Source: Magnolia sinica
Taxonomy: Eukaryota > Streptophyta > Magnoliopsida > Magnoliales > Magnoliaceae
NCBI RefSeq assembly: GCF_029962835.1
Contig: NC_080588.1
Span: forward strand, 65,868,001 to 65,932,000
Reading direction: 5' to 3'
DNA: 64,000 nt
Notes under the pieces: model-generated
What the model was told of the DNA's origin: nothing
The model's database searches: none
The model's input: only the letters and a program-made list of their open reading frames with translations
Translations under genes and position numbers: made by a program
Part shown: piece after piece, positions 1 to 64,000 of the stretch
Numbering within the stretch: position 1 is the first letter of the stretch
How the letters are laid out: every line of letters begins with the position of its first letter

Positions 1-3000
1 TTCAGATGAAAGTTTTCCTCTCATCCAAGGAAAATGCATTCCTTTCGAGCCTCCTGTGTCGAACGATACAAGCTACAAGCAAGTGCGGATATTCAAATCA
101 GACCACGGAAGCAGGTGGTGCTACAACTTGTCGACGATCAGTGGACACGATTACTTGATTAGGGGCACTTTCCTTCATGGCCCAAGTGTGCAAACTTTGC
201 CGGATACCTTCTTTAACGTCTCGATCAGCACCACGTCAATAGCCCAAGTGAACAACTCCATTGATCCATTTGAAGTGGAGGGTGTTTTCAGAGCTACAAA
301 TCACAATGTGGACTTCTGCTTAGTGACGGGGAATGGCTGTCCTTTCCTTTCGAAGCTCGAATTAAGGCCTTTAAGCAATTTCAGTTATGTAAATGGCGAT
401 CCATCTGCTATTCTCAAGCTTGTTGCTAGAGTCGATCTTGGAAGCAAAAAGGAGATCAGGTTTGCTTATTTTGAGCATTGTTGTCAGTTTTGATTTGAGC
501 CACTCATGCTAAGGATGCGTTTGGATCCGCCATAAATTCAATTGCAATAAGTAGTTTGATGAAGTAGAACGAACCAAATTGGAATTAACTTCCTCAGGCC
601 CTGTTTGGGTGACACAATCTCATTTTAGTTAATCATAAGTCTTCTCAAGAATTATTTTTAATGCTTACCCAAAAGAGATATGGTCACTAATACATAATTA
701 CAATTTACTAAAATGAGATGAACTTATTTTTAAGTGGCTCTTAGGCCCTGTTTGGTTGCCATTTTAAAAATGATTTAATCTCATTTTAGTTAACAGTAAT
801 TATGGGTTATCAGGATGTGGGTGGAGCAAATACAAACTTTTCTAGGATAGGCTTAACATACAAATCAATATGTGCGGCCCATCCTGATGTTCTAATGATA
901 TCCAATCCGTCCATTGTGTGTGCTGTCTTGTTACCCTTGGATCCCAACACTCAGTTTGATTTAAAAAAAATCTATTGGGCCACACTATGTAAAATCATGT
1001 GTTGTGGCCTGATTGAGTTTTGTAATGGCCAAAATTTTCGGGTGTTCACTCATCCTAGTTAGTTTTATCTTTTGAATGGATTAGATGGCACATAGAAAAC
1101 ATGGTAGGCCCCACATACAATATGGAAGGTTTTTAATTGTGGGCATCCCCATGCTACCTGTTTCCTATATTGTGGCCCACCTGAGTTTTGGATTGGATAG
1201 GTTTTTGGGCACCAAGGAGAACATTATGGGGCACACATGATAGAAAAATTGGATGTCATTAAAACATCATTGTGGACCCCACACATCAATTTCTACCTTA
1301 ATATCCTAGAAACTTTTGTACTGGATCTTAGCCTCTACCAAGATTATTTTTGTCAGGTGCACTTATTGCTCTTGCGCTTGATTTATTCTCTATATAAAAA
1401 AGAGGGTTTTGAGGATATTAGCTCCTAACCCTAATCTTCCCTTAATCAGTTTTTAGTCATTACCAAAAGCTCCAATACATAACTAAAATGAGACGAACTC
1501 ATTTTAAAGTGGCAGCCAAACAGGCCCTTAATTTCTATATTGAAGGATAGGACTCCAAATTGCAGTTGCATTCCTTTCCATTTGTACTAGAAAGTATAGT
1601 TGCAGTTAAATGGCTACCTTCTCATTACCAACTGATTTGGTCATTTTGTCATGCTTGAACTGACGTCGTGATTCAATTCAATCATGCATCCAAACACGGT
1701 CTACGATTATTACAGTGTGGGTGGAAAAAAGAAAAAGAAAAGAAAAATGCTTTTTTTTTATTATTTAAATTTATTTATTTATTTTTATTTATTATTTTTT
1801 TATCAACTTTTACATTACAATGTGTCATTTGACAAGATTTCCACATTCATACTCAGATACCCGACAGATTCAAGTGATAGAATATGGACCATCGATGCAA
1901 GCTTTAATGCAATTCCTTCTAATGTGACCATCTATGGTGCCAATCCATCTGTGCCAATTGAAGTGCTCCAAACTGCAGTAACGAACACAGAACACTTGCA
2001 ATTCATACATGATGGACTCGAAGCGGGCCACTATGATTATCTTGTCTTCCTATACTTCGCCGAGCTTAATCTGTCAATTAAAACGGGGCAAAGGGTCTTT
2101 GACATATACATTAATGGAAAGAAGGAGTCTGAAAATTTCGATATATTGCAGAATGGTAGCACTTCCAACTACAGAGAAATTGTAAAGATGGTTAAGGCAA
2201 ATGGGCTTCTTAATATTTCCTTAATCAAGGTTTCAACTGATGTGGTTGGATTGGATCCCATATGCAATGCCTATGAGATTTTCCAAGTGCACAAGAGAGT
2301 TGCAGGGACTGTACAACAAGATGGTATGTTTGGATCTTCATTTTTATTTTTATTTTTATTTCCTAATTTGTGATCTATGATTATGGACACATATCTGCAA
2401 ATGGGCCATGTACTCACATGTCACACATGTGAAAGATCCTGGTTGTTGGTCAGGTGGGGCACTTAGTTCAGGTGCTCTACTCAGGTAGGTATGCATGGAC
2501 CATTGATGCAGCCTACCTAATGACTGGACCACATTGGATTTAAGGTTCATTCGCCGTGAGGCCTTCAGAGATGACTGGGCTGTGGGCGTAGGCAGTGGTG
2601 GGCCTAAAACTGAATCTGATGTGCTGAGCAAGTAGGGCCCATTAATGATTTTTGGCCAATCAAGAAGTGGGCCATTCAAAGCATGACATGAACTGGCCTG
2701 ATCTTGTCCATGCCACCCAAAACATTAGAATTGTCCAAACAGAGCTGCGTGGCCGTCGCTTCAGACTGCCTAATGGGTCCATGTATAAATTTTGTGCTAG
2801 AGCCCATCCAAGTTGGGGCTCACAAGATGAACATATGCATGTTTTTGCAGTGGATGCAATAGTGGAAGTGAGAGATGCTCTACTTGTGGAGAATGCTAAA
2901 AACGAAGTTTTGGTGAGCTTGTCTGGAGACCCATGTATCCCTTCTCCATGGAAAGGCTTGAGCTGTGGCCCAGCCAGTGGGACCCCCTCCTTTGTCATCA

Positions 3001-6000
3001 CAAAACTGTCAGTCCTTTCTCATTCTTTAGATATCTTCTACAAATATACTTAAAATTAAGACATGGTTATTTTGGTCATGGTCTTTAGACTCAGTGAATC
3101 GGATTGACTCATCCACTCTTGAGTTGAGCAACTCGGCTGAGTTAGTCGACTCACCCCCGTTTCCAATTCTGACAAACGGAGGCCATGGTTCGGTGATCCA
3201 GACCATTGGTAGGTTGATTTGCATCTTGGATGTAGCATGCCTGAAAAAATTTCCAGCTTGTAACAATCCAGCAACGTATATTGTTTCAGTTGAATGCGTA
3301 GTGGCGTTCTTTCTCTCTTTATTAACTGTCTATCTGAGTATCTATAAGACACCAATCTGGAAACTATTTACATCATGGTCCATCCACAGCGATCCATAAC
3401 ATATCAATGGTCTAGATTGCACAAACATGGCCCCCACTTGCCAGAATTAAAAACCAGTGGGCAGCGCACACGCAGGTGTCGGCCTGTAAGCCACATGACT
3501 TTCACATGGCCGACGTATGGCAGTGCTGGTTCGTGTAACTTCTCAGTCAGATGAGTCTGATGGTCAACTCGGTCTAGCTGGGCTGAATCTAACTGACTTG
3601 TCCAAGTCAGACCGAGTCGGCCTGAGTCATCCGCATAGCATACGACTTGGTTCAGACTCAGACAAGTCATCAAACCATGGTTTTGTTATATTCATGTTTT
3701 CTTCTTGTTGGCTTCTCCTCATGAAGAGCACGATCCCACTTCACAATGAGCACTGAGAATTTCCTGCCATATAAAGATGGTTGGTGGGAATGTGGATAAC
3801 ATATCCAAATTTGAATTTCAAAGTTGATTTTCTTGAAATGAGTGTTAAGATTCCCGCTGATGTTATTGGACCGTCGGAGGTAGGTGCGTGTGCCAACACT
3901 CAGTGCACATCGTGCAGACACTCAAATCTCTTCCCTGAAGTTTTATATGGAAATCCAATAACAGATGCATGATTTTCTATTTCTGAAAATGGGTGCGATC
4001 AGACCATGTAATACTGTCCTAAAATTGAGTTTTGATCTTTTCAGGAATCTTTCTTCACAACGTCTGCGAGGTCCGCTTCCTACGATCATCAGTGAGCTGA
4101 AAGAGCTGACGGAAATGTATGAATTATAATGGTTACTTAGATAAATTTGATTTTTTGGTTATTTTCCATTATCGAGTGGTTGTACTTGTCCTAAGACATT
4201 GCCAACTTTAAGCTGGATTTCATGAACTTGAAACTTCAGGACGCGTGGATGTCCCAAGAAAGGCCAGAGCCAAATTAATCATGTTCAAGTTTGGGTAGGA
4301 CTTGAAAACATAACTGATATGGATTTCGGGATGGAAAGGTGGAAAACCTGTATTGTGTCTACAATATCTGTTCTGTTTGCAATTTGTTGTCCATCCAAAT
4401 GCACTGTCAATCACCTCACCAAAAACTCTTTAGTTTGATCAGGACAAGGACAACATATGCTTTGTCTTTTTAATATTTATCAAATTTCTGTACTACTCAC
4501 TACCAAGAAATGGTTTCAATCTCTGGAGTTCTTGAGACCTTTGATTTAGTTTTTCTTTTAGGATGTGTTTGGATGCACTATTCAATTGAATTGCAATAAT
4601 TAGTTCGATGAAGAGGAAATGAGCAGCTTGCAGTTACCTTCCTTCTCATGTTCATAACAAGGACAAGCCCTCAAATTGTAGATACATTCCTTTCAACTCA
4701 ACTTCGAAATAACATAATTGAAGAGCCTAACCCCTCAATATGGATACTAAAGAAGGTAACTGCAATTTGGCCATCGCCACTTCATTGTAGTTATGCAATT
4801 CAATTCGATATTGCATCCAAATGCTGCCTTAACTAGTAATAGTTTTCAATTTTCTTCAATGTATATAACTACATGTGTCTGTTCTAATCTTATTTGAAGG
4901 GATCGTTCTCCTTCCACTTCCTGGTGGAGATTTATAATGTGTCAATTTAAAGACTTGAATCTGGCCATTCGATGCCAACTAACAATATTAGCCTTCACCA
5001 TCAGATCTTGTTATATCTCTCTCTTTAGTTCAGATTTCATGTTTGTAAGTTCTGGTGCTATTCTATCTGCAGAAATCTGCAGAATAATGAATTTACAGGG
5101 ACTATTCCAGAATCATTTTCCACTCTTCAACATTTAAAGAACTTGTAAGCTTTTTCGGATTCTCTCTACGGATCTTTCCTTACAATCACTCTAATTTTTC
5201 GATATGCATTTCGGTTTCTGATGGATTGATCTTGAATCCCATGTGTGAACAAGATCTGGGATGTTCATTGAGGAGGGCCCCACTGCGTATGTGGCATCAC
5301 CTGTCATTGATGGGTCCCACATGTACATCGAATGTCATCGGTCAGCTCCTTTAAACCATCCATTTTCTACATATGTGCCCACCAGATGACTGGTTAATCT
5401 TGATTTTTGGCCCATGACATACGCACGCTGTTGCCAACCCGATGAACAGCTTGGATCTCTCCAACATGTGCCATATTGGCACATCTGTGGAACATGGTCC
5501 CCTTCTCTCGAGCATCATTCATATATGTATAAACTTTCATGAATTTCCGCTGTGAACTTCCTCAGTCCCAGTTTCATAAATTCCAAACTGCCCTGTTGCA
5601 GGTCTTTCGGGTGCAATCCTCAACTGGACAAACAGCTTCCTCCAGGCCTATCAAACCGATCGAATCTTAACACAGAGTACGAGGACTACACATATCTTCC
5701 ACTATCAACAAAAACGCTATTGTGATTTTGGTTTCGATTTATCTAATGAGATATCTAAATTCCGCTTGCCAGATCTGGAGATTGTGGTGATCAAAGCTCT
5801 TCAAGTAATCAAGCTCAACGAAACACTGTAATCATAGGCACAATCATGGGTGGTTCCGTCTTAGTCACTATTGCAGTTGGAGTAATCTTCAGCTGCTTTT
5901 ACAGATGCGCGCGCCATCCGAATGTAGTGAAACATGCCATGACAAAGAGTGCGCTCCCTAAAACTCATTTAGCACAAGATTTTGGAAACTTTTGTATTGG

Positions 6001-9000
6001 AATTAGTAAAAGATTTAAAAAATTCTGCTTTCGGGGTATGAGATATTTGAAGCTGTAGCTAAGGGTGTGTTTGGTTGCACAAATATCATGATTAATCAGT
6101 CTAAAAATCATGAAATTTCGAGATATTTGGTGCAAACCAAATGCACCCTAAAGTAGGGACATGACGATCATGAAAGAATTATCAAATGCATTGGTATAAA
6201 ATAATACGGAAAGATATATTATTGTATAAATAGATTTCAATCCATTTGGGCATTGAACAAAAGGTGGATTGGTTCTGCTGAAAAAAGTATAACCAATATC
6301 AATTTTTGTGGTCTTCCAGACAGGCCGTTGTTTTAATTATGTACCTAGTCGCATCTTTTCATTGCAAATGGTTTGTTCCTGATGTCAAATTTTTGGGCCG
6401 TTGAAATAGTTCTCTTTTGGTTCACTCTGATATGGTACGAAAGCATTCAATCAATGGATTGTCCAACTTAAATTTAAATTTCTTCAGATCACTGATGTAA
6501 ATACTTCTGAAACAACATGCAGATGCTGTTTTCTCCATGCCCAGCATGGATGACATCGAATTGAAGCCCATATGCATACAGGACTTTTCTTTGAGATGCA
6601 TTGAAACTGCCACAAGCAAGTATAAAACCATGATAGGTGAAGGGGGTTTCGGAGCTGTTTACCGTGGTAATCTACCCCATGGTCAAGAGGTGGCTGTCAA
6701 GGTTCGGTCAGCTACCTCAACACAAGGCACCCGCGAGTTTGAGAATGAGGTACTCTTACATAATTTTAATCTATTGAATGTTTTCATAACCATGGTAGAG
6801 ATTGTTTTTCTTCTTCTTGTATAGAGAATCAAAGGTTCAGATTACCTGTCTATAAATTTTAATTGCACAAGTGCCTTTTATCACATCATCCAAGCATTCA
6901 TTTGGGGCATAGTCTAAAGCATAGTTCTAAAACTTGTTGTTTCGACTCGAAACTCACAAGAAAATGAGTCAAGTTTCTATGAGAATCGCTGACGATCTTG
7001 ACTTGATTCAGATTCATCATGACTTGTTGAGTCGGCTCGCCTACTTGGTTGACTCAACATGACTCAGCAAGGCTCAAACCAATTGACTTGCCAAGTTAAA
7101 GTTGGTTTTCAAATAAAAACAGAAATGAGGAAAACAGAATTTGAACCGACAACCTCAAGAACTTTAGAGAAGAACAGCATCTACCAGCACTATCACTGAT
7201 ATGATACAGTGTTGTATTACTAATATGAATACTTTTCTATTACATTTCAACAGAATTCCGAACTTATGTTATTATCTGGTATGCTACAATATCATATTGG
7301 ATACATCACATTAATATGTTATGTTTGAGAAGCATAGAGAAAACTGAAAAAAAGAACCAAAGGGATTTATACTAACCCCGACCAGGAAACAATGAAGAAA
7401 TAGAAAATCCTAGATCATTGAACTCTGCTATCATCCTACTTGAAGAAGAATGTTGGAGGGAATGTGTTCTGTCGCCATTTTCAAATACCAACAACTAAAC
7501 TACGCCTAAAAAACTTGCATATACATAAACTATATATACATCTAATTGTGACAAAACTAACTTTTGTATAAACATTTCAAGTAACAAGCACTACATTGTT
7601 GCCTACTCCGCTGCATCAATCATGACCATTGATGCTTCACTATATTTTTTTGTTCCTTTTAACTATTATATGATCCAATAGAAATTCTTTGCACTTCCTT
7701 ACTGTGTGAATCCTTAGGTGGGGCCCAAGGAAGCCACCTATTATAAAAACGACTGTTAGATATGAGGAATTCGCCATGCGAAAAGCATGCCCCAAAGGCA
7801 ACCATGATTTGATAATCACAATAATGCAATTAAAGGCATGCAAAATGGATGGTGAGAGTAAAAAAGGGCCTTACTATCCAATTGCAGACCCAGTTTGAAT
7901 GGGTGTGATCATCCAACCTGAGAGATATTGGGGCCATGTGAATCATAGGTAGGTGCTCATGGTCCACACATAAATTGGCACATAACAAAGTACAAAGAAT
8001 TCATACTAGATCATAGCTCGGTTTTATTGTAATCAACGAATTCGGTGAAACTAGATCATTTTTTTTTTCTACATTTTACCATCTCTGATGAATTAAAAAA
8101 ATGTTTCGATTAAAAAAAAAGGTCCATTAATTCAAAATTCAATTGCACTCTGGATGGGTATTAAACATGCACTGCGAAGGATATCACAGCTTGAAGCATA
8201 TGACATTTTCTGTTAATTTGTTCTACAGCTAAACCTTCTCTCAGCTATTCGCCACGAGAATTTGGTTCCTCTTCTTGGCTATTGCAGCGAAAATGACCAA
8301 CAAATTCTAGTCTACCCTTTCATGTCCAATGGGTCTCTACAAGATCGACTCTATGGTAAATCTGCCATCTAGCATCAACTTCTCCTGTTCCGTTCTCCTT
8401 TTTGTTATTACTTGTTTTTATTTATTTATTTACAGGTGAAGCTTCTAAGAGGAAGCCTTTGGATTGGCAAACTAGACTCTCCGTTGCACTCGGTGCCGCT
8501 CGAGGCAAGTAACGGGCTTGTGGTTTTTACTTGGTATCGATTTTTCTTTCTCACAAGTAAACGGACAGTAGAAATCATCATTGTCATCATAGCCCTGCCC
8601 CAGCTATTTGGGGTCGCTACTTCTCAAGATCGCCAAGTGGAAGTTTGATGGTTGGCTGCTCACCAGACATCAACCCGGGCTTGAGACCGGCTAGCATGTA
8701 TCATTTGAAATGGTCCAAAAAATGTGTTGAAATTAACAACACAATTCAATTAAGAGGCCCTTACGACATAAACGAAGACCATTTCAATACTTCAAACAGA
8801 TCATATATCCTATATTGCATTTTGTATTCCCAAACGTCACTTCTGTAACTTCGAAAATTCACGATGGTCTTAGAACTACTTGAATTGAGAGTCCATTTTC
8901 TTCTAATAATGTGGGCACAGTCGCTCATATGGTGGCTTTTGTGGGAGAATATAAAGCAAGTCATTCATGTTTCTCTTTGATGTTGGAATATCTTTGGAAG

Positions 9001-10223
9001 GAGTTTAATGTTAGCATTTTATATTCTCATATGATTTCAGGACTACTTTATCTGCACACATTTGCCGGACGCTGTGTGATACATCGGGATGTAAAGTCCA
9101 GCAACATTCTTCTGGATCATAGCATGTGCGCTAAGGTGGCGGATTTCGGTTTTTCCAAATACGCTCCTCAAGAAGGGGATAGCGCGGCTTCTTTGGAAGT
9201 AAGAGGAACGGCGGGATACTTGGATCCAGAGTAAGTTTGAATTCTCTTTCATTAGCTCTATATATGATTTCTTGCACTATTGTCTGAATTGCTTGGGTTG
9301 TTGCATTTAAGGTATTATTCCACTCAGCAGCTATCTGCCAAAAGCGATGTGTTTAGCTTTGGAGTCGTGCTTCTAGAAATTATAAGCGGTCGGGAACCTC
9401 TCAACATACACAGGCCGCGCAATGAGTGGAGCTTGGTCGAATGGGTATGGATTCAAATTATAAAATTATCCTTCTAGCTACTGAAAAATCATGAACCATC
9501 CCTTGTTCTTATGGTACAAACTCAGTTCTTCAGAAATTAGGCCTTACTATGGCATGTTATATGAAGCTAGATCGATGGGTCAGGTGGCTCCAAAATTTGG
9601 TAGTCTAAAACATTCATATGGTGGGCCCATCGTTAATGCAGAGGCATTTTCACACCGGGCTCGAGTGGGGTCGCCTGTGGAATGCGAGGGCACACTCGGG
9701 GTGGGCTGGGCCCACGGGGGAGGTCTCGTGTTCGAGACTCCTCACCGGAGGTGATTAATGCACATTTCATACCGAGCTCAAGTGGGGTAGCTTGTGGGAT
9801 GCGGGGACACACTCGGGGTGGGCAGCCCGTGTGAGGCGATACCCATGTGATTTGGGGCCCACGAGATGTGGGGCTTGGGCTATGAGATAAAGGGATTGAT
9901 TCGCCATGCTTCAACAGCTCAAGCTTTTAGAGCAAGTGGTTAATTGTCCTGCATCAAATTGGTATTAGAGCGAGAGGTCTCGTGTGGGGCTCACGGGGGA
10001 GGTCTCGTGTTTGAGACTCCTCACCCCCGGGTCCATCTAACTCTCAGGATCATCTAATGAGGAAGATTTTTGGCATACTGCCATTCATTATGGGGTTGAC
10101 TGTATGAATGGGTTGGTTCACCCAAAAGTGGGCCACACATGTGGCTCTATATCTACATTCATCACATTCTTTTGATAGGTGAGGTTGAACACCTCACCCC
10201 CTCTTTTGGTTAGCTTGCACAAA

Positions 10224-10261
<38 letters not shown>

Positions 10262-10686
10262 CTGCACATTATGAATTTTCACCTTTCCATAGCGAAATCT
10301 TGTCGGCGAAGAAGCTGTTATAATTTACAAGTTCCTTCCACGTGCAGGCAAAGCCATTTATCAAGGAATCAAGGATTGAAGAAATTGTGGATCCAAATAT
10401 AAAGGCTGGATACCATGCAGAAGCAATGTGGAGGGTAGTGGAGGTGGCATTGGGATGCATTGAGCCTTTCTCTACCTACCGACCATGCATGGCGGACATT
10501 GTCCGGGAGCTCGAAGATGCACTGATAATAGAGAACAATGCCTCTGAATACATGAAATCCATTGAAAGCATTGGAGGATCCAATCGCTTCCTATCTATAG
10601 AGAGGAAGATTCTTGCTGTCATTCCGACTCCATCGGAACCATCACCCATTTTCTCTCAAACCATGGCTCCTCCACAACCAAGATAG
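1..10686 (+). CDS. SYMRK: Symbiosis receptor-like kinase, 13 exons, 5' end outside the window
   Basis: Plasma-membrane receptor kinase of the common symbiosis pathway, upstream of calcium spiking in arbuscular mycorrhiza and nodulation (family knowledge). I read exons at 1-459, 1857-2323, 2851-3007, 4045-4116, 5073-5144, 5602-5676, 5773-5948, 6523-6749, 8229-8355, 8436-8504, 9041-9230, 9312-9444 and 10348-10686. Every splice phase fits, giving 853 residues to the TAG stop. Order in the product: malectin-like ectodomain (about residues 1-310 of the visible part), GDPC motif near 335, two 24-residue LRR exons plus an FGCNP-type cap, one membrane segment near 455-475, then a kinase with IGEGGFG loop, VAVK lysine, HRD and DFG motifs, [10 protein letters not shown] activation segment and a PPQPR tail. 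It is an RD kinase. The signal peptide lies off the left edge. The 5948 donor is weak (A|GTGCGC) but gives the best frame. Identification rests on near-continuous resemblance to known SYMRK/NORK/DMI2 proteins. Confidence 0.93.
513..1701. mobile_element. Tourist-like MITE in SYMRK intron, carrying a nested MITE
   Basis: The left end GGATGCGTTTGGATCC and the right end GCATCCAAACACGGTC are inverted copies, and the inner flanks (CAATTGCAATAAGTAGTT-type) match the MITE at 4561-4828. The middle is interrupted by the element at 744-1527. The outer target duplication is not clear. Confidence 0.5.
744..1527. mobile_element. Tourist-like (PIF/Harbinger-type) MITE
   Basis: It starts GGCCCTGTTTGGTTGCCA and ends with the inverted counterpart TGGCAGCCAAACAGGCCC. 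TTA trinucleotides flank both ends (741-743 and 1528-1530), the target duplication typical of PIF/Harbinger. The arms continue with ATCTCATTTTAGTTA and its complement. The interior has no coding capacity but holds GTGGGCC-type foldback sequence. It lies within a SYMRK intron. A second similar end starts near 597. Confidence 0.7.
3060..3680. repeat. GACTCA/GAGTCG-rich repeat copies in a SYMRK intron
   Basis: Short stretches near 3085-3170 and 3535-3670 are dense in GACTC, GAGTC and GACTTG words on both strands. Similar stretches recur at 6940-7090 and 43010-43320, so this looks like an old dispersed non-coding repeat. No ends or target duplications were recognised. Confidence 0.4.
4561..4828. 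mobile_element. Tourist-like MITE, 268 bp
   Basis: The left end GGATGTGTTTGGATGCA pairs with the right end TTGCATCCAAATGCTGCC. TTA duplications flank it at 4558-4560 and 4829-4831. Sub-terminal CAATTGAATTGCAAT is also inverted at the right end. It sits between the two LRR exons of SYMRK. Confidence 0.75.
5250..5530. repeat. Degenerate GTGGGCC foldback-type repeat
   Basis: GGGCCCCAC at 5276, then GGGTCCCAC, CCACCAGATGA and a distorted right arm ending around CATGGTCCCC. The wording matches the foldback family seen at many other sites, but the arms are eroded. Confidence 0.4.
6063..6148. mobile_element. Very short Tourist-like MITE, 86 bp
   Basis: GGGTGTGTTTGGTTGCA at the left and TGCAAACCAAATGCACCC at the right are inverted copies that leave almost no loop. 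TAA flanks both ends (6060-6062 and 6149-6151). It lies in the intron after the transmembrane exon of SYMRK. Confidence 0.75.
6940..7090. repeat. GACTCG/GACTTG-rich dispersed repeat
   Basis: Many alternating GACTC, GAGTC, GACTTG and TTGAGTC words. It is related to the stretches near 3.1, 3.6 and 43.1 kb. The remainder of the long SYMRK intron (6750-8228) shows nothing else I can name. Confidence 0.35.
8505..9040 (+). other. SYMRK intron with a GC donor (GC-AG intron)
   Basis: The exon ends ...CGAG and the intron begins GCAAGT, the usual context for a GC donor, and it closes with TTTCAG. Using GC keeps the phase (1 base before, 2 after) and rebuilds the conserved ARG-L-YLH stretch of the kinase. 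The next GT, 4 bases downstream, would shift the frame against the conserved acceptor. Confidence 0.8.
9650..10070 (+). repeat. tRNA-related or LTR-derived repeat, partly duplicated
   Basis: The phrases CACACTCGGGGTGGGC and GGAGGTCTCGTGT-GAGACTCCTCACC occur twice (about 9690-9755 and 9990-10030). GTTCGAGAC resembles a tRNA B box. TTGGTATTAGAGC at 9959 resembles the initiator-tRNA-Met primer-binding site of plant LTR elements (TGGTATCAGAGC). It is therefore either a SINE-like relic or a retrotransposon scrap. It lies in the last SYMRK intron. Confidence 0.4.
10228..10258. repeat. (AC)n microsatellite
   Basis: About 15 uninterrupted AC units, 90 bases upstream of the last SYMRK exon. Confidence 0.95.
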
Positions 10687-11470
10687 ATTGAGAGATGGGT
10701 AGATGATCGACTTCCGTCGGCCACCATGAGCTTATAGTATATATTTATACCTATAACAATATGTGACTGTCTAAAAGTGGAACTGCTGGATTGATCCCTA
10801 GCATGAGGAAACAGAAGCATGGTGCTTGCCGCATACTTCGTTTTTCTTTTGTTATTTCTTCCTTTTTCATCCGGCGATGAAATGGGCTACCCGCCTAACA
10901 TAGAACAAAGGTGTGAACTGGAATTTGCGGCATTACATTACCTGTATTCTGTTGTTTATCAGAGACTGCTCTTGTTTTTTGGTAGATTTCTAAGGACTGC
11001 TCTTTGAATTCTGGGTTCATCTTCTTATTATTAGTGCTGCTGTAGTTGTTGTTAGTGAATGAAAGTTTCCATCCTCTGGTGTGATAGACACACCATTTCT
11101 TTTCTACATTTAGTAATGCAGCTATGCATGATGGATGTCGTTGTATGCTGAATGTGGAATTCATGTGTGATTCTGTTAGAAGCATCTTACAGAACATTCA
11201 GTGGTTATTGTAGAACTTGTGATTCTATTTTCAGTGTAAAGATTGGCCAGTTCTATGGTTGGGCTCACTGACTAATGGTATGATCACGCTACTAGTATTA
11301 ATGTGCACGCTGACAGTCCCAATCAGATGGTTCTTGCTGGTATTAATGTTCACGGTCGATGGCCCCAATCACACAGTTCTTGCTGAAAGATGAACAGGGT
11401 GCTTAGAAAAGCACCTTCATAGAGAGCTCAGAAATAAGAATGTTTCTTCAGAAAAAAAAAAAAAAACGAG
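10687..11470 (+). other. SYMRK 3' flank, probable 3' UTR
   Basis: Follows the SYMRK stop. No ORF resembles a known protein; the small ORF starting at 10819 is hydrophobic at its N-terminus but has no recognisable family. A poly(A) run of 16 lies at 11451-11466. I infer that the 3' UTR ends somewhere in this stretch. Confidence 0.4.
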
Positions 11471-11760
11471 GTTGGCTCATTTCTGATGGTGATTGAAACC
11501 ATCTACCTGGTGGGCCTGATCATGCATTGTCCACATAGCGAAAATATATTACATGTGCGACTGCCGCACTCTTTCCCTGTTGAATGTGACATGACTACAT
11601 GCATGAAATGTCCAGTAAATGATTTATATTTTTTTTCCCACCACATTGACCTGTTCAGTCACTGGCATCTTTTGCCATGTGGGTCATGGAAAATCGCCGG
11701 ACAGACATCCAATGGCCCTCATTAAGTGCTCCCCGCATTCATCATACAATGGATTCTCCC

Positions 11761-11936
11761 CTTTAACTTCTCCTAATCTAGCCTTTTGGTCAAAAGAGCC
11801 ATGAATGTTTAGCGAGACATGAATGCATGATTTCGTAAGAACAAACCCCTTCAACTTCTCCTTATCTAGCCTTTTGGTCAAAAGAACCATGAATGTTTAG
11901 TGAGACATGAATGCATGATCTTGGAAGGACAAACAT
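11761..11936. repeat. 88-bp tandem duplication
   Basis: Two adjacent copies (from 11761 and 11849) share AACTTCTCCT-ATCTAGCC, TTTTGGTCAAAAG and GAATGTTTAG-GAGACATG with few differences. Non-coding. Confidence 0.7.
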
Positions 11937-13653
11937 TCCAAAAGAACTGAATTTTCTTCAGTTCTACATATTTTTGGCACTGCGGTTGCGATATCCTATT
12001 TCTAGCTAAAATGGTCACAAGACGCTGGTGATCATGCTTTCAGTATGCTTCTGGATGCCATTTTAAAGGTCGTTTCTCATGTAGATTTTACATCTTCCCT
12101 TTGATCTTCCTGCTCTACTGTTTTTATTACAGGATTAATAAGGCTATAATAAAATGCTTGTGAATTTCAACTGAGCCCGACTTCAATGCACACAAAGCGT
12201 GCTGGCCCATATCTACCACCACTAAAATATGGATGGCAGGAATCTAGCAAGCATTTCGAAATGGGATTTCAAAATACCCATTTTGAAACGAGTGTTAAAA
12301 ATTTAAAAATTCCTGCCCCACCATCATTGGATATTGCACACCAATTCCTATTGCACAATGGGCAGGTGCCGATTCTTCTCTGTTGTAATAATAGTTGAAT
12401 CGTTTAAAGCTAAATCTAATTTATTGTAATGATTCATTAATATGTTGAAAATTTTCTTTTAATCTACACTTAAAAGTCATTAAGTGATCCAAAATAAATA
12501 AAAATGAAAATATAATGTCATCCTCTAACAAAAAGTACTGTCGTGGTTGATCTGTGGAGCAGCTTGAGCAGAAACATGTATGGGCCACATCCCAAAGTTT
12601 ACGATGATTGAATGATCTTAACCATTCAATCAGTGGCTGGAAAATGGATGGTTATAAAAGATAAACGAATCATGAGTGAGTTCCTGCATGTAGCAGGTAA
12701 AAGACATAAATCAAACCATTAGGATTGTCCAGCCACTAAATAGGGTTAATCTTTGAGTGACTACTGACTACACAATGCTCGGGCCAAGAGATTGTACAGC
12801 ATTATGTAGTAAAAGAATTCAATACGAAATTAACTGATTTGAAACTTTTCCTGTTACCACTCAAAATGGAATACTGATATATCTGCTGTCATTTCTACTT
12901 TCTGTAAAGGAGTTCTACGGTCTGCCTACGCCTTCCTGTACACAGTGCCAAGGGACATGCATGTGGGATCCGAACCGTCCGTCAGATGACTTCTTTTTTC
13001 ATGGCATTCGGCATGGGTGTGGGATGCCACACACTAATGTGGCAGTATGGACCAACCCAAAATTGAAGCGGTCCACACACAATCGCAACAAAATAATAGA
13101 TAAAAATTGGTGGGTTGGACAGATGACCCATGCCCACCATACAGGTGGCTTACCTAGTGAGTGGACCAGCCTCATTTTTGAGCCAAATAATGGATGGGGT
13201 CTCCTAATGAATGACCAAATTTCGAACATTTGAGGTGCTGCAAGTCCCATTCAAAACTCTCTCAGTTTATGCCGTTCAAGGGAGTAGGCAGACCCGACCA
13301 GACAACTGTTTCTGTTGGTGGTCCAGTCCAACCAATGGTCTGACCAGGTTGCACCATTCCAAACCAGGCAGCTGCTTGAAGTACAATGAATAAAATAAAC
13401 ACTGCCACATAGACTGATATTGGTGTAATCATGCATGCGCTTGAATTCAACTCATGAACAAGATACAAAAAATAATAACATGATCATTAGCTACGAGGCT
13501 TGAATAATCATAACTGTGACAAAATTCGAAAAGAAATAAACCCTAATAACCCTACTCCAAATGGATTTCAGATCAGGCTATTTATTCTTTACAGTAACTC
13601 AACTTGGTTACATCTACCTTTATATATATCATCTACCCGGGCATCTAGAGACG
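11937..13653. other. Intergenic DNA between SYMRK and BRK1
   Basis: No gene recognised. It contains GTGGGCC-type repeat phrases (about 12570-12720 and 12955-13260) and AT-rich stretches. The 3' UTR of BRK1 should occupy the right end, because BRK1 is read leftward and stops at 13654. Confidence 0.4.
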
Positions 13654-15585
13654 TCAACTGAAAACAGAGGGGTTAGCTGATGCTGTGCCAACTTGAACTT
13701 CAATCAGCTCTAGACGACGCTCCAACATATCAAGCTTTTCATTCAGTGATGCCAATTTGCTCTTTGTTGTAGCCTCTGGAAAATAATGGAATAGTTATAA
13801 GAATAGTTGATCAATAAGTGACTAAATCCCATAAGAATCTATCATTGTCTTTTTCAGACCATAAGATGGGTTTGAACCCAAGACACTGAAGACTTACTAC
13901 CATTTAAGCTATGGGCATGAACCCAGAAGCTAGCATTGTTAAAGCTAGCATTGTTATGATTAAGATTAACTACATAATGGTTGATAGAAGGGGTGCAAGC
14001 TTCTTAGGATAATAGAAACTTGCTCATTGCTTCAGAAGGACATAACAGATAGGTGACCCATGCCGCTGCCGATCACATAAATGAATGTCAAATTGGTAGG
14101 CATCTTTACTTTGCACTCACCCACTTACCTATTCATTATCATATATGCCTTATCCCAAGTTCCCAACTACTTGAGGTGGACTACATGAATACTATTCCGC
14201 CATTCTGATGTAGGCCCACGACCAGTGGAAGGACCCAGCATGTGTTGATTTTGGATTGTTTGTTGCAAGATTTAGGGCCTAAATGTCAGAGATCACATTT
14301 GGTATTTGTGGAAGAAGGGTGAGCTGATGTGGAGGATATGATTGAAGATCTTGGGAGTACTTGAAAGGATTTATTTTTGCTATTTTAGGCCAAATCTTTG
14401 TTGGTGGCATTTTTCTTATCTTGAATAAACTATATATCAATTTGAAATCAATCTAATAGTTCAGAATTTTCATTAAAGATTCATACAGATTGCCTTTTAG
14501 GGTCTATAAAAGGGGCGGTGGTGTAGAAGGTAGGCAATACACATTCTCTAAGTTTTGAGTTTTCTTGAGTATTGAATATCAATAAAGTTATTTCTCCTTC
14601 TCTACTCAAATATTTCTTGTGAATTTATACGTGTTCATTTCTTTGTGATTTGGGTTTAGAGATCACATTGAACTGATAAGCGGGTTGGACCACATTCCAC
14701 TATCAAGGACCATATCCTCAGTTAAACCATAGATCATCAAGTCTTTTCTCACTAATAACCCCACATCCTTTTGAGCCGTCCCCTTGCTTCTGTTTTTTGT
14801 TGATGAATGGATTCCCCTTGCCCTCACCTGTTGGAATCCAAATTATAGAATCTAGAGGAAAGGATATGTATAGTTTCCTTGGCTCTTGAAGTTATCCAAG
14901 GCCATGGTTTGATGATCCAAAACATTTAACTAATGGTTCCTAATCATGGAACACAAACATCCTAGATGGGACAATCCTATGTCTTTGATTGTCGGCCTGC
15001 AAGCCGACAGTGAATAAAGAGGAAAAGGCTCAGCAACCATCCACACCTAGTGGAACAAAGGCCAAAGATTGGATGGGTAGGATCCAGGAACCACAGAGAG
15101 TTACGGGTCATTGTCCAGCCTAGTGGTTCCCATCAGATCAAAGATATGGATAACCAAACAATGGGACCCTCTTGTACAAACTCACTACCCAAAGACATTA
15201 AATATCCTGGAACCAAGGATCACATAATTTCTCACAGAATCAATCCGTGATTAAAATGCTCAGTGTGAAAAGAAACAGAACCATCCTACTATATAGAAAC
15301 TGATATTATGTTGAGCAGACATTAGTGCGAAATCCAGGAGTCCAACCATCACTGCTCAAACATGCAAGGAAATAAAACATGTAAGACAAGGTATTTCAAA
15401 TCCTGACAGAGGATATGATCATCCAAACGAAAATGGTAATCCAATTGGGGCTGTCAATGCGCTGGGCTGCCCTGACAGGCTTGCAGGCCTGGCCTGCCTC
15501 GGGCTGGGCTTGGAGTTTCAGGTGCAAGGGCCGGGTTCAGGCTTCAAATATGAGCCTGTATATTAATTGGGCTTTTCATCTTCCC

Positions 15586-15625
<40 letters not shown>

Positions 15626-18600
15626 CAAAGCTCTCTCTCCCTCTCGAATGTTGCAGTGATTCCTCAGTCTAGTTGGAAGCTCTATCCGGTGGTTGGGTGG
15701 AGGTGGAAGCGAGTGGCTGCTTCGATCTTTCTAGGGAATGGGCTTGTGGACAGTACTTGAAGGTTTCCTGCTTCTTGCAAATGCCTTGGCAATACTAAAT
15801 GAGGATCGATTCCTTGCTCTGATAGGGTGGAGCTTTTCTGAATTCTCAAGGGGCGGGACAAAGTCACTCAAGGGGCAGATGATGGGGCTCATCTATGCAA
15901 CCCAATACATGAGGCTTCCACTAATAGCTTTCAATACCATCACCATTGCCATGATGTTGGTGTCTGGGTGAGGTTTGAACTTCTGCTCGGGTTTGATGAA
16001 TGTTGCCAGGCTTGTAATATGCAGTCAAGATCTCGGTTTGGCTGACAACTCCTTGTCTTAACTTGGGTTAGGATAGCTATGGATGCACTTCCATATTTTA
16101 AAAAAAAAAAAAAAAGGTTTTGGGTTTCAGGGGTGAGGCAAAGACAGCCGAAGGAGATGGGTTGCTGGAAGAGATGGGCGGAGATCGCCAGGAATATGTA
16201 GAGCCTAATAAAATGCAGCAGCAGCAGAGGCTCAAACAGCATGCCTTGATATAGCAAGCTCTCCTGTAGCAGTAGCAATCCCTCTACCATCCCAACATCT
16301 TGGCTCCTCATTAGGTATTCCCATCCCTCCTCTCAAATTCCATTTGATTCCGTTCCGCCGTTCCGTCCTTGTTCAGATTTCAATTCTCTGTCATCTGCTC
16401 TGTGCTTGATTGCTAACGCTTGGTGGGGTTATATCTTGATTTCATGGGTTGGGATTTTGAACAAGTATTTGGAATTTCATGTGAATCCTTTGTTGAAAAT
16501 AGATTTTTGGGTTCGGGTTCAGGCTTGACCGGGCCCTGCATATGTTTTGCGGGCCGGGTTCAGGCTGGACTATTTTAGCCTGTCACAGGCCCGGGCCGAG
16601 TTCAAGCTGGACTATTTTACCCCATCACGGGCCCGGACTGGGTTTGGGAATAGTTTGAAAAACACGGGATGGGCTTGGACAGAGCTTGGCCTAGCCCTAA
16701 CCCAGCCGTTGACACCCCTAATTCCAATTCTTAGTGGAGATTATCCTCATGGGATTTTTACTGCAAAGTTCCTTTAGGATCTGGATTTTACCAAATGATG
16801 CCTTGAGGAATAGATATTCCTAGGCATGGCTTTTCCAGAGCAGAAAATACATTACTGCCCTCTATTTTTCTTTACAACAAAGTGGAGAATCGAGATTGTG
16901 GGGCCCACGTGGTATGTGCCTCCCATCCAACCCGTCCAACAAATGCACACCAACATTATTATTATTAGAACTGACAATATAGTGGATCCAATCATAAGGT
17001 GAGCCAATCTATAAAAAGTAATATACACCATTCAAATATCCCACTTTAAGTGTAGCCCATCTGATAATCCGATTGGCCTAATGTTTTCTTCTGATTCTTC
17101 TGAGAAATAATCTCTCTTTGAACCTATGTATTCTATCATGAACTTGATAATACATTCAACACACCTTTATTTATTGCCTCTGGATAAAGGTCTCCCTTTT
17201 TTTTTCCTTTTCTAGAATTATTCAATGGAAGGATATTTGGCTAGGGGATCAAAGGTTGAGGGAGGTTTTCCCTCACTTAGCGATAGAGGTGTACACGAGT
17301 AGAGTCGAGCCGAGCTTTGCCTAGCTCGTGCTCGAGTCCCAGCTCGGCTCGGCCTTGGAATAGTAGCTCGTGCTCGACTCGTCCGAGTTCGAGCAGAGTT
17401 TTCGAGTCGAGTCTGTTTCGAGTTCAAGTTTTCGAGCTGAGTATCGAGTTCCGAGTTCGAGTAGTGGCAGCCGGCAAGGGCGACAGAACACCGGACTGGC
17501 AAGGCCGCAAGTGCGGGCGACAGCCGACAGGGGCAGCTGTGCGATGCGGGTAGAGGGTTGAGGGTGAGGGAGAGAGTAGAGAGAGAGAGAGGGAAGGTGA
17601 GGATGACTGGATGAGGGAGAGAGTAGAGAAAGAGAGGGAGGACGGACGTCTCGCCGGCCGCCAGAAGAGAGGGAGGACTGGGAGAGGGGTTGGGTGCACG
17701 TGCAGGGTACTATTCAAAAGGGGTAGGGTTTTTTTTTTTGTTTGGGAAGTGTGTATATATATATATATACACACCTTGTACACGAGTCAAGTCGAGCCGA
17801 GTTCGAGTATTATTCAAGTCGAGCTGGGTCAAGCTCGAACTCATTTCGAGCTCCAAAAATCAGCTTGAACTCGGCTTGAGTCAAGTCGAGTCGAGCGAGT
17901 TACGGAGCTTTTGCTGCTCGTGTACAGCTCTACTTAGTGATGATTTTGTCAGAAGCTAATTTGAAGGTAGATGAAGTCGTTTGGGCTCCCCTTTGTAGGA
18001 GAAATCTTGATGAATCAGAATTTGAGGATCTGTTGATTTTGTTAGAAATGTTGAGTAAAGTTCGCCCATCGATTTTGGATAGGGACTTGTAGAGGTGGTT
18101 GGACGATAAGTCTGGTAAGTTCTCGGTTAAATCGCTATACCTTTCAATTAGTGGTGGATCAAACACCAATGTGGTAAATTACACAACATGTGTGGAAATA
18201 TGGTGCTCTGCCAAAGGTAGCCACTCTTGCTTGGTTAGTGGGTAGGAACAAAGTGCTCACAATTGACAGTTTGCGGAAGAGGAATATGATTTTACCAACT
18301 GTCTATCTCCTATGCTATCAAGATGAGGAATCGGTTAATCATCTCTTTATGCATTGTCCATTCGTAAGAAAGATGCGGGAACACTTCTTTCTCATGTTTG
18401 GCATTCATTGGGTCTTGCCAGGCTCCATAGAAGCTCTCTTGTTAGCATGGCACGGTAGGGGTAAAGGGAAGATAGGGAAAAAGATTGGCATTTATGTTTG
18501 CTAGTTGGAATCTGGTCGCTATGGTCAGAAAATAATCTTCGCTGTTTCAGGAATCGGAAGTGAAATATCGTGGAAGTTCGTAATTACGCCAAAGATCTTG

Positions 18601-21409
18601 TTAAGGAATGGGTAGGTGAATCTTTGGATATAGCACCTTCTCAGATTCTCGATAGCTGGGTAGGTTTCTAACTAGTTTTTCTTGGTCTTTCTTGTAATTC
18701 TTTGGCTTTTGCCTTTTTGCAATAAAATCATCAATGTTAAAAATAAAAAAGAAAAGAAAAGAAAAGAAAAGAAAAGAAAGAAAAGAAAAGAAAAAGAAAA
18801 GGAAGGATAAAGAAGCTAGAGGACAATCAACTAGATCTTTTTTGCATAATGGTATCTGTTGGTTAACTGGGACAGTCACGTACATTGGTAGTTTCTTGCA
18901 AGTTTTTGGAAAACAAGTGGGAGGCAATTGTCATATCCAACAGGAAGGATGCACAAAAATGAATAAGGAATACCATGTAAATCCTACTGCTATACTGGCA
19001 TGAATGCTTATAAGCACCAAGAAGGATATGAAACATATTCACAAGTAGAAAAAAGAGATAATTGTACTTCTCATGTTGCAGCCGAAATTCTAGTCCCTTC
19101 TTGAGAATACCAATGACGGGAAGAAAAAGAGTAACATTTACATCTCCTATGGTCACACTAATCGTACAATAGATGCATTAATCCAAATGCATACAAAAGG
19201 TGAGCATGTTTCTCTCTTTTTCCCAAAATTAAAGTCATTGGTCCTAATAGAAGTCTAAGTCATTTCACCTATAGTTGCACAAAGCCTGAAGTGAAGCGGC
19301 ACCAGATTTGGGTGTAGGAGTGGGGAAGGGTTTGTTTCAAAATGCTAATAAATATAAATAGCTAGAAATTGGGAGCAAAAGCACGAGTCCAAAGCATGTT
19401 TCAAAGGCAAGAATGACACTTCGTTGGATCATGCAACTAGCGTAAGCAGCAAGGTGAATAGACTTGGTCCATTGCCTGGGCTAGAGCTACTTAGGCACCA
19501 CAAGCAACACAAGTAAGAAGGAAATCATGCCTCTAATTTTGTTGCTCATCCCTTGGAAACTCCAACATATTATTATAAAAATTGTGAACAAGAGAGGAAA
19601 TATACCGTGCTCAACAATAGCGTTTCCGTTTGGGGTCAACATTACATTTGCACATAAGTGGGGTGCCTTTTTCAATGATTCAAGTTGTTCATTCCCACCA
19701 TGGACGAGCAATGTTGCAAAGAAATCCCTGTAAGAAAATCCTAGCCATCCACTTGTTGGTCTGCAAATGGATGTGGATGGTTTAAGGGGGTGTTTGGATG
19801 CCGGTAAGTTCTCTATGTTGTGACAATAGGTGAAAGTCACAGCTAATCCTGTTTGGATGTAAACTATAAGCCACTAACAGGTAAGTTGGTTTTTATGTTT
19901 GAATAAATTGTAAGTCAGTTGCAAGTAAGAAGCTGTATATCTACACTAAGCAAAGCTTAGAGTAGGGAATCGTTCCAAAATATTATAATCATATAAGAAA
20001 GCTTGGTATTAAATATGTCATTTTGTTAAGCCCATTTAGATTAATATTTGAGCCAATTCTTAAGCTAAACAATCATCAAGTAGGACATAAAGTGGGCCCA
20101 CGAACTCAAAACACTTGCAATGTGGAGAAATAACTTAATATAAGCTTTTGAAAGGAAACTAAAAATATTAATAGTAAATCAGCTATACACAATGTTGTCA
20201 AAAGCGATCGCATAATTGCATAATGCCATCCATATGGCATATGCGATGGTCACATATGCCATATGGATAATATGTGATCGCATAATGGCATATGCGATCG
20301 CATACTTTCCTTTCTTTTCGATTTTTTTTTTTCATTTTTTTTTTTTTTTAAAAACAAGTTGTGCGATCGCATCGCATAAGCAATCAGGTATACGCAATCG
20401 CATAGGATCGCTTATGCCATTTGACAACATTGGCTATACATGGGGAATGAAGAACTAAAACCAACTGCAAATGGCTTAAATGCCGACTATGGTTCCATTA
20501 AAAAAAATGCGTGCATGTAACGTGGGTTAAGTTAGATGATCCATCCATTGACTAATGTTAAGATGATTTTGGGGGCATGATCCATCCATTGACTATTGTT
20601 AAGATGATTTTGGGGGCATGATCCATCCATTGACTAATGTTAATATGATTTTGGGGGCTTGATCCATCTATTGACTAATGGTTAAATGATTTAAAACCAC
20701 ATGCCCCACTTAAGCAAAACCCATGTAATGGGGTTGAGGAATTTGGACTCGGAAATTTCATTTTCTTTACCCATCAAAGGGTTCAAAGGGCCATGATGAA
20801 CATACTAAAAAATTAGGCTGGCGTACTTACCAGATGGGCCACCTTCATGCAAAGAGAATGTTTTAGAAAAAAAGTACAGATGGGTCAAGTGGCCCACGCC
20901 CATAAAAAGAATGATCACCCTCCTTGGTGTCTGTTTTGTATATCGACACCATCCATAAGTTTTGCCAGTTCATTTTATGGCTTGGGCCTAAAAATAAAGC
21001 AAATCCAAATCTCAGTTGAACCACACCACAGGAAACAATGGTGATTGAGTGCCCACCATTAATACTTTTTGTGGGTCACAAAAGTTTTGGGTCAAGCTGA
21101 TATTTGTTGTTTTTTCTTCATCTAGGTCTGTGTGACCTTATTAATAGGTTGGATGGAAAATAAACATTACGGTGGGCATTATGAATTTTTTAATGGTGGA
21201 TGTTCAATCACCACTGTTTCCTGTGGTGTGGCCCACCTGAGATTTGGATTTGCTTCATTTTTGGGCCCACACCATAAAATGAGTAGGCAAAACTAACAAT
21301 GTCGATATATAGAGCAAACATCAAGGTGGCGTAGATGGTCAATCTCATTGAATTGGGGCCATTCAAATGCAATAAAGAAAAAGAAGAGGCACAAAACCCA
21401 ACTGCCCAT

Positions 21410-21464
<55 letters not shown>

Positions 21465-22882
21465 AAATCCTCTTTGCCCTCTTCAATGGCTGCTCTGCTG
21501 CAGATGTTGTAATGGTGGTTGCAGGTAGGTTGTTGGCACGTTTCCACCTTTTCCCCTTGTTTCAAAAATTCGAACTTGGACCTGAAAATCACCTATAGGG
21601 AAGTGACTTCTCACCTCCAAACCCTACAGTTTTCTGGAAACTTTGCTTGTTAAGTGACATACAAGTGAACCCCCCCTAACATAAGAATATAGCCATTGGT
21701 CTCTATGCACCAGGAATAAATCCACCACTCAGATGATTGAGTTTGTTTTATGGAGGGAATTCGGTCCACTCCCATCCATAGTGGTGCATGTGAGATAAAA
21801 GATCCATATTGGTGAAAAGTTGATTCCACCAATAAGGAATTCTTGCCTAAGCAATAACAAGCATTGCATAACTCCCCTTACTAAATCAACATCATCGTCA
21901 TCAAAGAATTGTCCCAAACGTTTGGGGTCGACTTTAGAAATCCTTTCATGACTGTTTTGGCAAAAGTTTGACAACTGGCTAAAACCTCTTACAAAATATC
22001 ATTACGAAACATTAAGCCCTCCAAAAACCTCCCTCTCCCATTTGAAACTCAAAATAAAATCATCAAGCCACATATTTTGGAAGAGCAACATTGCCTGTCT
22101 TTCATACAAAAATTTGAATTGCCTCTGATCTCAAAATCATTTCTAGTGAAGTGCACAAATCCAAAAACCTTTCAACTTTCAAAATCAATAAGAAAAAACC
22201 ACTAGAAGAATTATATGACCCCCAGCCAGAGGATATGTACAGAGTGCTCAGGCAACCCCATGGTCCGGTGACCTAAACCGATGATAGCCATGGAAGCCAT
22301 GCAATGAAAATCTTCCAGACTTTAGCAAATCCAAGCTATCCAATCTTCATCCTTTACACCGAATGTGGGCCCTTGGTATTCTTTACTAGCTGTCTATGTG
22401 CAGGACACCAATCAGTGCTGGGATCTCACAAATCCAGGATATTTATGAGAGAGTGTCCACCCAAAGTTCCGTCCATCAACCCAACAGTCTGTATCATACA
22501 AACTAAGGGTCTGTCTGCAGGACACTCTGTAAAAATCCTCGGACCAAGATCACATAACTGCGAACTTCCCTAAAGAGTGCCAATTCAAAGATCGATGATC
22601 AAGAAATGTTAATTTCACAAACTAAGAGCATAATAACCGTTCAGCTACCGACCAGGTTCGACCGCTTGCAGATCAAACAACCATAACAAGAAAAAACACA
22701 AACATTCAGGAATCTTATACAATAGAGACATAGTATACTGCATACATACCGAACTGAACTAGGAATTCGAAGAGGCGACGGACGTTCAAGGAGATGTGAG
22801 AGATGAATTCTCGATTCTCCCAATCAGCTTGCACTGCGATTCCCACATTAACAGCATTCGTGATCCCTCCAGCCCTCGCCAT
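13654..22882 (-). CDS. BRK1: BRICK1, small SCAR/WAVE complex subunit (two exons)
   Basis: BRK1 (HSPC300) is the smallest subunit of the SCAR/WAVE complex, which activates ARP2/3 for actin branching during polarised cell growth (family knowledge). Read on the minus strand, exon 1 is 22882-22750 and exon 2 is 13775-13654. Together they make 255 bases, 84 residues and a TGA stop. The protein opens MARAGGITNAVNVG, then has the invariant QADWENREFISHIS block, the NVRRLFEFLVQFE junction spanning the intron, and the coiled-coil TTKSKLASLNEKL segment ending NPSVFS. Length fits the plant family (about 85). Donor G|GTATGT and acceptor CCAG|AG are canonical with phase 1. The intron, 13776-22749, is about 9 kb and full of mobile elements, which is large for so small a gene, but both exons are perfect, so I infer the gene works. 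Confidence 0.93.
13860..13930 (-). mobile_element. SINE head (tRNA-derived), in the BRK1 intron
   Basis: On the minus strand CATAGCTTAAATGGTAG resembles a Pol III A box and GGGTTCAAACCC, 30 bases on, is a good B box. It does not fold as a real tRNA gene, so a tRNA-derived SINE fragment is the best reading. The tail was not delimited. Confidence 0.45.
14200..14690 (+). mobile_element. LTR-like sequence (solo LTR or TRIM remnant)
   Basis: TATAAAAGG at 14505, AATAAAG at 14581 about 75 bases downstream, and a CT-rich leader after it match the U3-R-U5 layout of a plant LTR. Exact ends, target duplication and partner LTR were not found, so this is tentative. Confidence 0.35.
15591..15622. repeat. 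(CT)n microsatellite
   Basis: Sixteen CT units, 115 bases before the YOS1-like start codon. A CT-rich leader of this kind is common in plant 5' UTRs, so it may have been captured with the gene. Confidence 0.9.
15738..15971 (+). CDS. YOS1/IER3IP1-like small membrane protein, captured copy
   Basis: The 77-residue ORF is complete. It matches the YOS1 family, small two-helix proteins of ER-to-Golgi transport, through MGLWTVLEGFLLLANALAIL, NEDRFLA, SLKGQ-GLI-ATQYMRLPLI and the VSG C-terminus. Hydrophobic segments span about residues 2-20 and 57-76. Family length is about 77-80. The usual APRGW after NEDRFL is ALIGW here. It lies inside a transposon-like element in the BRK1 intron, in antisense orientation to BRK1, and is followed 128 bases later by A16, so a retrocopy or captured gene is more likely than the master gene. 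No stop or frameshift breaks it. Whether it is expressed cannot be seen from sequence. Confidence 0.7.
   Translation: MGLWTVLEGFLLLANALAILNEDRFLALIGWSFSEFSRGGTKSLKGQMMGLIYATQYMRLPLIAFNTITIAMMLVSG
16130..16314 (+). pseudogene. First exon of an oligouridylate-binding protein gene (UBP1-like), broken
   Basis: From ATG at 16213 the frame reads MQQQQRLKQHA, then a stop, QALL, further stops, QSLYHP-ILAP and a stop, before a GT donor at 16315. This is the Gln-rich N-terminus of plant UBP1 (TIA-1-like) RNA-binding proteins, which precedes the RRMs. Stops at 16252, 16267, 16273 and 16312 are all TAG where CAG is expected. Intron-like sequence follows, so the capture was from genomic DNA. Confidence 0.6.
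17285..17931. mobile_element. hAT-like MITE inserted in the LINE
   Basis: It starts AGAGGTGTACACGAG and ends CTCGTGTACAGCTCT (inverted), with GAGTCGAGCCGAG-type repeats near both ends. Flanks ACTTAGCGAT (17275-17284) and ACTTAGTGAT (17932-17941) match at 9 of 10 positions. Removing one flank restores the LINE frame across FP-L and FVR, so the order of insertion is clear. Confidence 0.75.
18739..18810. repeat. (GAAAA)n A-rich tail
   Basis: AAAAG/GAAAA pentamer run ending the LINE; an expanded poly(A) tail. Confidence 0.8.
18811..20189. other. BRK1 intron, mostly unassigned
   Basis: No coding similarity recognised. At 19787 a GGGGGTGTTTGGATGCCGGT end with TAA beside it resembles a Tourist-like MITE end, related to sequence at 54715, but the other end was not located. 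Confidence 0.3.
20190..20432. mobile_element. Palindromic hAT-like MITE with perfect 8-bp duplication
   Basis: Starts CAATGTTGTCAAAAGCG and ends GCCATTTGACAACATTG. The 8-mer GCTATACA flanks it on both sides (20182-20189 and 20433-20440). The interior is built from GCGATCGCATA and ATATGGCATATGCGAT palindromes. The perfect duplication suggests a fairly recent insertion. Confidence 0.85.
20538..20700. repeat. 41-bp tandem repeat, four copies
   Basis: GATCCATCCATTGACTA recurs at 20538, 20579, 20620 and 20661, each followed by TGTTAAGATGATTTTGGGGG or a close variant. The last copy is the most diverged. Confidence 0.9.
20820..21340. mobile_element. Foldback element of the GTGGGCC family
   Basis: The left arm has CAAATCTCAGTTGAACCACA and CCACAGGAAACAATGGTGAT; the right arm has ATCACCACTGTTTCCTGTGG and CCCACCTGAGATTTGG, their complements. 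The outer arms also pair (AATGAGTAGGCAAAAC against GTTTTGCCAGTTCATT). It is a near-palindrome of about 500 bases. Confidence 0.65.
21413..21459. repeat. (AG)n microsatellite
   Basis: Twenty-three uninterrupted AG units in the BRK1 intron. Confidence 0.95.
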
Positions 22883-23060
22883 TCACTCCCTCTTTCAATC
22901 CTACCGCGAAAGAAAGCAAGACAGATAGAAAACCCTAAGTTCAAATACCAAATAAAAACCCTAAATAAATCCCCAAAAGAGCTCAAAACCCTAATTAACC
23001 TTTTTGTGGTGCCGATCTGTTCGTGCAGAGAAAGCATCTGAGAGAGAGATTTGATTTTTC
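22883..23060 (-). promoter_or_regulatory. BRK1 5' leader/proximal promoter with three telo-boxes
   Basis: Directly upstream of the BRK1 ATG. AAACCCTAA-type telo-boxes lie at 22929-22938, 22954-22965 and 22985-22994 (TTAGGGTTT in the sense of BRK1). Telo-boxes sit in the 5' regions of many plant housekeeping and cell-cycle genes. The transcription start was not determined; a GA-rich stretch follows at 23028-23048. Confidence 0.5.
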
Positions 23061-23898
23061 TGTTTTTTGTTTTTTTTAATAAAAAAATAAAATAATAAAA
23101 ATGGAGTGAGGGTTGACTAGTGCGATGTAAGGAAAATGACCGCGTTTTGTTCCTTTTGTTAGTTTTTTTTTTTTTTTAAATTAATAAGGAAAGAAAAATG
23201 ATGAACTGGAGATGATACGGTAGAGTGAGAGGAATCGGAATATAGTAGGTACATCTCTTCACAATACACGTGGCAAGGTGATCTGTCAATCTGAACTGTT
23301 AAAATAGTGGGCCTCGTTGTGTATATCGCTAGTGTTGAAAATCATACTCACCAGACTATCATAGCCATCACTTTTCTCCACTTCCAACCGTTTAACATTA
23401 ACCATTTATTATTTTATTAGATACCGTTGCTTTGAAGGCCGCTGTTCGGATGCATAGGACCATCTGATCAACATGTATCTTGAGTCAATTTCAATCTACC
23501 AGTAGGGTCCACTAAATGAACGATCCAGATTGACGCTTAACCTTGCCACTAAATGTATCAAGATCTTGAATGTGGTGGGGTAGTGTTCGATTGCTTTTTT
23601 GGGAGTTCGTACTGTAATCTAAGCTTGGAAGGCAAGCAGTCGTTAAGTTGGAGTCGTTTTTCTTTTGTTCACTTGAGAGTTTTATCAGTGGGGTTTATGA
23701 TGATTTGGACGGTCGAGACAATGCCATTTCACTATTTAAAATGCAAGTGGGCCTCGCGCGTTTTGTATTCGCAAAGGGAGTTGCGAGCATGTGTGTGGCC
23801 CAGAGAATGCTGCGGTGACGATTCACGTCGTGGCATGCCCTGGGCCCAAGAATCGCGATGGTCAATTCATCAAGTGGGTCATAGGCGTTTAGAGGAAT
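23061..23898. other. Intergenic region upstream of BRK1
   Basis: T-rich and A-rich runs at 23060-23100 and 23160-23180. The ORF at 23553-23912 has no recognisable family and low support. Nothing else seen. Confidence 0.3.
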
Positions 23899-24289
23899 AT
23901 GGATGGTTATAGAAAGGGCAATGGTTTGTTGATATTAAGATTACAGTGGGCCACCTGATATTGGAGCCGGGTCATGTCCGTGGTGGGCCCCACCTGATGA
24001 ATGGCAGGGATCCTGTTCGCATGCTTGGTAGCAATGTGTGATGCGTATGCCGTTTCGGTGTTTCGTTGGCGCAAATCCTGGATTCCCATGTGGCACACAT
24101 GTCTGAGATTGCAGATTGGATAACGACATCTCATCGATATCTTGTCCGATTCGATTGTGCTCACGGAGCCATAGATGTACGGTGAGTGGACTGCTGCAAT
24201 CTTTTTTAACCGTCCAATTACGGGACGCGGATTGGGTAATACCCCCACCAGGACATAGACCCGCCAATGGCTGGTGGTCGGTGCTGTTT

Positions 24290-24713
24290 GGGCCCCACTA
24301 TGATGTATGTGTTTCATCCATGCCGTCCATCTATTTTTCTAGATCAATTTATGTTATGAGACCAAAACTGAGGTATATACCAATCTCAGGTGGACCACAT
24401 TACAGGAAACAGTGTTGTTGAATGAACTTTGACCATTAAAAACTTTTTGGGGCCCACAAAAGTTTTGGATCAAGATGATCTTTGTTTTTTCCCTTCATAT
24501 GAGTATGTATGACCTAATCAACAGATTGAATGTCAAATAAACAGTACAGTGGGCTTTAGGATGATTTTAATGGTGGATATCCAATCACTATTATTTTCCT
24601 GTGGTGTGGTCCACGTAAAATTTATATTCCTATAAATTTTGGGATTAAGTCATAAAATGATATGTAAAATGGATGAACGGAATGGATAAAGCACATACAT
24701 CATGATGGGGCCC
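24290..24713. mobile_element. Foldback element, GGGCCCCAC family
   Basis: Left end GGGCCCCACTATGATGTATG; right end CATACATCATGATGGGGCCC. Arms pair through TTTCATCCATGCCGTCC against GGATGAACGGAATGG, and CCACATTACAGGAAACAGTG against TATTTTCCTGTGGTGTGG. Confidence 0.75.
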
Positions 24714-24761
24714 AGGCTGGTGGCACAGGGAGTAGCCAATCCGTTTCCGTACTGACAGGTC

Positions 24762-25146
24762 TATGTGGGGCCCACCGTAATACCGTCCACACATTTTGAC
24801 CCATCGTTTTAGGGCATGAGCCCAAATGGTAGGCAGATATAAGGCTTGAGTGTAGCACAAAGCAGGAAATAGTAATAGTGGGGATGGAACGATTATCATT
24901 GAAAACCTCAAGCAGGGCTACTGATGTTTTAGATAAAGCTGACATGTATGTTTTCCCTTCCACAGTTGGGATGGAAAATAAACGGCTCGAGTGGGCCCTA
25001 AGAAGGTTTCAACGGTAGGCATCATTATCACCATTGCTTCCCGTGGTGTGGTCCACTCAAGCCTTATATCCACCTCCCTTGTAGGCTTAGTTCTTTCAAA
25101 ATGCATGGACGGTGTGTATAAAACACACATCACGGTGGGCCTCACA
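24762..25146. mobile_element. Second foldback element of unit 1
   Basis: GTGGGGCCCACCGTAATACC at the left mirrors ATCACGGTGGGCCTCAC at the right. Inner arms pair (AGATATAAGGCTTGAGTG against CACTCAAGCCTTATATCC). Confidence 0.7.
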
Positions 25147-25954
25147 GTGCCTCTGACAGGACCGTCCGTCTCTAGGTCTCGGTGGGGTAGTACTAAATCC
25201 GCTTCCAATTGCTGTATATGTATGGTCCACCACCGACCTTTTTACTGCAACGGGGCATTTAGATAGTTGGAGCAGTTTGAATATTGCACACGTGCCATGC
25301 TGGTGATCAGCAAGTATCCTCGTGATACGCCGAACGCAGTTCCGAATCCAAACGACGGCCTGGGTGAACTGTGCATGCGGCGTACACGTTATTCAGATCA
25401 AGGGCCTGTTTGTTAACGCTAATTTATTTCACTTAACGTGGAATTAGAAAAATATCCCTGTGTTTAGGGGGGATGCCTCTGCCATGGGATAAGATTAATG
25501 TGGGGGCCGGGAGAGATTCAAAAAATATAATTATTACCCCGCCCTGCTGCCACGGGATAAGATTAATGCACGGAAATTTAGGATGGTAGACCCCACCTTT
25601 TATCCAGCTGTGTTTTACGAAAGAAGACAAATTTTGTTTTGCAACTTAGACCCGCATGTGCCGATTACAAATTTTAGGATGAAAATACCCCTCCTTTTCA
25701 CTGCTGCTGCTTTTCCTCTCCCTTTCCGCTGCTGCATCACTGCCAATGCTTTCACCTCCTTTCCTCACCTCGTTAGAAAGACAAAAAAAAACTCTTTTTG
25801 TGGGCCCCCCTTCTAAAAATGGCCGGTCCAACGAAAAAAGCACGCATCAGAGGTATATTTTAAATTCAGTTCCGCCCACATTGAATATATAAGTACAGGA
25901 AACGGATTGACTACTCCTCCCCCTGACACCAGCCCTGTGGCTGGTGGTCAGTGC

Positions 25955-26361
25955 TTTGTGGGCCCCACCATGATGTACGTGGCTGGTGGTCGGTGCTCTA
26001 TGGGCCCCACCATGATGTATGTGTTTCATCCATTTTTAATGTTCATTTCAGGGCTTTATCCTAAAAATAAGAGGGATATAAATCTTAGATGTACCACAAT
26101 ATAGGAAAACAATAGTGATTGGATATCTATCATTTAAATCCTCTTGAGGCCGACTATACTGTTTATCTGAAATCCAATTTATTTATTACGTCATAAAGAC
26201 CCAGATGAAGGCTAAAAACAAAGATTATCTTGATCCAATACGTTTATGGCCACCAAAAAGTTTTTAACGGTTGATGTTCATTAAACACTGTTTCTTGTAA
26301 TGTGGTCCAATCGAGATCAGGATATACCTCATTTTTTTGTATAATATCATAAAATGATATA
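25955..26361. mobile_element. Foldback element with truncated right arm
   Basis: Two GGGCCCCACCATGATGTA ends stand in direct orientation at about 25960 and 26004. The right arm stops at about 26361, where a minisatellite begins. The full version is at 29150-29612. Confidence 0.55.
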
Positions 26362-26364
26362 CCT

Positions 26365-26512
26365 CAATTCACTTCACTTCATGGTCATTTCCATGTATTT
26401 CACGGTCATTCCCGGCGATTCCGTGTTGATTCATGGTCATTTTCACACATTTCACGGTCAATTCCCTTCACTTCCATGCATTTGACGGTCAATTTGCTTC
26501 AATTCAGCCCTA
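26365..26512. repeat. 21/42-bp TTCACGGTCATTTCC minisatellite, block 1
   Basis: Alternating CACGGTCATTTCCATGTATT and CACGGTCAATTCCCTTC units. The same array recurs at 31185-31390 and 36426-36800. Confidence 0.75.
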
Positions 26513-26714
26513 AAATCATATGTGATATGTCAAGTAACTAATTTTGGTTTAGAAGGTATTCTTGTTATATGAATAAAGAAAGAAATGAAAAAAAAAAAAA
26601 AGTTTTTTTTTTTATATGCTTATATATATATACATATTTATATAAAATATGTGTTAGAGAAAAATGTAGGTAGAATAAAATTTTACATGTAAAAAAAGAA
26701 AGAAAAAATTGCAC

Positions 26715-26918
26715 AGGGATACGACTATAGCTACGGTTATTATTCGTAGCCATAGATAATAGTAATTCGGCGATCAATCGCGGATCCCGCGATTCCACTG
26801 CAAGTCGCTGTCCCGATCAGCGATCAATTGCAGATTCCGCGATTCCACCGCCGATGTATGGCTATGGATTATAACCGTAGCGAGAACCATAGATATAATT
26901 GTATCCCTATGTTTTTTT
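26715..26918. mobile_element. Hairpin repeat with GGGATAC ends, copy 1
   Basis: GGGATACGACTATAGCTACG and GGTTATTATTCGTAGC at the left pair with GCTATGGATTATAACCGTAG and AATTGTATCCC at the right. CGGCGATCAATCGC words fill the middle. Confidence 0.65.
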
Positions 26919-27380
26919 TTTTACATGGAATCGCCGGATCCGCGATTAATCGGAATCCTCTTTGCCTTAACCTTTCCCTCACTACTCTCACCCTCTAATT
27001 ACCCTTTTGGATGGTTATAGAAAGGGCAATGGTTTGTTGATATTAGGATTACAGTGGGCCACCTGATATTGGAGCTGGGTCATGTCCGTGGTGGGCCTCA
27101 CCTGATGAATGGCAGGGATCCTGTTCGCGTGCTTGGTTGCAATGTGTGATGTGTATGCTGTTTCGGTGTTTCGTTGCCGCAAATCCTTGATTCTGCGTGT
27201 CGCCATGTGGCACATATGTCTGAGATTGCAGATTGGATAACGACATCTCATCGATATCTTGTCCCATTCAATTGTGCTCACGGAGCCATAGATGTACGGT
27301 GAATGGACTGCTGCAATCTTTTTTAACCGTCCAATTACGGGACGCGGATTGGGTAATACCCCCACCAGGACATAGACCCG

Positions 27381-27858
27381 CCAATGGCTGGTGGTCGGTG
27401 CTCTTTGGGCCCACCATGATGTATGTGTTTCATCCATGCCGTCCATCTATTTTTCTAGATCATTTTATGGTATGAGAACAAAACTGAGGTATATCCCAAT
27501 GTCAAGTGGACCACATTACAGGAAACAGTGTTGAATGAACTTTGACCATTAAAAACTTTTTAGGGGCCACAAAAGTTTTGGATCAAGATGATCTTTGTTT
27601 TTTCCCTTCATATGAGTATGTATGACCTAATCAACAGATTGGATGTCAAATAAACAGTACAGTGGGCTTTAGGATGATTTTAATGGTGGATATCCAATCA
27701 CTATTATTTTCCTGTGGTGTGGTCCACGTAAGATTTATATTCCTATAAAGTTTGGGATTAAGTCATAAAATGATATGTAAAATGGATGAACGGAATGGAT
27801 GGATAAAGCACATACATCATGGTGGGGCCCACAGAGCACCGACCACCAGCCATTGGCT
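27381..27858. mobile_element. Foldback element, most complete copy
   Basis: Arms extend to CCAATGGCTGGTGGTCGGTG on the left and CACCGACCACCAGCCATTGG on the right, enclosing the GGGCCCACCATGATGTATG core ends. The terminal inverted repeat is therefore about 50 bases. Confidence 0.8.
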
Positions 27859-27900
27859 GGTGGCAGGGGGAGTAGCCAATCCGTTTCCGTACTGACAGGT

Positions 27901-28286
27901 CTATGTGGGGCCCACCGTGATACCGTCCACACATTTTAACCGATCATTTTAGGGCATGAGCCCAAAAGGTAGGCAGATATAAGGCTTGAGTGTAGCACAA
28001 CACGGGAAATAGTAATAGTGGGGATGGAACGGTTATCATTGAAAACCTCAAGCAGGGCTACCGAAGTTTTAGATAAAGCTGATATATATGTTTTCCCTTC
28101 AACAGTTGGGATGGAAAATAAACGGCTCGAGTGGGCCCTAAGAAGGTTTCAACGGTAGGCATCATTATCACCATTGCTTCCTGTGGTGTGGTCCACTCAA
28201 GCCTTATATCCACCTCCCTTGTAGGCTTAGTTCTTTCAAAATGCATGGATGGCGGGTATAAAACACACATCACGGTAGGCCTCACA
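27901..28286. mobile_element. Second foldback element of unit 2
   Basis: Counterpart of 24762-25146, with GTGGGGCCCACCGTGATACC on the left and ATCACGGTAGGCCTCAC on the right. Confidence 0.7.
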
Positions 28287-29149
28287 GTGCCTCTGCCAGG
28301 ACCGTCCGTCTCTAGGTCTCGGTGGGTTAGTACTCAATCCGCTTCCAATTGCTGTATATCTATGGTCCACCACCGAACTTTTTACTGCAACGGAGTATTT
28401 AGATAGTTGGAGCAGTTTGAATATTGCACACGTGCCATGCTGGTGATCCGCAAGTATCCTCGTGATACGCCGAACGCAGTTCCGAATCCAAACGACGGCC
28501 TGGGTGAACTGTGCATGTGGCGTACACATTACTCAGAACAAGGGCCTGTTTGTTAACGCTAATTTATTTCACGTAACGAGGAATTGGAAAAATATTCCTG
28601 TGTTTAGGGGGGGCGCCTCTGCCATGGGATAAGATTAATGTGGGGGGCGGGGGGAGATTCAAAAATATAATTATTACCCTGCCCTGCTGCCATGGGATAA
28701 GATTAATGACGGGAAATTTATGACTGTAGACCCCACCTTTTATCCGGCTGTGTTTTATGAAAGAAGGCAAACTTTGTTTTGCAACTTAGACCTGCACCAG
28801 CGGATTACGAATTTCAGGACAAAAATACCCTTCCCTTTCGCTGCTGCTTTTCCTCTCCCTTTCAACTGTTTGCTTTTCCTCTCCGTTTCCACTGTTGCAT
28901 CACTGCCATTGCTTTCACCCCATTTCCTCACCCCGTTAGAAAGACAAAAAAAACCCTTTTTGTGGGCCCTTCCTTCTGAAAATGGTCAGTCCAGTGAAGA
29001 AAGCACGCACCAGCGGTATATTTTAAAACCAGTTGGGCCCACATTGAATGTATAAGTATAGGAAACGGATTGACTACTCCTCCCCCTGACACCAGCCCCG
29101 TGGCTAGTGGTCGGTGCTTTGTGTGCCCCACCATGATGTACGTGGCTAG

Positions 29150-29612
29150 TGGTCGGTGCTCTGTGGGCCCCACCATGATGTATGTGTTTCATCCATTCTG
29201 TTCATCCATTTTAAAAGATTATTTTGGGGGTTTATTCCAAAAATGAGATGGTTATAAATCTCAGGTGGACCACACCACATGAAAACAATAGTGATTGGAA
29301 ATCCATCATTTAAATCCTCTTGAGGTTGACTGTACTGTTTATCTGAAATCCAATTTGTTTATTACGTCATAAAGAGCCAGATGAAGGCTAAAAACAAAGA
29401 TCATCTTGATCCAATAGGTTTATGGCCACCAAAAAGTTTTTAATGGTCGATGTTCATTAAACACTTTCCTGTAATGTGGTCCAATTGAGATCAGGATATA
29501 CCTTATTTTTTTTGTATAATATCATAAAATGATATATAAAAAAAGATGGACGGCATGGTTGAAACACATACATCATGATGGGGCCCACAGAGCACCGAAC
29601 ACCAGCCATTGG
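29150..29612. mobile_element. Foldback element, full copy
   Basis: GGTCGGTGCTCTGTGGGCCC through CACCATGATGTATGTG at the left; CACATACATCATGATGGGGC and CCACAGAGCACCGAACACC at the right. Confidence 0.8.
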
Positions 29613-29764
29613 CTGGTGGCAGGGGGAGTAGTCAATCCGTTTCATGTAGTATATCCACGCTGTCGATCTGTTTTTCTATCTAATTTAAGGGGTTGAGCCC
29701 CAAATTGAAGCATATCAAAATATCAAGTGGATCATACCACAAGAAACAGTGGGCATAATGATTT

Positions 29765-30075
29765 TCTAGTTTGCCCCGCTGATTTCATGTTTCCCTCGCT
29801 CAATTTCCAGTTTGTCCCACTCAATTTCCAGTTTGTCCAACTCATTTTCCAGTTTGGCCCGCTCAATTTACAGTTTGTCCCGCTCAATTTCCAGTTTGTC
29901 CCGCTCAATTTCCAGTTTGGCCCGCTCATTTTCCAGTTTGTCCCGCTCAATTTCCAGTTTGGCCTGCTCAATTTCCAGTTTGTCCCGCTCAATTTTCAGT
30001 TTGGCCCGCTCATTTTCCAGTTTGTCCCGCTCAATTTCCAGTTCGGCCCACTAAATTTCCAGTTTGTCCCGCTCA
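29765..30075. repeat. 21-bp minisatellite, about 14 units
   Basis: Unit TTTCCAGTTTGTCCCGCTCAA with GTCC/GGCC and AATTT/ATTTT variants. Because 21 is a multiple of 3, all frames stay open. On the minus strand one frame reads heptads of the type IERDKLE. Confidence 0.9.
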
Positions 30076-30760
30076 AATGAATATTCCAAGGACTACTAGT
30101 TGAGCGCTAAAATAAATCTCTGACTAAAAGGAGTAATATGCATGTGAAAGAATCTATTTCTTACAAGGGAAAATAAACCATGACTACATAAAGAAAACAT
30201 AGCAACTTACAGTTTCCCCATTAGTTATGGTAACAGACCCACTGGCTTGTTTTCTAATAAGACCTGTCTCAACCACTATCTGCAATAATGAATAGGCGTC
30301 GCGTTTACATGCTTGGAATGCGCATCTGATTGTGATATGGACCAACAGTAACGATTGAGGAATTCTAAGAATTATATACTTTCATGATTTTCTAGCAACA
30401 AAAACATAAGATAAGCTTACCAGAAATAGATAAAGGTTTCCAGAAAGTCAATCAAGTTTCGTGGCAATTGCCAGAAGATATTCAGCTCTAGACTCTTTTG
30501 ATTAATGCTTTTTTACAATTTTCAGATATCTTGAGGAAATAAAACCAACTTTTCATAGGAATCCATGATGAAGAGATTGAGGACCCCACTTTTCAGATAT
30601 CATGAGGAAATAAAACCAACTTTACTTAGATGTATTTTATGTAAATTGCATATTTTGTTTGATAAATACAGTAGGGTTGGACATCCAACCCCACCAGTCT
30701 TTCCTTTCTTTCAAAGCTTTTCTACTTACACAGAAAACATGAGCTTTTAATGAACATCCA
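30070..30760. repeat. 690-bp repeat unit, copy 1 (with PNPase exon)
   Basis: From GAATATTCCAAGGACTACTA onward it matches 33738-34400 closely. It carries the captured PNPase-like exon and is bounded on both sides by the 21-bp minisatellite. Confidence 0.8.
30211..30279 (-). pseudogene. Captured exon of a polyribonucleotide nucleotidyltransferase (PNPase) gene, copy 1
   Basis: On the minus strand a 69-base exon between CTGCAG and GTAAGT splice sites reads IVVETGLIRKQASGSVTI, then TNGET. This matches the N-terminal RNase PH-domain start of bacterial-type PNPases (VETG-IGRQASG-V-V-DGET). No other PNPase exon is visible nearby, so this is an isolated fragment carried by a repeat. Confidence 0.6.
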
Positions 30761-30762
30761 AC

Positions 30763-30960
30763 CCCGCTCAATTTCCAATTTGTCCCACTCAATTTCAAGT
30801 TTGGCCCACTCATTTTCCAGTTTGGCCCGCTCAATTCCCATTTTGGCCCGCTCAATTTCCAGTTTGGCCCACTCAATTTACAATTTGTCCCACTCAATTT
30901 CCAGTTTGGCCTGCTCATTTTCCAGTTTGGCCCACTCAATTCTCATTTTGGCCCACTTGT
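30763..30960. repeat. 21-bp minisatellite, second block
   Basis: About nine units of the CCAGTTTGGCCCGCTCAATTT type, with CATTTTGGCCC variants. Confidence 0.85.
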
Positions 30961-31049
30961 AGAATTGCCATAAGGTACAGGTTGTTTACTTCAACATCGA
31001 GACTGAATCGAGCACATACAATACACTAAACAAAAGATGCTTACACCCA

Positions 31050-31190
31050 ACTCCATAGCCCAACTGGCAGACTGAGTGGAGATACCTCGTTTCAACAATT
31101 GAGGTCCTGGTATTGATCCCTAGTGGGGGTGGCTAACATAGAGGGTGTGTACTGACATGGGTGTTTACTAGCAAGCTAACCCACATTTCC
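31050..31190 (+). mobile_element. tRNA-derived SINE (Au-like)
   Basis: TAGCCCAACTGGCAGACTG looks like an A-box head. GGTCCTGGTATTGATCCC, 35 bases later, is a B-box-like segment. The body ends GTACTGACATGGGTG and AGCAAGCTAACCC, the style of plant Au-type SINEs. No poly(T) or target duplication was confirmed. Confidence 0.55.
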
Positions 31191-31390
31191 ATGCATTTCA
31201 TGGTAAATTCGCTTCACTTCATGGTCATTTCCACGCATTTCACGGTCAATTCACTTCACTTCATTATCATTTCCATGTATTTCACTGTCATTCCCGGCGA
31301 TTCCGTGTTGATTCATGGTCATTTCCACATATTTCACAGTCAATTCCCTTCACTTCCATGCATTTGACGGTCAATTTGCTTCACTTCAGC
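31185..31390. repeat. 21/42-bp minisatellite, block 2
   Basis: CACGGTCAATTCACTTC and CATTTCCACGCATTTCACGG units. It leads into the same AT-rich block and hairpin that follow block 1. Confidence 0.75.
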
Positions 31391-31597
31391 CCTAAAATCA
31401 TATATGATATGTCAAGTAACTAATTTTGGTTTAGAAGGTATTCTTGTTATATGGATAAAGAAAGAAATGAAAAAAAAAAAAGAGGAATTTTTTTTATATG
31501 CTTATATATATACATATTTATATAAAATATGTGTTAGAGAAAAATGTAGGTAGAATAAAATTTTACATGTAAAAAAAGAAAGAAAAAATTGCACAGG

Positions 31598-31765
31598 GAT
31601 ACAACTATAGCTACGGTTATTATCCGTAGTCACAGATAACAGTAATTCGGTGATCACTCGTGAATCCCGCGATTCCACTACAAGTCACTCTGTGAATCCA
31701 CCGCCGATCTATAGCTACAGATTATAACCGTAGCGATAATTGTAGCTATAACTGTATCCCCTTTT
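31598..31765. mobile_element. Hairpin repeat with GGGATAC ends, copy 2
   Basis: GGGATACAACTATAGCTACG at the left; ATTGTAGCTATAACTGTATC at the right, with GATTATAACCGTAGC pairing to GGTTATTATCCGTAG. Confidence 0.65.
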
Positions 31766-32054
31766 TTTTTTTTTTTTTTTTTTACATGGAATCACTGGAT
31801 CCACAATTAATCAGAATCCTCTTTGCCTTAACCTTTCCCTCACTACTCTCACCCTCTTTATGTGGATTTTTTTTATTAGTCGTTATTGCATTTGTTTTTG
31901 AAAATGGCATTAAATCACGCCAATATTTATTTCTTTTAGATTGAATGGCAAAATCATTTTAGCAGTTAAAGTTCTGTGATATTTGGTGGAGGTATCCAGA
32001 AATGGCTTCTTATGATATTTATGTCACTCAACATTAATTTGTTATAGGCTATGA

Positions 32055-32210
32055 CAGGAATTACTGGAAAAGAAGATTGAAGAAATGCAATTGGAAGAGA
32101 TTCAACTTCAATTCAAAGAAACTGAAAAGATGCTAGTGAAGGAATAAGAGAGTGTGCTGTTGGATAAACTGACCTTTGAAAATGAACAACTGAAGGTGGG
32201 ATTGCAATCT
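32055..32210 (+). pseudogene. Coiled-coil fragment resembling plant myosin XI
   Basis: The frame reads EKKIEEMQLEEIQLQFKETE and KMLVKE, a TAA stop, then LLDKLTFENEQLK. The LQLQFKET-ML-KE and KLT-ENE-LK words are those of the myosin XI coiled coil after the IQ motifs. A GT follows the last codon. It is alone, with one stop and a missing stretch, so it is a captured or decayed exon. Confidence 0.45.
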
Positions 32211-32214
32211 CAAG

Positions 32215-33055
32215 GAGTTTTGTGATGAATAACATAACATTTCAAATTAGTTTGATGACCCCAATACATGATGAATTACCTTCTCCAATGTGTGTAAGTA
32301 ATACTTCTCCCTTGGATCCATGCATTGCCTGAATCCTGAATTCAGGTTTTGATGACCCCAATACATGATACTTCCCATACTCAAAACTTCGTAGCATTTC
32401 CTTATTAGCACAAGTTATTTATTCTCTACCATGTGAAAGAGATGATGATAATGGTACAATCTTGGTCCCTTTTCTAACACATATCATTCACTAACTTCAC
32501 ACCTGCCATTGCTTTTTTACCCTTCTAACATAGAAGGCCATGCTGCTGATACCCCATTAATCAATCCATGACAATGAGTTCTTGGTTCCCTCTTCTGCAT
32601 GTGCAAGAGGCTAAAATTCAAGCCCATTTGGTTCTTCCCCCTTATTTCCAGGCATGCAGTCCCCACCATTTAGAACTTTTCACATGCACTAGTCGAAAAT
32701 AAGATTTCCATGTTGTCTTTGTATGTTATGGATATTGTGATTTCTTTGCAATCATTGCGGAAAAAAGATGAAATTCTCTTGTGCTATGTTTGAACGGTAA
32801 GGACAACCAGAGTAGCATTAGTAGAATAACAAGAATATCATTTAAGGATGTTAATTTTCTTTTCTAAGCACCTCTAATAACCCTTTTCTGTTCAACCATG
32901 TCTCCATTGACAGGTTATCTTGCGTCTCTCCCCAAACTTAGTCTCTCTAATCCATCGAAAAAATCCCCGGCCTGTGCTCTCATGAGACAACGCTTTCAGT
33001 TTTGCATTCTGCATCAGCCAATTCATCATAGAAAATTTTGAGATATCAATCCACA
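32215..33055. other. Unassigned stretch in the repeat island
   Basis: No coding similarity or clear repeat recognised, apart from a doubled phrase GATGACCCCAATACATGAT (about 32254 and 32351). Confidence 0.3.
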
Positions 33056-33059
33056 TGAG

Positions 33060-33665
33060 ACTATTGATAGTTGGAAGGATTTCACCTTTCAAAATTCCCT
33101 GATAGCTGGTACTTTTGGAGAGATGCAGTTGATTATATTGTACAGAAATGCTGATTTATTGTGGGGCCTATTGTCGATGGAGCATAAATATAAAATCATA
33201 CTGATTGATCAATCTTTGTTATCCAATCAATCTTCTTCTTTGTTGTCTATGATTTTTCTAAGATTATGTTTTCTACAAAAGTTTTGGTTTCAGTTGATTG
33301 TGGCCTTTTTTGAGTCTTTTCTTATTTTTATTTTTTAGAGATTCAATTGTGTTTTTAATAGCTATTGGTTGAGCTAATCTAGTATGCTTCTCTCTCTTGT
33401 GGATCTTTAGCCAGACATGGGGCTGACTTAATATGAGATAATATGACAAATATTAATATGATATAGTGATTTAGCTATATGGGATTGAATTCTATTTTTG
33501 GGGTTTTTTTTCTTTCTTTTTTTTTTTCCTTGTAGAGGATTGAAATTTATTTATTTTTGGTTATCTTGAAATGCATAGCATCTTTTGGAGTTTGAATATC
33601 GTGTTCTTAATATCTTGCATTACTGTAACTGTTGTGGGCTTTGTTTGGTTTCTATAGATTATAAA
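33060..33665 (+). repeat. About 600-bp repeat unit, copy 1
   Basis: From GTTGGAAGGATTTCACCTTT it matches 34655-35240 almost base for base. It includes a T-rich stretch and TTGTGGGCTTTGTTTGGTTT. Non-coding. Confidence 0.8.
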
Positions 33666-33689
33666 TTATATGATTATAATATCTTCCCC

Positions 33690-34525
33690 CACTCAATTTC
33701 CAGTTTGTCCCGCTCAATTTCCAGATTGTCCCGCTCAAATGAATATTCCAAGGACTACTAGTTGAGCACTAAAATAAATCCCCAACTAAAATGAGTAATA
33801 TGCATGTGAAAGAATTTATTTCTTACAAGGGAAAATAAACCATGCCTATATAAAGAAAACTTGACAACTTACAGTTTCCCCATCAATTATGGTAACAGAC
33901 CCACTGGCTTGTCTTCCAATAAGACTTGTCTCAACCACTATCTGCAATAATGAATAGGCGCCGCGTTTACATGCTCATGGAATGCGCATTTGATAGTGAT
34001 ATGGACCAGCAATAACAATTGAGGAATTCTAGGAATTATATGCTTTCATGATTTTCCAGCAATAAAAACATAAGATAAGCTTACCAGAAATAGATAAAGG
34101 TTTCCAGAAAGTCAATCAAGTTTCATGGCAATTGCTAGAAGATATCCAGCTCTAGACTCTTTTGATTAGTGCTTTTTGTAATTTTCAAATATCATGAGGA
34201 AATAAAATCAACTTTTCATAGGAATCCATGATGAAGAGCTTGAGGACCCCACTTTTCAGATATCATGAGGAAATAAAACCAACTTTACTTGGGTGCATTT
34301 TATGTAAATTGCATATTTTGTTTGATAAATACAGTCACTAGTCTTTCCTTTCTTTCAAAGCTTGTCTACTTCATAGAAAACAAGAGCTTTTAATGAACAT
34401 CCAACCCTGCTCAATTTCCAGTTAGGCCAGTTTGGCCTGCTCAATTTCCAGTTTGGCCCGCTCAATTTTCAGTTTGTCCCACTCAATTTTCGGTTTGGCC
34501 CGCTCAATTTCTAGTTTGGCCCGTA
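33690..34525. repeat. Second copy of the minisatellite + PNPase-exon unit
   Basis: 33690-33738 and 34408-34525 are 21-bp minisatellite units flanking 33738-34400, the second copy of the 690-bp unit at 30070-30760. Confidence 0.8.
33873..33941 (-). pseudogene. Captured PNPase-like exon, copy 2
   Basis: Same 69-base exon as at 30211-30279. Here it reads IVVETSLIGRQASGSVTI, then IDGET, so it keeps the IGRQASG motif that copy 1 has changed to IRKQASG. Splice-site dinucleotides are retained on both sides. Confidence 0.6.
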
Positions 34526-34654
34526 GTATATCCACGCCGTCCATCCGTTTTTCCATCTAATTTAAGCGGTTTAGCTCCAAATTGAAGCATATCAAAAGAT
34601 CAAGTGGATCATACCATGGAAAACACTGGGCATAATGATTTCCACCGTTGAAAC

Positions 34655-35240
34655 CATAGTTGGAAGGATTTCACCTTTCAAAATTCCCCGATAGCTGGTA
34701 CTTTTGGAGAGATATCATACAGAAATACTGATTTATTGTGGGCCCTATTGTCGATGGAGCATAAATATAAAATCATACTGATTGATCAATCTTTGTTATC
34801 CAATCAATCTTCTTCTTTGTTGTCTATGATTTTTCTAAGATTATGTTTTCTACAAAAGTTTTGGTTTCAGTTGATTATGGCCTTTTTTGGGTCTTTTCTT
34901 ATTTTTATATTTTTAGAGATTCAATTGTGTTTTTAATAGCTATTGGTTGAGCTAATCTAGTATGCTTCTCTCTCTTGTGGATCTTTGGCCAGACATGGGA
35001 CTGACTTATTATGAGATAATATGACAAATATTAATATGATATAGTGATTTAGCTATATGGGATTGAATTCTATTTTTGGGGTTTTTTTTCTTTTTCTTTT
35101 TTTCCTTGTAAAGGATTGAAATTTATTTTTTTTGGTTATCTTGAAATGCATAACATTTTTTGGAGTTTGAATATCGTGTTCTTAATATCTTGCATTACTG
35201 TAACTGTTGTGGGCTTTGTTTGGTTTCTATAAATTATAAT
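34655..35240 (+). repeat. About 600-bp repeat unit, copy 2
   Basis: Matches 33060-33665, with a short deletion at GATGCAGTTGATTATATTG. It is joined on the left to a scrap of GGGCCC-type foldback sequence (34520-34650). Confidence 0.8.
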
Positions 35241-35269
35241 TGAGTTGTGAAGAATATGATTTTTTTTTT

Positions 35270-35570
35270 CCTTTCTCAATTTTGATTTGTGGAAACGTTG
35301 CTAATGTGATCTTTGGCTTGTTTGGGTTGATTCCCATGTTTTGATGTTTGAAGAATGTCATTTTTATTTTATTTTTTTATAATAGTTAGCTTGTTTGTGT
35401 TGATTCCCACGTTTTGATTTTTCAAGAATGTGTGTGTGCATGTGTTTACATCTTTGACTTATTTGTGTTCATGTCCATGTTTTGATTTTTGAAGAATGTG
35501 TGGTGTTGGGTATATTTGGCTGTTTGGCATGTTCTGTTATGCCATGTTCTGGTTTTTGAAGTGTTTGTTA
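35270..35570. repeat. Short degenerate tandem repeats (TGTTTTGATTTTTGAAGAAT)
   Basis: The phrase TTTTGATTTTTGAAGAATGT with variants occurs about four times at 60-80 base spacing. Confidence 0.5.
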
Positions 35571-35734
35571 AAGCTTATACAACATACCATTCAGGTTTTA
35601 AGGAGTTCTACATGTGGGGGCCATTGTTCAGTTATCCAAACTGCTGATGGTTGCCTTTAGGACCGACGAAAGAACTTAAGATTCCTTAATTGCGGCCGTT
35701 TTATTTGTTGACCACCTACAGAAATGTTTGGAAT

Positions 35735-35885
35735 TTAAAGCTTGTGCAACATACATTTCGGATTGTAAAGCTTGTACAATATACCATTCAGGTTTGTACA
35801 ACATACCATTCCTTAATATTTGTACAGAATACCATTCAGGTTTTAAAGCTTGTACAACATACCATTCCTTAACATACCAGTTCAT
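35735..35885. repeat. AAGCTTGTACAACATACCAT tandem repeat
   Basis: About five irregular units built from CTTGTACAACATACCATTC and AGGTTTTAA. A lone unit lies at 35573-35600. Confidence 0.7.
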
Positions 35886-36124
35886 GGGATTTCACGTAAC
35901 CATAGCCAAGATGAAAAATGGCAAATGTAGATTAATGATATCTAGATGGATATCTAGATGCTTCACAGAGATTTTAGTCAGGAAAATGAGAAGAAAACCC
36001 TTCGTACTTCAGTTCTTCGTTCCAAGAGAATGTAGGGCTGGAAGCACCTGTTTTTTCGTTAAGGGGAGTGAAAGCAACACTGAAGGCAGTGCAGTGAAAA
36101 GAGTATGTGAAAAGGAGGGTATTT

Positions 36125-36255
36125 TCTTGAGAAATTTAGGACTGTGGACCCCACCTTTTATCCAGCTGTTTTTATGAAACAATACAAACTTTGTTTTGCA
36201 ACTTAGATCTGCACGTGCGGAGACTGAATTTCAGGACGAAAATACCCCTCCTTTT
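36125..36255 (+). repeat. Left arm of a ~130-bp inverted pair
   Basis: AAATTTAGGACTGTGGACCC through GAAAATACCCCTCC. It reappears inverted at 38100-38226 and in direct orientation at 25580 and 28713. The pair encloses about 1.85 kb. Confidence 0.7.
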
Positions 36256-36256
36256 C

Positions 36257-36800
36257 AGTTTGTCCCGCTCAATTTCCAGTTTGGCCCGCTCATTTTCCAG
36301 TTTGGCCCGCTGAATTTCCAATTTGTCCCACTTAATTTCCAGTTTGTCCCGCTCAATTTCCAGTTTGGCCTGCTCATTTTCCAATTTGTCCCGCTCAATT
36401 TTCATTTTGTCCCGCTCAATTTCCGGTCAATTTGCTTCACTTCACGGTCATTTCCATGCATTTCACTGTCATTCCCGGCGATTCCGTGTTGACTCACGGT
36501 CATTTCCATGCATTTCATGGTCAATTCCCTTCACTTCACGGTCATTTTCACGCATTTCACGGTCAATTCGCTCCACTTCACGGTCATTTCCATGCATTTC
36601 ACGGTCAATCCCGGCGATTCCGTGTTGATTCACGGTCATTTCCATGCATTTCGCGGTCAATCCCGACAATTCCATGTTGATTCACGGTCATTTCCCTTCA
36701 CTTCACGATCATTTTCATGCATTTCACAGTCAATTCTAGTGATTCCGTTTCATTTCACGGTCAATTCCCTTTACTTCACCATCATTTCCATGCATTTTTT
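36257..36800. repeat. 21-bp and 21/42-bp minisatellites fused
   Basis: 36257-36425 holds eight units of CCAGTTTGTCCCGCTCAATTT. At 36426 this changes within CAATTTCCGGTCAATTTGCT to the TTCACGGTCATTTCC array, which runs to 36800. The minus strand of the first part is an open frame of heptads. Confidence 0.9.
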
Positions 36801-37371
36801 TCTAAACAAACAAGCTAAAATATAGGACAACTACTCTATTACAAGTCGTATTTTGTATTAAGCAATTTATTTAGGAGAGGGAAATCCAACATATCTTGTT
36901 AGCTTGAGGGGAGGCATTGGAATTTCCTTTGCCTTCAACACAAATGATCTGCACTCAATTATAATTAATTTATAAGGAACTTATATATTAATCAGGTTCG
37001 TGTTGGGTCAGGCAACCCAAGACCTCAATCCGAGCTCAACCCAAGTTTTATCAGGTTGGTGTTTGTATGGCCCAATCCCAAAACCAAACTCGATACATCC
37101 TGCCCAAGCCCAACCCAATGTCGGGTCGGCCACAGGTTGGTCGGGTTGAGCCCGCCCAACTTTTAGTCCTAAAATCATATATGGTATGTCAAGTAACTAA
37201 TTTTGGTTTAGAAGATATTCTTGTTATATGAATAAAGAAAGAAATGAAAAAAAGAGATTAAAAAAATTTTGTATGCTTATATATACATAATTATATAAAT
37301 ATGTGTTAGAGAAAAATGTAGGTAGAATAAAATTCTCCATGTAAAAAAAAGAAAGAAAGAAAGAAAGAAAG

Positions 37372-37562
37372 GATACGGATACGGTTATAGCTACGGTTAT
37401 AATTCGTAGCCATGGATCGAGGGTGGAATCTCGGAATCCGAGATTGATCGCCGATTAGGACAGCGACTTGCGGTGGAATCATGGGACTTGCGATTGATCG
37501 CGGAGCTACGTCTATAGCTACGGTTATAATCCGTAGCCACAGAAAACCGTAGCTATAGGTTC
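37372..37562. mobile_element. Hairpin repeat with GGATAC ends, copy 3
   Basis: GGATACGGTTATAGCTACGG and GGTTATAATTCGTAGCC pair with GGTTATAATCCGTAGCC and AACCGTAGCTATAGG. The AT-rich block before it (37165-37360) is the same as that before copies 1 and 2. Confidence 0.65.
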
Positions 37563-37603
37563 CCAGTTTTTTTTTTTTTTGCTGTTGTAATCCCCACCGC
37601 CTT

Positions 37604-38045
37604 TTGTGGGTCCCATCATGAGGTCTGTGTTATATCCAAACCGTCTATCTATTTGACGACCTCATATTAAGGCTTGAGACGAAAAATAAGATAGATCTAA
37701 CTATCAAGTAGACCACACTGTAAAAGGCATTAGGGAATTGAACGTCTATCATTGAAACCCTTTTAGGGGTTATAGAAGTTTTGGATCATTATGAAATTTG
37801 TTTTTCTTCTTCACCCAGGTCTTTGTGACCCTATGAATGAACTTAGACGGGGAGGATTTCTCACAGACATCAAAATGGGCCCCCAAAAAGTTTTTAATGG
37901 TCGACACTCATTCAACACCTTTTCCTGTAATGTGGTACACTTGAGATTTGGATATACCTCATTTTTGGTCTCATATCATAAAATGATGTGGCAAAATATA
38001 TGGACGGCATGGATAAAAAGCATACATCATGGTGGGGCCCACAGA
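37604..38045. mobile_element. Foldback element, GGGCCCCAC family
   Basis: GTGGGTCCCATCATGAGGTC at the left; CATACATCATGGTGGGGCCC at the right. Inner arms pair through ATCAAGTAGACCACACTG against AATGTGGTACACTTGAG. Confidence 0.7.
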
Positions 38046-38099
38046 CAACCAACCATCCGCCACTGGCTGGTGGCAGGGAGAGTACCCAATCCGTTTCCG

Positions 38100-38226
38100 T
38101 GAAAGGAGGGGTATTTTCGTCCTAAAATTCGTAATCCGCACGTGCAGGTCTAAGTTGCAAAACAAAGTTTGTCTTCTTTCATAAAACACAGCTGGATAAA
38201 AGGTGGGGTCCACAGTCCTAAATTTC
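38100..38226 (-). repeat. Right arm of the ~130-bp inverted pair
   Basis: Reverse complement of 36125-36255: GGAGGGGTATTTTCGTCC through GGGGTCCACAGTCCTAAATT. Confidence 0.7.
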
Positions 38227-38827
38227 TCATTAATGCCATGCTTTGTTGGTAATGCAGTGGTACATTGAATGGATATACCCACCATCATTTGAAATTACTG
38301 AGAATAACACACATGTGTTATATCTAAACCGTTCATTTGTTTTGTAACCTCATTTTATGGCATGGGCTTAAAAATGAGGTAGATTCAAAACTTATGTTGC
38401 CCCAGAGAAGTTTTCAACGGTAAGTATTCAATCCCCGTTGCTTTCTATGGTGGGGTCCACTTGGGATTTAGATTTACCTGATTTTTTGGCCCATGTTCTA
38501 AAATAATCTCGAAAAATGAGTAGACAGTGTGGATATAGCCCACACATCATGGTGGGAACTACACAACTTGCTAACATTGAGTGAAATTGGCACGGACCCA
38601 ATGCAATTCCATGTAATCTAATTCCAAGCTTTTCCATTCTTCCCAAACATAGAGTGGAATTGGCACAGGACTAGATGAATCCCATCCCACCTAATCCCTT
38701 CTAATCCCATTGCCCGCCCTTAGTGGTGTTTGTTAATGCGTGGTTAATACGGAAGAAGGAAAGCGCTAAGTGGTTTTTTTACTGAATTCTTTCTGCGTGA
38801 ATCCCATCCCATCTTCGGGCCTCGTTT

Positions 38828-39706
38828 CATATGAAGGATCTTAGTCCTCTTACATACTTCTTGGGGTTGGAAGTTCACACAGATCCTTCTGGTATCATTT
38901 TGAATCAACATAAGTACACATAGGATTTGATTGCTTTAGCTGGTCTTCAGGATACTTCTTTTGTGGATACTCCTCTAGAAGTAAACACGAAGTATCGTCG
39001 TGAGGAGGGTGATCTCTTGTTTGACCCTACTCTGTTTCGACAGCTGGTAGGCAGTTTGAACTATTTGACTATTACTCGGCCTGATATTTCCTTCGCCGTC
39101 CAGCAGGTTAGCCAGTTCATGCAGACTCCACGCCATCTAAATTTGGCTGCTATTCGTCGTATCATCCGATACCTTCGAGGATCCCTTAGCCGTGGCTTGT
39201 TCTTTCCAACCGGCTCTCCTCCTCGCCTTGTTGCATATAGTGATGCGGATTGGGTCGGATGTCCTGATACTCGACGATCTGTCACAGGTTGGTGCATGTT
39301 TCTTGGTGATTCCTTGATCTTTTGGAAGAGAAAGAAACAATCTCGTGTTTCTAAATCTTCTACTGAATTCGAATACCGTGCCATATCTGCTGCTTGTTCT
39401 GAGATTGTCTGGCTTCGTGGGCTTCTGGCTGAGCTTGGTTTTTCCCAGTCTAATCCTACACCTCTCCATGTTGATAATACTAGTGCCATTCATATTGCTG
39501 CTAATCCCATTTTCCATGAACGAACAAAGCACATTGAGGTGGATTGTCACTCTATTCGGGAAATATTAAACACTCGTATCATTTCTCTTCCTCATGTTTC
39601 CACTGGCCTTCAGATAGCTGATGTGTTTACAAAGGCCATGACACGACCGCGCCATCAGTTCCTTGTGGGCAAATTAATGCTTTTTGATCGACTAGCATCA
39701 ATTTGA
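38828..39706 (+). pseudogene. Ty1/copia pol C-terminus (end of RT plus RNase H)
   Basis: Starts inside the reverse transcriptase at MKDLSPLTYFLGLEVHTD. An in-frame TAG (38921-38923) follows HKYT, then the frame is open for 259 residues to the TGA before 39707. Motifs: FRQLVGSLNYLTITRPDI, YSDADWVGCPDTRRSVTGW, KSSTEFEYRA, HVDNTSAIHIAANP, FHERTKHIEVDCH and IADVFTKAM. The RNase H acidic residues (SDAD, STE, VDN) are kept. All upstream domains are missing, so the element is 5'-truncated and dead. Confidence 0.93.
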
Positions 39707-39713
39707 GGGGGGA

Positions 39714-40142
39714 TGTCTATCAGGACAGCATATATTTAGCAGGGACAACATCATCAGGACAACATCAAATATTTACCAGGGACAACATCATCAGGACAGC
39801 AGCATATATTTACCAGGGACAACAGGAACAACATACATTTAGCCATAATCAGGACAGCAGCATATATTTAGCAGGGACAATATAATCAGGACAACATTAG
39901 CATATATTTAGCTATAATTAGGTCCTCTAATTATAGTATGATTGTGTCAATCTTGTACAGTTACTGATTCTATATATCTTGCACAGTTATTGTTTCCTTG
40001 TTTGTTAGCCTAGATTGATGTTAATGGCTGCAATTCAGGCTTGTAATTAGCTTAGAGTTTCTATATAAACAGAGGAACCTCACAATGAGGACATTCAATC
40101 CAAAATACTTTCATAACCTACCAGGAAAAACAACAAGCAACA
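39714..40142 (+). mobile_element. 3' LTR of the copia element
   Basis: Follows the polypurine tract GAGGGGGGA with TGTCTATCAGG. The first 190 bases contain a reiterated CAGGACAGCATATATTTA/GCAGGGACAAC motif. A TATA box (TCTATATAAA) lies at 40060, and the LTR ends near an ACAACAAGCAACA stretch. The right edge is approximate. Confidence 0.75.
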
Positions 40143-40769
40143 CCAGTGTTTTAGAAACCAGACCAGATGTCGACCTGTTTTTATGGTGGGCATGATCCAA
40201 ACTGATCCAACCACATGTCCAACAAGGTTGACCCGTGTGACATCAGACATCATAATTGACTAAATTAGAAAAAAAAAACATAAAAATTAATTTACTTTTG
40301 AAACACTTCATGCTTTGTATTAACGTCCCGATTTCAGCTGCATGCACTGGAAACAATATGAAGAGCAGGAAGAACGAGAAGATGGTAAAGCCATCTCTTC
40401 AAACACACATGGCAGATTGGCATATCAATTAGGCCTGTCCATCTATTTGGACCTACTGTGGATGGAGAATTATTAAATGCATACATAGATCAAGTGCAAT
40501 GTACATGAACGGTGGCTTTCAAAGCAATAGTTAAGTGGTCAACATTGAACTCTTTAAAGCAAAGAAAAGTGAAAGTCTGGCCCAATCTTTTGTACTTTTA
40601 CAGAGGAGAGAGGAGGTCAGGACCCGAGTGGGTTGCTCAAAACCATCCAGTCGTGAACCTGCCTGGCTCAGGTGGATCTATTATAAAAGTAGGTATTGTA
40701 GAGGGCCTGCCTGTTTTAGGTGGTAGTTCTGGTCCAAACGGATGGTTCGGTCCAGGTTTTAAAACATTG
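40143..40769. mobile_element. Possible hAT-like MITE beside the LTR
   Basis: CCAGTGTTTTAGAAACCAGA at the left and GGTTTTAAAACATTGG at the right are inverted, but no target duplication was found and the interior is unmatched. Confidence 0.3.
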
Positions 40770-40794
40770 GGCCAGACTGTAACTTGGAGAAAGG

Positions 40795-40796
<2 letters not shown>

Positions 40797-40828
<32 letters not shown>
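40797..40828. repeat. (AC)n microsatellite
   Basis: Sixteen AC units. Confidence 0.95.
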
Positions 40829-40831
<3 letters not shown>

Positions 40832-40859
40832 ATGTTCAAACAATTTATCAAGCGAATGA

Positions 40860-42027
40860 GAAGTTTGACAGTGAACTCGAACTTCATTAGAAAAGAATGG
40901 TGAAGACAAAGCTTCCAATATTAAATTTGAACGAGGGGTATAAAATTGCCAAGTATTCGGTTTAAATGAGCCAAGAACGAAATGGCTAGCTTCCAGTTTC
41001 AATACACTTGGGTTTTAAAAAACAAATGCTGTTAACAAGCAAGCCACTTGAAAAATATGGATCCACAAGAGGTAAAAGACATTGTAATTCGTAAGGCACA
41101 TCCCCAAGCACCTCCATTCATCCCACAGCTATTCAATTGCCAGAGTCACCTATGAACCACATCTTGCCACATATACACGACCAAAGGAGCTTATTAGCTG
41201 CTGAAACAGGCACCTTTGAACCCAAATTCATACCTGCATCAGCAATTTGTTTTCACATGATCTATAGAGCCCTTCTCCCAAGGGGTCATCAGAAGCCATG
41301 TACCAGATAGCAATCACCAAGGTTTATACCTCCTAGATAGTTTGCATGAAAGATTACCAGCTCTATGATATGACACTTGATGTGGGTTGCGATAATTCTT
41401 CCATTGGCATTGAACCATTATGTTCAGTTGAAGAAACAAGAGAGGTGCTGATTTGGAATCTTTACAGAAATGATTTATCATAGATATTACATGGTATTGT
41501 GGAAGAAATATATCAAGGGGTTTGCGAGGCATTTGATTTAGGTTTCTATGGATATGCTTGAGTTGAACATTTGTAGTTATCCAGGAAAGAGCTGAAGTGC
41601 GCCAGAGCCAGAACCACTGAACTGCAAGGAGATCTGATAAACGTGCTTGTTTTCTACTTCCTGTCACTGCTTCAGTTCAGCCCCAGCTCTGACTGCTTTT
41701 AGGCACTAAATGCCATCTATCTTTGAGGCTTTCAATGGTATCAACAAGAAGGGCTAATACAATTGACTTCAGAGTTCTCACAAGTCAAATGAATCTTTCC
41801 ATGGTCTTCAACAAGAAAGAAGGTGAATGATACAGTTGACTTCAGAGTCCTCATAAGTCAAACAGTGTTGGATTGTGGAGCTTAGAACTTTTAACTGGTA
41901 TTGAATTACCAGGTAACTTTTACCAAATATTATCTTCACAGTTGCAAAAGCAAATTTCAGTAGTACATGTGATCATGCCAATTCAGTAAAAAGCATGAAA
42001 ATTAGTTGTGATGAAGATAGAAAAGAA

Positions 42028-42028
<1 letters not shown>
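40860..42028. other. Unassigned non-coding stretch
   Basis: No protein family recognised. A 117-residue minus-strand ORF (41667-41314) has no motif and I do not support it as a gene. CTTCAGAGTTCTCA-AAGTCAAA occurs twice (about 41770 and 41840). Confidence 0.3.

Positions 42029-42064
<36 letters not shown>
42029..42064. repeat. (CA)n microsatellite
   Basis: Eighteen CA units. Confidence 0.95.
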
Positions 42065-42068
<4 letters not shown>

Positions 42069-42189
42069 TGATAGAAGCCAATCCAAAGTGCAAGAATACC
42101 AGTGGCCCTCCTAGCAAATAAGAAAAACATATCCACCTTTTTTATACAAAAGCCTGAACAAAAACGAGGAAAAGAAACATATTGTTATA

Positions 42190-42560
42190 TGCACCTTTGC
42201 CCAAAGAGCCATCTCAACAATATCTATGCCAACGACTTTGGGAAGACGGCCCAAGATCTCTTTGCACATGTTTAAAATGCAAAGAAGAATGCGATTCCTA
42301 CAAGAATAAGAAAGTCCAAAACCATCAGACCAAGTTCTTGATCAAGTTGTTTAAAAGTTAGCAGCTAAAAAAATCTAGCTGAAAACTTCCAGATTTTTAT
42401 CTCACCATTCAAGCGCAACTAGAATTACTAATAATGCAAACTATGTGGGGGGGGGGGGGGGGGGCGAAAGAGACAAAAAATGTTTCACCTATCATTGATG
42501 TTACGCATGGTCCACCAGGTGGCGAAACACTCTGGCTTCTGAGGTTATCAAATCCCTGAG
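42190..42560 (-). pseudogene. Two possible exons of an unrecognised gene
   Basis: Minus strand. A stretch at about 42558-42492 is bounded by CTCAG and GTGAAA and reads GFDNLRSQSVSPPGGPCV. A stretch at 42300-42198 is bounded by TTGTAG and GTGCAT and reads [18 protein letters not shown], then [16 protein letters not shown]. Both have exon-like composition and plausible splice sites, but no further exons are visible, so a gene fragment is as likely as part of a working gene. I do not recognise the family. Confidence 0.3.
42447..42464. repeat. G18 homopolymer
   Basis: Eighteen consecutive G. Unusual length for plant DNA; it may be polymorphic or an assembly-sensitive site. Confidence 0.9.
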
Positions 42561-43009
42561 GCAAAAGATGAGAGAATGGCCTGATAACTAAGAACTTCTC
42601 AAAAGACGAACCTTAAGCTGATTTCCACCACAATATTAATATGATTACTATTTGAAATCTTTGGATGGAGAAAATCCAAAACGTGGACATAGAAAACCCA
42701 TATGGAATCCTCAGCAAATGGAAAACTGTGGAATCCAAAAATATATATATTTGTTGTTTTGTTTGAAATCCAGTTTTCCATGGAGGTCAACAGTGGGCAG
42801 GGAGCTGTCTCCCATAGCCTTGGAAATCGACATTTAACATGTTTTTTTAGGATATTTTAGTATCCACAGTTTTTCAGTAAAACCTTGAAAATGGTAATCA
42901 AATTCCACAGTAACTTTTTTCTGGAAACAACGGAAAATTAAATTTCCACAGAAATCAAATTCATTCCAGAGTATTCTCTCAATCCAAACATCCCCTAACC
43001 TACATGGGA

Positions 43010-43320
43010 CTCAGACCAACTCATTCAAGCTGCTACACACGTCGGTAGTGACATGTCCAAGTCGGGCCTAATTGGTTTCGGGTCCAAATTGACTCACGAA
43101 CCAGTCAGAGTCGCCTCAGATTGTCCCACTGAAGCAATATTCATGCCATGACCCAATCAACAGTCAGACCCACCTTGTTTTTCAGAACCAGGGACTCCAA
43201 CTAACTCATTTTAATCTTGAGTGATTTATCTGAGTGGAGGCTATTTGCACTACTGAGTTATGGTGTTGAATCGTATTGAACTTAACTGGGTTAGAGTCGA
43301 CTCAGATAAATCGTCAATCA
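43010..43320. repeat. GACTCA-rich dispersed repeat
   Basis: Same word usage as at 3.1, 3.6 and 7.0 kb (GACTCAGA, AGTCGACTCAG, GAGTCGCCTC). Confidence 0.35.
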
Positions 43321-43915
43321 ACAGGACCCACAAGAAGAACAGTGGAAATGGGACTAGTCTCAATATTATTCCAGCCTTCATATAATATTATTGGCACAAC
43401 AAAAATTAGACGGTAACAGACACAAATATAAAAAAGACTAACCTTGACTAATTGGAAAATCGACATTAAATAAATAAGGACCAAAATGCTAAGAGATCTA
43501 TTCATGTTTGCTTGTACAGAGAAACATGGACATAGTAAAATAAAATAAAAAAAGAGAGAAAATATATACAAAAACCAGGGCCTGGTGTTTGGATGATAAT
43601 GAAAAACCAATCAAAACATTTTTATTTTTTTTTTCTATAGGAATATGAAGATTGACCCTTCTACCGTGACCACTTGATTCAATGAATGGAATTTTTTTAT
43701 GTCAGAGAATAGATGGTCATTTGATGGTTTGACTAATAGACCTCACGTGTTCGGGCTTGGGCTTAGCCCAAGACCAAATCCAACCCGCTCTAACACAACC
43801 TGACCCACTTAAAATTCATCCAGAGTGGTTGTGATAAGATTATCAGGTGATGATCTGGTTGTGGCTGTTGCGATGAGGCGGATACAAACACACATAAATG
43901 GATATAAAAAATGAA

Positions 43916-43941
43916 TAATAATAATAATAATAATAATAAAA
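43916..43941. repeat. (TAA)n microsatellite
   Basis: About eight TAA/ATA units. Confidence 0.85.
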
Positions 43942-45540
43942 TTAAAAACATTTGTGTACAGGGGGTTTGTCCCCTCAAACCTGACTTAGAATATTGTTAA
44001 TATCTTTGTTAATTAACCATTAATCTTTATGCTCCCAAGTGAAAGATTAGGATTTCCACATCTGATTGATTTTCAGGGTAATGCCCCCATCAATTGAATG
44101 GTCGAATAGATGAATGAGTTGGATGGCTAAATGTAAACCCACTTCTACGAATCATAGTTCAAAATCAGATAGATTACACATGCATAGAAAGGCCAAGGAC
44201 ATCTACGATATAATCCATACGAAATGTGTCATTGTACCAAGCCACTTGAAGCAGGAGTGAAACTTAGAATTCAACAAGGGTACCAACAAGGTAGAATTGA
44301 GGTAGTGCATTTTCTGGCAGTGCATTTTCACTGTTCACTTCAACCTGTTGTTAGAATTGAAGTAGGAAAATTGGTAGTAGGCTTAAATCCCATTTGTAAC
44401 TATCTTTAAAGTAATATTTGCCCCTACCGATAATCAAACTCGTTCGCGAGGAGGTTGCTGACAAATTCGCTTTCAGGATAAATCAAGCCACTTTTTTCAT
44501 CACAAGAATAGTGTCTACTGCAAAATTGAAGAGAATACCCACCAGAAATTCACAATACACTTATCTGTCCACACTTCGCCTAAGTAAAAAATTAAAAATC
44601 GATTTTATATGAAGAACATAATTTGATCAAACATCAATTTTTGAAAAGCCTATTTACGATACGAAAGTAGCGAGAAGGATATATATATATATTTTTTGAA
44701 AGATGATTATATTGAAAAGAAGAGAGAACTGAAACACAGGGAAAGCAAAAACAGAAAACTGAAAACTGAAACTGAGAGATCTGCTGAGATAGCAGAACAG
44801 CTCAAACCCCTAGAAACAACATATCAGCATTCTTCAGAGCGTCAACCTACGAATGAATTTTTATTTTTATTTTTATTTAAAAAAAAAAAAAAAAACCATT
44901 CCTGGTTCATTCCCTTTGATCAGGAATGGCTTTTTATAAAGTTAGAAATGACAGTTGGAAACTCTTGAATGTGGCTATTTAGTCAACCTGAACAGATACA
45001 CACCCATAATTACATGTCCTTTCATAGCGTCTCTTGATTTGGTTTTAACTTTCCACCACATTATTCACTAAAAGACTAACTAGTCACTAAAAGGCACCAT
45101 GAGACACAACCAGGAGTCAACAGAAGACAACCAAGAGACATAACATCCTTTTATTTTGAAAATTCACAACACCTGTATCCAGGTTTAACTCACAATACCT
45201 CATCACCTCCAACCAGCCCAGTGGTACAACCCTTTCTTTTATGCCTTTCGAATTTTTGTTTCTATTGCTATCCTTGAAAATTTTCTTGTGAAGATGGGCC
45301 GTAGATTAAGTTAGCTGACCATGGTTGTAGGTGACCCATTCTCTAATTTTTCTTTTAACATTTTAAAAAGGTTTTAATTGCCTCATCACTTTGATTTTCG
45401 GTGTCTGATGAATGAAAAGTTAGGATCGTCATAAGCAAATGCCATATGTACAGTATAGAACTTGGATGGATTAGGTTTCCCATTATTGTAACGAAACTAT
45501 CATGATGATTCAATCATTTCCTCTCAATTGAACTGAAAAA
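43942..45540. other. Unassigned non-coding stretch
   Basis: Contains A-rich and T-rich runs (44681-44697, 44880-44896) with an AAAGATGATTATATTGAAAAG phrase typical of plant retroelement edges. No gene seen. Confidence 0.3.
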
Positions 45541-45544
45541 TGGA

Positions 45545-45670
45545 GCAACGTCAGTTATGTGCAAAAATTCCTGTAAAGAGGATGAGAGGAAAACCAAAAT
45601 AGACTTGGATTGAGGTAGTGAGGAGGGATATGAAGGCTCGTTCACCTACTGAGGATAGAACTTTAGGCAA
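45545..45670 (+). pseudogene. Reverse-transcriptase C-terminal scrap
   Basis: Reads RGKPK-TWIEVVRRDMKARS and PTEDRTL in one frame with a stop, like the degenerate end of many plant LINE-type reverse transcriptase ORFs. Too short to classify. Confidence 0.35.
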
Positions 45671-45711
45671 AACAAGTTTCTTAAATCCAACTGTAAGTGG
45701 TTCAGGTAAGG

Positions 45712-46009
45712 CTATGATGGTAATGATTATTCTAATGAATAACCGCAACTCAATTTAGTTTTGCATCCACATGCACCCTAAGTGCAATTTTGATATAATG
45801 CAAGGCCCTGCATCGCAGCTACTATGTAGGCCTCAATCCCACCATCAGATAGCACACATGCTATGATGGTAATGATTATTCTAATGAATAACTGCAACTC
45901 AATTTAGTTGTGCATCCACATGCACCCTAAGTGCAATTTTGATATAATGCAAGGCCCTGCATCGCAGCTACTATGTAGGCCTCAATCCCACCATCAGATA
46001 GCACACATG
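45712..46009. repeat. 149-bp tandem duplication
   Basis: Copies 45712-45860 and 45861-46009 differ at only about two positions (CCGCAACT/CTGCAACT and TTTTGCATCC/TTGTGCATCC). It lies about 380 bases downstream of the PPR-E gene stop and looks recent. Confidence 0.95.
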
Positions 46010-46389
46010 CCAAAGATCTGGCCATTCATCAAGTAGTGTAAACTGTAAACATGCCTGAAGCAGTTACCGAGAAAAAAAAAAAAAAACCTCTACTGATTAG
46101 GCAAAACACATGTGTTGAGAAAAATGGGCAGTTGGAAGAAGAAAACGTCCAACCATCCAAATTCAACAGATTTGTATAGCTCACAAGTCTACTACCTTGA
46201 TTTTTGGCATATGGCATGTTCGGATTGTTGCACTACTTAATGAAGGGCTCAGATCAATCACACATGTTCCATCTAATGGTGAGAACCAAACCCCACAATC
46301 TACCAAAGCACTCAACTTTGCCTTAATCATCATTTGTATTAAATATAGAAAAGAATGGTAGGATATTACAATGGGACGTAAAGTTGTCC

Positions 46390-48468
46390 TCATTCCTCTA
46401 CATTAAAAAATGCTCTAGATGTGTTGAACAAATACCCCATGCACCTCATGTGATCTGTTAATCGATCTAGCATCAAGTAGATCTGGCTTGAAATTCTATG
46501 CCTTTTGTCTTCAACTACAAATTCATGAACATCACCATCAATTTCAATCAAGCTAAGAGCTCTCCCCTTTCTTATCCCCTTGTCCTTCATCAGCTTCCTC
46601 ACCCTCTTCACATCTTCCCATCGGTTAGCCTCACAAAACATGTTTGATATTAATACATACAGCCCTCCACCATCAAGAGGCTCCAACTCTAGCAGCTGTT
46701 TTAGCACTTGCTTTCCAATCTCTATATTGCCATGAATCCTACAGGCCCCAAGCAGGGCACCCCACACAACAACATCAGGCTTCATTGGCATGTCTCCTAT
46801 TAACTCGACTGCTTCCTGCAAACACCCTCCTCGTCCTAGAAGATCGACCATGCAAGCATAGTGTTCAATTTCTCGAGGAACCCCATAGACAAGACTCATA
46901 GTATCGAAGTAATTTTGACCAATGTCCAAGAAACCGCCGTGGCTACAAGCACATAGCACGCCGACAAAGGTAATCCCATCTGGTGGTACACCATCATTTT
47001 GCATCCTGGTGAAGAGATCAATAGCATTGAGAGCGCAGCCGTGCATTGCCAGGGCACCAATCATAACATTCCACGAAACCACATTCCTCTCAGACATCTG
47101 TCTAAAGAGATGTAAGGCAACATCTATAGGACCACATTTCGCATACATGTCTATAAGCGAGTTACATAATGTGACACTAGGTTGTATGTTGTTATTGCGA
47201 ATATACATGTGGGTTTTCTTTCCTGTCATCAAATCACCAAGTTGGCTACAAGCTGTAAGAACACTCACCAATGTAGCCTCATTGGGTTGAACTGCTGAAG
47301 CCTCCATCTCGGTAAATAGATCCAACACTTTTTGAAATAGACCTTGTTGAAGATAACAAGAAATCATTGCATTCCAAGAAACTACATTTTTCTCGGACAT
47401 CTTATCAAATTCACAACGTGCAAGATCCAAGAACCCATGTTGAGCATATGCCCCCACCATGGAAGTCCCGGAAACCACATTCTTCTCAGGCATTCTATCA
47501 AATAATGTCTGCGCAGAGACCAAATCCCCACACTTGGCATACATATCCACCAAAGCATTCTTGACAAATAAATCAGTTTCCACCCCATTTATCTCTATGT
47601 ACAAGTGTAGGAATCTACCCATATCGGAATTACCCATTTCTGAACAAACAGAAAGGAGATTAACCAAGGTAAAATTGTCAGGTTCCATACCTGAATCCCT
47701 CATGGCCCGAAAAAGAGAAAAAGCTTCCTTGCAGCAACCCAGTCGAGAATAGCCACCAATCATTGAATTCCAAGAAACAAGACTTCTCTCAGAGAGATCA
47801 TCGAACAACTGGCGAGCAGATTGAATCAACCTACAAACCGCATAAACATGGAGGAGCGCATTCTGCACGAAAACTTGAGATCCGAACCCGAGCTTGACCA
47901 CATGAACATGGATTCCAATCGCTTCCCTGAAAGCAGATTCAAGGGAGCAAGCCTTGAGAACAAATGGGAAGGTGAATTCGTTGGGTGTGAAGCCTGCCCC
48001 CATCATTCGAGAATAGAGGAAGATCGATTCTCTAGGGTTACTACTATTAGAATAGCCTCTTATTAAGCTATTCCACATGAATCGGTTGGGTTTAGCTATT
48101 TGATCAAAAACCAACTGGGCATGGCAAAGATCACCCATTTGGGAGGTGGCGCAGAAAGCGATGAGCTTGCCGGCCATGAGGATTTCTTTTTGATATCCGA
48201 TCTGGATGATGTGAGCATGGATTTGTTTGAGTTCTTTACTGGATGTGCATTTGGCTAGAAGGGAATGGAGGTTTGGGTAAGTGGGGAATTTGAATTCAGG
48301 ATTTTGGTTGGTATTGGTGGGAGAGGCGGTGTGGAGGGATAGAAGGAAGAGGTTGGATTTGACGCGGGAAGCAAGGGGTATATGTTTTGGAAGAGGGAAC
48401 ATGGTTTGGAGATGGAAGCATTTGAATGGAGATTGAAATTTGACCGTTGGGAGTTTGGGTGATTTCAA
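46390..48468 (-). CDS. PPR protein, PLS class with E/E+ domain
   Basis: Single-exon, 692 residues. PLS-type PPR proteins bind organelle RNA and usually specify C-to-U editing sites. The first ~57 residues are basic, rich in Ser/Thr/Pro and lack acidic residues, which suggests a mitochondrial or plastid transit peptide. Repeats follow from about residue 67, recognisable by [50 protein letters not shown] and PPDGITFVGVLCACSHGG. The E motif starts near [17 protein letters not shown]. An E+ segment (ALSLIEIDGDVHEFVVEDKR) is present, and the protein ends YLFNTSRAFFNVEE without a DYW domain, so a DYW partner would be needed for deamination. The first ATG after upstream stops was taken. I cannot name the orthologue. 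Confidence 0.92.
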   Translation of the reverse strand: MKSPKLPTVKFQSPFKCFHLQTMFPLPKHIPLASRVKSNLFLLSLHTASPTNTNQNPEFKFPTYPNLHSLLAKCTSSKELKQIHAHIIQIGYQKEILMAGKLIAFCATSQMGDLCHAQLVFDQIAKPNRFMWNSLIRGYSNSSNPRESIFLYSRMMGAGFTPNEFTFPFVLKACSLESAFREAIGIHVHVVKLGFGSQVFVQNALLHVYAVCRLIQSARQLFDDLSERSLVSWNSMIGGYSRLGCCKEAFSLFRAMRDSGMEPDNFTLVNLLSVCSEMGNSDMGRFLHLYIEINGVETDLFVKNALVDMYAKCGDLVSAQTLFDRMPEKNVVSGTSMVGAYAQHGFLDLARCEFDKMSEKNVVSWNAMISCYLQQGLFQKVLDLFTEMEASAVQPNEATLVSVLTACSQLGDLMTGKKTHMYIRNNNIQPSVTLCNSLIDMYAKCGPIDVALHLFRQMSERNVVSWNVMIGALAMHGCALNAIDLFTRMQNDGVPPDGITFVGVLCACSHGGFLDIGQNYFDTMSLVYGVPREIEHYACMVDLLGRGGCLQEAVELIGDMPMKPDVVVWGALLGACRIHGNIEIGKQVLKQLLELEPLDGGGLYVLISNMFCEANRWEDVKRVRKLMKDKGIRKGRALSLIEIDGDVHEFVVEDKRHRISSQIYLMLDRLTDHMRCMGYLFNTSRAFFNVEE

Positions 48469-51400
48469 CGGGTGGGATTTGGAGGGAGGGGAAATGCTTG
48501 AAGTGGAAAGTTTCCTATTACTGCTTGGTAGGGAGACGGTGCAGCAAAAAGCTCTGTGGGGCCCACCGGTGATATGGAAAAATCAAACTGGAAAATGTAC
48601 TGATAAAATGATGATAGGGTTCCTTCCCAGACATGAGTTTGCAACTTGAAACTTCAAGCAAGCTTTTCTTCTTCATTCTATGGACCAAAACTCACTGCAA
48701 AAAGTTTCAAATTCAAATCAAAAACTAAGATAAATCAGCAAAGCAATCATTGAAACCATGCTATGAGTGGAAATTATAATCATTACTTCACATACAGCTC
48801 TTAATAATGTACATAAATCCAACTGATATGATCAAGGAAACAACAATGGGAACAGGTGGATCATGTACCCTATAACAACGTATGCATTCACTGACAATAG
48901 TAATACACCCAAAATTTATAGAAATGGTCAGGCTAGCAACACCATGATACATTCTGCTACCAGTACAAAAGTTGATGAAAGGTAAGGGTTTTCAGCATAT
49001 ATTTTTGTTTGCTTGCTATTTTCATAGATTACTTTCCTAGGAGAACAAGATGCGTTGTTCGAGTAACAAGTTAAGACCTTCCAATTCTCGATCTCTCGTC
49101 CCTTTCTTACCTCTCTGTGTGATTTGGAGCATAGAAAGTAGGAAAACGAGAACTTGCAAAATGTGGATTCTGTTTTCTCCACCGCCCCAAAAGTGTCTTC
49201 TTTTTTTTTCTTTTTTACTTGTTTGTATGGATTAGTCTATTTCTCTTTATTTTATTTTATTTTGAAAAGGTTCTGTTTTCTTTATTTTTATGTTGATCAA
49301 TAATAGAAAATTTTGAATAAAAAGGGAAGTTATGATAGGACTGCTACAACAAAGTAAACCAAAACAAAAGACCCAAATAATTGCATCAGGTCCACCATGG
49401 AAGCGCCGCGAACCATGATTCACATTATACCCAAACAACGCTCTTAATTAACTTCTGAGCTTAAGAGTCGTGATACAACAGTTGGACTTACATTTTGGGA
49501 TTTAGATCAAGAATCATCTCAAGGGCAGACGGAGTAAGCAGTGGGAGCAAATCCATGATCTCAACAAGGAGCATCACAGGTCCCTACTAATGTGGGGCTT
49601 TGCCTTTAAAAAAAAAATAAAAAAAATTTAAAGGAAAGCTGAAATTCATTAAATTAAAAAAGGGATATGAATTCCTGAAACAAAGGTAGGGGTGACTTGC
49701 CCCAGAACAATCAAGCTCAATCTGAAGCGGATCTTAATAAGGTTCTTGATGAGTAGAGAAGATTATGAGAAGTTCAAATTATCCAAAATGTTGTTTGAAG
49801 TTCAAATTGTCCAAAATGCTGTTTGAAGTTCAAAATCAACAAGGAAAGATAAAATCACATGGGATTACTAACACAATCTAATTTCAATCTTATACCCGTT
49901 CAGTGCTCTATCTGTATCTCACATGAGAGTGCAGGTTATATTACAACAATCTCTAGAGTCTAGACTAGAAGTCCACTGGTTTGTTGTCAAATTGAATTGT
50001 AAAGTTTAGCAGAAAGAACTGAATTATGATTTTCTTTGTATTTATTCATATCGAAGGACTAGGATCCAATTTGCAATTGCAATCACCTTCCTCTCAAGTT
50101 GGAGTTGAGATGACAGTAAATGCAATCTGAGAGCTGCTTGTCAAGAATACTAGGAAATCATTATTTTTTTCTTCTTTTTTGAAAGATTAAATCATTGTTT
50201 TCATTTTTCCTATTAATTAAAAAGACTGTTCACGATTCATTCACTTGCACACCCAAACAAAGCCTAGACATGTAAAAATACAAAAAGAAAGAAAGAAAAT
50301 GTAACTGCATACAATTAAGTTTGAGGACACAAATGAGTACTTGAAACACAACACTTAGCTTAATGCTATTGAGAGTCACAGGATTTGATTGGAACAGGTA
50401 AATAGACCACGCAATGCATGTTTGAAAGTTGTTAAGTCACAACAAGCATCCTAACACCACTGAACTACATTGTATTAGAGGGTCATCACACAATCTGCTT
50501 CCAAAATCTAAGTCTACAAGTGGGCTGCTATAGGATATTATAAAATCATGCTTAAAACATCTAAAATTAACTTTAGATATGATGCTCACAATTAATGAGT
50601 CAAATTTCTGAACAGCATTCCTCACAAACAATAAGTTCCACTCTCAATTATTCCCCTATTGTGTGGCCTATCGAATTTGTTAATCAAATAAATTTAGGTC
50701 TTTAGATTGGGGGAGTAGGCATTTGATTTGCATGGTGGACATCCGTTACACATCATAACTGGGTGCAGACTGCAGAGCCCCACAATTTAAGTTATGTTTA
50801 GTTGGACCATATACATATATTTTCAAATGAGAAATGATCCAGTGTACCATGAGTTATAGCCATGTAGTTGCCAAAGTTCAGTCTAGAACATATGACATTT
50901 GAATGATATAGTAAGCATAGAGCAGATTTATGCCTTGGGTTTATATGGTTGTGTGTGATATGTGTTAGCATGTGGATATGGTTAGTAGAAGTGAATTACA
51001 TGCAGTTGGATGATGCTGCCATCTTATGAGGACTGAACACCTACATTCGGTGGTATGTTAACTTCCCCTACTAGTTAGAACCCATTTTTTCAAGTATTTT
51101 CGACTGAAAATGTATTATAATTTCACAGTGAAAATTCTTTATTGAAGGCATAAAAAAATTTGTAGCCTACAACGCCCTACAGTGTTCAGGCTAAGCCAGT
51201 GCCCCCCACCTGCACAGAATGCTGATTTGAACTAAATAGAGATTATTCAGTGAGCAAACAAAACACTATTGAATTGAGGCAACAGAGCTTGACCTGCTAA
51301 GCAGGATGAATAAATTCCATTCTGTATCAAGATCACCTGCCCAAAGGAAATAGAAATTCCATTTCGAGAATCAGGATCAAGCCTCTCTCTGCCTCAGGTG

Positions 51401-52163
51401 GTTAGATTGTATGAGGGCTCCATTTGGAAAGATTGTCTAAGTGCTGCATTTGGAAATTACTTGATTTGCCAAGGTTTGAATCCGATCAGCCAAACTGCAA
51501 TCAGTATATGAATCTCTCTCCCCTTGGGAGGTTTTCAACTCCAAGGCTGATTATGAAGTCCATGGGACCAGGAAGTCCATGTTCATGCCTTGTTGGGGAA
51601 TGTCTCTACCAACTCACTTGAGGAGAGGAGCTGGAGACATGTTGGGCAAGTTCTTTGATGTTTTATCTGGAGTCATCTTAATTCTTATGATTGCTTGGCA
51701 AACAAGTTGTCCATGGTTTGTCTCGGCAATTTATGCACAGGCACCGGAAAATTGAAGGACAATTATTCTTTAAAACTTGATCATCTATTCTAGGGTGTTT
51801 AACAAACAATGAACAGAATAGCTAGTCAAAGAAAACATCGATGGCATGGCTCGGACATGCTATCCAGAACATGACTTGGTGCTAAATGCTTACTCCTTGT
51901 GAGTGTAGAAGGTGAGACATGGGATGTTTATATGAGATTGGTTAGTGTTTGATTGAAATTATGAAGCACTACACTAGTTGTAACGGCATGTGTTCTTGGA
52001 CTTGTTCGTGAGTGGACATTGGAAGTTCGTCTGTCATTGCTTGGGTCCTCGATAAGCTAGTATCGTGGACATTGGAAGTTTTGCTCGAGTCTTCAAACAG
52101 ATTGTGATAAGCTAGTATTGAACTAATAAAATTCTACATTGATATCCTCATCTCATGGCTAGA
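48469..52163. other. Intergenic region between the PPR genes
   Basis: The left end is the leader and promoter of the PPR-E gene. Otherwise AT-rich with A-rich runs (49608-49670) and no coding similarity. Small ORFs here have no recognisable motif. Confidence 0.4.
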
Positions 52164-52235
52164 GCCTGTAGCTTAGTAGTAGCCAGCATGTCTCAACATT
52201 GAGGTCTCAGATTCCAATATCTTTCCTGATTGAAC
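52164..52235 (+). mobile_element. SINE-like tRNA-derived head
   Basis: GAGCCTGTAGCTTAGTAGTA resembles an A box region, and GAGGTCTCAGATTCCAATAT 35 bases on resembles a B box region. Not a plausible tRNA gene; the tail was not defined. Confidence 0.4.
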
Positions 52236-52535
52236 TAGTGAACAGGTTTTCACATTGGCAATGAAGATCATTGAATATTTCTTTTCTTCCCAAGATCATT
52301 CATGGTAATTGAATCTTGTTCACCTTTGAAAAATTACTGATATTTCCCCGTAATTCCCCTCAGAAGAACTTGGCAGTCCAAAATTTAAATACAATGAAAA
52401 TCCTTTAGGAACAATGTCCGTCTCTAAAATGGAAAAAAGATATAGAATCCATCGTGATTAACTTGCGGCAAATATCTTTTCCATGAACGTTATATCGTTG
52501 GCAAATCAGTCAATCCCCACAATCAGATCTACGTG

Positions 52536-54596
52536 TTACCAAAAGTCATGACAAGAACAAGACCCGTCTCTGAAATGGTGAAATCTCATAGCGTCCCTCA
52601 CGATGATCTGCATCCTGACAATCTTGGCAATGAACTTGATAGCATTATGACAATCTCCGCATATCCTTAAGTTCTTGAACACCCGAATTGTCGATCCCCC
52701 ATTTGAGTTAAGGATTCCAAAAGCAACCGCAAGCCTCTCACTGTGGCTGCTCAAACCCTCTTCTTTCTCCTCTTCATCTACATCCTGCAAAGCAAAACCA
52801 GTGTTGGGCACATAACCCATGAGTCTCATCTTCTCACCCAACTCATCAAGAAAACCATAGATTTCATCGCTCCAGGCACTTCTCTTATCGCCTGCGGTGA
52901 AAGTGTATACTTTATCCTTTACTTGAATCCAACTGCACCCAGGCATTTTCACAATGCCTCGGTCTCTCATCAATTTCCTAACCATTGACGCATCATCCGG
53001 TAATTTGGCCGCCACAAAAATGTTCGATAACAGTATGTAGTTCCCTGGGTTGTCTGGCTCAATATCGAACAGACGGTTTGCTGCAATTGCTCCTAGCTCG
53101 ACGTTCTTATATACTCTACAGGCACCGAGCAAAGCTCCCCAAGCTCCAGCAGTAGGTTGGAGTGGCATCTTTTGGATAAATCCATATGCCTCTTCGAGGT
53201 GGCCTGCCCGGCTAAACACATCAACCATGCAAGAGTAGTGATCTTCATCGGGTTCAACCCCATGGTCCCTGCTCATCGAATTAAAGATAGCGTGACCTTC
53301 ATCGACAAGTCGTGAGTGACTACAACCAGAAAGAACACCCGTGAAGGTGACAGAATTAGGCCTAATGCCTGAACCTATCATTCCATGAAAAAGTGACAGA
53401 GCCTCGACACCATGTCCATGCATCGAATTTGCCAAGATCATGGTGTTCCAAGCTACTGTATCTTTTCTAGGCATTTTATCAAAAGTTCTTCGAGAAATCC
53501 CCAAGTCCCCACATTTAGCATACATGAAGACCAAAGCCGTTGTAATGACTGCATCCTCCATAAAACAATGCCTGAAGCTATACCCATGAATTTCCTTGCC
53601 CCCTCTTAGGCTTTCCAAACTGGTGCAAGCAGGCATGACACTGGCGATAGTGATTTGGTTAGGCTCGAACCCAGAATCTTGCATTCGGGCAAGCAATTCA
53701 AATGCTTGCTCATTCAGTCCATTCTGGGTGCACCCAGCGATCATAGCATTCCATGAAGCAGAATTCACCTTAGTCCCTTCCATTTTCATCCGATCAAAGA
53801 GCTTGCGAGCTTCATTCCAGTCCCCGTTCGAGAAATATGTGGTTAGAATCACGTTCCATGCGACGATATCCCTCCGAGGCATGTTATCAAAAACATTCCG
53901 CGCTTGCCACGTACTTGAGCATTTAGCATACATATCCACAAGCCCGCTATTCACAAACACATTATCTCCCATCCCATTCCTCACAACAAACCCATGAATC
54001 TCTCTCCCTGCATTCAAAGCTTTCAAATGCGAACATGTAGGCAGAAGGGATGACACTGTAATTGAATTCGGTCTCACTCCATTCAGTCCCATTTCATGCA
54101 GAACCCATAGAGCTTCTCTTGGAAGCCCACAATTTGAATAACCAACAGCCATCGAAGTCCAAGAAACCACGTCTTTAACAGGCAGATCATCAAAAACTTT
54201 CCCCGCAGCTTGAATGGAGTTGCATTTCCCAAACATATCAATCAATGCATTTCCCAAGACAAGGTCTGAGCCAAACCCAAATCTAACTGCATCTTCATGA
54301 ATCTCTTTCGCTTTGATAAGATCTGATGAAGCCGTGCATGCCTTTGCAGCTGACAACAGAACCAACCTATCGGGTTTGATTTTCTTGTTTCGCAATTCGC
54401 GGTAGAGTTTAAGGGATTCCTTCGGGAAGCCCCAATTGGTGTAGGCAGTGATCAAGATGGTCTGCGTACGGACGTCAGGTTCAGGAATTTGATCGAACAG
54501 GTGTCGTGCACGTTGCAGATCACCAGAATTCACATAGAGTTTCAAGAATTTGAAGGTAAGATGAGAAGGAAGGTTGGGGGGTATCTTTGAAATCAT
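52536..54596 (-). CDS. PPR-DYW protein (C-to-U RNA editing factor type)
   Basis: Single-exon, 686 residues. DYW-class PPR proteins edit organelle transcripts, the DYW domain being a zinc-dependent cytidine deaminase. PLS repeats begin at about residue 12: [57 protein letters not shown], and [17 protein letters not shown]. The E domain follows WGALLGACR, then the PG box ([16 protein letters not shown]). The deaminase core keeps HSE in [14 protein letters not shown] and CxxCH in [13 protein letters not shown], with a second CSC cluster near the end. The last three residues are DFW instead of DYW. The frame is closed 12 codons before the ATG, and only [11 protein letters not shown] precedes the repeats, so no clear transit peptide is visible; an upstream exon or short presequence is possible. 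Confidence 0.92.
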
Positions 54597-54714
54597 GTAA
54601 TCTTCCGATTTTTGCTGATATTTTGGATGAATTTATGAGGGGAGGTGGCGGGGAATGGTTAGAAAGGAGGAAATTGTAAGGGGTTGTTGATGTCAGTTTC
54701 GTCTTTTTCCTTGC

Positions 54715-54900
54715 GCCTGTTTGGATGCCTGTAAGTTGGGTAAGTGGAAAGTGACTTACAGAGAAGTCACTTACAGGTGGTGTTTGGGGGAGAAAAATCA
54801 CCTGTAAGTCACTTACAGGCAAATCTACCAAAAAACTGCAGGGGGATGGGGGTGAGAAGTCACGTCCCTGTAAGTCACTTACAGGCTCAACGGTCGGATT
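54715..54900. repeat. Palindromic CTGTAAGTCACTTACAGG repeats upstream of the DYW gene
   Basis: The palindrome CTGTAAGTCACTTACAGG occurs at about 54800 and 54870, with a related inverted pair at 54755-54778, all within 300 bases of the PPR-DYW start codon. It opens with GCCTGTTTGGATGCCTGTAA, like the MITE end at 19790, so it is probably a degenerate MITE in the promoter. Confidence 0.55.
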
Positions 54901-54942
54901 TTTAAAAAGAGGGGAAGAGGGAGAAACGCACCAACCCACCAA

Positions 54943-55340
54943 CCACCATTATAGCCATGAAGCTCCAGCCAATGAAGAAGAAGCACCAGCCATTGAAGGA
55001 ACTCCAGAAAGCCTTGCAGCAGTTCAGCCAATCCACATCCTACAGCACTATTACCGCATCAGAGCTCCATTATTACCGCACCAACAACCACCACTGATAA
55101 GCTTCCATAAAAAGGGGATTGAAGGTTTCGTCTCTGCATCCCAAGCTCCCTCTCCCTCTCTGCAATCTCTCTCCGTCTCTGCGATCTCTCTCTGCAATTA
55201 CCGCCTTCCGTCTCTTCTCCTCCTGGGCTTTCATCTACCCTTTTTTTTCGAGTGGTCTGACGTTATTCTGTAAGGCACGCTCACTTATACGCACTTGCGC
55301 ACGTTGGCATTTTTTCACACGTGTGATAATCCTCCAATCC
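54943..55340. other. CT-rich non-coding stretch
   Basis: Contains a TCTCTCTCTGCAAT-rich run (55140-55200). An ORF at 55119-55355 has no family resemblance. Possible start of an opposite-strand transcript, not supported further. Confidence 0.25.
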
Positions 55341-55659
55341 GGACGGTCCATGTGATGTAGCATCCCATGAAACCATCAGGAGCTAATTTTCGCCCTGATT
55401 TAAAACTCTTTTGGGCCATATAAAAGAGAGATGCAAATCAAGGTAGGAAAATGTTTTTTTTTTTTATGGCCCACCAATGTTTAAGATCAAAGTAAAAATT
55501 GGGTCATGGGAATTTCATGTGGTTTTTCATCACGTGGACCGTTCAGATTTTGGACTCAAATTACGTATGATGAGTTCTCAAAAAGTTTTCAAGAGAACTC
55601 TACCCAGCCGGTGCGCGGCTGAGTATTATGCGGGAAGGGATTGCGTGACGAGGAATGCG

Positions 55660-56100
55660 TAAAGTCCGTGGGATCCACCATGATATATGTATTTTATCCA
55701 CACTGTCCATCCATTTTAATATTTAATTTGAATTCCTAGATCCTAAAAATTAGTTATATGCAAATATCAAGTGGACCACACCACAGGAAATAGTGTGAAT
55801 TGAGTGTATACCGTTGAAAATTTCTAGGGGCCACGGAGGTTACGGATCAAGCTGATTTTATTTTATTTTTCCCTTCATTCAGGTGTTTGTGATCTTATGA
55901 ACGTGTTGTATTACAAATAAAGATCACTATAGGTACTAGAAAGGTTTCAACTGTCCAGATCAGTATTTCTACTGTTTCCTTTGGTATGGTCCACTTGAGC
56001 TCTGGATGTGCTTAAATTTATGGCTCAACGTCTACATTTAGATGAAAAAAATGGATGGACGGATTGGATAAACGATATATATTTACAGTGGGTCCAACTG
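55660..56100. mobile_element. Foldback element of the GGGCCCCAC family, diverged
   Basis: GTGGGATCCACCATGATATA at the left against TATATTTACAGTGGGTCCAAC at the right. Inner arms pair through ATCAAGTGGACCACACCACA against GGTATGGTCCACTTGAG. Confidence 0.6.
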
Positions 56101-56110
56101 AATTTACTTA

Positions 56111-56960
56111 GGGCCTGTTTGGATTCACGTGTAGGGCTGTATTGCATTGGTATACAATATGGCAGATGTACAAGGCTGGATGTACACTATATCGAGTGCC
56201 CTTTTCCTTTACGAACAGTGTTTGGGAAGGAATGACTTTTGACATATAATCAATGGATGTATACATATTCACCGTTTGTCGAGGGATCATAGACCTTTCT
56301 TGCGAGAATAAGGTCTCGCTCAGATGCAAGTGAATGCAACAAAACAGTCATAAATTTGGGTCTTTTCAGTGGATAAACCTTCTTTGGGAATGAAATCAAG
56401 ATTACCCAAAGCTTCTTTCAATCGATTCTCCGAGCAGAGCTTCACAACATCAGCGGGAATGCTTTGTTTCTTAATGGATTTGGAATTTTTGGGGGAGAAA
56501 TGGAGGTGTGGTTTGGGAAATGGCATTTTGCGTGGTTTTGAAGATTACAGAAGCCATGTGCTCTGCTGCTGAAAGGTGGAATTTGTATCGTTAGATAGGA
56601 TTTTCTAAAACTTTTCATGCTTTCTATGATTGAAGAGATTCCAAAAAATAGTTTTTTTTTTTTTTATTTGAGATTTTTGGATGGTGGAGAAGATTTGAAA
56701 GGTGTGAAAGAGCCATCTATGGATTATGTTTTGGATTGGTAAGAAATGGATACAAATGGATATAGTGTATGTATGCAATGACTTCGCTGCACTGCCCGAG
56801 GACATTGTAATGTACGTCCGAACCGCGTGTCCACGTTGTTCTGGCTCCGCGCTGTATTCGAGTGCCATGTACATACCCAGATTTCAAATCCAATTCAAAC
56901 AGTGCATATTGTATTTATTACTCATAAAATAATGCAATATCCGGCAATCCAAACACGCCC
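56111..56960. mobile_element. Tourist-like element carrying a PPR gene fragment
   Basis: GGGCCTGTTTGGATT at the left and AATCCAAACACGCCC at the right are inverted. TTA precedes the left end and ATA follows the right end, so the target duplication is imperfect. The interior contains the PPR-like fragment at 56260-56557. Confidence 0.5.
56260..56557 (-). pseudogene. Broken N-terminal fragment of a PPR protein
   Basis: Minus strand. One ATG at 56557 opens MASVIFKTTQNAISQT. A second frame from 56526 reads IPADVVKLCSENRLKEALGN, typical of the segment before the first repeat of plant PLS-PPR proteins. After a further frameshift, LHSLASERDLILARKVYD follows. At least two frameshifts separate these pieces. 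No repeat array follows. Confidence 0.45.
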
Positions 56961-57750
56961 ATAGTATAATAAAAGTACACCAGCAACTCAGCACGCAGTT
57001 TAATTGCATTACTGGTAACACGGTAGTGGGTGTTACCCCTGCCCTGGGCCTACCTTGATGATGTGTTATATATCCACTCCGCCCAACCGTTTCTCCATCA
57101 GGTATTTTAAGCCCACCTTGTTTGTGTTGCCAAGTTTTTCACGGATGAAGAAATGGCATATTAATATATGCTAATATACTGCAGTTTCTAAAAATCATCA
57201 TCGCAATTATGCTTAATGGTATGTATTTGGATTCTAAATTATTTTTACAGACCAAATTACAGTGGGGCCCAACAGACCCCCATTCTGGATCACTAAAATA
57301 TGGGCCCCACTTTTATAGAAAGGGAATGATGTGATACGATTTATATGATCCTTCACCTGACCAGACCGTTTATCACATTAGGCCCACGGTTGATGGACCA
57401 TGGTTAAAAAAATCTCTTGACAGAACAAACTTGACATTTCTAGATGGTTTGGATTTTCTAGTTTGGATGGATTGCGGGGCATTTCCATTCCATTAAGATT
57501 TGATTGGTGGGATGTATACTGTTAGAAAATGTAGGGGCCAAGTATATACTCCGTCCATCTTAGACAGCATATGGCCCATCAACCAAATCTTACGATAAGG
57601 TCAAAGAAGGGGAAAAACAAATATAAGTAGTCTTACAGTGTAAGTTTTCATTGGTCAGCCACCACAGTTTCCTTATATGGGCCCATCATGATGTATGTGC
57701 CTTATATGGGCACATCATTGGCTAGCCACCACAGTTTCCTTATAATGTAC
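56961..57750. other. Repeat-derived non-coding DNA
   Basis: GTGGGCC-family phrases (57260-57330, 57670-57710) and a doubled phrase CCACAGTTTCCTTATA (57662 and 57728). No gene seen. Confidence 0.35.
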
Positions 57751-57794
57751 TCCACTTGAAATTTGGATCAGCTTCATATTTGGGCTCATGCTCA

Positions 57795-58097
57795 GTTTAT
57801 CCTTTAAATGCACAAGTCAATATAGTCGCTGCATGCTGTATCCTATATAATCATATTATCAATAAGAAACGTGATCAAGAGCTTGATTTTGAAAATAACA
57901 ATGATATCAGTGATGGTGAAGATAAAAGTGAGATGCGTGTTGATGAAGGTAATAAAAATAGTGAGGAGGAGAATGAATGCGACTTTCGAAATGAATTTGC
58001 AGCTGCTAGGAGGGAAAAACAAAGATGGAGAGAATTTCGACTTGGACTTACGTCAGCTATGTGGGAATTATATAGGTCAGAACAGAACATCAATTAG
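57795..58097 (+). pseudogene. PIF/Harbinger transposase C-terminal fragment
   Basis: YPLNAQVNIVAACCILYNHI is the C-terminal helix block of HARBI1-like DDE transposases (ACC-LHNFI in intact relatives). It is followed by an acidic linker and RREKQRWREFRLGLTSAMWE, the usual tail. The catalytic DDE core is missing, so the piece is inactive. Confidence 0.7.
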
Positions 58098-58106
58098 TTA
58101 ATTTTG

Positions 58107-58215
<109 letters not shown>

Positions 58216-58369
58216 GATGTTGATAGACATATTATTGCAATTTATATAATATTTCTACATTTATTTGCAATTACCTATAATATATCTTATGTGGCTTTAC
58301 AATTTTGTAATGTTTAAATGTACAATGTTTTAAGGTATGTCACAAAATGCGAAGGGAAGCAGCAGCGGC

Positions 58370-58870
58370 CGAAAGGTACAAATTAACTGGATATCATACA
58401 TGGATAAATGTATAACAAACACCTTAGTTGAGGAAGTATTGTTAGGAAAAAAAAACTGACAACGCTTTTCGAGAAGCTAGTATGAATAAAGTAGCAAAAA
58501 TTGTGATGGAGATATTTTCTATACAAGTGAATGAAGAAAAGTGGAGGAATTGGTTATGAATGCTTAAAAAGAAATATAACTCGACAAAGCTTGCACTTAA
58601 CAAAAGTGGCTTCGATTAGGATGAAAAAAGGAAATGTGTTACCGCTGAACCAGACGTTTGCGATGAATTCATCAAGGTGAAGTTCATTCAAAACTTGAAG
58701 CCATTTATATACAGTGAAAACTAACTAAATTTTATTTATTTTATAGGCAAAATCTGAAGCTATTCATATCAGAAACAAGTCATTCCCACTGTTAGCTCAA
58801 TTTGATATTATATGTGGGGACGATTCTGCTACTAAGATGCAGCACAAACTACAGTTGATCTTGAGGAAGA
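58370..58870 (+). pseudogene. Myb/SANT-like ORF of a PIF/Harbinger element, broken
   Basis: With frame changes it reads MDKCITNTLVEEVLLGKK, DNAFREASMNKVAKIVMEIF, KKKYNSTKLALNKSGFD, CVTAEPDVCDEFIK and FPLLAQFDIICGDDSATK. These are the Myb_DNA-bind_3 domain blocks of the second ORF in Harbinger transposons. An extra A in an A9 run and several stops break it. It ends at the LTR junction at 58871. Confidence 0.7.
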
Positions 58871-59859
58871 TGTAAGCCCCATATTCTAGCCCGTACCGTC
58901 CCGTAGGCTTCCGTGGTCCTCCCGGTGGAATTTTGGCTACCCGCGATCTTTTATTGGCAGTTGCGCGCGACCCCGAGTGGTATCCCGTATTCCAGTGTCA
59001 GCTCGACCCGAGACCTATACCCTTGCGACCGCGCAGTCGCTGCGATTCCGACGCCGCGTCTCGCTCGCCGAGGCGATACTCAAGCCAGGAAACATGGGCC
59101 CGCGTTCGGTTCGAGAAAACACTGCGCGTCGCAATTTTCAAGAGAATCTCTAGCCTAAATGTCACATCAATCCATTAATCAAGTTTAAGTACACAACCTT
59201 ACTTAGCCATTCCCTTTTCACCAACAAGGCATGGCACCCATTCTTTTTTTCACCCAAAAGTCAACATGCACCATCCCTCTCTCCCATCACCCATCTCTTT
59301 CTCACTCCTCTCTCTCATCTCTCTCTCATTCTCCAAACAACCCCAAGAGCTCCAACGTCCATGGCTTCCATGGAGGAGCTTGGTGTGGCCCACTCTCTAC
59401 CACCCAATCCCACTCTCCAAAATCAATCTCCACCGTTCAAATGCACCATTTGGAGCTCTAGGATGCATTGATGGAAGAAGAGGTCCAAGCAGATCAAATG
59501 TGGGTGCCCTTTCTTCCTCCTTCTCTTTTTTTTCGTGTGATGTGTGGCCCACTTGGATGGACCCCACCTTGAGGTATGTTTCACCCAAACCGTCCAAATC
59601 ATGTGGACCCTACCTTATGGTGGTGGAAACACACAAACATCAATTGATTTAAGAACGGTGGGCCACGCTCATGTGGGACCCACCCTGATGACACGTGGGC
59701 CACCTATACGTGGGACCCACCATGATGATTGTGTTATATCCATGCTGTCCAGCGTCCAGGGGACGCTGGACAGGGAGCGGCCATGGAGTGCGTGTACTGT
59801 TACGGTGGTGTAAAAAAAAAAAAGAAAAAGAAAAAGGAAGAGTGCTTTGGGGTGGGCTG

Positions 59860-60540
59860 CTCATGCAGACCCCACCTTGATGTATGTATAAAATCCACGC
59901 CGTCCATTTGACTTCTCAGCTCATTTTAGGCGTTGAACCAAAAGATGAGGCTGATCTGACAATCAAGCGGGCCATACCATAGGAAATAATAATGTTTACC
60001 GTTAAAATTCGCCTAAATGTTTTTATTCGCCAAAAATATACTACATATCGGGCTTGTTTGGATGATCTTGGGGTATGGAAGCCAATGAGTGGAGCGAATT
60101 TTTCTGATGAGGGCCCCACCTGTGAAAATCGGTAAGAAAACGGCATTAAAAAAAAAAAGAAAAAAAAGAGCCAACAGCAGCAGCAGCGCTGCCACTGTCA
60201 GTACGTGCAGGCGCTGCCTGCGGCTGGTGGGCGGGCGGTCTGGCAGGGCCGCACGGCCCTAGTTGTGGGCCCCACCGTGATGTGTTTCGACCATCGATAC
60301 CATGAATTTGATGAGTCCCCACAATCCAGATGTCCATCCCAAAAATCAGCCTTATACGGGACTCAGCCGAGCCACACCATTAAAATCATGTGAAAACATG
60401 CCTAAACATATAAAATCATTTGGTGGGGCCTACCTGAGTTTTGGATGTGATTAAAATTTGGTTTGGACCTCTGATTTTATGGGACACATATAATGGACGG
60501 AGTAGATCTGGTTAATGTGGGTCTCACCTAAGATAAAATT
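59860..60540. repeat. GTGGGCC-family foldback arms
   Basis: GACCCCACCTTGATGTATG (59869) and GTGGGCCCCACCGTGATGTG (60265) begin two arms; CACCTGAGTTTTGGATGTG near 60430 belongs to a right arm. The arms are scrambled and incomplete. Confidence 0.5.
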
Positions 60541-60929
60541 AATAATAATAATAAAAATAAATAATAAATATATATGCACCTGGACATCCAGACTCCTGGA
60601 CGTCCAACGTTAAATAGGAAGGGCCCCTTTGGCCCCAATTGTGGACCCTACCATGATGTATGTTCTACGTCTATGCCGTTCATTTAACAGGTCCCCTTTT
60701 ATAATGCGTTGGTTCCAAAAATCAGTCATAAAAAGTTTTCGGTTGGCCTACACCATCACCTTTCATGTGGTGGTATGCCAAGCCACATGGAATCAACTGC
60801 TGGGGTCCACATGCAACTTGGACCCACCTGAAACTCGGTTTAGACCCTTAAATTGGTGGGACACACATAATGAAAGGGTTGGATTTGTGAACTACATCAC
60901 GATGGACCCCAGGACCACATAATCGTACC

Positions 60930-61345
60930 AAAAGTTTGGTGGACAAATAAATATTACAATGGGCCAAAGGCCCACGTGACCTTATAAACTGGTTGTATGG
61001 TAAGTAAACACTGCAGTGGGCCCCTGGCCCATGCGACTTTATCAACAGATTGGATGCAAGTAAACATTTCAGTGGGTCCCATGATCGTGTGACCCTATCA
61101 TCAGGTTGGGAGAAAAATAAATGCTGTAGTGGGCCCCATGTCTGTATGACCTTATCAACAGGTTTGAATGGAAATAAACATTATGGTGGGCCCCAGGTCT
61201 ATATGACCTTATCAACAGGTTGGATGCAAATAAATATTACAGTGGGCCCTAGGCCCATGTGACCCTATGACCAGTTTGGATGGAAAAATAAACATCATGT
61301 TGGCCCCAGTTTGGATGGACAGTATGTTGGGCCCTAGGTTGGGTG
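60930..61345. repeat. About 57-bp tandem array, seven units
   Basis: AGTGGGCCC-type words recur at about 60957, 61013, 61069, 61127, 61184, 61240 and 61298. Each is followed by GACCTTATCAACAGGTTGGA and AAATAAACATTA variants. The unit equals the central part of the GTGGGCC foldback family. Confidence 0.85.
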
Positions 61346-61699
61346 GAAAGTAAACATTTTGGTGGGTCTTACTTAAGACTCATTTATGTATGTGTTGTGT
61401 CCACAATTGTGGACCTCCATCACGGAATATGTGACTTATCTATACCTTTCATCCCTATGGGACATGTGTTTCATCCAACCGTCCAACCATTTTTTTGGAA
61501 AATGATTTTTAGATTTGGGACGAAAATAAGACAGATTTATTTATCAAGTAGACCATAGTGCACGGTGAAGATTGAACGGCTATCTTTGAAATCCTTGAGA
61601 TTTTATGATTAGATTGGATGAGAAATAAATGTTATGGCGGGCCTTGGAAATTTTAGTAGTGGAAATCATTATCACCACTTATATTTGAGCGTGGCTCAT

Positions 61700-62520
61700 T
61701 TGATATACACGTGGTCATGTGGTGTGGCCCACTTACCATATTTATGGCCCATTGTTAAGGCCCACCTTGTTATATATGAGGTCCCTGTGTTGCGGCCCAT
61801 TAGATGTATTTGGGGCTCATGGGTCGAGACCCAATATGATGTATATAAGGCCTTTTCAATGTGTGATTCCGCCATGATAAATATATTGTATATCCGCACC
61901 ATCTACCCATCTTGATGGCACAGGGCCCGCTTGCTGCATGTGTTGGGCCCGCCTACACTGTACAGGCCCACCATGCTGTGTGTACTTCACCCACACCGTC
62001 CACTTGTGCGACCCGCCTAGATGTTCGTATTTTGTATCCACCTCGTCCATAATGTTGGGATAGTGCTCGACAATGTTTGGTTGGCGCCGATTTACATGGA
62101 TTTGTTTGTACCAGTGCTGATCATCATACGTGGGCCATGGGTGTAGTGATACACATGTTATACCTACAACTATTGAAATGATTTTTAGTGCGGCCCATAT
62201 AAAGAGGCCCACGTTGATGTATTAGTGCGGCCCATTGCGACATATTTCTGGCCCGTATGTCGTGGCCTATTGTGATATGTTTCCGACCCATTTATTGAGG
62301 CCCGACTTGAATTGCATGAGGCCCATTGGTGCGGCCCAATGATGCGACCCACCGTGATGTGTATATTATGCCCAATGGTAAGGCCCAATGTATCGACCCA
62401 CCGTGATGTGTAGGCCCACGTGCTGTATGTGTAAGGCCCACCTGTGATGACTGTTTGAGGCCCACTTGTTGGATATTTGGGCCCACCTTATGTTTGACTC
62501 TATGTGGACCACTCCTTGGG
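61700..62520. repeat. Degenerate GGCCCA-TGATGT short-unit array
   Basis: GCGGCCCATT, AAGGCCCACC, GAGGCCCATT and similar words with TGATGTGTA between them recur every 25-40 bases. A second patch lies at 62900-63150. Confidence 0.6.
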
Positions 62521-62764
62521 AGCAATGTTGGTTAAATGTCCACATTACTGGCAGTGATGGTTAGATGTCCATATTGTGACCCTTCCTTAGGCCTTATCAG
62601 GCCCATTCTCATCATTCTCTTCATGGGTTAACCTAAATAAGTGGGCCCCATTTACCATGGACGGATGGCTCCATGCTACCAGATTTGATATAACCACAGC
62701 CGAGGGCCGATCGTTATATTATAGTTGATCAGATGTTCATCTATGGACCCAGTCTTGTCTATGT

Positions 62765-62905
62765 GACCGGTCGTCGGTGTTGATTGTCGATGCTGATTGT
62801 CGGTGCTAATTATTGATGTAGATTATCGGTGTCGATTTTTCGAAGTCGATTGTATTGGCCGATTCTGAGTATCGAATTCGACTGCCAAGGCCGATTGTCG
62901 AGACC
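62765..62905. repeat. GATTGTCGGTGCT irregular tandem repeat
   Basis: About eight imperfect 15-18-base units: GATTGTCGATGCT, GATTGTCGGTGCT, GATTATCGGTGTC, GATTGTATTGGCC and others. A further scrap is at 63208-63245. Confidence 0.65.
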
Positions 62906-64000
62906 TATATGATGTATATGTGACCCGTAGTTGAGGGCCATTGTGATATGTATTAAGCCTATGATGCATGGTCCATTTGATGTATTCAAGACCCATGTGG
63001 AGGGCCCACATGTCCTGTATTTGGGGCCCATGGGCAAGGCCCATTGTGATATGTATTAGACCCATATGCAGGGTCCACCTGTTGTGTATATGTGGCCCTT
63101 GAGTAAGACCTATTGTGTTGTATATTAGGCCCTTGTGTGAGGCCGTGGGCCCATTATATGTTTGACTCTATGTAGGCCATTCCTTGGGGGCAATGTTGGT
63201 TAAATGTCCACACAGTCGAGGTCGATTATCGATGCTGGTTGTGGATACCGGTTATGAGTATGTGACAGCATAGCATCATGATACATGCCCATACGCATCA
63301 TCTGCATGTTTGCTTGAGAGGTGGTTGATCATTGCATATGTCATTGAGCATGTTGTTATGAGACTCCCTGATAGGTGGAGGTTATCTCACATGAGCACGC
63401 GGTATGTGCAAGACTGATGCATGACTGGATTGTATGACTCATGCATCTCGCATTATGATTACTGTATGCCCTAGCGACATCAGGGCCGTAGCCTCCACAG
63501 GCATATCGTGGATGGCTAAATAGGACACCGAAAATGTTTGGTTCTAACATACGGGCGCCATAGATGTCCCTGGATGAAAATTCCTAAACCTCCGTGGCCA
63601 GGAGACGCCCCAACGTCGAGACCGAGTGGATACATGAGCGCTTGAGTGCCGAATACCAGGAGGCCGCGTCTCCCACTGTGTCGTGGTCGGTTGGGAGGGG
63701 GTGTGGCCTTACTCGCCCGAGGGTAGGGGGCAATACTAGGCTGAGTTTGACCAGCTTGTGAATGGGTCCGCTATCGACATGCCGGATAGGTATTGGCAGA
63801 CTATTGGCAAGACGGATAGTGAGGTTTCTTATGCTCACTTGGACTGTGCGGCTGGGAGAGCGGCAGTGCCATTTGGAGTGTACTAAACCCTGGTGATAAT
63901 CCTAGAGGTGAACTGTACTGATATGTGGATTTAGTGAGTAGGAGTTACATACTCATTCAGGCATTCATTCATTCACTATCCACTCGGGTTGGTGGTGCGC

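Follow-up and report, generated by a model that had tools for sequence, protein, structure and literature searches.

A small hAT-like element lying antisense in an intron of the BRK1 gene of Magnolia sinica is of a very common plant transposon type and holds two pieces of host genes, one derived from genomic DNA and the other from messenger RNA. The element occupies positions 15446-16720 (1,275 bp) of the window, by which we mean the whole stretch of 64,000 nucleotides that was analysed, and contains the beginning of a UBP1-like gene as well as a spliced and tailed copy of a YOS1 transcript (Table 1). The initial annotation, made from the nucleotide letters, had placed here at 15436..16721 a hAT-like element that had captured a complete YOS1-like gene and the first exon of a UBP1 gene. 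Its observation is confirmed as a whole and the element exists, with bounds corrected to those given above. Its interpretation stands for the hAT-like ends, the UBP1 DNA and the antisense site, but not for the capture of YOS1 or for an escape of the YOS1 reading frame from decay if selection is taken as its cause.

Table 1. Features of the composite element, its host gene and its family (positions refer to the window)
Feature	Position	Strand	Evidence and remarks
BRK1 exon 2 (host gene)	13657..13794	-	tblastn, BRK1 protein query, E 5e-18; acceptor TTTTCCAG
Left target-site duplication AATCCAAT	15438..15445	.	7/8 with 16721-16728
Element 5' end, terminal repeat TGGGGCTGTCAATG and GGGC/GGCTTGG-rich subterminal region	15446..15560	+	matches 8/9 other family elements compared; duplicate TAGGGCTGTCAATG
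Spacer with CT microsatellite	15561..15628	+	rearranged between the two duplicates (alignment); 37 bp resemble UBP1 5'UTR CT tract, 32/37
YOS1 retrocopy, 5'UTR exon 1 of C8 gene	15629..15735	+	87% to C8:4662263-4662361
Spliced exon 1 / exon 2 junction	15735..15736	+	donor CTAGA^GTAAAA and ATGCAG^GAATGGG; ~8.7 kb donor intron absent
Yos1 ORF, 77 residues, with stop codon	15738..15971	+	PF08571, E 3.8e-24; CDS + 3'UTR 90% to C8:4671089-4671451
YOS1 3'UTR to CATAT at 16096, then TTT	15972..16099	+	donor homology stops at 16096
A16 tract, poly(A) tail remnant	16100..16115	+	absent from donor gene; AAAAT repeats in duplicate
Sourceless segment, 94 bp between A-tract and UBP1 piece	16116..16209	+	only genome match is the duplicate (16117-16212 searched)
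UBP1-like exon 1 and ~200 bp of intron 1	16210..16508	+	76% counting gaps to C15:74861800-74862119; exon decayed, in-frame TAG codons
Element 3' end, subterminal repeats and terminal repeat CGTTGACACCCCTA	16509..16720	+	family homology from ~16520; 16509-16519 assigned by default
Right target-site duplication ATTCCAAT	16721..16728	.	7/8 with left flank
BRK1 exon 1 (host gene)	22751..22882	-	tblastn, BRK1 protein query, E 1.5e-25; donor G^GTATGT
Family loci with 7/8 or 8/8 flanks			L016, L017, L025, L027, L034, L035, L039, L040

The element is delimited by terminal inverted repeats, of which the 5' one reads TGGGGCTGTCAATG in the window and TAGGGCTGTCAATG in a second copy described below, and the 3' ones read CGTTGACACCCCTA / CATTGACACCCCTA. 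Immediately outside them, the flanks AATCCAAT and ATTCCAAT agree at seven of eight positions, as in an 8-bp target-site duplication, and in this respect the ends are as first described. Counted inside the window only, the end motif does not exceed chance (14 matches with at most two mismatches, against a shuffled mean of 17.3). The whole genome (1.84 Gb, 127 contigs) was searched with a degenerate 25-base version of the end, TAGGGNTGTCAAYGGRCYRGGYTGG, taken from other family members. This form occurs at 2,738 places with at most two mismatches, one element possibly counting twice, once per end, and its reversed control at none; the window's own 5' end has three mismatches to it by our own count and is hence outside the 2,738. 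Short terminal inverted repeats are common to many copies, in a form that we take to be hAT-typical, and its end regions, ~115 bp long on the 5' side and 130-200 bp on the 3' side of the element, have many matching loci with ~66-87% identity.

Flank duplications were compared at 24 family loci, comprising 15 chosen end matches and nine of the 12 matches of a second search, with the window copy, its duplicate and L037 (identical to L025) excluded. Eight of these loci have flanks alike at 7/8 or 8/8 positions, their ends lying 397-1,214 bp apart, where by our own arithmetic chance alone would give about 0.08 among the 218 end pairs that were compared; the remaining 16 have no flanks of this quality, L041 and L038 reaching 6/8. 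The interiors of the family elements differ, and that of L039 matches dispersed repeats. From its ends, flanks and relatives we identify the window element as a non-autonomous, hAT-like member of a very abundant family.

The YOS1 piece is a processed copy of an mRNA. In the donor gene on contig C8 the first exon, which is 5'UTR, ends at about C8:4662362 and the second starts at about C8:4671090, with a GT-AG intron of ~8.7 kb between them; in the element the two exons are joined as CTAGGGAATGGG, with one base changed at the joint. At the other end, the resemblance to the donor breaks off three bases short of the A16 tract, the donor continuing with GAGCACG and the element with TTT and 16 A. 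The donor intron is thus precisely absent and the poly(A) is not encoded at the donor locus, and a piece that is both spliced and tailed must have come via mRNA. The 77-residue reading frame of the YOS1 family and the A16 tract were correctly recognised at the outset, but they are parts of a retrocopy of the C8 gene and not of a captured gene. No target-site duplication around this retrocopy was found in either duplicate, where 123 of 300 and 220 of 300 shuffles equalled or exceeded the best match and the left boundary is blurred by the rearranged CT microsatellite. A Yos1 profile search of the genome returned four places, namely the genes on C8 and C4, the window copy and its duplicate, and a text search found no paper on plant YOS1. 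The donor intron itself houses a hAT-like element ~85 bp upstream of exon 2 (L011, about 501-1003), with similar termini and different subterminal sequence.

For the UBP1 piece, the donor is a gene on contig C15 that is presumably UBP1. The match runs from the start codon through the exon end at GTATTC and ~200 bp into the intron, and this included intron sequence demonstrates an origin from genomic DNA of C15. Apart from the duplicate, C15 was the only other place in the genome at which a match to this piece was found. Further downstream, RNA-recognition-motif exons are present in the C15 gene (two of three peptides tested reach the Pfam cut-off), which fits the UBP1 identity, and the UBP1-type exon 1 with its intron start had been rightly named. 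Host gene sequence is found between the ends of one element with its donors elsewhere, as in Pack-TYPE transposons. Since the two donors found sit on different contigs (YOS1 on C8, UBP1 on C15), the two genes are not adjacent outside transposon ends within this genome. On C15, a member of the family to which the window element belongs is located ~1.66 kb upstream of the start codon of UBP1 (L012 1702-2145); given the great abundance of the family, it was not retained as a candidate capture intermediate.

We consider it probable that a Pack-hAT carrying a UBP1 fragment received the YOS1 mRNA by retroposition. A hAT-family element would have taken the UBP1-like exon 1, together with the beginning of intron 1, from C15 as genomic DNA, in Pack-TYPE fashion. 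Separately, a spliced, polyadenylated YOS1 mRNA of the C8 gene would have been reverse-transcribed, and its cDNA would have entered, most likely through LINE-type retroposition, between the 5' end of the element and the UBP1 piece. The composite lies antisense to BRK1 and was subsequently duplicated together with the surrounding intron; its two YOS1 copies now change with no purifying selection detectable. Given that YOS1 is present as a spliced and tailed retrocopy, an RNA intermediate took part in at least one of the two acquisitions, and this one may represent a nested insertion. The UBP1 piece may have been acquired first, a LINE may have been the agent of the second step, and either acquisition may have preceded entry into the BRK1 intron. 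Timing gives no clear order, with K of 0.147 (exon) and 0.186 (intron) for UBP1, and K of 0.079-0.105 in the UTR and dS of 0.205 for YOS1.

The sequences on either side of the YOS1 copy complicate this reading. For the 94 bp to its right no source was found in the genome save the duplicate copy, which points to patchwork repair more than to a clean nested insertion, and as no duplication was found around the retrocopy, a single patchwork repair using YOS1 cDNA may have been at work. The YOS1 copy may also have been inserted into the 5'UTR of a longer UBP1 piece, interrupting it. The right side speaks against this, 16117-16205 having no likeness to the UBP1 5'UTR (score 19, shuffled mean 18.5); the CT spacer on the left does resemble the UBP1 CT tract, but the likeness is one of simple sequence. 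In its last part the 94-bp segment is open in the reading frame set by the start codon of UBP1.

The main rival to retroposition into a Pack-hAT is gap filling, in which a double-strand break in a hAT element already present in the BRK1 intron was repaired in one event with UBP1 genomic DNA, the 94-bp piece and YOS1 cDNA, with no retroposition machinery at the site and nothing mobile later. Such a repair is favoured by the presence of one insertion only, by the abutting of three unrelated pieces and by the failure to find a duplication around the YOS1 copy. A near full-length mRNA copy with a tail is, however, the product of retroposition, and filler DNA is usually fragmentary. The two accounts are not separable by sequence alone, and we regard gap filling as tenable, if distinctly on the improbable side. 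The hAT element might also have taken up host mRNA directly, if the polyadenylated YOS1 cDNA and the UBP1 genomic piece served together as filler in one repair event after hAT excision or abortive transposition. We think this unlikely; if true, DNA transposons would constitute a route that makes RNA-derived sequence mobile without a LINE insertion.

The host gene was located with tblastn, the query being a BRK1 protein sequence. Its exons lie on the minus strand at both sides of the element, which is therefore antisense in the BRK1 intron, as had been reported; this intron is ~9 kb long and has standard splice signals. A second full-length copy of the composite is situated 62 kb downstream (C16:65945728-65947081). 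This duplicate is colinear with the window over 13238-22865 save for a single insertion next to repeated sequence (window 20194-20397), and since its flanks align with the window, local transposition is ruled out and the second copy is a segmental duplicate. Its BRK1 starts at about codon 7, the duplication breakpoint falling within exon 1, and that gene copy is therefore truncated. A nearby second copy of an element may, as here, be a segmental duplicate and should not be taken as proof of transposition.

These results bear on a further alternative, that the composite was built elsewhere and jumped into the BRK1 intron as one Pack-hAT, its YOS1 part already being a retrocopy. Everything does lie within one pair of ends with a 7/8 duplication, and in the available sections of three papers hAT families are able to carry unrelated fillers (PMC8903248, PMC3260210, PMC2528002). 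The flank duplication is nevertheless expected either way, and genome searches found no copy of the composite besides the 62-kb segmental duplicate and no source copy, and we judge a single jump quite unlikely. We found no evidence that the composite had ever been mobile as a whole, and one earlier move would still be compatible with its sequence. Independent copies are the usual mark of such movement, though published counts include single-copy cases too.

The open state of the YOS1 reading frame had been ascribed to an escape from the stop codons that hit its neighbour, a view that the substitution pattern does not bear out. Between the two retrocopies there are eight replacement and two silent changes (dN/dS 1.26), compared with seven replacement and 27 silent changes between the C8 and C4 genes (dN/dS 0.056). 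Parsimony was used to place the changes on branches, leaving out three ambiguous sites; the retrocopy branches carried 13 replacement and 3 silent changes and the C8 branch 1 and 5, numbers that are small. The ratio on the retrocopy branches is unlike that of the C8-C4 pair (Fisher P 1e-4) or of the C8 branch (P 0.011), and is indistinguishable from neutral (binomial P 0.58). The window copy differs from the C8 gene at 22 coding bases, and the pairwise dN/dS of 0.35 between the two arises because a constrained gene branch is averaged with a free one. Stem and window copy together have 13 assigned changes, and 15 random substitutions leave the frame stop-free with a probability of ~0.60 (substitutions only, no indels), so that the open frame needs no functional explanation. 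In the duplicate the ATG has been lost and the start codon is ACG. Purifying selection on the YOS1 reading frame is thus not detectable in these comparisons. That it is a functional retrogene under selection seems very doubtful from these changes, for although the frame is full-length without indels, scores 85.2 bits in the Yos1 profile against 90.7 for the C8 gene and 82.7 for the C4 gene, and has the low pairwise ratio to the C8 gene, the neutral-like changes on its branches and the ACG of the sister copy stand against it. A transposon may hold an intact reading frame that is neither a captured nor a functional gene. Both gene pieces look like decaying relics, and the case appears tidy yet largely ordinary.

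MER20 is a hAT element. It provides the one precedent that we found for a retrogene inside a DNA transposon, human ARF6, for which the authors leave capture versus recurrent retroposition open (PMC8277862); unlike the present case it comes from an animal, and the available part of the paper mentions no second, genomic gene piece. The literature searched, partly represented by incomplete texts, yielded no spliced copy of a gene in any hAT element of a plant, which is not proof of absence. The assertion that gene capture is much less known for hAT elements holds only in part. Such capture has been in print since 2008 for Hatvine-6 of grapevine (PMC2528002) and is described in accessible passages on Ds elements of maize (PMC3260210), on Pack-hAT of rice and maize (PMC8903248) and on animals, where 208 of 370 Pack-TIRs are hAT (PMC8277862), although the maize authors do call capture rare for hAT elements (PMC3260210).

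As far as the available sections of these papers extend, the closest likenesses are as follows. Pack-hAT (PMC8903248) shares with the window element the non-autonomous hAT structure, the 8-nt target duplication and the host coding DNA inside, and differs in that one of the two pieces here is a processed mRNA copy, the main text of that paper having no words starting with intron or retro. The maize elements Ds2 and Ds-l4 (PMC3260210) have hAT ends, filler DNA and gene fragments with introns, like the UBP1 part here and unlike the YOS1 part, which has no intron. Their authors argue for capture via genomic DNA since the intron remains, a route that the UBP1 part fits and the YOS1 part, being without its intron, does not. 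Hatvine-6 (PMC2528002) is similar in having shared ends and a remainder that is often unique and corresponds to exons and introns, but Hatvine-6 copies share a transposase coding sequence, and none was seen in the window element. The main text of a 2026 review of plant gene capture has no words starting with hAT, retrogene or retrocop (PMC13317346). The composite offers a worked example in which DNA- and RNA-derived gene pieces are adjacent in one element and the intron test separates their routes.

Divergence between the window and its duplicate is uneven, with K of 0.015 on the side of BRK1 exon 2 and 0.061 on the other side of the element, a four-fold difference of the pattern seen after partial gene conversion. 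Within the element, 43-46 bp of the captured UBP1 intron (window 16436-16481) are repeated in the duplicate (L009 6162-6242).
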